Shown one piece after another: positions 1 to 64,000 of a DNA stretch of 64,000 bases. The stretch is taken from positions 1 through 64,000 of the forward strand of contig JAHQRK010000011.1 in NCBI GenBank assembly GCA_019828595.1. Reading direction: 5' to 3'. Under the pieces are notes generated by a model. That model had not been told where the DNA came from. It saw only the letters and a program-made list of their open reading frames with translations, and searched no databases. Source of the stretch: Aphanomyces cochlioides. Taxonomy: Eukaryota > Oomycota > Saprolegniomycetes > Saprolegniales > Verrucalvaceae. Within the stretch, counting starts at the first letter, position 1, and every line of letters starts with the position of its first letter. Position numbers and translations under genes: made by a program.

Positions 1-286
1 AAACCCCAAACCCCAAACCCCCAAACCCCCAAACCCCCAAACCCCAAACCCCAAACCCCCAAACCCCCAAACCCCCAAACCCCCAAACCCCCAAACCCCA
101 AACCCCCAAACCCCCAAACCCCCAAACCCCCAAACCCCCCCAAACCCCCAAACCCCCAAACCCCCAAACCCCCAAACCCCCAAACCCCCAAACCCCCCCC
201 CAAACCCCCCCCCAAACCCCCAAACCCCCAAACCCCCAAACCCCCAAACCCCAAACCCCCAAACCCCCAAACCCCCAAACCCCCAA
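1..286. repeat. Terminal telomeric repeat array, (CCCCCAAA)n
   Basis: The array is made of CCCCCAAA and CCCCAAA units, with a few longer C runs of 7 to 9. The C-rich strand reads 5'->3' from the left edge, which is the orientation expected for a left chromosome end, so the G strand (TTTGGGGG) would run outward as the 3' overhang. Variable C-run length fits telomerase stuttering, but homopolymer sequencing error is possible. It abuts the 5' leader of PLE copy 1 at an AAAGCTCGC junction. Confidence 0.88.
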
Positions 287-2456
287 AGCTCGCTTCGCTC
301 GCGTGGTCCCGTCGCCTCTCCCTGCTTACCCCCAAACCCGTCCCGACCGACCCGCCTAAGGATGGACTCGCCTGTAGCAACCGCCCAGGCTCGCAGCCCG
401 CCGCCCCAAGCCGTCAACCTCGTGACCAACTGCGTCCGAGAGTTCTCTGCCCTCCTGCGTCGAATCGAAGCCAAGCGAAACGCCATCGCCCGCCTCGACG
501 CCCGTGCGCCAAGATCCATCGCCACCAAGATGGACCTGAAAACATCTGCCATGCTGGAAGCCGTGAACCCAGCCCAGGCCACCGCACTCAAGACTCAGTT
601 TGCGAGCCAACTCGCCGCCAACGAAGCCGCCCTCCACGCAACAATCAAGGCATCCGCTCGAGCCGAGCTCGCCGCCCTTGAAGCCACCCTGCCACAAATG
701 CGTGCGTCCTATGTGGACCAACTCAAAAGGTATTTTGAATCTTGTAGCTCATCCCTCGACAGCGCTGCCGCGAACGCCAACCCGGGGAGGCCTGGGGTTC
801 TGGCCGCTGGAGGGCTAGATATCAATTTAATAAAACAAAATTTTCAACAAGATCTTTCCCTTTCTGTGTCCTTTTTAAATGATGCGCTCAACAACGCTTG
901 CTACAAGCACGTCCTCGAAAGCCAAGCTCGCGAAATGAAGAAAGCCGAAGTTGCCGCCGCCCGAGCCGCCGAAGCCATGGAAGTTGACACTCCCAACGAC
1001 ATCCTCGTGGGACAACTAGTCAAACGCGAAATTTCCAAGAATGTTAGCGCTTTACGTAAAGAAGTAAACTTGTTACGTTCTGCGTTAAAGGACAAAGTTG
1101 ATCGACGCTCTTTAAACGACCCGCCCAATCGGCCTGGCAAACCGATTGGGAAGAATGGAAGGAAGCAACGGCAAGCCAAAGAAACGCAACGAAACGCCGA
1201 AAGGCGCAGCAGGCGGCGCACCCAAGAAAAACAGCCGGCTCAACCGAGCCAGAAGAAACACGCCAAGAAAGACAACTAGTCTTGGTCAACAATGCGATTG
1301 ACCCTTCAGCGTCGACGATACGTAATGCAGTTAATATATTTGCGTGTCGCTATGTCGGTGCTGTCGACTTGGAACCCTACAACCTTGCCTACCATGACCT
1401 GACACCATCGGAAACGATGGTCCCTGCTGCTTTACAACGTTTACTTGGCCTTGGCCTGAAATTCTGTCCCACCCACGTCACATCACACCCATTGATGTGG
1501 GGGAACATATGGATTACTTTGAACGAACCATTCGACTAAAATATCTTTTCGAAAGGTCAGATGCTAACTCTAGAAAAAATATGCATCTTGTCCCGCGAGT
1601 GACCGACACCGGTCCAAAAAAATATGCATGCGACAGAAACTCTTGCCAATTCGTCTAATAAGAGGAAACGCGAATGGAAACCATCTCCGGTCTACGTTCG
1701 GAACGCTTCTTTTCAGCCACCTCCAGCGTCCCGCATACTGGAAGAGGCTTTAGACACAACTCGATTAGCTCTTAGATCTATCGTGCTACCTTCACGAAAC
1801 AAGTCCAACTTGAACCGTGAACACAAAGCTCTCCTTAGACTAATTCGAACGTCCAATCTACACGTATTATCCACGGATAAAAATCTTGGTCCAGCTATTA
1901 TGACCAGAGAACAATACATCCAGTGGTGTCTCACACACTTACTAGACACTACAACATACAGGAGATCCCTATCACCACTCATTGCAGTCGTTCGTTTGTT
2001 ACGCACGCGCGTCAGACGCTTCTACCAAACGATTCGCGACGACTACAGTCATCGACATGATTTGGAAAGACACAAAAATCATCCAACATGAACTGGAATT
2101 TAAGGATATCAATAAATTCTATGCTTTGGCTAAAGTCCACAAGCCTACCCTTCAACTAAGGCCTATAGTGTCCAACACATACACTATATTTGAAGGCTTG
2201 TCTAAGTGGTTGGACTTCAAACTGAAACCCATACTCTTGCAAACACAAATCATATCTCAGAGATTCCGACTCCTTTATCGATGTCCTTTCGACGTTGGAT
2301 GCGGATGATGATGATATGCTTGTCAATGTACGATGCAATGCTCTCCGCAATACAAACATCCCTACAGATCGAGCAATTCACATCAATACAGTACATTGTA
2401 AGAGACGATCCATGGTGTGACGCCATTGTAAATGGACTGCAGTTACTTCTCACGTC
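287..2456 (+). mobile_element. Telomere-associated Penelope-like element, copy 1 (3'-truncated)
   Basis: This is a near-identical copy of the element at 2828-6113, with a constant offset of 2540 bp at the start codon. It runs from the leader through the middle of the reverse transcriptase and stops abruptly at CACGTCC, where telomeric repeat takes over. The catalytic YIDD region, the C-terminus and the 3' UTR are missing. Identity is very high up to about 2225. The last 230 bp carry many single-base indels relative to copy 2. It is the outermost and therefore probably the youngest attachment. Confidence 0.85.
362..2456 (+). pseudogene. PLE reverse transcriptase, copy 1, frameshifted and truncated
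   Basis: The reading frame starts at the same ATG context as the intact copy (AAGGATGGACTCG). It encodes the N-terminal coiled-coil and basic region up to 1279, where one A is missing from an A run near 1225. Further single-base indels fall near 1471 (C run) and 2058, plus a cluster in 2225-2400. Later pieces of the protein appear at 1282-1539, 1624-2091 and 1982-2308. Several lesions are in homopolymers, so some may be assembly errors. The loss of everything after the first catalytic Asp region is structural, because telomere repeat follows directly. Confidence 0.82.
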
Positions 2457-2827
2457 CCCAAACCCCAAACCCCCAAACCCCCAAACCCCCAAACCCCCAA
2501 ACCCCCAAACCCCCAAACCCCCAAACCCCCAAACCCCCAAACCCCCAAACCCCCAAACCCCCAAACCCCCAAACCCCCAAACCCCCAAACCCCCAAACCC
2601 CCAAACCCCCAAACCCCCAAACCCCCAAACCCCCCCCCAAACCCCCAAACCCCCAAACCCCCAAACCCCCAAACCCCCAAACCCCCAAACCCCCAAACCC
2701 CCAAACCCCCAAACCCCCAAACCCCCAAACCCCCAAACCCCCAAACCCCCAAACCCCCAAACCCCCAAACCCCCAAACCCCCAAACCCCCAAACCCCCAA
2801 ACCCCCAAACCCCCAAAAACCCCCAAA
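2457..2827. repeat. Interstitial telomeric repeat array between PLE copies
   Basis: This is a 371-bp run of almost uniform CCCCCAAA units in the same orientation as the terminal array, with one longer C run near 2630. It separates truncated PLE copy 1 from full-length copy 2. The simplest reading is that it was once a chromosome end: telomerase capped copy 2, and copy 1 was then attached on top. The 8-bp unit has no stop codon in any frame, so a long spurious ORF reads through it into copy 2. Confidence 0.88.
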
Positions 2828-2901
2828 GCTCGCTTCGCTCGCGTGGTCCCGTCGCCTCTCCCTGCTTACCCCCAAACCCGTCCCGACCGACCCGCCTAAG
2901 G

Positions 2902-5799
2902 ATGGACTCGCCTGTAGCAACCGCCCAGGCTCGCAGCCCGCCGCCCCAAGCCGTCAACCTCGTGACCAACTGCGTCCGAGAGTTCTCTGCCCTCCTGCGT
3001 CGAATCGAAGCCAAGCGAAACGCCATCGCCCGCCTCGACGCCCGTGCGCCAAGATCCATCGCCACCAAGATGGACCTGAAAACATCTGCCATGCTGGAAG
3101 CCGTGAACCCAGCCCAGGCCACCGCACTCAAGACTCAGTTTGCGAGCCAACTCGCCGCCAACGAAGCCGCCCTCCACGCAACAATCAAGGCATCCGCTCG
3201 AGCCGAGCTCGCCGCCCTTGAAGCCACCCTGCCACAAATGCGTGCGTCCTATGTGGACCAACTCAAAAGGTATTTTGAATCTTGTAGCTCATCCCTCGAC
3301 AGCGCTGCCGCGAACGCCAACCCGGGGAGGCCTGGGGTTCTGGCCGCTGGAGGGCTAGATATCAATTTAATAAAACAAAATTTTCAACAAGATCTTTCCC
3401 TTTCTGTGTCCTTTTTAAATGATGCGCTCAACAACGCTTGCTACAAGCACGTCCTCGAAAGCCAAGCTCGCGAAATGAAGAAAGCCGAAGTTGCCGCCGC
3501 CCGAGCCGCCGAAGCCATGGAAGTTGACACTCCCAACGACATCCTCGTGGGACAACTAGTCAAACGCGAAATTTCCAAGAATGTTAGCGCTTTACGTAAA
3601 GAAGTAAACTTGTTACGTTCTGCGTTAAAGGACAAAGTTGATCGACGCTCTTTAAACGACCCGCCCAATCGGCCTGGCAAACCGATTGGGAAGAATGGAA
3701 GGAAGCAACGGCAAGCCAAAGAAACGCAACGAAACGCCGAAAGGCGCAGCAGGCGGCGCACCCAAGAAAAAACAGCCGGCTCAACCGAGCCAGAAGAAAC
3801 ACGCCAAGAAAGACAACTAGTCTTGGTCAACAATGCGATTGACCCTTCAGCGTCGACGATACGTAATGCAGTTAATATATTTGCGTGTCGCTATGTCGGT
3901 GCTGTCGACTTGGAACCCTACAACCTTGCCTACCATGACCTGACACCATCGGAAACGATGGTCCCTGCTGCTTTACAACGTTTACTTGGCCTTGGCCTGA
4001 AATTCTGTCCCACCCCACGTCACATCACACCCATTGATGTGGGGGAACATATGGATTACTTTGAACGAACCATTCGACTAAAATATCTTTTCGAAAGGTC
4101 AGATGCTAACTCTAGAAAAAATATGCATCTTGTCCCGCGAGTGACCGACACCGGTCCAAAAAATATGCATGCGACAGAAACTCTTGCCAATTCGTCTAAT
4201 AAGAGGAAACGCGAATGGAAACCATCTCCGGTCTACGTTCGGAACGCTTCTTTTCAGCCACCTCCAGCGTCCCGCATACTGGAAGAGGCTTTAGACACAA
4301 CTCGATTAGCTCTTAGATCTATCGTGCTACCTTCACGAAACAAGTCCAACTTGAACCGTGAACACAAAGCTCTCCTTAGACTAATTCGAACGTCCAATCT
4401 ACACGTATTATCCACGGATAAAAATCTTGGTCCAGCTATTATGACCAGAGAACAATACATCCAGTGGTGTCTCACACACTTACGAGACACTACAACATAC
4501 AGTAGATCCCTATCACCACTCAATGCAGTCGTTCGTTTGTTACGCACGCGCGTCAGACGCTTCTACCAAACGATTCGCGACGACTACAGTCATCGACATG
4601 ATTGGAAAGACACAAAAATCATCCAACATGAACTGGAATTTAAGGATATCAATAAATTCTATGCTTTGGCTAAAGTCCACAAGCCTACCCTTCAACTAAG
4701 GCCTATAGTGTCCAACACATACACTATATTTGAAGGCTTGTCTAAGTGGTTGGACTTCAAACTGAAACCATACCTCTTGCAAACACAATCATATCTCAGA
4801 GATTCCGACTCCTTTATCGATGTCCTTTCGACGTTGGATGCGGATGATGATGATATGCTTGTCACGTACGATGTAACCTCTCTGTATACAAACATCCCTA
4901 CAGATCGAGCAATTCATATCATACAGTACATTGTAAGAGACGATCCATGGTGTGACGCCATTGTAAATGGACTGCAGTTACTTCTCACGTCCAACTATTT
5001 CACATTCGGCGATACAACATGGCTTCAAATAAATGGTACAGCCATGGGAACTCCCGTTGCACCCACGTACGCTTCACTGTATCTAGCTTATTTTGAGGAA
5101 ACAGTACTACTTCCCATGTTTACTTCCCAACTGAAGTACTACACTCGATACATTGACGATGGATTCTTCATCGTTCGTAATTTCTCAACCAATCGGTTTC
5201 TTGCAAATCACCTCTTTGCACTATTCCGACGAGAATCGAAGCTAAGTTTCACCCATACACTGGATTCAAACACTATCCCCTTCCTGGATTTATGGGTGAT
5301 CAAAGACGGATCAAAGTACACACATAGAACCCATCAAAAGGCTCTTAACCTGTATTTATACATCCCTGCAACAAGTGCACATCCTCCTGGTGTACTCAAA
5401 GGACTCCTATACGGACTTGTAAAGAAATATCGCAAACAAAACCCTCGCGATAGTGACTTTAAAGACTTTATTAACAAGCTTTTGACTCGCCTTATGTATA
5501 GAGGCTACCGAAAGGAACTTCTCTTACGACTGTTTCGTCAGGCACTTGACGCAGTCACGAAACCAAAAGCACATGAGAAAGTCATATACTATAAAGTTCC
5601 GTATGATCCAAACGGGCCTTCTTCTCACGAATTGAAGAGACTATTATACTTTGATTCATATAAAGAAGGTCTACGACAAATCGGGGTAGATCGCATAGCA
5701 ATATGCTATCTCAAACCACCAACCTTAAAGTCTAAACTTAGTCCATCTCGACTCAAACTAGACACCACCCCGACACCTGCTAGTCTACTCGATAACTAG
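2902..5799 (+). CDS. Endonuclease-deficient Penelope-like reverse transcriptase
   Basis: The product is a 965-aa reverse transcriptase expected to copy its own RNA onto chromosome ends. Residues 1-240 are Ala/Glu/Lys-rich and probably coiled coil. A very basic stretch with nuclear-localisation character follows at about 255-310. The RT core shows AKVHKP (about 590), YDVTSLYTNIP with catalytic D657, GTAMGTPVAPTYA and YIDDG with D752-D753; these are the signature motifs of the Penelope class. The C-terminal 210 residues lack a GIY-YIG endonuclease, as in Athena/Coprina-type telomeric PLEs. I chose ATG 2902 because upstream codons are only telomere repeat and leader. All catalytic residues are present, so the enzyme may be functional. 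The family call is by motif, not by alignment. Confidence 0.9.
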   Translation: MDSPVATAQARSPPPQAVNLVTNCVREFSALLRRIEAKRNAIARLDARAPRSIATKMDLKTSAMLEAVNPAQATALKTQFASQLAANEAALHATIKASARAELAALEATLPQMRASYVDQLKRYFESCSSSLDSAAANANPGRPGVLAAGGLDINLIKQNFQQDLSLSVSFLNDALNNACYKHVLESQAREMKKAEVAAARAAEAMEVDTPNDILVGQLVKREISKNVSALRKEVNLLRSALKDKVDRRSLNDPPNRPGKPIGKNGRKQRQAKETQRNAERRSRRRTQEKTAGSTEPEETRQERQLVLVNNAIDPSASTIRNAVNIFACRYVGAVDLEPYNLAYHDLTPSETMVPAALQRLLGLGLKFCPTPRHITPIDVGEHMDYFERTIRLKYLFERSDANSRKNMHLVPRVTDTGPKNMHATETLANSSNKRKREWKPSPVYVRNASFQPPPASRILEEALDTTRLALRSIVLPSRNKSNLNREHKALLRLIRTSNLHVLSTDKNLGPAIMTREQYIQWCLTHLRDTTTYSRSLSPLNAVVRLLRTRVRRFYQTIRDDYSHRHDWKDTKIIQHELEFKDINKFYALAKVHKPTLQLRPIVSNTYTIFEGLSKWLDFKLKPYLLQTQSYLRDSDSFIDVLSTLDADDDDMLVTYDVTSLYTNIPTDRAIHIIQYIVRDDPWCDAIVNGLQLLLTSNYFTFGDTTWLQINGTAMGTPVAPTYASLYLAYFEETVLLPMFTSQLKYYTRYIDDGFFIVRNFSTNRFLANHLFALFRRESKLSFTHTLDSNTIPFLDLWVIKDGSKYTHRTHQKALNLYLYIPATSAHPPGVLKGLLYGLVKKYRKQNPRDSDFKDFINKLLTRLMYRGYRKELLLRLFRQALDAVTKPKAHEKVIYYKVPYDPNGPSSHELKRLLYFDSYKEGLRQIGVDRIAICYLKPPTLKSKLSPSRLKLDTTPTPASLLDN

Positions 5800-5815
5800 T
5801 ACAGGTGTCGGGGTG
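5766..5815 (+). promoter_or_regulatory. Long RNA hairpin overlapping the PLE stop codon
   Basis: A 14-bp perfect inverted repeat (CACCCCGACACCTG at 5766-5779 and its complement at 5802-5815) encloses a second 5-bp stem (CTAGT/ACTAG) with a 10-nt loop and a 2-nt bulge. The TAG stop codon at 5797-5799 forms part of the inner stem. The structure is kept in copy 3 and in the more diverged copy 4. It could mark the RNA for reverse-transcriptase binding or affect termination. No hammerhead core was found in it. Confidence 0.75.
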
Positions 5816-5818
5816 AAA

Positions 5819-5868
5819 CCACCAACCCCCGAAACCCCCAACCCCGAAACCCCTAAACCCCAAACTTC
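5819..5868 (+). repeat. C-rich telomere-like block in PLE 3' UTR
   Basis: Degenerate units such as CCCCCGAAA, CCCCCAA, CCCCGAAA, CCCCTAAA and CCCCAAA lie directly after the stop-codon hairpin. On the RNA they are complementary to a TTTGGGGG overhang. Copy 4 keeps the block with partly different units (near 9450-9486). Bdelloid Terminons are described as having C-rich repeats at the RNA 3' end that help annealing to telomeric overhangs; a similar role here is inference. Confidence 0.7.
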
Positions 5869-5952
5869 CATGGAACTTCCTCCCCAAGGAACTTCCCCCA
5901 TGGAAATCCCCCCAGGGGCCCCTGAAATCCCCCCGGGGCCCCCAAATCCCCC

Positions 5953-5972
5953 TTATCCGGATATCCGGATAA
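5953..5972 (+). repeat. Perfect 20-bp palindrome in PLE 3' UTR
   Basis: TTATCCGGAT followed by ATCCGGATAA forms a perfect palindrome in copies 2 and 3. In copy 4 (near 9558-9578) the outer TTATCCG/CGGATAA arms stay complementary although the centre has changed, which suggests the stem is conserved rather than the sequence. Confidence 0.65.
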
Positions 5973-6073
5973 AGCTGGCAAGCTTCTGAACTGACTAACT
6001 GATCCCCTCAGTCACTTCATGCTTGCACAATCAGCGACATAACTCACACTGAAGAAGGCAAACGAAAGGACCA

Positions 6074-8585
6074 ATGAAATTAGATTACGAGTGCCTACAA
6101 CCAATTAAAACGAGGCCTGGGGTTCTGGCCGCTGGAGGGCTAGATATCAATATAATAAAACAAAATTTTCAACAAGATCTTTCCCTTTCTGTGTCCTTTT
6201 TAAATGATGCGCTCAACAACGCTTGCTACAAGCACGTCCTCGAAAGCCAAGCTCGCGAAATGAAGAAAGCCGAAGTTGCCGCCGCCCGAGCCGCCGAAGC
6301 CATGGAAGTTGACACTCCCAACGACATCCTCGTGGGACAACTAGTCAAACGCGAAATTTCCAAGAATGTTAGCGCTTTACGTAAAGAAGTAAACTTGTTA
6401 CGTTCTGCGTTAAAGGACAAAGTTGATCGACGCTCTTTAAACGACCCGCCCAATCGGCCTGGCAAACCGATTGGGAAGAATGGAAGGAAGCAACGGCAAG
6501 CCAAAGAAACGCAACGAAACGCCGAAAGGCGCAGCAGGCGGCGCACCCAAGAAAAAACAGCCGGCTCAACCGAGCCAGAAGAAACACGCCAAGAAAGACA
6601 ACTAGTCTTGGTCAACAATGCGATTGACCCTTCAGCGTCGACGATACGTAATGCAGTTAATATATTTGCGTGTCGCTATGTCGGTGCTGTCGACTTGGAA
6701 CCCTACAACCTTGCCTACCATGACCTGACACCATCGGAAACGATGGTCCCTGCTGCTTTACAACGTTTACTTGGCCTTGGCCTGAAATTCTGTCCCACCC
6801 CACGTCACATCACACCCATTGATGTGGGGGAACATATGGATTACTTTGAACGAACCATTCGACTAAAATATCTTTTCGAAAGGTCAGATGCTAACTCTAG
6901 AAAAAATATGCATCTTGTCCCGCGAGTGACCGACACCGGTCCAAAAAATATGCATGCGACAGAAACTCTTGCCAATTCGTCTAATAAGAGGAAACGCGAA
7001 TGGAAACCATCTCCGGTCTACGTTCGGAACGCTTCTTTTCAGCCACCTCCAGCGTCCCGCATACTGGAAGAGGCTTTAGACACAACTCGATTAGCTCTTA
7101 GATCTATCGTGCTACCTTCACGAAACAAGTCCAACTTGAACCGTGAACACAAAGCTCTCCTTAGACTAATTCGAACGTCCAATCTACACGTATTATCCAC
7201 GGATAAAAATCTTGGTCCAGCTATTATGACCAGAGAACAATACATCCAGTGGTGTCTCACACACTTACGAGACACTACAACATACAGTAGATCCCTATCA
7301 CCACTCAATGCAGTCGTTCGTTTGTTACGCACGCGCGTCAGACGCTTCTACCAAACGATTCGCGACGACTACAGTCATCGACATGATTGGAAAGACACAA
7401 AAATCATCCAACATGAACTGGAATTTAAGGATATCAATAAATTCTATGCTTTGGCTAAAGTCCACAAGCCTACCCTTCAACTAAGGCCTATAGTGTCCAA
7501 CACATACACTATATTTGAAGGCTTGTCTAAGTGGTTGGACTTCAAACTGAAACCATACCTCTTGCAAACACAATCATATCTCAGAGATTCCGACTCCTTT
7601 ATCGATGTCCTTTCGACGTTGGATGCGGATGATGATGATATGCTTGTCACGTACGATGTAACCTCTCTGTATACAAACATCCCTACAGATCGAGCAATTC
7701 ATATCATACAGTACATTGTAAGAGACGATCCATGGTGTGACGCCATTGTAAATGGACTGCAGTTACTTCTCACGTCCAACTATTTCACATTCGGCGATAC
7801 AACATGGCTTCAAATAAATGGTACAGCCATGGGAACTCCCGTTGCACCCACGTACGCTTCACTGTATCTAGCTTATTTTGAGGAAACAGTACTACTTCCC
7901 ATGTTTACTTCCCAACTGAAGTACTACACTCGATACATTGACGATGGATTCTTCATCGTTCGTAATTTCTCAACCAATCGGTTTCTTGCAAATCACCTCT
8001 TTGCACTATTCCGACGAGAATCGAAGCTAAGTTTCACCCATACACTGGATTCAAAACACTATCCCCTTCCTGGATTTATGGGTGATCAAAGACGGATCAA
8101 AGTACACACATAGAACCCATCAAAAGGCTCTTAACCTGTATTTATACATCCCTGCAACAAGTGCACATCCTCCTGGTGTACTCAAAGGACTCCTATACGG
8201 ACTTGTAAAGAAATATCGCAAACAAAACCCTCGCGATAGTGACTTTAAAGACTTTATTAACAAGCTTTTGACTCGCCTTATGTATAGAGGCTACCGAAAG
8301 GAACTTCTCTTACGACTGTTTCGTCAGGCACTTGACGCAGTCACGAAACCAAAAGCACATGAGAAAGTCATATACTATAAAGTTCCGTATGATCCAAACG
8401 GGCCATCTTCTCACGAATTGAAGAGACTATTATACTTTGATTCATATAAAGAAGGTCTACGACAAATCGGGGTAGATCGCATAGCAATATGCTATCTCAA
8501 ACCACCAACCTTAAAGTCTAAACTTAGTCCATCTCGACTCAAACTAGACACCACCCCGACACCTGCTAGTCTACTCGATAACTAG
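6074..8585 (+). pseudogene. PLE reverse transcriptase, copy 3, 5'-truncated with one frameshift
   Basis: The open frame begins at an ATG in the 3' UTR of copy 2 (6074) and is fused by chance to the truncated coding region at about 6114. It carries the coiled-coil end, basic domain and the whole RT core including YIDD. An extra A near 8056 shifts the frame, so the product ends at 8113. The rest of the C-terminus is open at 8082-8585. The lesion lies in an A run and might be a sequencing error, but the missing N-terminal 142 codons are real. Confidence 0.8.
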
Positions 8586-8898
8586 TACAGGTGTCGGGGT
8601 GAAACCACCAACCCCCGAAACCCCCAACCCCGAAACCCCTAAACCCCAAACTTCCATGGAACTTCCTCCCCAAGGAACTTCCCCCATGGAAATCCCCCCA
8701 GGGGCCCCTGAAATCCCCCCGGGGCCCCCAAATCCCCCTTATCCGGATATCCGGATAAAGCTGGCAAGCTTCTGAACTGACTAACTGATCCCCTCAGTCA
8801 CTTCATGCTTGCACAATCAGCGACATAACTCACACTGAAGAAGGCAAACGAAAGGACCAATGAAATTAGATTACGAGTGCCTACAACCAATTAAAACG
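6114..8898 (+). mobile_element. Penelope-like element, copy 3 (5'-truncated)
   Basis: This copy is joined directly to the 3' end of copy 2 with no telomere repeat between; the join shares a GAG trinucleotide. It begins at the sequence matching about codon 143 of the intact ORF and then runs to the normal 3' end, including the stop-codon hairpin, C-rich block and palindrome. Against copy 2 I see only about three differences: one substitution near 6151, one near 8405 and one added A near 8056. Confidence 0.85.
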
Positions 8899-9018
8899 AG
8901 CCCTGGGAGGCTCCGCCTCCCAGACCCTCCGGACGCCCTTCGGGCGTGACGCGCTAAAGCGCGTGGTCGCTTCGCTCCGTAGTTGTAGCGTTAATTTTTT
9001 ATTCACCCCTTTGTGACA
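8899..9018. repeat. Cluster of three GC-rich perfect hairpins
   Basis: Immediately after copy 3 come three separate perfect stem-loops: CTGGGAGGC/GCCTCCCAG with a 3-nt loop, ACGCCC/GGGCGT with a TTC loop, and ACGCGCT/AGCGCGT with an AA loop. They are followed by GTCGCTTCGCTCC and an AT-rich spacer. The block lies just upstream of the leader of copy 4, so it may be an upstream part of the element lost from copies 1 and 2, or a separate small insertion. Confidence 0.6.
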
Positions 9019-9690
9019 AAGCTCGCTTCGCTCGCGTGGTCCCGTCGCCTCTCCCTGATTACCCCCAAACCCTCGCGATAGTGACTTTAAAGGCTTTATT
9101 AACAAGCTTTGACTCGCCTTATGTATAGAGGCTATCGAAAGGAACTTCTCGTGCGACTATTCCGTCAGGCACTTAACGCCGTCATCAAGCCAAAGACACA
9201 CGAGAATGTCATATACTATAAAGTCCCATATGATCCCAACGGACCAACTTCACACGAATTAAAGAAATTACTACATTTTGACTCGTATAAAGAAGGTCTA
9301 CGACAAATCGGGGTAGATCGCATAGCGATATGTTATCTTAAACCACCAACTTTAAAGTCTAAACTTAGTCCATCCCGACTTAAACTAGACACCACCCCGA
9401 CACCTGCTAGTCTACTCGATAACTAGTACAGGTGTCGGGGTTAAGCCACCAACCCCCAAAACCACCAATCCCCCAAACCCCCAAACTTCCATGGAACTTC
9501 CCCCATGGAAATCCCCCGAGGGCCCCCGAAATCCCCCCGGGGCCCCCATTCCCCCATTATCCGAATTTTCCGGATAATATACCTGGCAAGCCTCTGAATT
9601 GACTAATCCCCTCAGTCACTTCATGTTTGCACAATCAGCGACGTAACTCACACTGACGAAGACAAACGAAAGGACCAATGAAATTAGATA
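9019..9690 (+). mobile_element. Penelope-like element, copy 4 (internally deleted, more diverged)
   Basis: The PLE leader (AAAGCTCGCTTCGCTCG and onward) runs to ACCCCCAAAC and then jumps straight to sequence matching about position 5440 of copy 2. Nearly the whole ORF is missing. The join shares AAACCC between the leader and the ORF. The remaining C-terminus and 3' UTR differ from copies 1-3 by many substitutions, so this is the oldest copy. It keeps the stop-codon hairpin, the C-rich block and the ATCCG stem, and it leads directly into the two co-oriented ORFs at 9727 and 10128. Confidence 0.8.
9109..9426 (+). pseudogene. C-terminal remnant of PLE reverse transcriptase, copy 4
   Basis: The frame corresponds to the last 105 or so residues of the 965-aa protein, from LTRLMYRGYRKELL to the shared C-terminus ASLLDN. 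One T is missing in the preceding AAGCTTT run compared with copy 2. The differences from copy 2 are mostly silent or conservative, which suggests past selection on this domain before the deletion. Confidence 0.75.
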
Positions 9691-9726
9691 ACGTTTAAAA
9701 TCAACCAATGAAATACGAGCCGAAAA

Positions 9727-10104
9727 ATGGATCCACTATGTGAATACTTGGCACTCGAATACGGAGCAGCAACAAGAACTATGAAACGCATGAAAGAAAA
9801 CCACGAACCAGAAATGAAGTTTCAAATTGCACTCAACTTGCAAACAGACGGAAGACTTCAAGAAGCACTGGACGACCTCGACACAGCAGACGCACGACTC
9901 GAAAACTATGAAGAAACAATGACCATGTCAAGACAACGATTAATGGAACAACACTTTCAAATCATCAAATACAAGGAAAATTTCAACAAAATGGCATTCG
10001 AAATATTCAAACTACGACGACAGCTGGCAGTACAAAAAGAGAAGAACAAGAGTCCTTCGAAAAAAGAAGAAACATCCGGCGAAACAACAGAAGAAGACAA
10101 CTAA
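9727..10104 (+). CDS. Small coiled-coil protein (putative structural ORF of the telomeric unit)
   Basis: The predicted product is a 125-aa, highly charged, almost entirely helical protein. Residues 20-105 are rich in Glu, Lys, Leu and Met with heptad-like spacing, and the tail is Lys/Ser then Glu-rich. I recognise no catalytic motif. It lies about 36 bp beyond the 3' UTR of PLE copy 4, on the same strand, and 23 bp before the Rep-like ORF. Rotifer Terminons carry co-oriented coiled-coil ORFs beside the PLE reverse transcriptase, so a structural or RNA-packaging role is possible, but this is inferred from position only. Confidence 0.6.
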   Translation: MDPLCEYLALEYGAATRTMKRMKENHEPEMKFQIALNLQTDGRLQEALDDLDTADARLENYEETMTMSRQRLMEQHFQIIKYKENFNKMAFEIFKLRRQLAVQKEKNKSPSKKEETSGETTEEDN

Positions 10105-10127
10105 AACATAATTCATTTTACATTTCG

Positions 10128-10421
10128 ATGTCTACTACCAAGATCAGCTACAAGCATGAAGACCGACAATGGGACGTCCGAATCAACGTGCAAACCGACG
10201 AATACCTCAAAACAATCACCGACAACATTACTCGAGAGCATACTGAACGTGGAGTACTCAAATACATTCTCATCGGTGGATGCGAAATCGGCACCAAACC
10301 AAGTCAAGACGACTACAAAATACGACACGTCCATATTGCTGCCATCTTCTACAATCGAGTCTCTAAAGCTGCCATTATCAAAAATTGGGGTATCATCGAA
10401 GGCAAGGGGTATTATCGTTGA
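10128..10421 (+). CDS. Rep-like (HUH endonuclease) N-terminal domain, probably truncated
   Basis: The 97-aa product has the layout of a rolling-circle Rep nuclease domain: a beta strand (WDVRINVQ, possible motif I), a GGCEIG segment, the metal-binding HVHIAAIF (motif II, H-x-H), then a helix with KAAIIKNWGI and GKGYY. The catalytic Tyr motif (YxxK) expected further on is absent because a stop comes right after GKGYYR, so the protein is likely truncated or continued by an unseen exon. It is co-oriented with the PLE copies and the coiled-coil ORF. Rep proteins are among the accessory ORFs reported for rotifer Terminons. An alternative is a captured CRESS-DNA-virus fragment. Confidence 0.55.
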   Translation: MSTTKISYKHEDRQWDVRINVQTDEYLKTITDNITREHTERGVLKYILIGGCEIGTKPSQDDYKIRHVHIAAIFYNRVSKAAIIKNWGIIEGKGYYR

Positions 10422-11037
10422 TCCGATTACTGATTTAGTATGCTTGATCCGGGACGGATTATTATCCTCTCACCACTTGATCCGGGCCAGACTCATCCTT
10501 CACCCGGATCGACCACTTTGACCCGGGTTTGTATCAGAAACTACCCCCTCTTCTATCATTGGCTCAATCCAAGTTCAAGACCATTACTGCCTTCATTACA
10601 CTGTACTTATTCTCTACCTTGAACTATAGCCTATAGTAAATTGCATATGTAGTCAATAAGTAGCTAGCCTTCATAACCTTGACAATCGTTTTTACCTTAC
10701 TCTTCCCACGGTTGAACCCGCCGGACGCCGCTGAGCCTCCCCACCAGCAGCGCCCTACGTCATCAGTCGCACGTCCGCCTCTTGCGCTCGTATCTCGAAG
10801 AAATCCGGCTAGAAACCTACGTTTTACGCCATATTACCTCGATACAAGCATTGTGGATTTCACACTTACTGCTAGTGATTGGGTGAATATATATACGAAC
10901 TTCGAGCCTAAATTGCTACATCTGATTGGACAAAAGCCTTAATAATCGACACTAAAAGTACCACTAGTGACATAATTCAAGCTATTTCCATAAAGGACAC
11001 ATATTCCGGATAATATTCCTTCGAAAAACACTCAATG
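10422..11037. other. Intergenic spacer, no gene recognised
   Basis: There is no supported coding region. A short CTTGATCCGGG sequence occurs twice near 10443 and 10476, and the part after 10560 is AT-rich. This stretch marks the change from the telomeric PLE cluster to the mixed transposon region. Confidence 0.5.
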
Positions 11038-11046
11038 TGACAAATG

Positions 11047-11691
11047 GAGCTTTTGCCAAAAGTGGGGACTATTTTACTAATTTTACCAAAAGTGCGACAA
11101 TTATGTCAAAAGTGGGGGCTGAATGATAGAAAGTGGGCCTCACCAAAGAGTTTCTGATGGCCCCCACATTTGAAAATCTTCTTCTCCGTGGCCCCCACTA
11201 ATGAAGAAAGTCAGGTTTCCCTGACCAAAGTGTGATGCCACTTTTTCTAGAAGTTGCAAGGAAAACCGAAACACAAATCTTCGGAAAAAACAGCCTACAA
11301 TGTAATGCCGCAAAGAAGGTAGAGAGGACAAGGGATGTAGAGCGTAAGCGCAACAAGTACGTTCCCAAGTTAAAAAGATATATTATCTGCCAATCTACAG
11401 CAAGAAAATCATGTTCTTGTACAGAGCAAGGCCTTGCCCTGGCGGTCCACCTTGGATGGTGTCTTCTTCGTCTACCATGGCAATTCTTCCATTGACTGTC
11501 GTGTCACACTAATTAGGCGAATTTTATACTATATATTAATTTTAAAATTAATTTAAATAATGGCCCCCACTGTTGGAAATTCCCCAATAGGGGGTCAAAA
11601 AGCCCCACTTTTGCGAAAGCCCCCACTTTTGACATAATTGTCCCACTATTGGTCAAATTAGTAAAATAGTCCCCACTTTTGGCAAAAGTCC
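11047..11691. mobile_element. Mutator-like MITE with 9-bp target duplication
   Basis: Terminal inverted repeats of 74 bp lie at 11047-11120 and 11618-11691 (outer ends GAGCTTTTGCC and GGACTTTTGCC) with only a few mismatches. The element is flanked by a perfect 9-bp direct repeat, TGACAAATG, at 11038-11046 and 11692-11700. A 9-bp duplication is typical of Mutator-like elements. The 645-bp body has several GTGGGGGC subterminal repeats and no transposase, so it is non-autonomous. A MULE transposase relic occurs about 9 kb away at 20905. Confidence 0.85.
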
Positions 11692-11700
11692 TGACAAATG

Positions 11701-12042
11701 AGAGTCGGCATGTATGAGTACAGTGCACAGTCCACAAGTGGGTGGAATGAGACGAGAAGCGCGTGAGATCACGTAACACGAAATCGAGGCGAAAGGATTT
11801 CGACGAGCTCTTTCGATAGCCCTTCCTTTGGATCAACCTGGCAAACACTGTACAATAGCTGAGATTGCGTCGAATTGCCGTCGTCAATGTTGTGAAAGAG
11901 TTCGATTTGGCAGCGACACGCAACAACATCACATTTTCAATCGACGAGCTCACAATTACAACATCGTTAGACAACATACAAGGGCGAATCGTAGTGTTCA
12001 TGATCAAAAAACAATAAGTAAATGAAATACGTATATGATTGA
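11701..12042. other. Unassigned spacer before Copia relic
   Basis: Short open stretches occur on both strands, including a possible helix-turn-helix-like run on the plus strand around 11800-12000, but none has enough signal to call a gene. It may be a worn transposase fragment. Confidence 0.3.
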
Positions 12043-13017
12043 TTATAAACAGGTGGATCGCAAATTTGGCGCCGCTTGGGACATGAGTTGGTATATGTCG
12101 TCTTCTGATTGGCTGATTTCGTCCAACTGCCTCATCTCATTTTTGTTTTCCGGATGATTTGCCATAGTTTTGAATTTGTCGATGGCGGCTCGAGTTGAGA
12201 CTTTGGTCAGCACGTCAGCGAGTTGATCCGCGGTGCCGACATGGCGCAGGTCGAGTACGTTTGCTTGGATGAGCTGGCGGATGAAATGGTGCCGCACGTC
12301 GATGTGCTTGCTGCGCGATGCAACGCCAACGTTTTCCGCCGTGGATATTGCCGCCTTGTTGTCGCACCAGGTAAGAGTTGCTTGTTCTTGTTTCATGTTC
12401 ATGTCTTCGAGTAGGCCGCGAAGCCACACCAGTTCCTTCGCCTGCTCAGCCAGCGCCACGTATTCGGCCTCGCATGTCGACATTGCAATGACTCGCTGAC
12501 GCGCTGACTTCCAAGACACGATGCCGCCACCGACAAAGCAAACGAAGCCCGTGGTCGACCGCCGGTCAGGTCTTGTCGTCCAGCTTGAGTAGCAGTACAC
12601 GACGAGGTTGGTGTCATGCGAGGAGAAGATTAGTCCGGCGCTGATGGTTTGCTTGACGTATCGAAGTACTCGCTTGGCGCCGACGGCGTGGGGTGCGCGC
12701 GGATCATGAAGGTGGCGCGACAAACGCTGGACGGCGTGCGATATGTCAGGTTGTGTGCATGTGATGAGGTACATCAGTGACAAAACCATCGAGCGGTAAA
12801 TTTCTTGATCAGTCGGTGGCTGACAGTTGTCATGCCATAGGTCTTCATGGTCGTCGACCTCTGGGGTGGTGTACCTATGGCATGCACTCATGCCGAAGCG
12901 GGCAAGTATCTTTCGGGCGTATGCCTCTTGCGTCAAGGTAATCTTGCCTTTGGTCGTGTCATAAGTGATCTTGATGTCAAGGAAGTATGACATCTCCCCT
13001 TGGCGCTTGAGCTTCAT
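12043..13017 (-). pseudogene. Copia RT thumb and RNase H fragment
   Basis: This 324-codon block contains MSYFLDIKITYD, SLMYLITCTQPDISHAV and the RNase H domain. The RNase H shows VVYCYSSW where a catalytic Asp would be expected (usually D-x-D/S-W), then STCEAEYVALA, TWCDNKAAI and SKHIDVRHHFIR. LADVLTK, the usual end of Copia pol, is present. The Tyr-Ser-Ser version of the first RNase H motif suggests loss of an Asp. Confidence 0.85.
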
Positions 13018-13055
13018 TTTTCTTTCGAGCTCGTCGAGGATCGAGTTGGCCTTTG

Positions 13056-14243
13056 CTAGAAGTCGTCAACGTAAGTCGCAACCATTTCCAATTCTTCACC
13101 AAGTTGTCTTAGATAAAGACACGGATCGTAGTCGCTTGGACGAAAGCCAAGGCCAACCAAGATCTTACGGCAGTGTTCAAACCAAGCGAGAGCTGCTTGC
13201 TTTAAGCTGTACAGCGCCTTGATCAGCAGCATCTTGCGGTTGGTGCCATTACTGTGGCCAGGCGGCTGGTCGACATAGATGAGCACGTCTTTGTCGATGG
13301 GTGCCTGGACAAAGGCCGTGTCTGGATCAGCTTCAAGAACTGCTAGCTTCTTGGCCGCTGTCAGCGCCATGCAAGTGCGAAGGGTTGTCATCTTGACGAC
13401 GGGCGAGAATGTATCGATGTAATCCACTCCTTGAATTTGACTGCAAACTAGCCGCGCTTTGTATCGGACGACCTCGCCAGCCGCATTCGTCTTCTGTGCG
13501 TACGTCCACCGGCTGCCAATTGACTTGCGTCCCGGTGGGAGGTCAACCAGCTTCCATGTGCCGGCTTCGCGCAGTTGCTTGAGTTCGGTTTGCTCAGCCT
13601 TCGCCCACTCGTCGTGGTCCTTCATGGTCATTGCTTCGCTATGGCTCTGTGGGACGTCGAGTAGTGGCGTCATGGCTGAGCAAGCGAACTCGACGCCGTC
13701 GATTGTCATTGAAGTTGTCACGTGGGAGTCGTCCACTGCCCAGTTGGCGTCGGCGTTGGCATCGAGCGACTCGCTGCCGGCTCCAGGTGACTCTTGCGTG
13801 GGGTTGTCGGTGCGTCGTCCATTGCCCGCATCGACGTCTCGATTGGGTGGACGCAACTTGTCTCGTGGGCGGAGGACCATCCCAGTTGGCATCGCGCTGC
13901 GTTCATCATTGATACGTGACCCAATATCACTTCTCTTGAAGCGATCAAGTAGGCGAAGCGTGGATTTTGTCTGCTCGTCGACAACCGAGCTCCTCGTGAA
14001 GAGCCGGTTCGCCGTGGGTGGTGCCGATCGAATGAATTCAATGGCTTTGGTTGTTTCTTGGTGGTTTAGTGGCTTGTCAGTGGGTTTGTCGTTGGTCGGT
14101 GCGAGTCGGCTGGTCGATTGGGTGCGTGTCTCCTTCTCTTCATCATCGTCACTATCGTCGGTTGTGACTAGGTAGTCGTCCAACTTCGCACGCCAGCCAA
14201 GGAATTCTTCTTCACAGAAGGTAACATGCACACCGGTGACCAT
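13056..14243 (-). pseudogene. Copia reverse transcriptase fragment
   Basis: This 395-codon block starts with an acidic linker (TTDDSDDDEEKE) and continues into the Copia RT, including GSRWTYAQK, YKARLVCSQ, VDYIDTFSPVVK, LEADPDTAFVQAP (expected LDV-type catalytic Asp), LIKALYSLKQA and YVDDF. The frame stops directly after YVDDF, and the RNase H block resumes in another frame. The Asp of the second motif is preserved as EADPDTAF. Confidence 0.88.
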
Positions 14244-14249
14244 CTCATT

Positions 14250-14876
14250 TTACTCTAAGTCGTAGAGCTTCCAAGCACGTTGATGCTCGGCATAGCCCAT
14301 GAAGACACACTTGGATGCCTTTGGTACCAACTTGTCGCGACGTGTCGGGTCCTTGACCATGTTGTAGGCTACGCAACCGAAGACACGAAGTTTGTCCAGC
14401 TTGGCGCGGTGACCAGTGAGTGCGTGGATAGGTGTGGTTGTGGCAGCGGGGCCGTGAAGAACGCGATTTTGGATGAAGGCGGCGGTGTTGACGGCCTCAG
14501 CCCACCATCGCCTAGCCAATCCAGCATGGGCAAGCATGGCCATGGCCATTTCCATCAGCGAACGGTGAGCGCGTTCTGCGATCCCATTTTGCCACTGATT
14601 ATCTGGTGTTGATGACTCGTGGTGGATGCCAAGTTTCTTGAGAGACTCAACGAACTCGACAGACGAATACTCCGAGCCGCCGTCCGATCGAAACACTTTG
14701 ACTTTGTTGCCGGTTTGTGTTTGCGACCAAGCCATGATCGCTTTCCAGTTTTCAAGCTGCGTGGTAGCGTCTGTTGAGTGCACAAGTCTGACGATCTTGT
14801 AGCGCGTGGCCGCATCGATGTACACGCGATTGTAGCTTTGAGAGAGATAAAGAAGATAATAGACTTCCGTTTTCAC
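14250..14876 (-). pseudogene. Copia integrase core fragment
   Basis: The 208-codon block carries the retroviral integrase DDE core: VYIDAATRYK (first Asp), FRSDGGSEYSS (second Asp) and GIAERAHRSLMEM (Glu). FGCVAY and the VFMGY motif of Copia integrase C-termini follow. The frame ends at a TAA at the boundary with the RT block, where one base in an AAAA run seems to be lost. The N-terminal zinc finger is absent. Confidence 0.85.
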
Positions 14877-14920
14877 TGTGAATGGCCCAAACCTCTCCGT
14901 GAGGGCATATCTTTGAGCGA

Positions 14921-15436
14921 GTGAGTCAACTTAAGCCAAGAGAGCGTGCGAGTTTCTGGTCTGCGAAAACCAGAGTCCGCTGAGTCGTTTCAATCAACTC
15001 AGCACCCTTCCCGAATCGCCCTCACCAGACCAAGCGACGCTGTGGTCAGACCGCGGGCAACCGGTCAACACATCCCCTTTTCTCTTTATACAATGCCTGG
15101 TTCATCGGGCGTTTTCAGCACTAGCGGCCAAGACGGCTCGCCAAAACAACCCCCTCACGACAACAACGACCCCCCGTCTCCTTCCCTCTTGTCGCAGAAG
15201 GAGACACAACTCCCCCACTAGCTCCCCGTACGACCGCCAAAACTCAGACGACAATATACCGTTCCAGTAGCTCACGGGGTATGGGATAGTCTTATGACCG
15301 ACTCAGCAGGGGTTTCATGCCCGCATTTCCATAAATTTTTAGTATTCAGATTTTTTGCTATCACTTATCATTGAGAATTACATCAAGTGAACACAATCAC
15401 ATTTTGTAAGACGAATGATAAAGTGCTATTAGAGTA
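14921..15436. other. Unassigned spacer with short Pro/Ser-rich ORF
   Basis: A short plus-strand reading frame begins at ATG 15092 (MPGSSGVFSTSGQDG) and ends at 15221. It is Pro/Ser/Gln-rich and could be the start of a gag-like gene, but nothing downstream supports it. An AT-rich stretch from 15320 leads into the Harbinger end. Confidence 0.25.
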
Positions 15437-15587
15437 ATAGACAAATTTTGCAAACAGATATTTCTTGTGAGAAATTCCTTGTGACAATTTCACGGTGAAA
15501 TTTCGCGAAACAAATTTGTTGTGCCAGACTCGCACAGAACATAGAGTTTCATTCTGGCTCGACCAATCACAGTTTTCGTTTTTGAGG

Positions 15588-15965
15588 ATGGCGGAAGCCG
15601 ATGGCGTCAAGACCAAGCGAAAGACTGAATTCAGGTTCAAGGCGTCGTCAGACGTAGATCTTCTCAAGGAAGTGATCCACATACAGCCGTTTGCAGCCCC
15701 ATACGGCCAAACTAAAGCTCGATGGGAGGAAGTAGGCGTGAACATGCAAAAAATACACGGAGATGCCATAACTCACACTGGCTGTCGTGTCAGGTTCGAC
15801 GATCTCTTGGCTGCTTTTAGAAAAGACACGATGGCTTCACTAAGAGCCTCTGGCACGGACGAACAGTACGAAGAGCGGGAACAACTCCTCCAGGACATTC
15901 ATGACCTCGTACGTAGACCCCCCATATATCATTACACTAAACGCACTAAATCGTTTAAGCCATAA
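15588..15965 (+). CDS. Myb/SANT-like Harbinger accessory protein (probably partial)
   Basis: From ATG 15588 the product reads MAEADGVKTKRKTEFRFKA and then a trihelix-type DNA-binding region: DVDLLKEV, two tryptophan/aromatic anchor positions (RWEEVGVNM) and CRVRFDDLLAAFRKD. The helix is followed by an acidic region (EQYEEREQLLQDI). Harbinger elements use such a protein to bring the transposase to the nucleus and DNA. The last 15 residues after HDLVRR look foreign. A matching C-terminal piece seems to continue at 16973-17266, so the gene may be interrupted or spliced. Confidence 0.6.
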   Translation: MAEADGVKTKRKTEFRFKASSDVDLLKEVIHIQPFAAPYGQTKARWEEVGVNMQKIHGDAITHTGCRVRFDDLLAAFRKDTMASLRASGTDEQYEEREQLLQDIHDLVRRPPIYHYTKRTKSFKP

Positions 15966-16776
15966 GCTGGGTCGCCGTATATAACGTAGCGCTTTCCATC
16001 AATAGCGAGCTTATCTTGAAGGTAAGGCACGATTTGGTTGCGTTCGAGAAGATAAGAGTCATGTCGAGATCCTGGTTCAGGGCCGTATAGATGAACAATC
16101 AAGCCGTCAGGAGTAGAGATTGATTGAAATTTGAGAGCATGCTTTCTCTAGAGTACGGTGAACGAATGATTGGGATGATGAAGTACCTTATGACCATTAT
16201 ACGCGGTCTTTTGGACACCTTTGCCCGGCCGACAGATACTACAGTTCCATCTATAAAACCGATGCATGTATCAAGTGGAGCTCCTTTTGCATGTATAGCC
16301 TGAGCACAAGCCTTCATCCATTGTGAGTCCAATCTTTCCTCGTCCCACTGAAGTAAATGGCCAAATCTGCTGTAAACATGATTCATCATTTCATTCGCGA
16401 TGGCCGATAATGCCTCGCGGCTTCGGCCAAACGTATTCACCATGGACCCCAACCGATGGGGCCAAGCTAGACGGTTAAGCATGATACATAAAGCCTCGAC
16501 TGCATCTGCCTTGTAGCGGCATGATGTCACGAAAGGGTCAGGGATCTCTAAGAGGACCGCAAGCGTTTTGAGCTCATTCTTCTTGAATCGAAAGTTGAAG
16601 TCGCAAGTTGCATCGCTGTGCTTACTGAGGTCAAATCGACCTCGGGGGATGTGTATCGCCTTTGACGTTCCCGCCATGCTTTCTTCGAGCACCACAAGCA
16701 GCGGCAAGAGAGTAACGTGGTCGTCCATGGTGCCAAACAGAAAGAAACTGTTCTCACAAAGAATTATTGGTTGCAA
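15918..16776 (-). pseudogene. Harbinger DDE transposase fragment
   Basis: The minus-strand frame 16776-16099 has the N-terminal helical region and GFIDGT (first catalytic Asp). After a frame break near 16150 the core continues as KFQSISTPDGLIVHLYG, GSRHDS (second Asp), YLLERN and GDPAYGL, ending at a stop near 15918. The final catalytic Glu region is missing. The enzyme would have cut DNA at Harbinger ends and is now inactive. Confidence 0.8.
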
Positions 16777-16972
16777 AAACCTCTCCCATTGAATATTTCT
16801 TATATCGTTGAATGTGCAATTTCACAAGAAAATTGTATACTGCAAAATTTGTCTAATTTCGCCATCATAAATCTTCTTGTGAAATTTACTTGTGATGTGA
16901 GTAATGGTTGTCACTGGAAATTTCCCCCAATAAAATTTACTGTGTAAAAACCTGACAAGGAAGAGATTTTCC

Positions 16973-17266
16973 TTGTGTGAAGAATACGACTCACAGTCAT
17001 CGCTTGTTAAAAGACAAAAATATCTTGACTTGATGACAGCCGTGGCATCAATTGTCGACGATATAAAGCAAATCATGCATTCTAAAGGGTTTGCTGCCCA
17101 TATCTCAGCCATCTTCAGGGAAATGCAAGCAAATTTGATGGTCACGAGGAAAGTTGCGATAGCGAAATTGAAGACCACAGTAAATTTTCTTTTGAGTTCT
17201 GGTAAATTTTCACAAGAAATTTCTCGTTTACGAAATTACTCTATTGTTAAACAAGATTCTACTTGA
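16973..17266 (+). pseudogene. Possible C-terminal half of the Harbinger Myb-like protein
   Basis: A 97-codon plus-strand frame begins CEEYDSQSSLVKRQK and continues as a mostly helical region (DIKQIMHSKGFAAHI). Its acidic-basic start fits as a continuation of the Myb-like protein that breaks off at 15910, on the same strand. If so, the transposase-containing segment between them is an insertion or intron. The link is inference. Confidence 0.4.
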
Positions 17267-17284
17267 CAAGCTTCACCGAGGACA

Positions 17285-18200
17285 TCATGGCCGCATATAT
17301 CTTGTTTTGCCCGAGTGATACCAAATGCTGTTTGAACAAAGGCAAATCGCCTTCAGGACGTAAGCTGAACACTTCAAATCCATTTGCAATCCATTGCTTA
17401 CGTTCATTCTCGATATTGATGTCGTCGTAGACTTCTTCGATAATGTCAATAAGCTTCTCACGGGAAACCGAAAGACTTGTTCAGGCTTCAGAGCTTGTGC
17501 TTCCTTATAACGCAGGTCTTGATACTTGGATCGGATTCTTGATTTCAAGGTCTTGTTGATCGCGATATCACCAACTTGATGTACAGATGTCATGCCTTCA
17601 CGACTATACTCGAAAACGATGCCTTCCCCTTCATCAGACTTTAACCACTCAACCACAAGCTCTGAGTAGTGGGTTGTGGCACGATCAACAATAACTCCTA
17701 CTCGTTGTTAATTATATCATGAGATCTGCTTACCAATAGATTTTTCTTTGTAGAGAACCTTCAGGTAGCTGAGAAATAGGATGAAAATGTACTGCGTCAT
17801 CCAGTGAGTGGAATTGAACAGTACAACGCTCTTCTTGTAGGAGCGCCATTCTTGCATGAGTGTCCATGATGAAAGACGGGAGAAGGCTTGATGCATACAG
17901 CTCACATCCGACAACAAGCGTGATTCCCTTCATCTCGTCGTAACAGGAATAACTGTCCCAACTCACTTGGAACCAGTTGGTGCTAGCAGTTTTTCTTTGT
18001 GGAGATAAAAACTACAGCACGAACGCCTTAGAGATTTTTCAGAAAGATGGTAGTTACAGGATAAATGTCTCGTCCATCGCCACAATGCGATCGCAGTTCT
18101 TCATGCTCTCACGAATACGTGCTAAATCTCCCAATACAATTTCATTCCAATTCTTGTGTACTGCTTGTCCAATTGAGCCACGAGCCGAATAATGCATTCT
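17285..18200 (-). pseudogene. Pogo-type (DDE_1) transposase relic
   Basis: Several minus-strand frames carry the three Asp motifs of a Tc1/mariner-pogo transposase in order: KNCDRIVAMDET (near 18075), VIVDRATTHYSE (near 17680) and HQVGDIAINKTLK (near 17560). A conserved stretch (CELYASSLLPSFIMDTHARM) lies between them. At least three frame breaks are visible, so it is dead. I saw no terminal repeats. Confidence 0.7.
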
Positions 18201-18596
18201 TGTGAGCACTCCACGGCAGAGAAAGACACGCGCACGTTGGGTGTCTCAAGGCCAATGTGTTGTCTCACTGATGGCATCTGCAGAAGTTGGCGCTCTTGTC
18301 AACAAGTCAATGACACAAGCTGGCGCTTCAAGAGTCTTCATGTAGTTGACCATGATGTCAATGTTCTATGAATGATCTTTTGATTGCTTCTTTATTGGTT
18401 GATGCCTGCCTGTCCTTTGCCCCTTCACTTGAATGGCTTCACGTTCTATAACGTTTGTTGCTTGAATTCTCTTTTCTTTTGCGCACTTGGTAAGGATTGC
18501 TGTGCGTTGTCGAAAGAAGTTTCAGTGGCGTCATACTCAAACCCGTCCAAGCTAGGTTTCTCATGCACTCCAACAATCGAGACTGGTCCAGCTTCT

Positions 18597-19316
18597 TCAA
18601 AACTTGAAAAACTGCCTTACATGTTTCAGGCAAACAAACTCTACAACTTCGTTTGACCGCTTGTAGCTGTGGATATAGGCTGCCACAGTTGTGGTTTCAA
18701 TGTTCACACCAACATGCTCTTTCAGATCGCCCAAAGCAGAGTATCTGTTGAATCTTGAAGCACGTGGTGACTTGTACCAAAACAATGAGATGATGTCTAT
18801 CTTGAGCATTGCTTCAATGCATAGCATTTCAAACTCTCCAGCCCAGACGCCGTGCTTCTTCCATGTTGGCTGCATGCTTGTCGATATGTCGAATATGGGA
18901 CCCGAGAACATTTTGCCAGCTCGAGTGCATAAGTTTCCTCCTTCCCTTGACTCGCACATGGCGGAGCGAAGGCTTGCATGGCTGTATCAAGACGCACCAG
19001 GAGACTTAACAATGCTGTGGAACAGGCAGTTTCCATCAGCAGGGACTTCAACGGGCATGAAGCATTGATCTTCAAACGCCAAGGATGGCGTGCTGTGCAA
19101 CTCTTTGAATGCTTTAGAGCTCTTGTTAGTCGTTCGTAGTGCCTTCATGGGGTCTTTGAATTCTTGTATCATCCCTTGAGAACGCAGGTTTCGGCGTGGT
19201 AAAGCAACATCAAATTCAAAATTTGAAATCGGTTTCAAAATTTTGAAAAAAGAAGGGATCACACACATTCGAACCACAGACCTTACAGCTCCGAAGCAGA
19301 CGACGTACCATCGCAC
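18597..19316 (-). pseudogene. OTU-like cysteine protease fragment
   Basis: The minus-strand sequence contains VPADGNCLFHSIV, the catalytic Asp-Gly-Asn-Cys box of OTU deubiquitinases. After frame breaks it reaches GVWAGEFEMLCIEAML, the W-x-G-E-x-E segment found in the middle of OTU domains. The catalytic His region is not recognisable. OTU and other cysteine proteases are carried by some eukaryotic transposons, which fits this setting, but a host origin cannot be excluded. Several frameshifts indicate a pseudogene. Confidence 0.6.
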
Positions 19317-20175
19317 TATGAGAATACAGCGAATTTATTTGAGAACTTACAGTAGGAATTACTCCTACACCTCCCATCGAATGATAGGCGCCCTTCCATT
19401 GGGCCATGCAAGTGATTGATAACATAAATCACAATTGATGTCATCCTATGGCCCCCGCCATTGTGTCCCTGATAACTCGCCCATCAGCCTACTTATCATA
19501 AAACCGCCTCTTAAACGCCAGGGGAGCGCCAACTAGGACGGCAAAGGTATGGCAACAGTGTCCCTGCTGATGGAAGACTTCAAATGTGCTGGATGCAAAT
19601 CGCATAATGCGAGATGACAGCATTCAAAATTCGTATCTATTTCTGGCCCTTTTTGGATAGTTTTGTCACTCCGAAAAATCAAGATGGCTTCACAAATAAT
19701 AATATGCAAATGCACATTTCGATATATAAATTTAAGCTTAAATGTTTTGGCTAAAAATATTTCATATATTAATGGTACTGAAACCTACCGCACATTTTCT
19801 ATACAAAAATCAAGATAAAATAACAGCTTGAAGAATAGAGTCATGGAGAAAACTGCTATTTTGTTTTTAGCCGTGTGATTTTGCATTCCTTTTGAGCCGG
19901 AGCATTCGCAATTTTGCTTTATACACCATGGCACGATGCCTTCAACATCTTTGCTTCTGCCGTCAAGAGCCACGACCCATCAAGACGCGTTGCCAAGATT
20001 GCATTGAAGTTGCAAGAAACCTCCGTCTGTTGGGAAGGAAGAGATTGTCCTCGAAGAGTGCATTTAACATTCTGGAAGCTCTCACCAAATTGTCAATTTT
20101 AAATTCTGACGACGAATTCATACTTATTTCAAGATTAAACTATATGTCTTTGGACAAATTAATATTCTCAATATA
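19317..20175. other. AT-rich spacer, no gene recognised
   Basis: No reading frame is convincing. A Cys-rich short frame near 19892-20100 is open on the plus strand but shows no family motif. Confidence 0.4.
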
Positions 20176-20725
20176 CAGTAAAACCTGTCAAATGAAACAC
20201 CTCATTCAGCGAAACACCTCGCATCTTGAACGATTTTTCAGGCACGGATTCGTATCCATACATCCATACAATTTGACTTGTCAAGTGAAACAATTCAACC
20301 TCGCAACTGAAACATTCTCCGGAAGGTGAAGTAGTGAAATTGTCTCTCAACAGCAATCGACAGCTCATATTCCTACAAAATATATCACATGTATATTATA
20401 TATACATGTGTTAATATCATAATGAACAATACAGCAGAGCTCTAACCTCCAGCGAATGCCTTCGGCGTGTTTGCATTCTTAGAGTGGGACTCTGGAAGGT
20501 CAAAGCTTGGCCGCATTGTCAGACTTCAATTGGCAACAAGTGACAATAACCAGTCTAAGAAGGGTGCCTTAATATTTGACATGAGGCGGTACCAAAATGC
20601 AACGATCCTGGACGCTACTTGTACAAAATGACTCCAAATCTGGGCACCCTCAGGAATTGAAACACCTCACATCTTGAACAAAATATAGGTCCACCGAATG
20701 GAGTTTCACTTGGCAGGTTTTACTG
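20176..20725. mobile_element. Tc1/pogo-type MITE flanked by TA
   Basis: The ends are CAGTAAAACCTG (20176-20187) and its complement (20714-20725), flanked on both sides by TA, the target duplication of the Tc1/mariner-pogo group. Inside, the inverted repeats continue imperfectly with GTGAAAC and CACCTCRCATCTTGAAC motifs. The 550-bp body encodes nothing recognisable. Confidence 0.75.
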
Positions 20726-20775
20726 TATTAAAAACTTGACAGTTCAAATTATTTTGACCGAGTTTTGAACTACCC

Positions 20776-20902
20776 CTGGTGAATAGATATGCCCGATGAC
20801 GGTCACGGTGGTGAGTAAATATGAACGAATCCCCCGAACCTGGTGAATAGATATGAACATTTGCCTCATGCTGGTGAGATAATATGACCGATACGGTAAT
20901 TG
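20776..20902. repeat. Short tandem repeat, 31-32 bp period, four copies
   Basis: TGGTGAATAGATATG-type units start at 20777, 20809, 20841 and 20872. The second half of each unit is more variable. The repeat lies between the MITE and the MULE transposase. Confidence 0.65.
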
Positions 20903-20904
20903 CT

Positions 20905-21925
20905 CACAGGTCAGCAAGCCCCTTGTTGTTATTGATGGTTGTCATATGAAAGGGTTGTTTAAACATAGTCGCCTTCAATTGCCTGACAATGTTCTATTCA
21001 TTACACATCGCCAAAAAGTATAATATTTTTAAGTAGCATCAGTAGATACCATAAGTTCTAGGGCTCATTTCTGCCGTCAAAATGTGTTTCCGCTAGCAGG
21101 ACATCGTTATTGTATGTGGCATATAGTACTGAACATTCAAGCTATGCGAGTGAAATTCAACGAAGAAGATCTATAGGGCTGCAGATGCCAACACAGACAT
21201 CGAAGCACAGGATGCCATGACAGAGCTGCAAAAATCAAACCCAGTTGCTTGGAAGTTTCGAAATGACCTCAAACCAGGCAAAGAAAGCTGGCGTCAGCCA
21301 GCTTTCGAGAGCGGCTAACCAACATTTTGCGCTAAGACGTCCAACGCGTCTGAACAGATCAACGCTTGGTTAAATGTGCTTCTCCGTGCAGCGATCCGGT
21401 GTCTGCCTTCTACATGTACATGGTTAAGTTACTTGACCGCTTTGAAAAAATGAGAGACACTTACAGAGGCTTGTCCATTGGTTCGCTTGTGAAAATTGTT
21501 CAGGTTGAGTACAATAAGCTAAAGGACCTCGCTAAGGAATACACAGTAAGAAACAACAGTCTAAAAGCTTATCATAAATATGTAGGCTGTGGAAAATAGT
21601 TCAAGCGCTGATGAGCCTCAAAGTCAAAAGTTTCTCGTCTTTCGTACTTCTCAAAAAAAAATTGCATCGGTGTACTCAAAAAGTTGACATTTTCAATTCG
21701 ACGTGCACATGCGGTCGATGGCAAAATACACTGATTCCCTGTGTCCATGCAGTTGCAACACACACAGACTTGAGTAAACTGCAGCACACTTATGATTGTT
21801 TACTCGGGATTGTAGGATTTCCGATTTTCTACTCAGTGGGTGTACAACAAGCGCTGTATCCCCGCAATGTTGCCCTTCCCTGCCACGCAGTCTTGAGATT
21901 GGCCATGAAACAAAAAAGCCGCTGA
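20905..21925 (+). pseudogene. Mutator-like (MULE) transposase relic with SWIM zinc finger
   Basis: Near 20911 the translation reads KPLVVIDGCHMKGLFKHS, the first-Asp motif of MULE transposases (VIDGTHLKG type). A degraded middle follows, with ASEQINAWLN near 21340. Then come the frames 21366-21599 (VSAFYMYMVKLLDRFEKM) and 21611-21925. The last carries CTCGRWQNTLIPCVHAVA, the C-x-C...C-x-H SWIM finger of MULE C-termini. At least four frame or stop lesions make it inactive. It could be the source family of the 9-bp-duplication MITE at 11047. Confidence 0.78.
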
Positions 21926-22342
21926 AGCTTGAAGGCAGCAAACGGTTTAGATCTTCCTAGTTGAGTCTAATAATGTTGTGATAGTGGCAGAGGCAGGCCG
22001 AAAACAAAGCGCTTTAAATCAATAGGCGAATGATTTACATCAAATGTGCGTGTCAAGACATTATCTGTGCTATATCTAATGCTTGCTTCTGCGTTCGACG
22101 GCTTGCATGTACATACCCTCCAGAACCAACACAGGGGAGTGTTGAGAGGTGTTGGTCCTTCTCGGAGGATCACAAGTGTTCATGCACCATGGTCATAGGA
22201 AACATGTGAGCTTTGCATATTAGATTAGAGAGAACAGCTATAGATTTAGAGAAGTCGTGCACAGGAACCATTCATGTAGGTAGGCTCTGAGCAAACCATC
22301 AATATACTCTTCAAAAGCACTCGTGGCCTCACAACCACCGAC
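21926..22342. other. Spacer upstream of the gypsy insertion
   Basis: I recognise no gene here. It lies beyond the 3' end of the small minus-strand gene whose last codons are at 22343-22405. Confidence 0.4.
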
Positions 22343-22410
22343 TCATCTTTGCGCCTGAAGGAACTCGCGTTCCAACATCTTCTCAACTACTAGTACAGGC
22401 TTCTCACTGG
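22343..22410 (-). pseudogene. 3' part of a small zinc-binding gene split by gypsy insertion
   Basis: Read on the minus strand from the target-site copy ACTGG (22406-22410), the sequence continues in frame as EKPVLVVEKMLEREFLQAQR followed by TGA. It joins without a frame change to the fragment at 30329-30517 when one copy of the 5-bp duplication is counted. The original gene would have had about 83 codons. See the entry at 30329 for its features. Confidence 0.65.
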
Positions 22411-22655
22411 TGTTCTGCCGCTCCCTGCAGAAGTCGATGAATCTCCAGGAAAGTCGGTCCATCTCTATTAGTGTGAGTTGACTGTGACACGGTTCAGGCG
22501 GTTAGGTTTGACTCGGTTCAGAAGGAAATTACTAAGTGACTAGTGGGGGGAAGCTACAGAGGGCCTAAGGTTGTGTTAATGCCATTTTGGATTTGTGTTT
22601 GCGTGTATCTGTGGTGCGGGAGTTCAAGACGAGCTTCGCACTGTGGGTCTTGAAA
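22411..22655 (+). repeat. 5' LTR of gypsy element 1
   Basis: It begins TGTTCTGCCG and matches the copy at 30064-30328 through GGGTCTTGAA. It misses a block corresponding to GTTGGGAGAACGCC of the 3' LTR and shows several substitutions, so the insertion is not recent. Confidence 0.75.
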
Positions 22656-22701
22656 CTCTTTAGAAGATAAAGACAAGTCGGAAGGACTACACCAAGAGCC
22701 A

Positions 22702-24951
22702 ATGTCCGACATTGAGAGTCGCAGGCCTGATGAGGCTGATCGATCTCGGTCGCGCGATCGCGAGGAGCGTAGCGCCGCGAGGGACCAAACTCAACAACGA
22801 GGTCGTTTGCGCACGAATCTGCCAAGACCATTTGCGTCTCCGAGGAGAGCGCAGCCGCCTCCTGTGGATGCGGCGAACTGGAATCGTACGGGTCGTTTGG
22901 GGCGCCGAGGAGCGCCGAAACGGCTGCTGGACCATCTGTTGGAACGGCCGAAGCGTCGGATGTGTTTGACGATGCTGACATGGGCGAAGACGAAGTCATG
23001 GTGTGGAATGCCCCAGCATTACCCCAGCCTCCCACATTCCGAGGATCAACGGAGCATGAGCGTCGGGTCTTTATGCGGGAGTATCAATGCAAGTGGATGC
23101 GATGCGGTCGACGGGACAGAGACCTTTCCTGATGCCGGTGAGTCTTGCATCGACCACTTCACGCGGCGCCGTGTGGCCATGTTTGATCTGGAGAAGGATG
23201 CCAAAGACATTACTGAAGAGGAATGGATCACCTGGTTTAAAGAGGCCTATGAGGAGACGCCTCTCGAGCTGGACGTGCTCAAAAAGAGACTCCAATCTGC
23301 AATTCATTTCGACACGAAGATTATCGATGCCGACTCACGCGTGAGTTGAATGCTGGACAACTTGATGAAGACGCTTGAGACCGATGGCCAGGAATGGGTT
23401 CTACATCAAGAAGCCAAGCTAGTGGTGGAGTTGATAACAAAGGCTGTCCAGCCATCAGCACTGCAGAAGGCAGTGGAGAAACAAATGCAACTTACGAGGA
23501 ACAAGCCGTTGAGATCAGACGTTGTGCGCTTTCTTAAGTGGTTGCAACAATATGCGACGGGCTATCAGATGTACGGCAGTCTCGAGGAAGAGAAGCCAGC
23601 CAAGCATAAGGCCGACGATGCCAAGCGGGGCAAGCCACATGGGCAGAAGGATCATAAGGGCGAGGCAGCTACTGGGGCGAAAGGTCATGGAAGTGCCAAG
23701 GAACAAGGTGCTGTGGAACAGAAGAAGCCGTCGATGGCCTGCTTGAAGGGCGGGTCCAACAGCCATCGGGTGCATGAGCATCCGGGGATCACGGAAGAAG
23801 AAGCAATGCGACTGCTGGAACAGTGGGAACAAAACCGCCGGAAGCAGGTTAAGGTGGTGAAAGCAGCTGGCCAGGAGCAAGCTGTCAACGACAAGGACAA
23901 GACGACGATCGAGTACGGAGCAACAGTCGAAGGTGTGCTGACGCTGCCAACAGTCTTGTTAGACTCTGGGTCTGACGAATCGTTGGCGACGAAGGGGCTT
24001 GTCGTGGAACTGGAGCGATTGGGCGTGAAGCCTGATTTAGTAGACAAGAATGCAATCGATATGAAGCCATACGAGGCAGAGTCCAAGCCTCTACGCGTGC
24101 ACAGATAGTTGCGTCTCAAGACCCTCGAGATGAACACGTCGTTTGGACCACTAATGTTGCGTGGTGTGACGCTCTGGGTGGACGAAGACACCATGGATTG
24201 CGACTTGCTGTTGGGCAGACCAGTCATGGAGAAGCTGGGCTTCTCAGCCGACGGGTTGCTTGTCGATGCGTTAAAGCAACAACCTATCTGGGAGATGGAC
24301 GACTCGAAGGAGCAGGCTGGAGCCATGGCTAGAGTGAATCGTCTAAGACAGTCGAAGCAAGAGGCACTGCCCTATGACGAGGACAGTGACGATGATGCGT
24401 GTGCTACTCCTGAGCTAGAGGTACCAAGTCAAGAACAAGAGGTCCAAGAAGTTTTGGAACAGAAGGTGGCAGAAGCGGTGAAGGAAGGTCTGACAGCTGA
24501 GCAAGAAGCGGAGCTCCGACGCATCCTGTGGAGCAATCTGGACGTTTTTGGATTGGATTTTGGGCAATACCCGCCAGTCGACGTTGAGCCGTTGAAAGTG
24601 CGACTCAAGGAAGGAGCAGTTTCTGTGAAGTTTGGGTTGAGGCGATACCCGCCAGCACACATGGACTATCTACGGAAGCACGTGGCGGAGCTCGAGGCAG
24701 ATGGGCTAGTGTACCGCAACAATAGGGCTACGTGGGCTGCCGCCCAGAGGATTGTGCCGAAGAAAACTCCCGGCGAATATCGAATGACCATCGATAGTCG
24801 GCCAATCAATGCATGGACAGAGCCAATGCCCTGGCCGATATCCAATCTCGACACGGCGATGGCTTCGCTGGTCGGTGCTGAAGTGTTCTTTACGTTGGAC
24901 TGGCTGAAGGGGTACTGGCAGTTGCCGCTACACCCCGACTGTCGGATGTGA
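22702..24951 (+). pseudogene. Gypsy 1 gag-protease-RT start, one frame with three stops
   Basis: A single frame spans 22702-24951 and is broken only by TGA at 23347, TAG at 24106 and TGA at 24949. Gag is Arg-rich at the start and carries a degraded zinc knuckle (MACLKGGSNSHRVHEH). The retropepsin motif LLDSGSDES is followed by DLLLGRPVMEKLGF. RT begins with FGLRRYPPAHMDYL, EYRMTIDSRPINAWT and FFTLDWLKGYWQLPL (catalytic Asp present). The stops fit C-to-T or G-to-A transitions at former Gln, Arg or Trp codons. Confidence 0.8.
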
Positions 24952-25012
24952 TACTCGTTTCTTACCCCCTTTGGTGTCTACACTCTGACAAGAATACTTA
25001 TGGGGCAGACGG

Positions 25013-26485
25013 ATGGCCTTCTGCCAATCGGTGGTAAACAAGCTCTTTGGGGACCTTATGTACCAAGGAGTTCTCGGTTGGTTAGACGACTTGCTCAGGT
25101 ACTCGAGTAGTACCGAACAACTGTTCACGTTGCTGGAGACTGTCGTCGGCATATGCCGGAGATACCGTCTGAAATTGCATCCAAGAAAGTGTGATTTCTA
25201 TCTGAAGCGGGCCAAGCGGTGTGGCAAAGTCATCTCTGTGGAAGGGATAGAGCATGACCCTGCTCGAGTGCAAGGTCTGTGCGACATGGAGCCGCCTGTC
25301 ACTGCTGCCGATTTGCAGCAGTTTGTATGCGCGACGAACTGGATGAGGTCGTCTATCCCCCAATATGCTGTGGTGGTGGACCCGTTGCGAAGATTGCTTG
25401 ACGCGGCAACGAAGGTCGCGGGCAGTGCGAAGAAAACGGCCTTGGCCAAGATGAGCTTGTCCTCTGTGGGATGGAGCAGCGAGCACGAAGCCAGCTTCAC
25501 TGCCCTCAAGGACGCGTTAGCTAGAATGGTGCCGCTGTCCCATCCGGCAGAAGACAAAGCGATCAGTTTGTTTACCGATGCAAGTGACAGTCACTGGGGT
25601 GCAGCCTGCACTCAAGTGCCTATGGAAGATTTGGAGCTCCCTGTGGACCAGCAGCGGCATGAACCGCTGGCATTTTTGAGCGGAGCATTCTTTGGGTCCA
25701 GCTGCCGCTGGCCCACGATCGAGAAGGAAGCGTTCGCGGTTGTCGAGTCCTGCAAACGACTCGATCTGTTGTTGAGGCAGCAGCGGTTTCGGCTGTTTAC
25801 TGACCATCGGACCTTGTTATACATCTTCAATCCGCGTGGACACGACTCCAGTATGGCGAGATATCAAGCACATAAGTTGCAAAGGTGGGCCATGGTGTTG
25901 ACGACCTTTCCCTATACCTTGGAGTACGTGCCTGGCGAGTCAAACGTTTGGGGTGATCTATTAAGTCGTTGGGGGGCCGTGAGTGTGCAGCGACCGGTGC
26001 GGCGTGTGAGGCAGCTGGCCGTGGTCGTATCTCCTATGCAAGCCGAAGACTTTGAATGGCCGACTGCAGAGAAGATAGCGACGATCCAGCGCGAGTTTTT
26101 GAAGAATCAGAGAAGTGGAGTGTTATTTGCCGAATGGTACGACGAAATTGGCATGCACAAGACTGAACGAGGAATGGTTTGGGTGCCAGTTGGAGCTGTG
26201 GACCTACAGCTGCGTCTGTGCGTCGTGGCTCATCAGGGACCAGCTGGTCAACGAAGAACTCACGCGACAACGAAGGGTGTGCTTGATATGGTTGAGTGGA
26301 CGACAGCCCGTGCCGACATCGAGTCGTTTGTCAAAGGATTTATACTCTGCCTCTCTGTGGATGGAACCATGGTACCGAGGCCATGGGGTTCGGCTTTACA
26401 CGCTGACCGCCAAACGAGCTTATCCATTTCGATTGGCTTCAATTGCCGAAGGCGAGCAACGGCTGGCAATATGTGCTGGTTGTAA
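25013..26485 (+). pseudogene. Gypsy 1 RT (YxDD part), RNase H and integrase start
   Basis: The frame shifts after LMGQTDG. It then gives VLGWLDDLLRYS (the YxDD box with Trp replacing Tyr and both Asp kept), ISLFTDASDSHWGAA (RNase H first Asp), TIEKEAFAVVESC, FRLFTDHRTLLYI and the connection into the integrase zinc-binding region (HQGPAGQRR), where it breaks off. The order matches Ty3/gypsy pol. Confidence 0.82.
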
Positions 26486-27024
26486 AAGACGATATGAGTG
26501 GTTTTTGCCGTCTGTATCCGTCTCCATCTGCTGACGCCGAGAAGACGACAGCTAATGGACTGGTTCGCGACGTATGGAAATGTTCACACGTGGGTCTCTG
26601 GTGGAGGATCCCACTTTAAGAATGAGGTGGCGACGAAGGTCAAGAAATTCATTGGAGCCCATCATCATATCACAACTCCACACTCGCCGTGGGCGAATGG
26701 AACGGTGGAGGTCGTAAATCGATTGATCATACGATGTATGAATTGAGCGAAGCGCGGTTGAAAGTGAATGAGTGGTTCCGTGTGTTGCCGTTGGTGCAAG
26801 GAGCACTGAATCACCGGCCTGCGGATAGGCTGGGTGGCGTAGCCCCCATCACTGCATTTACTGGTTTGCCAGCTACGCCGCCGCTCGCTGGGTTGGTACA
26901 CCCGAAGACTAAAAAGGTTCTGTCGATTGATTGGATGACAGAAACAAGAAAGAAACACATGGTGGAGTTGCGCTGTGCGTTGGATGAATTGCATCGTGAT
27001 GTTGCCACTGAGAGCGACAAGTGA
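26486..27024 (+). pseudogene. Gypsy 1 integrase core, catalytic Asp altered
   Basis: The frames 26498-26746 and 26689-27024 together give the integrase core and C-terminal linker. The second catalytic motif reads WVSGGGSHFKNEV where V-S-D-G-G-S-H-F is usual, so this Asp is now Gly. ITTPHSPWANGTVEVVNR carries the Glu. The continuation GALNHRPADRLGG, with FTGLPATPPLAG, is a normal chromovirus C-terminal region. Confidence 0.75.
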
Positions 27025-27063
27025 AGGAAGCAAGCGCGAGCTGCACGAGAACGGAATGTCAAC

Positions 27064-27397
27064 GTGCGAGTTGCGAAATTTGCCCGTGGAGACTTTGTGC
27101 TAGTTGGCAAAGTCGTCCAATATCCCAACAAGTTGGCACTGAATTGGAAGGGGCCATACCGTGTGGTGAGAACTATATCTGACTACCTTATCGAGGTAGA
27201 GCAGCTGGTTGAACCATTTGCGACGTCAATCCATCACGCCTGCCGTTTAAAGATGTATCACGAATGAGGCTTGGATGTGAAAGACGATTTGGAGAGGCAG
27301 ATCGCGTTTGGAGATGAAGGTTTCTATGTGGAAGATCTACTCAAGATACGACGCGATGCTGATGGAAATTATGCGCTGTTGGTCAAGTGGATGGGAC
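27064..27397 (+). pseudogene. Gypsy 1 integrase C-terminus and first half of chromodomain
   Basis: The translation gives FARGDFVLVGKV, LNWKGPYRVVRTISDYLIEVE (GPY/F module) and, after a TGA at 27265, GFYVEDLLKIRRDADGNYALLVKWMGL, the N-terminal half of a chromodomain. The sequence then runs into the terminal repeat of the nested pogo element at 27400. Chromodomains direct these elements to marked heterochromatin. Confidence 0.78.
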
Positions 27398-27548
27398 TAC
27401 AGGGAACGATGTTGAATAACGTTTTGGGCCTTTTCGGATCCCTTTAGCCAATTAGATTACAGAAAATTGAAATTTTAACGATGATTGGATATTATTTTTC
27501 GCGCTTCAAATTTATGATTTTGAGAACCTCAAAAATTGATAACCTCAA

Positions 27549-28704
27549 ATGAGCACTACGAAGACACGACGAGCAAGACCGACGTTAGCAGAGATGTTGC
27601 GTGCAATCGAGGTGGTTAAAACAAAGTCCATCTGCGAAGTAGCGAATATTACTGGATGGAGTGTAACGTCATTGCGCGAGTGGATTCGAGACAAGGACAA
27701 GCTCATGACCTTCAAAGGATCCAAATCTCGCATGAAGAACACTGGTCACTGTGGCGCGAAGACAATCCTGTCGGACAGCTACGCGCTTGCTTTGTACGTG
27801 CGTGACTTGCGGCGTGAAGAGAAGGCTGTTACTATTGGCCACCTCATTAACTACCTTCGTCTTCATCATAACACGTGGCTCCAAGACTATGTGACAACAA
27901 GATTGTCTGGTTACAATGCCCTGCTTCGCTTGCTCCAGTACTTTGCGGCAAGGCATGATTTCACTCGACAACGCATATGTTGACAAAAGCGAACACAAGT
28001 CGATCTCGAAGAAACCCGAATCGAATTCGCATAAGCTTTTTTTCGAACCCACCCCGATTTGTCAAGCGATTGTCTCTACAATGCTGACGAGACTGGTATT
28101 TATTACGACATGGCTCCAAGCACGATATGGGCTGTTCGTGGTGAAGGAAGCTACATAGCTAATGGCGACAAGCATTCTTATCGCATGACCGTTCTGCTGA
28201 CTGTACGTGCAGATGGACTGATGCTGCCAATTGTGTTCATCATACGTGGTGTCGATGGCGGTTGTATCGAGAAGAATGAGTTCGATACGTATCCATCTGG
28301 TCATTACTATTACATGCAAGAGAAGGCTTGGATGAATGGTGCTCTGTGGAAGAAATACCTGCGAGATGTTCTGGCCAGCTCCATTGAGGATCCATCAGTC
28401 TTATTTGTTGACAACTTTGACTCACAGTGAGAAAAGAAAGTGTACGTATCATGGGCGAAGAGTTGGGCAGTGAATTGTACGCCTTACCACCAAACAGTAC
28501 GTCACATTGCCAACCGCTGGATGTTGCGATCATGGGGCCAGACAAACAACATTTGCGAGACTTGTGGATTATGTCACAAACAGTTGCGACATCTGCCAGG
28601 GAAAACGGCTTATCACCATTCAACGAGCTATACAAGCATGGAGTATGATATCAGAGGATGAAGTGCGTGCAAGTTTCAAGAAAGCATTGGTGCTGCCAAA
28701 TTGA
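27549..28704 (+). pseudogene. Pogo-type transposase with frameshifts
   Basis: The frame 27549-27983 encodes the N-terminal DNA-binding part (RPTLAEMLRAIE, SVTSLREWIRDKDKL). The frame 28059-28430 gives NADETGIYYDMAP (first Asp) and VLFVDNFDS (second Asp). The frame 28427-28648 gives LPPNSTSHCQPLDVAIMG (third Asp). A final piece in another frame ends ALVLPN near 28704. All three Asp residues of the DDE_1 type are present, but three frame breaks inactivate the gene. Confidence 0.85.
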
Positions 28705-28859
28705 AGTATCTTTCGAATTCCATTTTAATGCATTTAATGTATTTTTTCTTGTTTTTTTCTGCTCAATATGATTAATTTTGTATTGAAAAATTATTTTTGT
28801 AGATTTAACTTGAGGTTTTAGTGAAATCAAATAATTATACATACCTTGGTCCCATTAAA

Positions 28860-29152
28860 GACATCGTTAATTCTTTAATGCTCAAAAATGAAGCATGAAT
28901 GAAATAAGACTCATGTTAGAGAATTTAAGAATTGACATTGAATTAAAAGAATAAAAAGTCAATTCTTAAATGCTATAAAATGAACCATGGATGATTAAGA
29001 TTCATTTTAGACCATTTAAGAAATGACATTGGATTAAAAGAATCAATTTTCATTTCTTAAATGCTTTAAAACGAAGCTTAGACATCAATGCTTCATTTTA
29101 AAACAAAAAAGATTTCAAAAATATAGTTTAGAACACTAAACTGTATTTTTGA
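28860..29152. repeat. Chain of consecutive AT-rich hairpins
   Basis: Within about 290 bp there is a run of inverted repeats: TTTAAGAATTGAC/GTCAATTCTTAAA, AAAATGAA/TTCATTTT, TTTAAGAAATGA/TCATTTCTTAAA, GAAGC/GCTTC-type pairs, and a stem of about 20 bp starting GATTTCAAAAATA near 29109. Two of the stems are variants of one another, so the block looks like a duplicated hairpin unit. It sits in the non-coding half of the nested pogo element. Confidence 0.65.
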
Positions 29153-29159
29153 AATCAAA

Positions 29160-29879
29160 AAAGAAGAGAAAAAGAAAAATTGAAATATTTAGAATGTCGA
29201 AATCCTACCGAAGAGTTTTCATACTAAAGTCTGGGTGCTCCACCCAAAGATAACTTTGAGTTTCAACACAGCACTAGCATTGTTGACCCGTTGCCGCGAT
29301 CGGTCTCCGCAGGGAACTGTGTACTAGAGTACCACGGTGTGGGATAGCGATGCTGGCAGCTTGGAGCAGACCCCCCGTTAGGGCTTGAAACGAGCACGTG
29401 ACTGTTGGGCAGGAAATCAAAAAATGATCAGTGATGCAACTTTAAGGTGTAGAATACATGTGCAGTAAAATGAACCCTTATTAGAGCTGAGGTGTAGAAT
29501 ATTGGCGCAACGAGGCAACATTTCAAACACAAGTGCATGTGACATTGACATATTAACTAATTTTATTTAGATAAAGTATGGCTCTTTGATATTACATATG
29601 CAGGGAGGAGATGCTGGTGGTATAAGGGTGAAGGGTTGTTGTTGGAAATGTTCCGTCAATTTAATTTACTGAGTTCTCAACACCTTGAGAAATGGTAACC
29701 TTTATATTCTCTTTGTTGTAGATCCAATCTCAGTGCAAGAAGGTTGTATTTATTAATAACCTGCTAGAATTTAAATATTTTGTTCGTACCTCAAGAATAT
29801 TTTTAATCGCAGTTGATACCACTATTGATTTAATTGGATATATTGGAACAGTTTGTTGTCGAATCGAAATCATCTATGG
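29160..29879. other. Non-coding right half of the pogo element
   Basis: No reading frame is supported. The stretch 29210-29400 is more GC-rich than its surroundings and holds a short CTGGGTG/CACCCAG-type stem, so it may be a further small insertion. I could not match it to a known RNA. Confidence 0.35.
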
Positions 29880-29904
29880 AAACGTTATTCAACATCGTTC
29901 CCTA

Positions 29905-30029
29905 TTGCCGAAGAAGAAGCTTCTTGGGAGCCAGCCTTGCAATTGATGGAGTACATTCCAGTCATAATACGTCGGTGGATGAGGAGCCATCGTGACGATC
30001 CACTTGTGGCCGATACAACGCAGCCTTGA
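29905..30029 (+). pseudogene. Second half of the gypsy 1 chromodomain
   Basis: Directly after the right TA of the pogo element the sequence reads EEEASWEPALQLMEYIPVII then RRWMRSHRDDP and a stop at 30027. This is the W-E-P-A-x-x-L end of a chromodomain, separated by 2.5 kb from LLVKWMGL at 27370-27397. Joining the two halves needs a small frame correction, so a base was lost as well. Confidence 0.75.
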
Positions 30030-30063
30030 CGACAACCCGGGTGGCACCCTCAACGAAAGGGGG

Positions 30064-30328
30064 TGTTGCGTCTGCAGCTCCATGCAGAAGTCGGTGAACC
30101 TCCAGGAAAGTCGGTCCATCTCTATTAGTGTGAGTTGACTGTGACACGGTTCAGGCGGTTCGGTTTGACTCGGTTCAGAAGGAAGTGACTAAGTGACTAG
30201 TGGGGGGAAGCTACAGAGGGCCTAAGCTTGTGTTAATGCCAGTTTGCATTTGTGGTTGCGTTGGGAGAACGCCGGTGTATCTGTGGTGCGGGAGTTCAAG
30301 ACGAGCTTCGCACTGTGGGTCTTGAACA
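30064..30328 (+). repeat. 3' LTR of gypsy element 1
   Basis: It starts TGTTGCGTCTGCAG and ends TTGAACA, immediately followed by the ACTGG target duplicate. It is the more complete of the two LTRs. Confidence 0.78.
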
Positions 30329-30517
30329 ACTGGCTACAGGAACTTCAATGGCGACAGGTACCTCGACGGTTTCCTCACTGGCTACAGGTGCCTCAGCGGC
30401 TACAGAAGCCGCTGGCTCATTTTTTTCGTCGACAACTGGCTTTTGGTTGATGTGTTGAGCGCACCATACAGCCTTGCGGCTGCATGGCATTCCGGTTATT
30501 CTAATTCCGTTGCACAT
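30329..30517 (-). pseudogene. 5' part of a small zinc-binding gene split by gypsy insertion
   Basis: From ATG at 30517 the minus strand encodes 63 codons: MCNGIRITGMPCSRKAVWCAQH, followed by a Val/Pro/Ala/Glu repeat (VASEETVEVPVAIEVPVAS). The spacing C-x-G...G-x-x-C...C-x2-H looks like the small zinc-binding module seen in many large-DNA-virus and algal proteins; no function is known to me. Gypsy element 1 entered at the end of the repeat and left a 5-bp duplication. The last 20 residues are at 22343-22405. A neighbouring minus-strand ORF starts at 30856. Confidence 0.6.
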
Positions 30518-30658
30518 GATTATGGTTATAGGTTAGTGGGTGGTTCGAAGTGTTCGATGGGAACTATATCTTTACATTCTTCGCTTAAGATAGAAATCAA
30601 AAGTTTCAAAATCCTGAATCTGAGACAAAAAAGATATCCGATGACATCTGGGGGGTGT

Positions 30659-30856
30659 CTAACCAAGAGCCATGCGCGTTTGCGCTCTTTGCTTTTTAAG
30701 GAGTCGGTATTGTCGCTGACGTTCGCGGATCTTCTCACGGTTGGCATCATCATATGCCTTTTGCTGGGCTAAGCGCTCAGCACGATGCTTTTCATAGTAG
30801 CGCTTATTAGCCGCAGCAAAGCGCTCCTTGCGGTCATTCTCATTTTCGTACACCAT
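30659..30856 (-). CDS. Small charged helical protein
   Basis: The 65-aa product (MVYENENDRKERFAAANKRY and onward) is almost all Arg, Lys, Glu, Gln, Ala and Tyr in helical repeats (NREKIRERQRQYRLLKKQR). Such repeats are frequent in small proteins of nucleocytoplasmic large DNA viruses and near transposon-encoded nucleases, but they are low-complexity and not diagnostic. It lies just upstream of the split zinc-binding gene on the same strand, so the two may have travelled together. Confidence 0.45.
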   Translation of the reverse strand: MVYENENDRKERFAAANKRYYEKHRAERLAQQKAYDDANREKIRERQRQYRLLKKQRAQTRMALG

Positions 30857-31661
30857 GATAAGACTTTGTATGATTGGTTGGTATCTACTACTTTACATGA
30901 TTTCATGATCCCGACAGTCTCCAGACTGATGGTCCTTTCATAATTAATACTTGAAACTACAACAAAAAATCGTTTTACCCAGGTTATCTAGTTGTAAGGG
31001 GACACTGTTCTAATTATGACCATAATTTGCACATTTAATATATCGCTACAAACAGTTAATATGACTTAAAAGGTTTGATATTTTATTCCGCTCTCAATAC
31101 ATATTCTGTGTCATTTTTTAGTTTCTCCATCGTTCCAAATTCTCCAATCATCAAAAAGAAGCTCAAAGTCCTGTAATGAAGCTGGAGTTCACGCAACGGG
31201 AACGAGGACCAACTCGATGGCAGCAACCGAAGGTATGAATCAAATGAGGATGTGGACAATGTCTGAGATCATTTATAGTTAAATTGTATCCCAAATCACT
31301 GGCAGTGTTTCTCTCAAGGAAGACTCCCTTTGAACAATTTGGCTTGCCATTTCTTCATGGCAGGACTCTTGATGACTTTCCTGACGCTGGGCAGTGCAAG
31401 TTGGCAAATGGTGATCCATCTTGAGTGAAGCGTGTCTTCCGCGGAGACATTATTGCAACGTTGAAACAGCACCAACCGTTCAAGTATGCAGCGGAAGCAG
31501 TGACATTGAGATGGTCAACCATTCGTCACGATGATTAACCATTTCAATGTCGCTGTGTTCGCTGTATTGTCAGCCAAGACAGCAAACGATTACCACTTGT
31601 CAAATGGGATCGTGATTGCACTAGTCGTGGCCATGAATATCAATGTTGGTATTAAGATTTA
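30857..31661. other. AT-rich spacer, no gene recognised
   Basis: No coding signal stands out. The part around 31440-31520 has short open frames on the plus strand, but they do not match a family I know. Confidence 0.4.
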
Positions 31662-33185
31662 TCAAACATTAACGATCTCTACGTAGTTTTGACTTTTGTC
31701 ATCAATGCAAAAGAAATCATCATTTGGCTGGAGCTCATCCATATCGAGTTCTCTCAAACTAGCAAGAGATTGAACAGCATCAGCGAGGCTCTCGTCGTTG
31801 TGGATTATTTCCATTTCATGATTCGACTGGGTAAGAGAGGGATTAATAATGCAACATTTGACAAAACCACTGGCAATAGTACTTCGTGGGATGGCTTCCC
31901 AGGCCTCGTTCACCCAATCAACTAGATCAAAGCGGCTTGGTGGGTCCAACGAAAACTTTTTTGAAAGCCTTTCGACGTTACTCTTTCGAGTAAGTAGTCA
32001 ACCCAAACTTTCTTATTATTGACTTCAAAGGTTTCATCCATGAGACGTCAGCAGGTTGACATATCAAAGTAAACGACGGCGGTATTTTCTCAACGACAAT
32101 ATCGAGCTCGGCAGCATAAGCAAGAACATCGTCTGTGAAATGACCACTAAAGTCATCCCAAAGTAATAAAATCTTTTTCAAATTCTTTCCTGAGCGGTAA
32201 CCAAAATGATACTTCAAGAATTGGAGAGAGAGGTGGCTGTTCCACCAAGCAGAAGGATTACCATGGATCTGTGATGGATGGCGCTCTTGCAATTGTTCAA
32301 TTTCTTCCCAGAGGAGTTTTCCAAATCCATTTCGAGTCTCTAAACTTTCATTCACAACCGCTTTAATTTTCGAAAGTTTAGTCTTCATGACCAAAAACAG
32401 AGGATACTTCGTCTCGTTGGCATCGGCAAGCACAATGGCAGTAATTCTGTCTTTATCGTGCTTACTAGTTTTGAACCATACTGTTTTGGCTCCATGATTG
32501 TCCCATGTTGTCTTTGGTAAATACTCGTAATTAATTCCAGTTTGGTCTGCATTAAAGAGGTCTTCAATTTCATTCTCCATAATTACACCACGAATATGAT
32601 CACTGAACTCCTTCAACTTTTGCTGCCCTTCTGCAAAATTCATTTGACCTGAACGGGTTTTGGCACGTATAGCAAATTGCCACCGTTTTGAAAATCCACG
32701 AAGCCATGATGGGCTGGCCAAAAATTGTTGTGCACTAAGACCAATTTCAATTGCAACTGACTTTGCCTTGTTAGCCACAAGAATGGATCTGACAGGAATT
32801 TCCTCTTGTCTCAGTTCTCCTATCCACAAGGCAATATTTCGCTCGGCATCAACGGGTAGAGTGGTGCCAAGTCCTAGCTGTCGTGAGCATAATTTATTTC
32901 GTGTTGCGGGGTTCATTGCTTCCTTAACAATGTGGTCTCGACGAGAGACCCAATCATAAATTTGTTACGAGCCGTTTCGCGACGAACGTTTGCACTGAAG
33001 TTGAAAAACTTGTCGAGGGTGGATTGCATCCCGTGCTTCTGGAACCAGTCAATGATAAAAAGCTTCTTAGTGTAGCTGAAGTAAACTTGCTGGTGCTGAG
33101 GCTGGGATTCACATCTGTTGTTCTTCACTACTGGACGCCCAGTCGCCCGACGCTGGGCTCGTGGTTCCTGTTGCGTGCACTCCAT
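31662..33185 (-). pseudogene. Second pogo-type transposase, minus strand
   Basis: Read from 33185 there is an N-terminal helix-turn-helix piece to 32913, then after a frame break a 312-codon frame (32916-31978), then a C-terminal piece (31949-31662). The middle block has a CENP-B-like region (SPSWLRGFSKRWQFAIRAK) and the DDE_1 core: NADQTGINYEYLP, LLLWDDFSGH and CQPADVSWMKPLK. All three Asp positions are filled. Only two frame breaks are visible, so it is younger than the relic at 17285. It differs clearly in sequence from the nested element at 27400. Confidence 0.85.
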
Positions 33186-33995
33186 TTTAAACTCTCGCTC
33201 AAGGCAATTTTGTGAACTGTGTCAACACCATAAAAGCAACCGTATAAATTTTCAAAAATATTAATGATAGGGGGAAAAATCGGACATTATTTTTTGGAGT
33301 TCCCGTGTCGGGATCATGAAATCATGTAAAGTACTATGTACACGCGAAAGAAAATCTGTGTGTCTGTGCACACTCAAAATGTCCGTGCGCTCTACCACCA
33401 TCCACTGGACAAAATAACCCTCCTTTTCCTGTTTTGGGTGTTCTACACTCAAAAATTGCCTTTTCCAAGTATACCACTCTCCTCACAATACTGGATACTT
33501 GTATGTACTCATCGTAATAAAATAATTAAATAAAATGGGAGCTCTCGCGAGAGTCCAGAAAAGTCTGTTGATTGGACAATAAAGTGAATTTCATGAGTAC
33601 AAGCCCCACACCCACAAACCCACAACTGTTGGACTTCCAGGAGAGGTGACATGCATGATGGACATATATTTTACAACACATGATGTAATGTCAGCTAAAA
33701 CTGTTTGGTCGTCATGTCAACCCTCTCTCTGCACTTGAAAACTGAGCGACAATCTCATTCAGAGGAGAACCGTGTGTTAAAGTGAATCATTAAGAGGTCA
33801 GAGTGATTCATGACACGACAGAGAGAATCGAAACGAGTCTCTTTGCCACTTGCTCTGACTGCAAATTGGGACTTTTGCCATCGACTGCACCCATCATGTC
33901 AGCTGTCGTCACGTACAGCGACGAGGGGTCAAATTATTTTAAAATTTCACACCATTATATATTTTGGCAAAATGCAACCAAATCCACCTTAAAAA
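33186..33995. other. AT-rich spacer before gypsy element 2
   Basis: Nothing coding is supported. A CTCTCGCGAGAG palindrome occurs near 33541. The stretch ends in AAAAA directly before the TGTGAG start of the LTR. Confidence 0.45.
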
Positions 33996-34863
33996 TGTGA
34001 GAAAGAAAATCTCAAGATAGAAGACATGAATGAGGTGAAGATCGGACAGCGAAGGAGTTTGTTTTCGCTCAGATGAAGCCTCAACTTAGCCGACGAGGAC
34101 ACGATGAGACCAAGTACAAGGAAAGACGAGCATCCGCTCTAAGCGAAGACGCGACCTGGGTCATTATCTCGAACCCACCAATCAAGATCAAAAGACATGA
34201 GACAAGCCAATCATGATCTCGGACACAATGGAGCACCGATCATCGACACCGGCTCGAACGCCGACAACCCGGAGCTTGGGAAAACACGATAATGCCAGCC
34301 AATGTGGACCTGACGAAGCCCTCTTTTGTACCAATGGTGGGCTCAGAGCTGTGAAGGCCAGCCTTCTCGAGTTTGAGCAATCAGCAGTGTAAAGAAACGA
34401 GTGCAAGGAGAAGCTCAGAGTCTCGAGGTGTAGAGAATCTGTAGTTAATGATGATAAAAAACTTCCGCTTTTGCTTTGTATGGATCACTGAGATCGTACT
34501 TACACTACCGTGAAGTTGACTACGCCAAGAAGTGTTGTTGGAGCCGCTGACTGTCTTTATTTGCTGCTGCGGTGTCCTGTGTCATTTGTGTGTACCTTTC
34601 ATTGTGTGCGCCGACCTTTGTACTGTTTCCCCCTCGTACTGTTTCCACCCTCTATTGCCCTGTACCCGTGCCCAAGTCACAGTCTTGTCGGGCAGCAAGA
34701 CTTCACTTATCCTCCCGAGCTCCCCCGAGTTCATCTTCCCCCATTTATCCCCACGTTGTTTGTGCTTGGCCTCACCCCATAGGAGTCGAAAGCCGTACAT
34801 CAAAGAACTATACCCATTATCCTTGTGCCGAGCGAGCCTTCTATCTCTCTCACCCCTATCACA
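33996..34863 (+). repeat. 5' LTR of gypsy element 2
   Basis: The 868-bp repeat differs from the 3' LTR at about two sites (near 34010 and 34770). It contains a T/C-rich stretch near 34550-34700 that could hold the transcription start region. Confidence 0.9.
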
Positions 34864-34865
34864 AG

Positions 34866-34882
34866 TGGAGCGCCAGACCGGG
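34866..34882 (+). promoter_or_regulatory. Primer-binding site of gypsy element 2
   Basis: TGGAGCGCCAGACCGGG begins two bases after the LTR. The leading TGG pairs with the CCA end of a tRNA. The identity of the tRNA cannot be told without the host tRNA set. Confidence 0.65.
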
Positions 34883-34893
34883 TTTAGCCTCCT

Positions 34894-36255
34894 ATGAGTT
34901 CAAACCCCAACAACATGGAAGGCTCGCCGCGACATGCGACCAGTGAGCGCCAAGTCAATGAAGGAAGCAATCTGCCGACTTCCCCGGCTTGGTATCCGAA
35001 GGAAGGCGAAGGCTTAGAATCTGCTAGCTTAGTCCATCCTTCGGCCCGAGGTGGTTCTAGACGTCTATCTCATGGCTCTGGGACCCCCTCTGAAACAGCC
35101 ACGACGCCTCATTCCGTGGTAACCATGGCTATGCTCGAAGCCAACAACGAGCAACTCATCCGATAGCTCATGACTATGATGAAGAGTACTACGCAACGTG
35201 CCCCTGAGCTTGACCATTGGATCGATGACGATCCTACCCCCGTGGGTATCCTCCAAGAGAACCCAAACACAATCCGGCTATTGCCCGTCGAAACGATACC
35301 CGTCTTTGATGGCAATCGCGATGATCGAGATGCGGCAGCTACATGGCTTAGCCGTTTCGAGGAAACCGCCTTTTCTTGTGGATGGAGCGATGTTGAAACG
35401 CTCCGACGCTTCAAGTTACATACGGCAAAGTCCGTTCAAGATTGGGCGAGTCAACTAGACCCCAGCTACAAGGCGTCCTGGCCGAACTTGCGAGCTCGAT
35501 TTCGGCGAGAATATGTGCGCAGCCGCGTGTCCAAGGAAGCTGTCTACTACAACATGACACAGCGCCCTGGCGAGCATGTGAAGGATTACTTCGTTAGGCT
35601 CAACGCTGCCGCCGTCAACATTCGGTTGGACTATCGACGTAGCCGCAGCATTCTGGACGACCATATCGACCGTTTTGCCAATTCCCTCCTGGGTACTGCG
35701 TTGGGAACTGTCATCCGCCAGCAACAATTTGTGTCGATTGATAATCTGGAGTCCTATCTGGACCGCCAACTTGCCAATGACACGAAGACCAAGTTCCGGC
35801 CGGACGCGATGCCCCCAAAGCAAAACGCCGGTACCATCCCCATCAGTGACAGAGTCAAAGCCAAGAAGAGCAATGTGCAATTTATGGATGAAGGCCCAGA
35901 CTCTCCCCGGATCCCGCCTTCTTATGCTTCGCCTCCTTATATTTGGTCTGACCAATATCAAGCGGAGATCTACGCGCTCGGAAGAAACAACAGCATGGCG
36001 AAGCGTATCCATTGCGGCGAATGCGGGCGAGAACATTACTCCATTGATGGGCAATGCTGGTCGAACGTTTTCTGTACGATGTGCAATAAGATGGGTCATC
36101 CCGAGAACAATTGCTTCAAGGCATGTGCAATCTGCACGCCACCCCACAACAAGTATGACCGATGCGAGAAGCGAGAAAGGGTGGCTGAATTGAAGGAGTT
36201 TCTAGAAGCGCATGCTATTGAAGGAATGCCATCGCTGGATTGTTTAAAATTCTAA
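34894..36255 (+). CDS. Gypsy 2 Gag, one in-frame TAG
   Basis: The frame from ATG 34894 to TAA 36253 is continuous except for a TAG at 35164-35166, probably a former CAG. Gag builds the particle and binds RNA. It shows a low-complexity N-terminus, a capsid-like core (IPVFDGNRDDRDAAATWLSRF, WPNLRARFRREYV, ETLRRF) and two C-terminal zinc modules: an irregular CGECGREHYSIDGQC and a canonical CCHC knuckle, CTMCNKMGHPENNC. It ends two codons after a UUUAAAA heptamer that probably shifts ribosomes into pol. Read-through or suppression of the TAG is possible but unsupported. Confidence 0.85.
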
Positions 36256-37349
36256 GTCCGGAGGTCCCGCGGAACCTCGATTGTGCCAGCGCGACCAAAC
36301 AAGAAACAAACCCGAGAAAAAGAAGGAAAATACAAGAAACTACAAAAAGAGGAAAACAAGAAAACCCCACAAAAATCAACCCGCTTGCTTTCGAGCCCCA
36401 GAAGAAACACCCCCTAGAGAAAAAGATCCCCGTAATATGGAATATAGCGCGCCATTCCAACTCTGTCATGCCATCAATCCATTTTGCCGCCAAGGACCGC
36501 ACAATCCTGCCTTGGGGTTTTGAGTTGAATGAAGGCGAAGAGCTGGGATTTTTCACGGAGCCGAAGGAAGGCGAAGGTCGACATCACCAAGCGTTGCTGA
36601 GCGCTCAGATTATGAATGAAGACACGGTGATCCTCGCCGACACTGGGGCCGACATGAGCGTGATCCATATTCGGGCTGTGGAGTGGCTAAAACTTCCGAT
36701 CGAACGTCGGAGAACTACTCGAATTGATGGACTTGGATCGAACTCCGTGCGTACAATTGGGACAGCGCCAGTCAAGATCACCTTGGGACGTGGAATCATT
36801 TATTGCCTGGAGCTTGACGTGTGCGACTTGGGAGACGTCGGGTTCAACATGGTGCTCGGGATGGATTTTCTATCCCGTGCTTGCATTACCATTGACACGA
36901 ATCGGCGTGAAATGAGTCTACCCGATGGAGAATGGGCTCCCCTGCTACATCAACCGACTCGCTATCGTCGTGGGACAATTCAGTATGTTCAAGTCTCAAA
37001 ACAGACTTGGATAAGCCCAGGAGACTCCATCATTGTCCCTTTGAAGGCCATCCCCGATTCGATTGAAGCCGATCGCACTCACTGGGTTCACCGCGGAAGA
37101 CGATGGGTTACGACAGGATTAACTGTATCCAATCGAGTGCCCGCAGCCTACCGAGTTACCAATGTGAGCCAATATGGAGTCAGTCTACTCCCTAGAACAA
37201 TCATTGGGGCTGTTTCTGCCCGAGGAGAGAGACCGCTTGATGCCCAAATGGACGCCCAAATGATTCGCGTCAACAACAATCGATACCGAGCTTGGGAAAA
37301 TGAAGTATACGAAGGCAGCTTTCCCTGCAGTTTCAGAGACAAAAAATAG
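36240..37349 (+). CDS. Gypsy 2 protease region of Pol
   Basis: After the predicted frameshift the protein runs through a basic linker to the retropepsin motif VILADTGADMSVIH, then VGFNMVLGMDFLSRACITID, the usual end of the aspartic protease. It continues for about 120 residues and stops at TAG 37347, after a run of six A. The RT region follows in a different frame. The ATG at 36240 lies inside gag and is probably not used. Confidence 0.8.
   Translation: MFKILSPEVPRNLDCASATKQETNPRKRRKIQETTKRGKQENPTKINPLAFEPQKKHPLEKKIPVIWNIARHSNSVMPSIHFAAKDRTILPWGFELNEGEELGFFTEPKEGEGRHHQALLSAQIMNEDTVILADTGADMSVIHIRAVEWLKLPIERRRTTRIDGLGSNSVRTIGTAPVKITLGRGIIYCLELDVCDLGDVGFNMVLGMDFLSRACITIDTNRREMSLPDGEWAPLLHQPTRYRRGTIQYVQVSKQTWISPGDSIIVPLKAIPDSIEADRTHWVHRGRRWVTTGLTVSNRVPAAYRVTNVSQYGVSLLPRTIIGAVSARGERPLDAQMDAQMIRVNNNRYRAWENEVYEGSFPCSFRDKK
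36243..36276 (+). promoter_or_regulatory. Probable -1 ribosomal frameshift signal between gag and pol
   Basis: In the gag frame the sequence is T TTA AAA, the X-XXY-YYZ slippery form, at 36243-36249, with the gag stop TAA at 36253. A -1 shift continues directly as ILSPEVPRN in the protease frame. About 11 nt downstream a stem can form (GAGGTCC, loop CGC, GGAACCTC, one bulged A). Confidence 0.7.
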
Positions 37350-37429
37350 GGACGACCATTATCAGGAAGCTGTCCGGAGTTACCCCCCATCATCACCTCG
37401 AGAACCCCCCAATCAGCTGTTGACTCAAA

Positions 37430-38983
37430 GTGGACTACGATCTCTACAAGCCTCCAAGGTTGCAAGTGATAACATGGAGAAGGAAGGAAGGCGAAATGGA
37501 TCTGTCCACGATGATCCAGAGAGGAAACAATTCGACCAAGAAGCCTGGTCGAGAGTACCAAGTGAGGGCGAGGATATGCCGCTTGGGGGAAGCCTACCTC
37601 ACCCTCAGATTTTCAATCTCAAGTCAGTGCCGGATGTCGATCAAAGCCAATGCGATCAGCCAATGCGATCACGAATTACAGATACGTGAGGGGATCGACA
37701 TGAGTCCTGACGAAATGGAGAATCAGTTGGCCCTGATACCGGAGATCTCTCCTTGCTCCGAGCCTGTGAAGATAGAAGACCTGGATTATGGCGAAGCCGA
37801 CCAGTCTGGCGAGGAGAAGGAGAAGATGCGAAAGGTCCTGGCCAAATATCAGAAATACTTCATTCAGTCGGGAAATGGCTTACCACCCGCTGCTCGAGGA
37901 GCTGTGTGCGACATCAACGTCAAGGGAGCAAAGCCCATCGCCCAACGAGCTCGACGAGTCCGACCCGAGCATCTGAAGCAACTGTTTGAATTACTGAAAG
38001 GATTGCTTGATTATGGGCTCATCACGTTCTCAAATTCCCCCTGGGCTTCGCCGATCGTAATTGTCCTGAAGAAGGGAGGCTCCAACATTCGCCTCTGCAT
38101 TGACTACCGAGCTGTCAACGACTTACAAGAATTGTTACTCTCCCCGATGCCGACCCTGGACAGCATGCTAGCGAATTTTGACGCTATTCAGTGGTTCTTA
38201 TCTTTGGACAACGCTAGCGGTTTCTGGGTGGTCCGTGCTACGAAGAGAGCAAGGCGAATCAGCGCTTTTATCTGTCCCCTAGGTCATTTCGAGTGGACAA
38301 GAATGGCGCAAGGATTGAAGAACGCTCCCATGATCTACCAGAGAATGATTTCAAATGCTCTATTCGGCTTTGTGGATTTACCACCTGGTGTTTGCGAAGT
38401 GAATGAGGAAGGCGAACCCCGGGACATGTTCAAAATTGATTATAGGTACCCTGAAGAGAAGATGCCACCCGTTGCCAACCGAACCTCATTTGCAGACGAC
38501 ATCAGTGATGGCGCAGAAACCTGGGATGGGATTGTGGAATTGACTGATCGGATTTTGGCCCGGTTGACCCATTTCAACATCAGTATCAGCGCAGCCAAGA
38601 ACAAGTTCGGGAAGCGAAGTATTGAATTTTTAGGCCATTGGATTGCTCAAGACGGATTGTCAGCCAGACCAAAAGGCCTAGCGCAATTGGTGAATCTCCC
38701 GTTCCCCGCCTCGCTACAAGGTGTCCAATCTTTCCTAGGTTCGTTGAACTTCTATTCGCGGTTCATCGAGAATTATTCCATCAAGGCAAGCAGCCTCCAC
38801 GAATTGTCACGAGAAGAAATCGAGGAAGGCGAAGTCTCAGAAGCATCAAGATTATCGTTTGAAGAACTAAAACGAGACTTTGCCGCCCTCCCAACCCTGA
38901 AACATTCCGTGGCTAATCAAGACGTTCATGTGCTGCTGTACAACGAGGTGGGCTATTTCCGCCACAGTGTGCCAAGAATTTGA
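37430..38983 (+). CDS. Gypsy 2 reverse transcriptase region
   Basis: The 517-codon frame holds a full gypsy RT: SPWASPIVIVLKKGG, IRLCIDYRAVND, FLSLDNASGFWVV (first Asp), HFEWTRMAQGLKNAP and SFADDISDG (the DD pair, with Phe-Ala before it). About 40 residues are inserted between LFGF and the DD box, as I recall for oomycete gypsies. LPFPASLQGVQSFLGSLNFYSRF closes the domain. The frame ends at 38983 inside the first RNase H. It is offset from both neighbours, so at least two indels or shifts are needed for one Pol. Confidence 0.85.
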   Translation: MDYDLYKPPRLQVITWRRKEGEMDLSTMIQRGNNSTKKPGREYQVRARICRLGEAYLTLRFSISSQCRMSIKANAISQCDHELQIREGIDMSPDEMENQLALIPEISPCSEPVKIEDLDYGEADQSGEEKEKMRKVLAKYQKYFIQSGNGLPPAARGAVCDINVKGAKPIAQRARRVRPEHLKQLFELLKGLLDYGLITFSNSPWASPIVIVLKKGGSNIRLCIDYRAVNDLQELLLSPMPTLDSMLANFDAIQWFLSLDNASGFWVVRATKRARRISAFICPLGHFEWTRMAQGLKNAPMIYQRMISNALFGFVDLPPGVCEVNEEGEPRDMFKIDYRYPEEKMPPVANRTSFADDISDGAETWDGIVELTDRILARLTHFNISISAAKNKFGKRSIEFLGHWIAQDGLSARPKGLAQLVNLPFPASLQGVQSFLGSLNFYSRFIENYSIKASSLHELSREEIEEGEVSEASRLSFEELKRDFAALPTLKHSVANQDVHVLLYNEVGYFRHSVPRI

Positions 38984-41702
38984 TGGTATCCTCCACCCGA
39001 TACGATTTTGCGGTCGCGTTTTGAAGGGTGGCGAACCACGATATGAAGGATGGGCGAAGGAAGTGTTGGCCCTCCTCCTAGTATTGAAGACATGTTTTTT
39101 CGTAGTGAGAAGTCGAACGCTGGTGGTGTATACACGCTTCGCCTTGGTGAATTGGTTACTGAAAGACAAGCAAGCGAAGTCGGAGAATTTACACTGGGCA
39201 GCTATGCTAGCTCCGTGGTCGATCAAGGTGGTGCAAGTGCAAGAGCTAGACGGACGATGGAACCTTCCGATCATGTTGACCAGTACGCTGAGGCCTCCTG
39301 CCAGTGCTACCCTGGAATCCTTTGAGTTATTCGAGCCCAATAAGACGAAGGATGGACTGAAGCCTAGACAAATTAGAATGCCAACCATTACGGAACTGAA
39401 TGGAGCATTCCTCGCAGCATTCGACGGTTCCATCAAGACGTCTCAACGATTCGGTGCGTGGGGAGCCATCATATGGCTGCTACCCGAGTGGAAGATCATT
39501 TGGGCTTCCTCAGGGGCGTTGGAGGACGCCACAGTAAACCTAGCCGAGTATCAAGGAGCAATATCCGCCCTCGAAGCTGCACTTCAACTGGGAATACGAT
39601 CGATTCACGTGTTTGGCGACTCAAAGCTGGTGATCCATCAAGCATTGGACTGGATGCAATGCAAACAGTCCCATCTCCAAGGCAGACTCAAGGAGTTGAG
39701 GAAGCTCGAGAAACAATTGACACGCGTTGACTACCACCACGTGTTACGAAGATGGAATGGTAGTGCCGATCACCTAGCCACCATGGGCATGCAGCACAGA
39801 GGAAAAGCTCCAGAGTTGACTGTGGAGGATCTGAATGAATTGCAAGAGAAGAATTTGCTCGACGAATTATTACAAGACCAAGAAGAGAGTCAAGCGAAGC
39901 AAGGCGAAAGCATATCGTTCGAATCAACACACGGTCAAACTTGGCCCTCCGAGAGAGGCAAAATCTGGGCGTTCACCCACCCTAAGCCGAACTCCACAAC
40001 AGTCGGTTTGAGCTTGAAAATCAGACTCGGCAGGATAAGTCGAGCGCAAGATAGAGAGAAGAGATGGTCGACCTTGAAGAACTACCTGAAAGGGAATCTT
40101 GACGAACTCGAGGCTGAAGACATCTCGAAGGCCAGCAAGGAGGCTGGGTCATACGAAATTGGCGAAGAAAATGCATTGTATAGATTGAATTGGACCAGAA
40201 GGCGAAGCCCAGAGCCACAATTGGTTTGGTCCTTAGTTATCCCAGCCGAACTTGTCCTCATGGTCCTGCAACATCCTCATGACAGCTTGGAAAGCGGTCA
40301 TCTTCGCTTCCAGAACACTTACGAACGATTACGAAGACATTTCTTCTGGCCCGGGATGTATACTGACGTGAAACAATATGTCGAAGCTTTTGAAGTCTGC
40401 GCTCAGGGAGGTCCATCCCCTCGAATAGCTGCACGTAGCCCAGGGAATTTGTTACCTACGCGCCCCATGGACCTGATCAACATGGACATTGCCACTGATT
40501 TACCTCGAACACCCTCTGGGAACACGCAACTGGTGGTCTTTGTAGACAATTTCACTGGGTGTATAATGTGCAAACCCACTGCCGACAGACAAGCACGGAC
40601 GTTAGCTAGAGCCTTCGAAGAAGCTGTGTTTAACAGGTTTGGCGCTTGCAGGGAAGTTCGACACGACAGAGAGTCGTCCCTAATGGGAGACGTCTTCTCA
40701 CACTTCGCGTCGATGCTCGGGCAAGTGCAGTTGCCGACCTTTGCCTATCGACCTCAGGCTAATGGGACAGCCGAAAGAGCGATTCAAACATTGACACGAT
40801 CCATCAAGGCTTACGTATCCGATCCACAGCAACGGGATTGGGATGAGCATGCATGTCGTCTGGCTCTAGCCATCAACACTGTGCCGTCTGCGACGAGAGG
40901 CGAGACCCCGTTCTTCTTGATGCATGGATGGGATCCATTCACGACTCTTACCGCCTCTCTACCCCTACCTGAAGCATATGAAGATCCAGACGCCAGGCAA
41001 TGGAGGCTAGCGATCCTAGACCAGCATGTTCACGCTCAGAAGGCTGCTCGAGAACTATTAAAAGCTGCAGTGCGCGGACGGGCTGAGGCACACAATGCTC
41101 GAACTTCACCAGCCATTGAAGAGCGTATACGAGTTTGCGACAAGGTTTGGCTGTACATTGACCAAGTGAAGCCTGGGGTAAAGAAGAAGCTGGCCCATCT
41201 ATGGCATGGGCCATTCAGGGTGATCCAAAGAGTCACGAATTACTCGAGTGTGTTGGAGATGCAAGGAAGGCGAAAGCAGAAAAATCATAGGCAACGATCT
41301 GAAGTCCATGACAGTCGCCTGAAGCTTTATCGAACTTACACTCCACGACCTGTTGATGTCCTTGACACTCAGCCTCCTGTGGACTTTGATGAGGAAATGT
41401 ACCTTCCCGAAGATTCATTTGAGCCGGGAGAACCATTTATGGAGATTTTTGGGGTGCGAGATATCCGCTACACTCGGTCGAAAGAGTTCGAGGTACAAAC
41501 GGAGAAAAATGGCCCGTGGTCGTGGATTGCTGCCTCCCTTCTCCCCGCTTCAGAGTTGTTGACGTCGTTTGAGAAGGATTGGCTGCGTGTGAGTCGTTTG
41601 GGCATGATGGTTGATGATGATATGAACTTCGAGGAAGGCGAAATTGTGGAAGAAAAAAAAGATGAGTCACCCCCGCCTGGCAACGATGTACGACTCAACT
41701 AG
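38928..41702 (+). CDS. Gypsy 2 dual RNase H and integrase region
   Basis: This long frame starts inside the gypsy RNase H (ILHPIRFCGRVLKG, YEGWAKEVLALLL), whose first Asp motif is lost. It continues into a second RNase H of archaeal type: AAFDGSIK, VNLAEYQGAISALEAAL, HVFGDSKLVIHQ and SADHLATMGM, all acidic positions filled. Integrase follows: H-H-C zinc module with the last Cys degraded (CAQGGP), MDIATDLP, RHDRESS, ANGTAERAIQ (D, D, E) and a GPF module (LWHGPFRVIQ). The C-terminus is acidic. Dual RNase H elements are thought to use the second domain for primer processing. Confidence 0.87.
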   Translation: MCCCTTRWAISATVCQEFDGILHPIRFCGRVLKGGEPRYEGWAKEVLALLLVLKTCFFVVRSRTLVVYTRFALVNWLLKDKQAKSENLHWAAMLAPWSIKVVQVQELDGRWNLPIMLTSTLRPPASATLESFELFEPNKTKDGLKPRQIRMPTITELNGAFLAAFDGSIKTSQRFGAWGAIIWLLPEWKIIWASSGALEDATVNLAEYQGAISALEAALQLGIRSIHVFGDSKLVIHQALDWMQCKQSHLQGRLKELRKLEKQLTRVDYHHVLRRWNGSADHLATMGMQHRGKAPELTVEDLNELQEKNLLDELLQDQEESQAKQGESISFESTHGQTWPSERGKIWAFTHPKPNSTTVGLSLKIRLGRISRAQDREKRWSTLKNYLKGNLDELEAEDISKASKEAGSYEIGEENALYRLNWTRRRSPEPQLVWSLVIPAELVLMVLQHPHDSLESGHLRFQNTYERLRRHFFWPGMYTDVKQYVEAFEVCAQGGPSPRIAARSPGNLLPTRPMDLINMDIATDLPRTPSGNTQLVVFVDNFTGCIMCKPTADRQARTLARAFEEAVFNRFGACREVRHDRESSLMGDVFSHFASMLGQVQLPTFAYRPQANGTAERAIQTLTRSIKAYVSDPQQRDWDEHACRLALAINTVPSATRGETPFFLMHGWDPFTTLTASLPLPEAYEDPDARQWRLAILDQHVHAQKAARELLKAAVRGRAEAHNARTSPAIEERIRVCDKVWLYIDQVKPGVKKKLAHLWHGPFRVIQRVTNYSSVLEMQGRRKQKNHRQRSEVHDSRLKLYRTYTPRPVDVLDTQPPVDFDEEMYLPEDSFEPGEPFMEIFGVRDIRYTRSKEFEVQTEKNGPWSWIAASLLPASELLTSFEKDWLRVSRLGMMVDDDMNFEEGEIVEEKKDESPPPGNDVRLN

Positions 41703-41866
41703 GGTGGTCACTCGTCTATATTTGCATATGCATACACTACATGATGAAGAAAAACAAAGGCAAGCAAAAACGAAGGAAGGAATGCTCTTAACTCCCCTAT
41801 TAACCCAAGCTGCATGAAGGAAATCCGGCAAAGCAAGGATGCACCTTCGAAAAGACAACGACAGTG

Positions 41867-42562
41867 TTACACTGAAAGTGCCTGACCAGTCGCTCCGGAC
41901 GCCGGTGGTGGGCCTTGCCCAGATCCCGAGGGGCCGGGATGATTGTCTGGTGGACCTTCGAGGCCTTGGGAGTCAAAATCAGGATCGACATTGAGCGCGA
42001 TGTATTTTCTCAACTTCGCCAACCTTTCACGACGGTGATGCTGAGTGAAGGCCGTGGGGTGTTGCGGGCCATCCAAGTCAATGTACTGACCCGTCTGTGG
42101 GTCTCGGACTGACCAGGTTTGGTTCCCATATCGCTTCTCAATACTGCGAAGGAGAGTGGATCGATTACGCACTAACCCACGGTCATCATTAGGCTTCACG
42201 CCATGGATGGCGTGGTATTTCGCCAAGTACTTGGGATTGTGAACCCGACAGTGGAGCCAGTTGTTGGCACATTGGCCTTGTTTCCCCACCTTTGCGCTTT
42301 GACCATAGCAACGGGTGCGGGCAGGATCGTCATGGTGCACTCGTTCGTGCCGGAGAAAACACGCATCCCAAGGCAGTTGACACTTTGACCCGTCCGACAT
42401 TCGCCCGTTACAGAGGCGGGTGGAGGTGGGAGCTGGAGCAGGAGGAACAGCCACATTTATCCGTTGTTGTAAGCGATCACGGATTTGGTCCAATTCAGCC
42501 GGCGCGCGGGGTCCCGAAGGATAACGAAGTTCGTGAACTTGGCGCATCAAGGTCCGAATCAT
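41867..42562 (-). CDS. Antisense ORF 3 of gypsy 2, Cys/His-rich protein
   Basis: On the minus strand from 42562, 231 codons encode a protein with repeated Cys/His modules: LCNGRMSDGSKC, CFLRHERVHH, RCYGQSAKVGKQGQC and CRVHNPKYLAKYHAI. These could bind zinc. A Pro/Gly-rich tail follows. The open frame extends upstream of the ATG as APADNFLGAISELLHSYG, overlapping the end of antisense ORF 2, so the two may be one protein broken by a frameshift or joined by recoding. Function is unknown. Confidence 0.6.
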   Translation of the reverse strand: MIRTLMRQVHELRYPSGPRAPAELDQIRDRLQQRINVAVPPAPAPTSTRLCNGRMSDGSKCQLPWDACFLRHERVHHDDPARTRCYGQSAKVGKQGQCANNWLHCRVHNPKYLAKYHAIHGVKPNDDRGLVRNRSTLLRSIEKRYGNQTWSVRDPQTGQYIDLDGPQHPTAFTQHHRRERLAKLRKYIALNVDPDFDSQGLEGPPDNHPGPSGSGQGPPPASGATGQALSV

Positions 42563-42608
42563 GGTACCGTAAGAATGGAGCAGTTCAGAAATCGCGCCGA
42601 GGAAATTG

Positions 42609-43961
42609 TCAGCCGGGGCCAGGAGGAACCTCCGATCGATAATGCTCTAGTCCCCGGTCGAAACTCTCTATGGAAGCCCGCAAAGTGCTGTCAACAGTCG
42701 AACGCTCGAGTCGAGGGGCAAGATACTGGTCGATGTCCTGATCAGAGTCGTAAGGTTCCTCATCGGAGCTCGCATCTTCAAGGGCCAGGTATCCATCTTT
42801 ACGGGCTTTTAAAGTTCGCGACGAAAGTTGAGCATGTTTGGTCTTGATGATCTTTCGCGGTGGAGAGGTGCCAGTCCCTTGCTGAGCCGATCTTTTGAGT
42901 GCCGACTTCCCCTTGGACTTACTTTGCCGCCCTGACTTCGCCCCTTTGTCATTCCCTGACTTTTCCTCGCTTGAACCATCGGATTTGGCGTCCCATCCTT
43001 GATCTTGACTGCTACATGACGTGTCCTCAGAAAGCCAAGAACGACCAAGTGTCGCTGGAGTGATTGAAAGATTGTCGTCTTGAAGGGGCTCGCTGCCAGA
43101 ACCAACCTCCCCTTCAGCCGGTCCTACACCAGCCCCTCGTTTGATGTGGGGCTGTGCACCGTCGGCCGCGCCGTCTTTGGCGCTAGGCGATGAAGACGGG
43201 GAAGAAATAGTCAGGTCCACAATTTCTCCACGATGGAACCCAATTCGGTCATGAAACGTAACGGCTGAATCCTTCGCAAGCTCCATCTCCATGCGCCTTG
43301 CAGCTTGGCGTCCACGTGCCAAACGTCTAACGATCTCCGTGTCTGCTTCAATCTGACCCCGAACGCCGTCCAAGAGTTCATGCAATCGCTGCATCCATCG
43401 TTGATACATGCCGTGGGCCGGAAGATTATCCGGAACCTGTTCCAACTGGCTTTGCGCCTGCACCACCGCATCCTCCAAAACAATCTCCTGGGTCTGCAAA
43501 CTTTCGATGCGATGGGCCCGGCGGACTTCCCAATTCATGATGTTGAAAAGGTTGGACAAGGTTTGATCGTACGCTGCAGTGGAAGTTACGACGTTGTCAG
43601 CGTATTGAGCCTGTTTTTCGCCGTCCACCACCATTGCATTTGTGTAATCCTCGTGCGCTAAATCCACCAGTTGGGACATGGAGTGGTCCAAGCGTTGCAT
43701 GATCTCGACGGCTTCGTCAAAATGCTGGTGCAGATAAGTGGCAGGCGATCCTTTGATGGACTCGTAGTGTTCAGCATTTTGGCGCTCCCTTATCATGGTC
43801 GTCTCCTCGTAAACTTGAATTCTGTCGACAAGATCGTCCCCAGTGGTGGTTGCCCGGAGTTCTTCAACAAGAGCCATAGCGTCGGCAATGAGAACGGCGT
43901 CGTTAGCCACTTGATCTTGGTGAAATTGGTCGGCCATGGACGAATTGTTTCGTTTGGGCAA
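42609..43961 (-). CDS. Antisense ORF 2 of gypsy 2, coiled-coil and acidic protein
   Basis: From ATG 43961 the minus strand encodes 450 residues. The first 230 are helical with long charged heptads (VVQAQSQLEQVPD, ADTEIVRRLARGRQAARRMEME). The next 200 are Ser/Asp/Lys-rich and disordered, with basic clusters (KSGRQSKSKGKSALKRS, PPRKIIKTKH) that look like nuclear signals. An acidic end follows (DASSDEEPYDSDQDID). I know no family for it. It lies antisense between pol and the 3' LTR, where plant Tat elements often carry an antisense ORF. Confidence 0.65.
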   Translation of the reverse strand: MPKRNNSSMADQFHQDQVANDAVLIADAMALVEELRATTTGDDLVDRIQVYEETTMIRERQNAEHYESIKGSPATYLHQHFDEAVEIMQRLDHSMSQLVDLAHEDYTNAMVVDGEKQAQYADNVVTSTAAYDQTLSNLFNIMNWEVRRAHRIESLQTQEIVLEDAVVQAQSQLEQVPDNLPAHGMYQRWMQRLHELLDGVRGQIEADTEIVRRLARGRQAARRMEMELAKDSAVTFHDRIGFHRGEIVDLTISSPSSSPSAKDGAADGAQPHIKRGAGVGPAEGEVGSGSEPLQDDNLSITPATLGRSWLSEDTSCSSQDQGWDAKSDGSSEEKSGNDKGAKSGRQSKSKGKSALKRSAQQGTGTSPPRKIIKTKHAQLSSRTLKARKDGYLALEDASSDEEPYDSDQDIDQYLAPRLERSTVDSTLRASIESFDRGLEHYRSEVPPGPG

Positions 43962-44151
43962 GGCAGATCAAAACCGAGAATGACTGATCAAGGCGAAATA
44001 AGGAAGGAGAAAGGTGGTGACCAAAGAACAGAAAACAGAAAAGACGAGACAACTGGAAGACTGAACCGTGATGTGACGTTGCAATGACCATGAGAACGCA
44101 ATACAGAAAACTGATGTGATTGACGATACAATTGACAATGCGCTATCATCT

Positions 44152-44781
44152 TTATCGATTACAAGTGGTCGCTCTCATCATCCGTGGTCGATTGATTATC
44201 TGAGTGTGCACGATGTTTTTGTTCAAGATGACGACCAGCAGCCCTTTGGACGCAAGAGGGTTGGCGCATGGAGTGCCACGGCGAGTAAGCATACCACTCG
44301 GAGGACCTTGAGGGCGTCGACGAGGCCTGCCTTCGCTGGCCGACAACAAAGCCACCGCTTGAGTTAAGCGGTCGACTTCAGCACTCAGCTCCTGTATGCG
44401 TATGTCAGCTTGTTCCAAATGACGCCCTTGGTCAGAAATACGCAAATCTAACTGAGTGATATGGAGACCTTGATTTTGGAGTTCTGATCTTGGGCTGTGG
44501 GCCGCTGGGCCAGGATGATTTGGCTGGAAGTCAGTATCAGTGGAATGCAGTGAGGGCGCACCAGAAGCTCGTGGTACTTGCCCTGGATCAGTCCGTGGCG
44601 ACTGGCGACGCTGAGATGAGGTTGTCTCCCCCTCAGCGAATGACGACGACGCTGGCAACGTGGTTGAGCGACGTCCTTGTGAGCTTGATGATGCAGCAGG
44701 GGTGCGTTTGGATTGACGATCATTTGAAGATTCACTAGCGCGAGACGAAGCCAGTCGCGCTTGGCCGGTTGAAGCCCGCAT
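44152..44781 (-). CDS. Antisense ORF 1 of gypsy 2, Ser-rich protein with coiled coil
   Basis: The 209-codon minus-strand frame begins 172 bp from the 3' LTR. The first 100 residues are Ser/Arg/Pro-rich. A clear heptad segment follows (LHITQLDLRISDQGRHLEQA, then IRIQELSAEVDRLTQAVALL), suggesting a coiled-coil dimer. The tail is basic. It is the first gene met by a transcript starting in the 3' LTR on the antisense strand, followed by antisense ORFs 2 and 3. Confidence 0.55.
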   Translation of the reverse strand: MRASTGQARLASSRASESSNDRQSKRTPAASSSSQGRRSTTLPASSSFAEGETTSSQRRQSPRTDPGQVPRASGAPSLHSTDTDFQPNHPGPAAHSPRSELQNQGLHITQLDLRISDQGRHLEQADIRIQELSAEVDRLTQAVALLSASEGRPRRRPQGPPSGMLTRRGTPCANPLASKGLLVVILNKNIVHTQIINRPRMMRATTCNR

Positions 44782-44953
44782 CAGCCCGACACAAAGAGTA
44801 CAAAGGTCTTAAGGCGAAAACGAATCTGGCGAAGTCGGGCGAAGTGCCGAGAAGAGTGGCCAGAAACGCTGATACAAGACGTACAGTGTACCCAGCCAGC
44901 AATGCAGTGATCTGGCGCTCCCCATTCAGAGTCACACCAAGACCAGGGTGGCT

Positions 44954-45821
44954 TGTGAGAAAGAAAACCTCAAGATAGAAGACATGAATGAGGTGAAGAT
45001 CGGACAGCGAAGGAGTTTGTTTTCGCTCAGATGAAGCCTCAACTTAGCCGACGAGGACACGATGAGACCAAGTACAAGGAAAGACGAGCATCCGCTCTAA
45101 GCGAAGACGCGACCTGGGTCATTATCTCGAACCCACCAATCAAGATCAAAAGACATGAGACAAGCCAATCATGATCTCGGACACAATGGAGCACCGATCA
45201 TCGACACCGGCTCGAACGCCGACAACCCGGAGCTTGGGAAAACACGATAATGCCAGCCAATGTGGACCTGACGAAGCCCTCTTTTGTACCAATGGTGGGC
45301 TCAGAGCTGTGAAGGCCAGCCTTCTCGAGTTTGAGCAATCAGCAGTGTAAAGAAACGAGTGCAAGGAGAAGCTCAGAGTCTCGAGGTGTAGAGAATCTGT
45401 AGTTAATGATGATAAAAAACTTCCGCTTTTGCTTTGTATGGATCACTGAGATCGTACTTACACTACCGTGAAGTTGACTACGCCAAGAAGTGTTGTTGGA
45501 GCCGCTGACTGTCTTTATTTGCTGCTGCGGTGTCCTGTGTCATTTGTGTGTACCTTTCATTGTGTGCGCCGACCTTTGTACTGTTTCCCCCTCGTACTGT
45601 TTCCACCCTCTATTGCCCTGTACCCGTGCCCAAGTCACAGTCTTGTCGGGCAGCAAGACTTCACTTATCCTCCCGAGCTCCCCCGAGTTCATCTTCCCCC
45701 ATTTATCCCCACGTTGTTTGTGCTTGGCTTCACCCCATAGGAGTCGAAAGCCGTACATCAAAGAACTATACCCATTATCCTTGTGCCGAGCGAGCCTTCT
45801 ATCTCTCTCACCCCTATCACA
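44954..45821 (+). repeat. 3' LTR of gypsy element 2
   Basis: It is 868 bp long and almost identical to the 5' LTR. It is followed by AAAA, which matches the AAAA before the 5' LTR. Confidence 0.9.
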
Positions 45822-45967
45822 AAAAGCCCTTTTTGTGAAATAAATGCCGGTGACATATTATGATCATATTATTTGGTGTCATATTATTACAATTGACATG
45901 AGCTCCGTTGGCTCAGTTTCGAATTTGCGTCGTCGAGGTGAGTCGTAGCCCAGAATTAAGTTGTTAA

Positions 45968-46735
45968 CTAGCTGAGCTACCCGGCTTCGCCCGGGGTTTG
46001 AAGTGTTTGTTGGTAGGCGAAAGAAATGCTAGAATTTATTCTTCTAGCTTACGGTTGGAAATCATAGCTGAGTCCCGCTGGGGTGTCTCTGTTGCCTCTT
46101 CTTAATCCGTACCTAGCCTTCGCCGAGGTTTTGAGACGGCACAGAATACGATTTCTGAGATATCCCAGATAGTATTGCGAGAGCTTTCTAATTTTCCCAG
46201 GATATTTAGAGGATATAAATCGATTTCCTCTTGAATTGATTGTTGTTATCCCCATTGCTGAATACGGACAAAGCAACAGCAAGCTCTCCATGCTTTTCCC
46301 GGCGAGTCTATAGACATTTCGAGCTAAGCCTAACATACTCTTTTCATGTGATGTTCGCCCGCACTCCTTCAAAATTCCTCCCATCATTTGCCAAACCTTC
46401 CCCTATGGATTTCCCCAGGAGAGTATACACTCACCCCTCCTTGACTTGGGATGGTTTACACGACAACCAATCGGAATTAGTATTGATGAAACCTGACCTG
46501 TAAAGTATTTCGTCGTGACAACATCACCCCTCCTGTTATAACAATTGTAATCTGACGACGGATGACGACCATCCCAAAATTGATCTGCTGGAATGCTACT
46601 GGTTGGTTGAGAGTCAACATTTTGTCCATTGAAAATTTGAAGATCGTTTGTTTTGTCCAATGTATTTGGCGCTACCGGACGGACACCGAAAAGTGCACAG
46701 ACACACAAATAGACTTTCACCTTTAATTATATAGA
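45968..46735 (-). mobile_element. Non-autonomous Helitron
   Basis: Read on the minus strand it starts A|TCTATATAATTAAAGG at 46735, a typical Helitron 5' end. It ends with a hairpin (CCCGG...CCGGG near 45980-45996) and GCTCAGCTAG, cut before a T at 45967. These are the A/T insertion, TC start and CTAG end expected for Helitrons. The 768-bp body has no Rep or helicase. Its hairpin shares GCGAAGCCGGGT with the 3' end of the autonomous element at 53195-53224. Confidence 0.78.
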
Positions 46736-47304
46736 TGAATTGTGTTTTGTATGTTTTCAACGTCGAGTCTTCGGACAGCGCACCTCAGGAGGTCGAAAGG
46801 GAATCCTTAGACTTTATTCTGTAAATACGATATCACCTGTCTTCGCTGGTCGATTGTGGGTGGTCTTCGTCTGTGCGTGAAAGCTCTGATATTTTTCGGA
46901 GAAAGGGGATGCCTAGGGTTTTTCAAGTTTTTTAGCGGAAAAGAACCCTAGGGGAAAACATCCCTAATTATCTGGCAGAGTCTTTCGTACTATACGACTT
47001 CTTGCGATGATCTTCTGGAGAATATCCCAGCATTTCTCCGGTAGTATGCAAAAGTCTATACGTACTGTGGGTCATACATACTGAGGATGACTATGGACCC
47101 TCTCCCAGGTAAGTTTGAGAGGGTCGTCGGTCACGCACCAGACAAGTGTACTATACTGGACGATATGTACAACTATCTGGCATGGGGCGAACGTTTCGTT
47201 TTCCGGACGTGTATCCGGACGAAATGCACTCTTGGTCCCCGAGCAATACAACCCCATATTGTCTCATTTAAATAACTAATAAAATTAACCCGGGACTCCT
47301 CAGT
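46736..47304. other. Upstream region of the autonomous Helitron
   Basis: I found no clear TC-type Helitron start. A TCCGGACGTGTATCCGGA inverted repeat occurs near 47200-47220, and CCTAGGGTTTTTC and GAACCCTAGG form a stem near 46910-46955. Confidence 0.4.
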
Positions 47305-50298
47305 ATGCACCCACAATTGCGAAAACATCGTAGTGTATATTACATGTTAGTTTGTACATATCAATATACTTTGTATATTGTATGTTATGCATGTACAGCT
47401 ATTGTTATAATACGAATGTATATTAACGGCTCGGCAGAACTACCAAACGAAACTACCAAGCGATACAAGGCAAGTGAAGAGCAAGAATCAAGTGAAGTGA
47501 ACATGGTTAAGAACACTAAAAATCAAGACAATGCTAATCTTACGCGCGGTGCGATACGTTTGCGAGAGGTTAGAGCAGCTGAAACAGACGAGCAACGCGA
47601 AGCTCGCAAGGCAAAAGATCGTGAAAGAAAGGCTCGAAAGCGTGCGGAAAAGTGTCAAGCTGACGAAGGAGGTGCAAGCGAGAGAAAGTGTCCGGCAGAA
47701 TCCGACAATGAAAATCTTCGTGTTGTCATCCCACGTCTGGAGGATGTGGTAGAAGAGTTGACAGATCAGTTGGAAAACACGCACCTACCTCCAATTGATT
47801 TTAATGTCCAATCAATTGTGCGTCGCGAACGCAAGGTTATTCGTACGAGATTGGCACGAGCAAATGAGACCACTGAAGCGTCTGATCATCGTCGCGAGCT
47901 TGATGCTCAGAGACGGGCGGGCACAAGGTCTCAAGAAACGATCGATGAAGCTAATCAGCGGCGTGTATTGAATGCACTGCAAACCACCAATGCAAGATCT
48001 GAACAAATATCTGAAGAAAATCGCCATCGTCGCTACGCTGAAGAGGTAGAATCAACAGCTAACATGACTCCTGAAGAAATTCGACGTCTTCGAGCCAGAC
48101 AAAAGGCTAGACGAGCAAAGAGACGTGTCAAGCAGTTGAAAAAGTTTGAAGGTCTTGGATTACCAAATCCACCCGAAATGGATGTTGCGAGTATAAATGC
48201 TTTTCTGGAAATTGTGAAGATGGATCAAGCATGCACGTATTGTGGTGCACTTCTTTTTATGGATGAGTCCGATGGTCTTTGCTGCGGTAATGGAAAGGTT
48301 CGGTTGCCACCAATACCACCTGTTCCACCTACTTTGGATCTTCTTCTGTTTCAAAACTCGAACATATCCAAATTTTTCAAGAAGTACATACGATTATACA
48401 ATTCAGCATTTCAAATAACGAGCTTTGGGGCTGACAAAGTTGATCGCTTGGGTCCTTTCATGCCAACATTTCGTATCCAGGGTCAAGTGTACCACAGAAT
48501 GGGCTCACTGATTCCCCAGGAAGGTCAATCACCAAAGTACCTCCAGATCTATTTCACGGACAACAAGGATGAAGAGATTGCACATCGCATGCGGGCTCTG
48601 CGTTTAAAACCAGAGCATCTCGAAATTATTGAACTTCTGCGGGATATGTTGCATGAGAACAACCACTTGGTGCGTGAGTTCAAGAGCAAATTCAATGCTT
48701 TACAGCCTTCGCATCGACTTATTATCCGAGCAGACAAAACGCCTGAAGGAGAGCACGAAAGACGTTACAATGCTCCAACAACATCTGAAGTTGGTATCCT
48801 TTTGGCTGGCCAAAGTGGTACCTCCCGTGATATTGTCATCGAACAACATGATGAACGACTAAGGCGTATCAATGAACTTCATCAAGATTACGATTCATTG
48901 CAGTACCCTTTGATATTTTGGGAAGGTCGTACTAGCTATCACATTCGTATCCCCCAAATGGATCCACTCACTGGGCTTCCGACAACAAGGACTGTAACGT
49001 GCAAAGAGTTTTACGCTTATCACTTAATGGTTCGAGAGGGTCAAACAAACCCTTTGCATTACTATCGAGATTTATTCAACCAGTTTCTCACGGATATGTA
49101 TGCGAAAGTCGAAACCCAGCGTTTAAATTACATACGGTACAGTCAATCAACCATCCGGGCTGAAGAATACGGTCAATTACGAGATGCTGTTCGTGGGGAA
49201 GGATTAGATCCCAATCAAGTTGGTACAAGAGTTATTTTACCGTCGTCATTCATTGGAAGTCCACGACAAATGCAGCAGGATGCCCAAGATGGAATGGCAT
49301 ACGTTCACAAGTTTGGAAGACCATGCCTTTTCTTAACATTTACGTGTAATCCTAAATGGCGTGAGGTCACTGAACACATTGATGGTCTAAACGCATTCGA
49401 TCGCAACGATTCGATTGCAAGGGTGTTTGAATTAAAGCTCAAAAACTCCATGAAGGTCGCGAGTGTTCTGTTTGGCCCACCCCAAGCCTATTTAGTAAGT
49501 GTCGAGTGGCAAAAGCGAGGACTGCCTCATGCGCACATATTGCTGTGGCTGAAAGATAAGATTCACCCCGATCAAATCCACCATATCATTAGTGCAGAAA
49601 TACCCGACCCCGAACTCGAACCAGATCTTTACAAGACTGTAACAACTCAAATGATTCATGGACCCTGTGGCGCCGATAACCCCCTGGCTCCTTGCATGAA
49701 GAATGGAAAGTGTTCAAAACGTTTTCCGAAAGACTTTATGTCTGAAACTCGAACGGATGTCAACGGCTACCCCCTGTACAGACGACGAAGTCCTGAAGAG
49801 GGTGGGCAAACATTTGAAAAGAGGATAACCCGGGAAACTACCATAACTGTCAACAACAGACACGTTGTACCTTATTGTCCTATTCTTTGCAAAGTGTTTG
49901 ACGCCCACATCAACGTTGAATATTGCCACTCTGTCAAGGCGATCAAGTACATTTGCAAATACATTTACAAAGGAAGCGACAATGCAGTATTTCAAATAGC
50001 CAGTGCATCCAACATCGCTTCCGATGCAGCCAGTACATCCAACAACGCTTCCAATGCAGCCAGTACATCCAACAATGCTTCCAATGATGAAATTGCACAG
50101 TTCCAAGTTGGGAGATACATCAACAGCAACGAGGCAGCTTGGCGATTGCTTGGGTTTTCCATTCATCACCGCTACCCACCAATAACGCGTCTGGCAGTTC
50201 ATCTGGAAAACTATCAAAGAGTATACTTTACTGCTGGAAACGTTCAAAATGTCATTGACCATCCAAGGGACACAACCTTAACAGCTTTTTCAAGCTGA
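47305..50298 (+). CDS. Helitron Rep (HUH) protein, N-terminal half of RepHel
   Basis: Rep would nick and join DNA in rolling-circle transposition. The likely start is ATG 47503 (MVKNTKNQDN), because the 66 codons before it are hydrophobic and unlike the family. A long Arg/Glu-rich helical region (residues about 90-280), a Cys-containing patch (CTYCGALLFMDESDGLCCGN) and the Helitron-like N domain follow. The nuclease has FLTFTCNPKW, the metal-binding GLPHAHILLW and the Tyr motif AIKYICKYIYKG with both Tyr. Directly after it a 30-bp unit is repeated three times in frame. The frame breaks at 50298 before the helicase. Confidence 0.87.
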   Translation: MHPQLRKHRSVYYMLVCTYQYTLYIVCYACTAIVIIRMYINGSAELPNETTKRYKASEEQESSEVNMVKNTKNQDNANLTRGAIRLREVRAAETDEQREARKAKDRERKARKRAEKCQADEGGASERKCPAESDNENLRVVIPRLEDVVEELTDQLENTHLPPIDFNVQSIVRRERKVIRTRLARANETTEASDHRRELDAQRRAGTRSQETIDEANQRRVLNALQTTNARSEQISEENRHRRYAEEVESTANMTPEEIRRLRARQKARRAKRRVKQLKKFEGLGLPNPPEMDVASINAFLEIVKMDQACTYCGALLFMDESDGLCCGNGKVRLPPIPPVPPTLDLLLFQNSNISKFFKKYIRLYNSAFQITSFGADKVDRLGPFMPTFRIQGQVYHRMGSLIPQEGQSPKYLQIYFTDNKDEEIAHRMRALRLKPEHLEIIELLRDMLHENNHLVREFKSKFNALQPSHRLIIRADKTPEGEHERRYNAPTTSEVGILLAGQSGTSRDIVIEQHDERLRRINELHQDYDSLQYPLIFWEGRTSYHIRIPQMDPLTGLPTTRTVTCKEFYAYHLMVREGQTNPLHYYRDLFNQFLTDMYAKVETQRLNYIRYSQSTIRAEEYGQLRDAVRGEGLDPNQVGTRVILPSSFIGSPRQMQQDAQDGMAYVHKFGRPCLFLTFTCNPKWREVTEHIDGLNAFDRNDSIARVFELKLKNSMKVASVLFGPPQAYLVSVEWQKRGLPHAHILLWLKDKIHPDQIHHIISAEIPDPELEPDLYKTVTTQMIHGPCGADNPLAPCMKNGKCSKRFPKDFMSETRTDVNGYPLYRRRSPEEGGQTFEKRITRETTITVNNRHVVPYCPILCKVFDAHINVEYCHSVKAIKYICKYIYKGSDNAVFQIASASNIASDAASTSNNASNAASTSNNASNDEIAQFQVGRYINSNEAAWRLLGFSIHHRYPPITRLAVHLENYQRVYFTAGNVQNVIDHPRDTTLTAFSS

Positions 50299-51914
50299 AT
50301 AACAGGACGAGTTTGCAAGAACTGTGCTATACCCTGACATTCCAGAGTTTTACACATGGGAAGACAGTGCAAGGAAGTGGAAAAAACGAGCCCAAGGGCA
50401 AGCTGTGGAAGGTCACCCAGGCATTAAGAGGACAGATACCATCGGTCGTGTTTACGCTGTCCATCCATCCAATCAACACTGTTTCTTTTTGCGTCTCTTA
50501 CTGTACAACGTTGTGGGTCCAACTTCATTTGTTTCTCTTCGAACTGTGGATGGAATTGTTTGCCCATCGTATAAAGCTGCATGTGAACTGTTGGGATGAC
50601 TCCAACACGACAGACATCTATACAATCTTATGGACGAAGCTGTTGAAACAAGATCTCCTTCACGAATTCGATATCTGTTTGCCATCGTACTATCCGTATA
50701 CAAACATGCCAGCGCCACAGAGTTGTGGGAGGCATACAAAGATTCAACGACAGAAGACATTTTGTTTCGACTTCGTGCAGAACTCTAAAACCCAGACCTT
50801 GCAATGACACATGAGATGTACCAGGAAGCCTTGACCATTATTGTTGAGAAAGTTGTGGCTATGAATGGCAAGTCACTTGAAGAAATGGGAATTGAATTGC
50901 CATTTGATTCGAGCCATCAACCTGTGTCATCAGAAGTGCTCCGAGAACAAAGTAACGATGTCTCACAACTATCGGCTTCTATCGGCTTTTGTCGCCGAGA
51001 GACGTCCCATGCTGTCAAGGTCTCAAGAGCAACTAAGTGTCTACACCCGCTTGATGGAAAAGATCGAGAGAGAAGAAGGAGGTCTTTCATTTTTAGACGC
51101 CCCTGGGGAACCGGGAAGACGTTTCTCCTCAATCTCATTTTGGCACAAGTTCGAAGTAAGAGACAAATTGCTTTGTCAACTCGTCTGGAATTGCAGCAAC
51201 TCTACTCGACGGTGGAAGAACAGCACATTCGACTTTCAAATTTCCACTCGATCTCCACGAAGTAGACAAAGTCGTTTGTAGTATTGGAAAACAAACCGCC
51301 AAAGCGCAATTACTGAAGAAGTGTAAAGTCATCGTATGAGATGAGTGCACGATGATTCATAAAAAGGGCCTGGAAATGATGAACGCTACATTGCAAGACT
51401 TACGAGATTCGAATGACATCACGGGCGGTGTCACAGTCATTTTAGCCGGTGACTTTCGACAAACTTTGCCAATCATTGATCGCGGAACTGCTGCAGATGA
51501 GATCGACGCGTGTATGAAGCAATCGCAATTCGAAATCTCGATGCACCCCGACTTTGCAATGGAATAAGACTATGCGTCACAGCACTCAAGCGTCATATGA
51601 TCGAGGCCACTGTCCTTACAGGATGTGCAAAGAACACTACAGTCTTTATCCCTCGCATCCCCATTGATATCAAGAATATGCCATTTATTTTCACACGTAC
51701 ACAATTCCCCGTGCGCTTAGCATTTGCGATGACAGTCAACAAGTCTCAAGGTCAGTCATTAAAGACTGTCGGTATCGACTTGGAAACGCCATGCTTTTCG
51801 CATGGTCAGCTATACGTCGCGTGCTCCCGAGTCGGATCGGGAAGAAATTCGTACGTATATGTCCCTGGCGGATCAACCAAGAACGTAGTTCATACTCAAG
51901 TATTAGACGAATAA
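50299..51914 (+). pseudogene. Helitron helicase region, broken
   Basis: PIF1-type helicase motifs occur in order but in different frames: WEDSARKWKKRAQG (upstream linker), GTGKTFLLNLILAQV (Walker A, near 51110), DECTMIHKKGLEMM (Walker B, near 51345), VTVILAGDFRQTLPI, and after an internal deletion near 51545 MTVNKSQGQSLKTVGIDL and YVACSRVGS. At least five frame breaks and the missing middle motifs show it is inactive. Confidence 0.82.
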
Positions 51915-53194
51915 GTACTTAATGTCGATTTAGCTTTCGTAATCAACTTCGATCGTTATATTCGTGTTATTTCATCGACGATAAATCACTTCACAAAGAT
52001 GCACCGCATACCAAACAATTTAGTCTTACGTATATTCTCCATAGTGCGTATTACACACTATAGATGGCTTCTTTAGTTCGCCAAGCTGAGATTACATGTC
52101 TATCAAATAATGTGCAGGACAGATACAATCAAGCAAGAACCATACATGATGAACTATACCTTTGGAAAAATCGTGAACACTAACTTTTCCAGTCATCCTA
52201 TCCTTCTTGCCAAGCAAATCATACATCAGTTTCACTATCAGACTTGTAGATACATGGCAGTCAGCGGACTGACGTCACTGAAGCAATACTTCCATTGCTT
52301 CTCTCCGATTTAATTCAACTTTAAATCACTAACAATGGACCTCTTTCATTGTAATATATCTAGCAGTCATGCATTGGGAAGGTACAATTGAAAACATGAG
52401 GATGCGACCACATGCGCTATATCATCGAGACCTTTATAGAGACTTTCTTTGGCCCATCGGACGAAGCTGCGTTAATGAGTTGTTGACGCTTGCCGTCCAT
52501 AATTATCTTCAACATCATCAACCACATCAATCATACATATTCAGCTCTTCTTGCACTCCCACCTGCAGAGCCGTCTCAAGTCACAATACAGAACTACATT
52601 GCGCCTACATAAGTGCTACATTACGTTAAGATGAGTGATACATTGCCATAACCTGATACAAACGAACCTGCTACAGCACTTTTGCTTCAAACCAATTGAA
52701 GGATATGTGCACGTAATTGAATCATTAGTTGGGTTATCTAAACTGTGAAGGTCAATGCCTCATTTGACTGTCATGCCACTATGTTTCCCATATTCGTTCA
52801 GAGTAGCTTACTAAGATAGACGCTAAGGAAAATGAAATGCACAGCCGATGAAGCCAATATCTTCGATTAATGTTCTACTTTTCCGAAGTATACTCTATGG
52901 GGCACTCCATTTCAAAAATCTTTTGGTAGAAGAAAAACAGCCTTAGACTTTACTTCATTTCCTTCATTTGAAAACACTTAAGGTAGAGACAAAAACTGCC
53001 TTAGGTTTAAATACATATAAGTGTTCAGACAATGTATTAATAAGCTGCGATAATCAATTCAGTAAGTCTACTTAAAGCTAAATGACTTCTGGGATGATTA
53101 TGTAGTATATTGATGTTAGTAAGCATTGAAGACGCGTGGATCGTTGAAGCATTCCTGGAAAATTACACCCCGTCAACTCTCCTTGCCCCCCCCC
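51915..53194. other. Non-coding 3' part of the Helitron
   Basis: AT-rich DNA without a supported gene. A repeated AAAACAGCCTTAGACTTTA / AAAACTGCCTTAGGTTTA motif occurs near 52935 and 52992. Confidence 0.45.
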
Positions 53195-53224
53195 ACCCGA
53201 GCGAAGCCGGGTCAAAGGCACTAG
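53195..53224 (+). terminator. Helitron 3' terminal hairpin and CTAG end
   Basis: ACCCGAGCGAAGCCGGGT forms a short stem 8 bases before CTAG, followed by T. Helitron transposases stop at this kind of structure. The same core is present in the small Helitron at 45968. Confidence 0.72.
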
Positions 53225-53419
53225 TATCTACTGATATGTATTGTAGGGGCAGATTGGGATGATACACGCTAAATACAAACTGTAATATAAATATCAAGGA
53301 GATCAAAATTGTGAGATTTAAAACGACTGGTGCATATAGAATGAAAGGGCTTATCGATTCATGCTTTTCATTTTACATTTGGCCAAGAACTACAGAAGAT
53401 ATGACCTAAATACACGAAC

Positions 53420-53647
53420 TTTCCTCCTCTGAAAAGCTCCTCGTTGTCAAATGTCTTGAATACTATATGAAACAAAAGGCTACAATCAAGCAAGGAAAGT
53501 CCACAGTTGTCCGTGCTAGCGTTTGAAGACATGTACATGAGAACGATCGACGAAACTCCTTTGGTTGATGATGAGTGCCAATCCAGCGACGAAGGCGGTG
53601 AAGTTGAGATTCCGAGTGACGATTTCGAAACCTCAGAAATATTATAA
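53420..53647 (+). pseudogene. Short C-terminal gene remnant
   Basis: In two adjacent frames the sequence reads EKLLVVKCLEYYMKQKATIK and then LAFEDMYMRTIDETPLVDDE, with GGEVEIPSDDFETSEIL and a stop. The acidic end looks like the C-terminus of a transposase or nuclear protein, but I cannot name the family. Confidence 0.35.
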
Positions 53648-54150
53648 ATTGGACTGTATAAATTGATATCTCATTTTCATTCCAGCCAATCACAGCCTAG
53701 ACATAGCATACTAAATTAGCCCTAATCGCTACTAATCTGCATTTTCAATTTGCCTTAAATAAACTTCGTGAATGGGACTGTTAATGGCCCCACACATATT
53801 TTTTCTTATAGAGATATTATTAAGCGATATCTTGAGGTTTTTTACTTTCTTGATTCATGTAAATTGGTTCAGTATTGCCTGAGTTATGATTGGTCATCTG
53901 ATACATCAACCCATTCTGCCCCGACAATAGTGTATCACGAAATTTTGATCATCATTCCTATTTTTGGCTGTACTTTGTCAATATATTTTACAAACATTCT
54001 CACATTTACGAAATTTTCACGAAATTTTTACCATCACTCTCGACAGTGAAAGTAAAACGTGTTTAAACGTGTTTTTATACAGAATGGTTGTCAAAAACTT
54101 CGTGATACATGTAAATGTATACGTGTTTATATCTCAGTATAGTACGAAAA

Positions 54151-54741
54151 TCAGATAACTGTATCATAGTCTGGATCGTAGTAGTAATAATCATTACGAG
54201 GTCGCCTAATGACAACAGGAGCAGGCGGCGGTGTCTCAACTGGCGGAGGGGGCAGTGGGCACGTATGAACGTCATTGTCATCATGATACTGGTTATGGTA
54301 CTTACAGAGCTTGCGGCTGTTCTTGCAGCGACTCGTCTTGCACCGATTCACAATGTGGCAGTCAATATATCGTCGTTTATGTCCATCAAAATACTCCATA
54401 CTTGTCGATCCAACGAACTCGAGACGACCACTCAGGATATGCTGAATCAAACAATTGTAGTTGATCCGCGTAGTGCAATGGCATCTTGTGAGGGGTCGAG
54501 ACACCTTGCTTCGATCAAACGACTCAAGACGATAAGTGGGGTTCTCCCACTTGTACTTCCATTCGGAGTCATTGTTAATGTCGTTGATCTTATGGGCGAT
54601 GTCTTCACGGTCATCGTTATCGCCGAAGATCAATCCGTTAAAGATGTACTCATCGAAGTTGCCAAGGAAAGCCTTGAGCATGTCTTTTTTAAAGCTTTGC
54701 GCAACTTCTCCGCGATCGGCGTTAATGGGTGAGTTCGTCAT
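54151..54741 (-). CDS. Cys/His-rich protein resembling large-DNA-virus proteins
   Basis: From ATG 54741 the minus strand encodes 196 residues without lesions. The protein has an N-terminal helical region (FKKDMLKAFLGNFDEYIF), then RCHCTTRINYNC, a middle with YFDGHKRRYIDCHIVNRC and the pattern C-x4-C-x6-C-x2-H (RCKNSRKLCKYH). A Pro-rich linker (PPPPVETPPPAPVV) leads to a Tyr/Asp tail (NDYYYYDPDYDTVI). The style recalls uncharacterised proteins of nucleocytoplasmic large DNA viruses, but no homologue can be confirmed here. Intact coding in a field of dead elements suggests recent arrival or selection. Confidence 0.55.
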   Translation of the reverse strand: MTNSPINADRGEVAQSFKKDMLKAFLGNFDEYIFNGLIFGDNDDREDIAHKINDINNDSEWKYKWENPTYRLESFDRSKVSRPLTRCHCTTRINYNCLIQHILSGRLEFVGSTSMEYFDGHKRRYIDCHIVNRCKTSRCKNSRKLCKYHNQYHDDNDVHTCPLPPPPVETPPPAPVVIRRPRNDYYYYDPDYDTVI

Positions 54742-55760
54742 ATATGTATCGCCGTATTAGCTGGAAACTTTATATCTTGAAGATTCATTTATTAGAATCG
54801 TAAGTTTTTTAATCAAGTATCGAGATTGGCAAAAAGTAAGAATATAACCCCAATTGTCATGATCATCATGCTCATCATCTACATCATAAGCATCGTCGGC
54901 ATTATGGCGCTTGTAAGTATATATCTCCTCATTTTGGATCGATGAAGCCTCCCTTGTCGCGCCTTGACCCGCGAGTTTTTCAATTTAGGCCCTTTAGATG
55001 ACTTTGCGTACTAAGCAACGTAAGGTAAAGTGTCGATAGTGTAGGATGTCCACTTTCGCCACAATACGCGAATTCACTGAGGGCCGCTCTCGTTGTGGAA
55101 ATCGCGGTGAGTACATAAAAGATATGTGAGTATGTGTGGGGATTGGTAAAACTGAACTCACAAGCTTAATGCAATTCAATGTTTATAGCCACTCTCGTTA
55201 TCTATTTCTCTATTATAATATCTGTGAGTATGTGAGTATGATAAATATGTAGTATGTATATAGAATATGTCATATCTGAGGAGGGGGGTCTACCCTATGA
55301 AAATAAGTAAATATGGAGCGAGAGTATGTAGTTTTTCACACCCCACGCGGGATTATCATTTCTGATATTGGCACGTCTTCTCGATGGTCTGATAACAACT
55401 GAATTTGCTGTACTCACCGGTGGTGATTTTCCATACCCCACAAATTGATACCTCTTGGTCATTTTTTGTGAATACCTTCTTGTCGGTATGTACTCGGTTA
55501 GCTTCAGAAGTGGGTGGTTCGTATTCTAAGGTGGCACTATTTCCTTAAGTCACTAAAAAGAGTATTGTACATCACGTTTCAGAGGTACACCAGTTTAAAA
55601 AAACGCTGTTTGTGTCGATATGACGTCAATAGCATCATCAATTTGAGGAGGGTATCGAATTTGCGGTTTATTCTCGTTCTTTGTATTGTGTTCATAATTT
55701 ACTGGATGAGTGCTCAGCACTATTTGGTTGGTAGAAATAGAATGTATTTCTTTGGCTTTA
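54742..55760. other. AT-rich spacer, no gene recognised
   Basis: Short frames occur on both strands without family motifs. The segment 55190-55300 is rich in TATGT/ATATG repeats. Confidence 0.4.
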
Positions 55761-57661
55761 TCAATCATCAATTCTGCGCTTCGATCGAACGTCAAGACGG
55801 ACGTCGCGAACCACAGTCAAGAACTTAAGCTGACCAAGGTGCCCAGCACGACCAGACACCCCGTGGGCAGCACAGATGGATTCAATGTACGTTGATATCG
55901 TCGCGAACGCCTCAGACACATCATCCTCGCTAGGTTTGGAAGACAATGGCTTGCCGGTGGTTCCTGCAAGCACTTTTTCCAAATGGTACATTGCAATCTT
56001 CCACTCAGACGATTGACGACGTTGAGTAGATATAGAAAAATCAATCGGATCAAGTTGTCGGAACGGAGGCAAGCCACACGCCTTGTTCTCCAACCACCAC
56101 AGCTGCCATGCTGTGCGCAAATCCACAGAAGGAAAAACAAAATTTTCAGGTAGTTAATGCATGCGTACACCCCACACGTAGAGTTGATAAGTTGGCAGGT
56201 CTGTCGTTTGGTCATTTCGATTGACGGTTGTTGATGTAAGGCCCATATTCTCTATCACATTGGCAAACATTGCAGGCAAGACGGATTGAGTGATGTTTCC
56301 TGCCGCCACACCTTTTTCCTCAATTATTGCTTCAACACGTGAGGCTACAATATTTGGAATTTCAATGAAGGCAGCATGATTTCTGTCCAATCCAACATAC
56401 AATTCGACATGTGGAGGAATTCCTGTGGGTTGAGAATGCTAGTTTCAGGTTGAATAATTTCTTGTAAGGCAGACATCATTTCTGGATTTCTAAACAGAAC
56501 AGATCCAAGTAACGAGTGTCGATGGGGCAGAGAAGACAACAAAACTTCACTGTGGTAAGCAAGTGATGCTAGACATAGCTCTAACACACCGATTAAGTTG
56601 GGAATTGGGCAAAGGTTGGAAACATAAAATCAACCGATTCTATGACAAGAGCATCAACCGATTCTATTACAAGAGCACAATTGGTTTGGCTGAAACGAGG
56701 TGGCAACACAGCAAAGCGACTAGAACTCACGGGTAAACACGACCTAAAAATTGGTCGCCTGCCCTCTCGTATTGCATGTATCTTTCTAAAACATGACCAA
56801 TGTTCCAACCACAGCGAACACAAACACTTACAATTGATGGACCACTAGTAGATCCAGAACAAGCAAACGTTGCGGCTCCTTTTCGAATAGAGTGGGTGCC
56901 AAAACTTTTTGTTTCCAAATCAATGCCACGATTAATCTCGAGTTTTGAAATCATTCTTTGTAGAGATTTGCCAAATCTCTCACGCTGATTAGATCCTGGA
57001 AACAAAAAGCTAGGGTGTAATGAAGAATTGCAAGCGAAATATATATCCAGAGCAAGGAAGACGCACATCGTGGGTTGGTATGGATTTGAATAAATGTGTT
57101 TCGGATCCCGTTTTTTACCATGGTCTGATCTGTTTTGCTTTTGTAAAATGTAATACCAATAGAGTCTTCTTCAAAACGACATGTCCTCGAATCGGACAGT
57201 TTGAGTGGATTTAGATAGGCACATTAAATTCCACAACAAAATTAGAAACAAATGACAAAAACCACCATCAAGGAGACCAAGACTTTCACGACACAATGCT
57301 TCATACAAAGTATAGCCTAGAGGACGTTTTCCCGAATCTTTGCATGAGGTCAACTGTTCTTATTCTGCAAATACTCGACGAATGCCTAAATATCGTATAT
57401 ATTTAAGACGAATTCTATTTGAATATGTCTACCTTGGAAAATTTCTTTGATGTCATCGTCATATTCTATTGGAATGGGAACTCGGCTCTGCTTATAGTAA
57501 TGACGCAATGCTGAACGATAGCCAGAGAGAGTCCCTGGCTTTTTGTTTGTGTTTTGAAATGTCCACTCAACAAATTGGAGAAACGCTTCGAAGTTAAAGA
57601 CCTCCAGGTTGATTTCACAGTCATGTGTTAACATATCCAATGTGCCATGGTCCTTATCCAT
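55761..57661 (-). pseudogene. Crypton-type tyrosine recombinase relic
   Basis: Read from 57661, the N-terminal helical domain (FLQFVEWTFQNTNKKPGTLSGYRSALRHYY) is followed near 57350-57170 by the start of the catalytic domain (LLWNLMCLSKSTQTVRFEDMSF, then a KTDQ segment). Near 57068-56727 come FGTHSIRKGAATF (H-x-x-R) and CGWNIGHVLERYMQYE (catalytic Tyr). C-terminal pieces to 55761 include DLRTAWQLWWLENKACGLPP. Cryptons insert with this enzyme. The expected first catalytic Arg seems replaced by Leu (MCLS), and there are at least five frame breaks. Confidence 0.75.
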
Positions 57662-57823
57662 GTTTTGATGACATTTAAGCCGCTCCTGTAGCTGGCAGTT
57701 GTGTTGCGGGAAATCCTATTTTTGCGCAGGTCTTGAATACTCGTTTCTCTCTGCATGACAATCTGAAAGTGAGGACTGCTTTCAGCTAGCGTTGCTTTAT
57801 AACACGTTAATTAACAGTTACTA

Positions 57824-59648
57824 CTCTGTTCCGAAATAATTGCTACGGTTGTGTTGGATTGGCGGGATTTTTCTAAAAGTACTCGTATTGAGAAAATTAT
57901 TGGTCGATGAGAGAGCGCGATCTTTCGTCATTGATTGGCTGTATTTTGATCGCGCCAGTTCGATCTGTGCCAAGAGATTTTTGGCTCCAAAGTCAGAGTT
58001 CTGAAACACACAGTCTCTTCCTTTCGCCAAAGGATCATAAACCATTTTCACAACTCCCAAGCCCACTCTGCTATTTCGTCGGCAACTTGCGCATGTTCTC
58101 AACTATTTTGGAGGCTTCAAACCCTACAGCGGAGCAGGCACCCTTGAAGAAGAACCTTTCGCTTAGCGAGAGAAATAGAGCCTTTGAAATGCTTCTGAGT
58201 GCCCTACAGGGGGGACGGCTCCCATACGGAGCAGTCTCTAAGGTTGCTCGCTTGTTTAACTGTCACAGAACGACAATTTCTCGCTTGTGGTCGCGTGCAC
58301 AGAGGTCATTGCTTCGCGGCGACACAGAGACCGACATAGCAGCAAAAAAACGAGGTAAAACCTCTTGAATTCTATATTCAGCAAATATATATTCATTCAT
58401 ACAGATATAATTTCTCAGAGGCACTCTATCTTAGGAATTCTGGTCGACCCCGAAAACGCACTCCAGAGGCCATTGAATCTTTGATCAAGCAAGTAGAACA
58501 TCAAGATCGCCAAAATTTGCGCTCTCTTTCTGCCTTTTGCAAAGTGCCGATGACAACAATTGTGCGGCATATGAAGGAAACGAAGAAATTGAAGGCGCGG
58601 TCGAACTACGTCAAACCAGCGCTGACGAACGCGGACAAGATCCAACGCTTGCGATTTGTCGTGAACTTTCTTCGTCCTGGGCCAAGCGAAATCCACTTTT
58701 TTGCGAACATTTACGATCGAGTACATGTCGATGAAAAGTGGTTTTGCTCGGCCAAGGTGAAGAACACGTACTACGTGTACGACGACGAAGAAATTGCTTT
58801 GCGTACTGAGAAAACCGAAGTCCTTCATCACAAAGGTGATGTTCCTTGCCGCCGTGGCGCGTCCCCGCTATGATGCGCATGCCAAGCGCTTTTTTGACGG
58901 GAAGCTCGGTATTTGGCCGTTCGTCCAGCAAGTTGCTGCTTCAAGAAGCAGCAAAATCGTCCAAGAGGGACAATTGTTACCAGCCCTCAAAATGTTGATT
59001 CCGCGGTGTATTTGGATTGCGTTTTGAAGAAAGTTGTGCCTGCTATATTCACCAAATTTCCTCGGTCCTGCTTACGTGGCGGTGTGGTTATTCAGCAAGA
59101 CAATGCTGGACCGCACAGGAGTTTGTCAACTGCATTTTTGCGCTTAAGTGATGTGCCTTCTGTAACCATGGAAAATCAGCCCCCCAATAGTCCAGATTTG
59201 AATGTTCTGGATTTAGGATTCTTTAATGCTATTCAAAGTCTGCAGCATCAAAAGAGAACTCGTTCAATTGACGAACTTATTTGTGCTATGGAAAGATCTT
59301 TTGTTGAGTTGCCTGCAAATACTCTGGCTAAAACGTTTCTCACCTTACAGGAGGTCATGGAATGCACCATTGAAGTATGTGGCGATAATAAATTCAAGAT
59401 TCCTCGCATGAAGAAGGATGCTACGATTCAAGATCTGTCGACGTTTCGTGTTGAAAGTTCTTCAGCACTCTACACCAGTGCCATGAATCACTTAAATTCC
59501 CATGAATAAATACAGTTAATAAAAAGACATTTTCAATTATATTTTGAAGGCACTATTTTATATTGAGAGGGTCCATACAAGTTATTTCTGGAGACACAAG
59601 TACACTTTATTCAAGTATAAACACCGTAGCAATTTTTTTGAAACAGAG
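57824..59648 (+). mobile_element. Tc1/mariner-type element with complete ends
   Basis: Inverted ends starting CTCTGTTCCGAAATAATTGC (57824) and the complement ending at 59648 match over about 28 bp with four or five differences. Both are flanked by TA (57822-57823 and 59649-59650). The 1.8-kb length and single transposase gene are normal for the superfamily. Confidence 0.8.
58093..59509 (+). pseudogene. Tc1/mariner transposase with probable intron and frameshift
   Basis: The first exon (ATG 58093 to 58354) carries a helix-turn-helix (VSKVARLFNCHRTTISRLW). A 64-bp AT-rich GT-AG segment (58355-58418) can be removed to continue in frame as EALYLRNSGRPRKRTPEAIE. The DDE core shows RVHVDEKWF (first Asp), VIQQDNAGPHR (second Asp) and NSPDLNVLDLGFF (third Asp). 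The frame changes once near 58810-58870 and again near 58940. The C-terminus from 58913 to 59509 is open. All catalytic positions are kept, so decay is recent. Confidence 0.82.
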
Positions 59649-60446
59649 TAATAAAAACTCTCTCCCCTTTTTCACGAAATGTGATGTTATTTTTAAACTC
59701 GTGTTAAAAAGGATTATCCGGATTCGAGCAATCTGGAGGAGTTTGCTTGGACTTCACGCACACCGTTCTTTCGCATGAATTCAAGTGCTTGATCTCACGA
59801 GCGTCCTGAGTGCTCAATTTGAGCGCATTTTAGGCTTTCCAACGCATTCTGGGATGTTTTTGTCCCAATGCCGCTTCTTCCCATCATTATGGACCCTAAA
59901 TTGATTGCAAATGACATTAAAACTAAACTTATTTACTACACTAAATAAATATTTTGCCCTATTTACGTATTTTGCTGAGCACTGTAAACATGCGCCTCCT
60001 AGGTGGTTGTCCAACACCTGGGTGGAGCGACACAGAGAAAAGAACTCCACGCTTTGAATTCACGAAGGGAAATGTGAAGTGAGACCATGCACGGGTTGAT
60101 GGCTATACTTCCATGCCAACTAAGCATTGCACCTTACTTCATGGGGTTAGAAAGTTGTGGTCAGTGTAAGGATTATGAAACGAAAGGAATGTACCGTATC
60201 GATATCAAGCACGAGAAACCTCAAAGCAGTGCTCGCTCCCCTAATTTTTGCCAATAAGATACTGCTGGATGTTTGTCCAGCATTTTCAATCATAATGTGG
60301 ACTCAATTCATTTCACTATGCTTTTCAAATTTATCGTGGCGAAAATGCTTGACACTCGTCCAGCACATGACTGCAACTTACGGATACTGTCCAGCAAAAA
60401 CCGGAGAATGTTTCTCTCAGTCTCGAACTTTCTGGGGAGAAGAAAC
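59649..60446. other. Upstream region of the CRN gene
   Basis: No other gene is supported. CCAACACCTGGGTGG and CCTAGGTGGTTG near 59998-60024 form a short stem. The promoter could not be located by eye. Confidence 0.4.
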
Positions 60447-61598
60447 ATGGACGAGGTGAAGCTGGTGTGCGCGGTGTATGACGAAGCAGTTATGTTTTCT
60501 GTGAAGATCGCTGGCGATGCGAAAGTCGAAGCGCTGCAGGAGGCCATCTTCGACAAGATGCGATACAAAGAGCGCTACAGCTTTGACGCAAGCGATTTGA
60601 CGCTGTACTTGGCGAAGAAGAACGGCGTGTGGCTCAAGAGCGACCGCACACTCAAGCCGTTTTTGAAAAAAAGACGACAAGAGGACCGTGATTATGCAGA
60701 GATGATTCCAAACAGGACGCTTGATGACGATGATTACTTTGGACACGATTTCCAGCCTGGTGGCAAGGAGATTCACGTGTTGGTGGAACTCCCAACGCAA
60801 GTTGCTGCTCCGAGCGACGTTATACCCAGTTTGCCACAAACTACACTACACCGTCACCCCGAACGTCTCAAACGATGGGCTGCAATCAATGCAATGATTC
60901 GTCAGAAGAATCAAGCCGCGATTCAAGCCGCGAACGACATGACGAAGAAAGAAGACAAAAAAACAAACAAAAAGCGGAAAAATGACGATATCGACAAGTC
61001 TATCGGCTATGCGAGTCTTTGCTGGGAAGACATCAAACCTATTTACAACTTCGACGATTCTTACGAACTTCAATCAAGTGATATTCCTGATGCCGTCATC
61101 GAGCTACTCCTCGCTCATATTCGTGACTTGCGGGAACTCTATGGACAAATCTCCGATGGGAAAGAAGCCAAGAGATTGTTTTTTATCGCCCCGATCCTTG
61201 AGGCAGTCAGTCGTCTGCTCGGGGACGTCCGCATACTTGTCGAAGAAGACGTGGTTGGAAGGAATGTGCTCCTGAAAGGTCGATTCGAGTTTGTGCTCAA
61301 GCGTGGCACCAAGAGAATTTCAACTGTACAAGCGAAGCGTGAAAATATGCTGCAGGGAGTGGTTCAGAATGTGACGGGGCTGGAAGCACTGGCTGATGTC
61401 GAAGATCTTACTGTGGCGTATGGAATCGTGACCAATTTTCTCGAGTGGAGGTTCTTGATCAGTGAAGACATGAAGGTCCGAAAGCATGAGTATTCTCTCC
61501 GTACCACCAATACCATACCGTCGTTTCAAGGATTGAAAGAAATCGTCGGGAAGATTTATCAGATGCTCACGAATGAGCAATCAGTATCTTCCATATGA
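60447..61598 (+). CDS. Crinkler (CRN)-family effector with LYLAK motif
   Basis: The 383-aa product starts MDEVKLVCAV; I preferred ATG 60447 to the upstream in-frame ATG because CRN proteins begin this way. The ubiquitin-like header holds DLTLYLAKKNG (LYLAK at 53-57, the variant known from Aphanomyces and some chytrids), and HVLVELP (110-116) ends the CRN N-terminal region. A Lys-rich nuclear signal lies near 167-179. The C-terminal module (about 190-375) resembles the PD-(D/E)xK-type nuclease domain of CRNs: GRFEFVL with E281, then STVQAK (294-297), where Gln occupies the usual Glu/Asp place, so catalysis may be lost. CRNs act in host-cell nuclei. The gene is intact. Confidence 0.8.
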   Translation: MDEVKLVCAVYDEAVMFSVKIAGDAKVEALQEAIFDKMRYKERYSFDASDLTLYLAKKNGVWLKSDRTLKPFLKKRRQEDRDYAEMIPNRTLDDDDYFGHDFQPGGKEIHVLVELPTQVAAPSDVIPSLPQTTLHRHPERLKRWAAINAMIRQKNQAAIQAANDMTKKEDKKTNKKRKNDDIDKSIGYASLCWEDIKPIYNFDDSYELQSSDIPDAVIELLLAHIRDLRELYGQISDGKEAKRLFFIAPILEAVSRLLGDVRILVEEDVVGRNVLLKGRFEFVLKRGTKRISTVQAKRENMLQGVVQNVTGLEALADVEDLTVAYGIVTNFLEWRFLISEDMKVRKHEYSLRTTNTIPSFQGLKEIVGKIYQMLTNEQSVSSI

Positions 61599-61728
61599 TC
61601 ATGCAAGCGTTGAGAACACGCGAATTCGTAATTTATGATTTTCCTTTCGCTACTTTTATGTCTACAGAAGTTCTCGTCCGCTTATCGTCCGCTCTTCCTT
61701 TGCATATACATTGTAAGAGCAACGAGCG

Positions 61729-61806
61729 TACCCCTAGACACCCTCAGAGACAGCGATGATGTGGTACATGGTACATTATCGCTGTCTCTGAGGGTGTCTA
61801 GGGGTA
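61729..61806. repeat. Perfect 29-bp-arm hairpin downstream of the CRN gene
   Basis: The left arm (61729-61757, TACCCCTAGACACCC and onward) and the right arm (61778-61806) are exact reverse complements over 29 bp, with a 20-bp loop. A second small stem (GAGAGACAC/GTGTCTCTC) follows at 61814-61837. No clear target duplication was seen. Confidence 0.85.
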
Positions 61807-61904
61807 GTTATCGAGAGACACGACGTTGTGTCTCTCACATGCAGATACCTATCAAGATGACAACTTTTGCGTTTCCATCAGTTTCGACTGAGTCCAGAAA
61901 ATCT

Positions 61905-62586
61905 GCACACAGAAAATCGGGAATCACAGGAAAAATTTGGGGAATCACAAACTTGTGTATCAGTACTGTGCAACTCTGTGCTCCTCTCTCTCGTCAGTGA
62001 CGAGTCGTCACACCTGTTCGAGAGACTGGGGATGTTTCCTGCAAAGACCTTTGGTCTGCAGGGAGTGACGGGGAAATGCCCACACGAGGGAGAGGCAGCT
62101 TTGTGTTTTCTGTTTCTTTGCTTGGACCTGAGGACTATGTCCGTGTACATGACAGAAAATAGCGATGACGACAGAAAGAACTTGGTTCATGGATATGAAA
62201 ATCCATTGTGACGCGTAATTTGAAGGAGAGGCGTCAACGTTGTCCTGATAGAACTGCTCGGCTTCGATGAGCTGATGCAAGCTCCAAAGTGCAAATTCTA
62301 CTGTCTGTAACTGTCAAGGCCAGTGGCCGTTGTGATAGGGTAACAGCGTTTGAACCTGGAGGTTGCAGGCTCGAGTCCTGGTATGGGCACTCAGCTTTTT
62401 AGTCATCTTAACATTCGTCGCCTCTGCGCCAAGATACCCAGACTTACGTAAAGCAAGCTGCAGTAATCAACAGGTGTGACGACTCGTCACTGACGAAAGA
62501 GGAGCACAGAGTTGCACAGTACTGATATTGATACACAAGTTTGTGATTCCCCAAATTTTTCCTGTGATTCCAGATTTTCTGTGTGC
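61905..62586. mobile_element. Foldback-like element with 114-118 bp inverted ends
   Basis: The arms 61905-62018 and 62469-62586 are inverted copies with small indels, starting GCACACAGAAAATC and ending CGTCACACCTGTT. They enclose 450 bp that include a pol III-like box pair. No target duplication is evident and no protein is encoded. Confidence 0.7.
62320..62400 (+). other. tRNA-like sequence with pol III boxes (SINE-like)
   Basis: A box-B match (GGCTCGAGTCC, near 62368-62378) and a weak box-A-like TGGCCGTTGTGATAGG lie about 35 bp apart, followed by a T run at 62396-62400. The acceptor arms do not pair, so it is not a working tRNA. A tRNA-derived SINE head is possible. Confidence 0.35.
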
Positions 62587-62996
62587 AAAAACATTTTTCT
62601 CGTTTCGACTTCAACGATCGAGTCCTGCATGCGTGGTACAATGAAATTGATGCCACAACGCAGTAAAGCCACCATCTTTGTCTCGCACGCATGTCAAAGC
62701 TGCAGCGACTCCAGTCCCAAGCTGACCATTCAATCCGTCGTTTGTCCGAGCTCATTCAGCGGAGGGTTTCCACGCGCATCGCCAGTCTTGTGACTGCCAT
62801 CTGTATGGCTCAATTCCGCTGCTTGAGTTCGCATGTCATCAACAGTTATTCCAGACAACTATCTAAGGACAATCCAATTTCTTTACTGGGAGATGCGGGA
62901 AATCAACAATTTAAAAAAATACGTCACTATTTTAAAAAAATATTGCTCAAAACTTTTTTAAATTACATGATTGTTGGTGTGTACAACATTTACAAA
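62587..62996. other. Spacer with an unassigned short ORF
   Basis: A 105-codon plus-strand frame (62691-63008) starts MSKLQRLQSQADHSIRRLSE and runs into the tandem repeat. It looks helical at the start, but no family is recognised. Confidence 0.25.
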
Positions 62997-63272
62997 TCTA
63001 TTACTTAAGGCTCTAACGCAACACGTAAGTACGAGACTAAGTACGAGAGTAATTTTTACATACAAACGTCAAGTCAACAAATGAGCAATCTATTACTTAA
63101 GGCTCTAACGCAACACGTAAGTACGAGACTAAGTACGAGAGTAATTTTTACATACAAACGTCAAGTCAACAAATGAGCAATCTATTACTTAAGGCTCTAA
63201 CGCAACACGTAAGTACGAGACTAAGTACGAGAGTAATTTTTACATACAAACGTCAAGTCAACAAATGAGCAA
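62997..63272. repeat. Tandem repeat, 92-bp unit, three copies
   Basis: The unit starts TCTATTACTTAAGGCTCTAA at 62997, 63089 and 63181, and the three copies look identical. Inside it, TAAGTACGAGA is itself doubled. Identity among copies suggests recent expansion. Confidence 0.88.
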
Positions 63273-63345
63273 TTTTATATACTTTATCCAAGTACAAAAT
63301 TAGCAATTTTTATATACTTTATCCAAGTACAAAATTAGCAATTTG
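63273..63345. repeat. Tandem repeat, about 34-bp unit, two copies
   Basis: TATATACTTTATCCAAGTAC occurs twice with AAAATTAGCAATTT between. The GCAA ends of this unit and of the 92-bp unit are shared, which suggests slippage from a common border. Confidence 0.75.
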
Positions 63346-63489
63346 AGACAAGTTCGTTCATTGTTGTCAGCACTTCCAACCAACATCAACTAATTTGACC
63401 ACTCAAGGTTGTATTGCCCCATATCCATGGCAAATATCCATTTGTCAATTATTTGGTGTGTTGCTCAATACTCGGTGTCATATTTTGTC

Positions 63490-63544
63490 ACAACTGCCAC
63501 GTCCAGCATCATCGTGCACCCATGATGCTGGACGTGGCAGTTGT
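63490..63544. repeat. Perfect 22-bp-arm hairpin
   Basis: ACAACTGCCACGTCCAGCAT plus two bases (63490-63511) is exactly complementary to 63523-63544, with an 11-bp loop. No coding region surrounds it. Confidence 0.85.
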
Positions 63545-64000
63545 CGATAATATTAACAATCAAACAATTCCACATACAAAATGAAAATATTATCCTACTA
63601 TTTAAAATAATACCTGCCAAAGATGAGATGGATAGCAGTTGAGTTTTTCTGGGACGATGCAAGGTGAGATGCATGTCTTAGGATAGCTTCACTCGGGCAG
63701 AAAAGGCCGCTGAATAAGCGGTCAACACACTGTGCAGTAGGGTGACGAGCCCTTTCTGCCACTTTAAGCCATACCCTGGCCAGAGGCTTGGACTCCGAAA
63801 AGCGAATTCCGACGCGATATGCGAATGTTACGAAGTAGGGCCTTTTTGGCTCGAAATACCGGACATTTTCATAGAGCAGCCAGGGACAGCTAAAACGTGT
63901 GTTTTTACTGTATTTTCATATTGACTTTGGACGAGTAAATCCTCTCCCCATAGTTCAACTTTTCACAGTAAGGGGACAATGTGTAACGTTGGTTACCACT
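63545..64000. other. Right edge of the window, no gene recognised
   Basis: No supported gene. A CGTGTGTTTTTACTGTATTTTC end-like motif near 63895 recalls pogo-type termini, but no partner was found in the window. Confidence 0.35.

What the first reader, a model, noticed from the sequence alone, without database searches (positions are those of the whole stretch)
1..10421. Terminon-like, chromosome-end-extending retroelement cluster outside rotifers
Seen: four co-oriented copies of an endonuclease-less Penelope-type reverse transcriptase with 5' ends outward, two telomeric arrays between and beside them, a C-rich 3' UTR, and two co-oriented accessory ORFs (coiled coil, Rep-like). Known: bdelloid Terminons combine Athena PLE reverse transcriptases, C-rich 3' repeats, telomere attachment and Rep or coiled-coil ORFs. 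Inference: a comparable system operates here in a host that looks like an oomycete or other protist, which may be undescribed.
Basis: partly seen in the sequence, partly recalled or inferred. Interest (0 to 1): 0.92.

Follow-up and report, generated by a model that had tools for sequence, protein, structure and literature searches.

The report
Chromosome-end retroelement array in an oomycete
The end of an oomycete chromosome carries a short pile of copies of a reverse-transcriptase element that probably copies itself onto bare chromosome ends, a known kind of element caught here next to an unusual eight-letter telomere repeat.

Summary
Four co-oriented copies of an endonuclease-less Penelope-like element (PLE) fill window 288-9719, 5' ends outward. 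Telomere-type (CCCCCAAA)n arrays lie at 1-287 and 2456-2827. No further PLE match was found in the window. The host is an oomycete. Copy 2 is complete: one 965-aa ORF whose model aligns best with telomerases by VIA-align. No GIY-YIG domain was found in it or in 120 listed relatives.

Best reading: a telomere-associated, endonuclease-deficient PLE that primes on exposed chromosome ends and is then capped by telomerase. This kind is known in animals, fungi, protists and plants (PMC3846280). "Terminon-like" is weak: the unit is 3.3 kb, no hammerhead ribozyme was found, the Rep-like ORF is truncated, and both accessory ORFs lie outside the unit.

The outermost 2.45 kb is doubtful: copy 1's differences cluster beside the inner array and look like read errors. 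Genome-wide terminal bias stays untested: the genome search did not complete 25 of 25 times.

New here: TTTGGGGG where oomycetes are reported as TTTAGGG, and a telomerase-template-like word in the 5' leader.

The parts
1..287 (+). outer telomere-type array (CCCCCAAA)n at the window's left end; G-rich strand TTTGGGGG runs toward the end
   Evidence: TRF; run counts; unit counts
288..2455 (+). PLE copy c1: intact 5' end, 3'-truncated where it meets the inner array; 99.08% identical to c2, 17 of 20 differences at 1943-2385; possibly unpolished or chimeric
   Evidence: classes of difference counted
2456..2827 (+). inner telomere-type array (CCCCCAAA)n
2828..6114 (+). PLE copy c2, complete unit (ORF 2902-5799, 965 aa: N-terminal long helices, telomerase-like RT, no EN domain found)
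2869..2879 (+). CCCCCAAACCC in the 5' leader, 1.4 telomere repeats, telomerase-template-like; also at 329-339 (c1) and 9062-9072 (c4)
   Evidence: read; 3 of 5000 dinucleotide shuffles of the c2 leader hold it
5766..5815 (+). hairpin across the stop codon, 14-bp perfect stem; kept in c3 and, but for the outermost pair, in c4
   Evidence: 14 against at most 10 in 20 shuffles
5826..5865 (+). telomere-like C-rich tract in the 3' UTR (also 8612-8651 and 9470-9486)
   Evidence: 0 of 5000 shuffles reach the c2 count, but 297 of 5000 reach the c4 count
6112..8900 (+). PLE copy c3, 5'-truncated, joined head-to-tail to c2 with a GAG overlap; ORF broken near 8053
8901..9017 (+). filler of strong hairpins between c3's 3' end and c4's 5' end, origin unknown
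   Evidence: folds; nothing beyond an 18-base word (E 0.33) in the rest of the window
9018..9719 (+). PLE copy c4: 5' leader (one mismatch in 54) joined at AAACCC to a diverged 3' part (about 85-86% identical)
9727..10104 (+). small ORF, 125 aa, possible coiled coil; not part of the PLE unit
10128..10421 (+). Rep-like (HUH-type) ORF, 97 aa, truncated before the C-terminal part seen in relatives; not part of the PLE unit

Best explanation
Window 1-9719 is the end of an oomycete chromosome built up by an endonuclease-deficient Penelope-like retroelement. Inferred mechanism: its RNA, whose 3' UTR ends in ACGAG and carries a hairpin and telomere-like C-rich tract, is copied by its telomerase-like RT from the free 3'-OH of an exposed chromosome end. 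No endonuclease is needed, and each copy therefore lies with its 5' end outward. Early drop-off leaves 5'-truncated copies (c3). A full-length cDNA ends in ...GCGAGCTTT-3', and TTT is a ready primer for telomerase to add GGGGGTTTGGGGG; this caps c2. Shown here: orientation, junctions, truncations, telomere-type caps, no recognisable endonuclease, telomerase-like predicted fold. Inferred: priming, capping and current activity.
Confidence: 0.75

Rival explanations
1. The outermost 2455 bases (array 1 and c1) are not in the chromosome as drawn. They come from one noisy or chimeric long read, or from a join of two telomere arrays, and the true end is array 2 followed by c2.
For: c1 has 3 differences from c2 in 288-1942 (all one-base length changes in runs) and 17 in 1943-2455; 11 of 20 are indels, 8 of these in runs of two or more, whereas c2 and c3 differ at 3 places in 2.78 kb. 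c1 has a 3' truncation that end-priming does not readily give. Both arrays start with two C4 units and end in the same junction.
Against: Both arrays have the right polarity; 3'-truncated copies could arise by internal priming; diverged old copies also carry changes. How the contig was sequenced is unknown here.
Confidence: 0.35
2. The copies were multiplied by recombination or replication at chromosome ends (like the Y' elements of yeast), not by repeated retrotransposition onto the end.
For: c1, c2 and c3 are nearly identical; an array-element-array layout resembles recombination-amplified subtelomeres (recalled); a probable contaminant contig, L001, holds a head-to-tail PLE tandem, 92.7% identical, offset 3442.
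Against: The three copies have different ends (c1 3'-truncated, c3 5'-truncated) and c4 is a separate, diverged lineage, which unequal exchange alone does not give.
Confidence: 0.2
3. A Terminon-like composite: PLE RT, coiled-coil ORF and Rep-like ORF are one mobile system.
For: Co-orientation within 10.4 kb of the end; Rep and coiled-coil ORFs occur in Terminons (PMC6431247, passages); the first Foldseek row of the Rep-like model is a circovirus Rep domain (E 2.9e-3, none at E<=0.001) and its two conserved histidines sit on a strand.
Against: Both ORFs lie downstream of c4's 3' end; the complete unit c2 has neither; no PLE match lies inward of them in the window; the Rep-like ORF stops before the conserved C-terminal part and none is encoded nearby; no hammerhead match. 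The relatives found come without context (contigs of at most 3986 bases), so they speak neither way.
Confidence: 0.06

Closest known systems
Telomere-associated EN-deficient PLEs of protists and fungi (Gladyshev and Arkhipova 2007, recalled; summarised in PMC3846280)
   Same: No endonuclease found, terminal position, 5' end outward, telomeric cap at the 5' end, telomere-like repeats in the 3' region (the last recalled)
   Different: One fused ORF in 3.3 kb instead of two ORFs in 4-6 kb (sizes from PMC6431247); TTTGGGGG repeat; template-like word in the 5' leader; best relatives 53-54% identical
Athena and Terminons of bdelloid rotifers (PMC6431247, PMC7943196; passages)
   Same: EN-deficient PLE RT, head-to-tail copies, 5' truncation, telomeric repeats between copies, a fold followed by telomere-like repeats near the 3' end
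   Different: Not giant, no accessory ORFs in the unit, no hammerhead found, fold is a plain hairpin across the stop codon, Athena kinship untested
Canonical Penelope/Poseidon elements (PMC11167929, passages)
   Same: Penelope-type RT, N-terminal extension, tandem copies possible
   Different: No GIY-YIG domain found; 212 residues after YIDD against a median of 227 in 93 relatives
HeT-A/TART/TAHRE of Drosophila (PMC5537684, abstract start and passages)
   Same: Works alike: end-attachment, polarity, head-to-tail chains (polarity and chains recalled)
   Different: Non-LTR retrotransposons, another RT class; there they stand in for telomerase, here telomere-type repeats cap the element

Membership tests
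Penelope-like elements | RT of the PLE class, sister to telomerase | tested here: met
   548 relatives at E<=1e-3 among the 7993 best candidates (120 listed); predicted fold, the 13 best VIA rows all telomerase. The name PLE itself rests on recalled motifs: no name shown says Penelope
EN-deficient telomere-associated PLE | No GIY-YIG endonuclease | tested here: met
   No Pfam match; 0 of 120 listed relatives by precomputed Pfam (accession recalled) or crude motif
EN-deficient telomere-associated PLE | 5' end capped by host telomeric repeats | tested here: met
   c1 and c2; that the repeat is the host's telomere at other ends was not testable
EN-deficient telomere-associated PLE | Copies confined to chromosome ends | tested here: inconclusive
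   4 copies in the outer 9.7 kb, no match in the other 54 kb of the window; rest of genome unreachable
Terminon | Athena-clade RT | not testable with these tools
   No relative named Athena among the 120 listed; the tree of 33 rows has no reference clade
Terminon | Giant unit with accessory ORFs inside it | tested here: not met
   Complete unit 3.3 kb with one ORF
Terminon | 3' hammerhead ribozyme followed by telomeric repeats | tested here: not met
   No Rfam hammerhead match up to E=1 in the c2 and c4 3' regions; the core-like CTGANGA..GAAA at 6049, 8835, 9653 has no pairable stem II
CRESS-type Rep (HUH endonuclease), ORF 10128-10421 | HUH motif in a Rep fold plus catalytic tyrosine | tested here: inconclusive

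The most novel reading that the evidence does not exclude
The element caps itself. Its RNA carries a telomerase-type template, CCCCCAAACCC, in the 5' leader, conserved in all three copies that keep the leader, and its first bases are AAA, so finished cDNA ends in TTT. Its telomerase-like RT could realign that end on its own template and add TTTGGGGG repeats. The departure from the oomycete TTTAGGG repeat would then be dictated by the element, a retroelement that does telomerase's job.
Probability: 0.05. Interest if true: 0.96.

Novelty: new member of a known kind. Interest (0 to 1): 0.5.

Why it matters
PLE reverse transcriptases are held to share an ancestor with telomerase (PMC3846280, passages), and oomycete examples are little described: a 2025 paper still states that PLEs had not been reported in the supergroup that holds the stramenopiles (PMC12477816, passage), while others list protists (PMC3846280). 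A young, complete copy at a chromosome end gives a tractable case for end-priming without an endonuclease. If TTTGGGGG proves to be this oomycete's telomere, it is a change of telomere repeat in a group reported as TTTAGGG (PMC7046594, PMC7003069, passages), and lets one ask whether a retroelement and a telomere sequence evolve together.

Tried and rejected
Whole-genome mapping of copies and of the repeat: the same genome search was unanswered (25 of 25).

Relatives with context: viral contigs gave none for the PLE (11 stretches, 0 confirmed), the Rep-like ORF (2 stretches, 0 confirmed) or the repeat (0). Genome contigs gave three distant loci in bacterial MAGs, probably contamination, L001-L003, 28-30% identical (38 stretches, 3 confirmed).

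RT tree with Athena, Coprina and EN-bearing PLEs: no named references were found, so only a tree of 33 rows (29 of 120 listed relatives, the window and 3 loci) was built, midpoint-rooted. The window joins a supported group of 13 that includes Pythium oligandrum P0018.

Hammerhead ribozyme: rejected. A weak MIR815 match (E 0.028) was taken as chance. The Terminon composite was rejected for the reasons given. Pfam gave only sub-threshold matches to the accessory ORFs and none to the window's RT; for relatives of the Rep-like ORF likewise; PHROGs, asked for the accessory ORFs and two relatives only, gave nothing better than E 0.059. P0018's RT matched RVT_1 below its cutoff.

VIA-align rows for the Rep-like model are mostly ribosomal S6-like and other ferredoxin-like folds, so Rep is not proven. 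The PDB sequence search with the Rep-like profile gave one chance row; with the PLE profile its best rows were group II intron-like RTs (E 5e-4).

Gladyshev and Arkhipova 2007 was not held, nor was another DOI that I tried. An earlier count said that the named Crinkler neighbours are all oomycetes; two of the 83 rows are chytrid fungi (P0191, P0199), and this report is corrected for it.

Full report
What is there. The window starts with (CCCCCAAA)n and the left 9.7 kb holds four same-strand copies of one retroelement. c2 (2828-~6114) is complete: a 74-base leader, one ORF of 965 aa (2902-5799), and a 3' UTR of about 315 bases. c3 (~6112-8900) lacks the first ~500 bases and is otherwise 99.89% identical. 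c1 (288-2455) has the intact 5' end but stops inside the ORF at the inner array. c4 (~9018-9719) is the leader, one mismatch in 54, joined at a shared AAACCC to a 3' part only about 85-86% identical to c2.

Chance. CCCCCAAA occurs 29 and 44 times in the two arrays, 8 times within the PLE stretches and twice in the other 54 kb; TTTGGGGG was found in none of the five stretches counted. The leader word CCCCCAAACCC is met in 3 of 5000 dinucleotide shuffles of the leader; the c2 3' UTR count of telomere-like words in 0 of 5000; the c4 count in 297 of 5000, so c4 alone is not convincing. The 14-bp stem across the stop codon compares with at most 10 in 20 shuffles.

Host. The ORF at 60258-61595 is a Crinkler (PF20147, E 2.8e-18). 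A search returned the window's own protein (100% identical over 86% of the query) on a contig of 2,604,000 bases; the nearest named relatives are Phytophthora, Plasmopara and Aphanomyces, with two chytrid fungi (35-39%) far down the 83 rows. The Rep-like ORF has a relative in Aphanomyces astaci (67%) and the PLE one in Pythium oligandrum (45%). So the host is taken as an oomycete; the genus is not settled. TTTAGGG is given for oomycetes in PMC7046594, and for probable telomeres of P. oligandrum in PMC7003069 (passages). A search for TTTGGGG with telomer- listed 19 papers, none recognisably on this repeat by title and abstract start; I did not open them.

How it works. Every copy has its 5' end toward the window's left end. 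That is what priming at a free 3' end gives, and is the mechanism written for EN-deficient PLEs in PMC3846280 (passages). c2, c3 and c4 all end in ACGAG, so the RNA ends there or just beyond. By inference, c3's truncated 5' end served as the end onto which c2 was added. c1, c2 and c4 share the 5' terminus AAAGCTCGC; in c1 and c2 the AAA coincides with the AAA of CCCCCAAA, so the cDNA end ...GCTTT-3' is a natural telomerase primer (inference). A result against the simple picture: no 3' end in this window meets telomeric DNA through the C-rich tract. The only such junction is c1's, inside the ORF.

Doubt about the outermost part. c1 differs from c2 at 20 places, 17 of them in its last 513 bases; 11 are indels. 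That suits an unpolished or chimeric read. Array 2 capping c2 does not depend on c1.

Terminon or not. PMC6431247 (passages) lists giant units, accessory ORFs within them and a hammerhead before the telomeric repeats. The unit here is 3.3 kb with one ORF; Rfam gives no hammerhead, and the core-like CTGANGA..GAAA at 6049, 8835 and 9653 has no pairable stem II. The two accessory ORFs lie beyond c4. The Rep-like one has a conserved H-x-H, and a relative (P0124, mean pLDDT 68, ten-residue means of 68-89 over residues 1-100) has a Rep-compatible fold. But common ferredoxin-like folds score as high, and the window ORF ends before the part that relatives such as P0124 continue with. An analogy remains: hairpin then C-rich telomere-like repeats near the 3' end.

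Verdict. A young, terminal EN-deficient PLE array: a new family of a known kind, in an oomycete with an unusual end repeat. 'Outside rotifers' is not new in itself (PMC3846280). In print the stramenopile record is contradictory: PMC12477816 says none was known in that supergroup (passage), whereas my recall of the 2007 abstract names stramenopiles; I could not open it. In the listings and passages that I saw from ten paper searches I found no description of telomeric PLEs in an oomycete; the library holds open-licence papers only.

Noticed in passing
window 33996 to beyond 45253: Gypsy-type LTR element: direct repeats from 33996 and 44954 (300 nt reported at 100%; one search shows one mismatch), with three antisense ORFs (41867-44808) after pol, without Pfam matches at 1e-3.
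   Followed up: partly
window 60258-61595: Crinkler-family ORF about 60 kb from the window's telomeric end, with relatives in many oomycetes and two chytrids.
   Followed up: partly
window 8901-9017: 117-base filler made of strong hairpins between c3 and c4; its style resembles the PLE leader; possibly a small non-autonomous element.
   Followed up: partly
window 62995-63273: Three exact copies of a 92-base unit.
   Followed up: no
window 10128-10421 and P0121-P0136: A small Rep-like family, one member named (Aphanomyces astaci) and the rest without a species name; several (P0126-P0129, P0132-P0134) change sequence right after SKG, which suggests an intron there that the window copy lacks.
   Followed up: partly
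L001 1-5811: A contig in a bacterial MAG that is a PLE head-to-tail tandem, offset 3442, 92.7% identical; probably eukaryotic contamination.
   Followed up: partly
L002 1-239 and 3080-3320: PLE-bearing contig in a Chlamydiia MAG with direct terminal repeats, 98% identical; probably contamination.
   Followed up: no
window 2902-5799, residues ~345-500: Telomerase alignments extend about 150 residues further N-terminal than those of most other polymerases listed, hinting at a shared domain before the RT.
   Followed up: no
window 11050-11120 and 11618-11688: 71-nt inverted repeats, 96% complementary, 497 nt apart; MITE-like.
   Followed up: no
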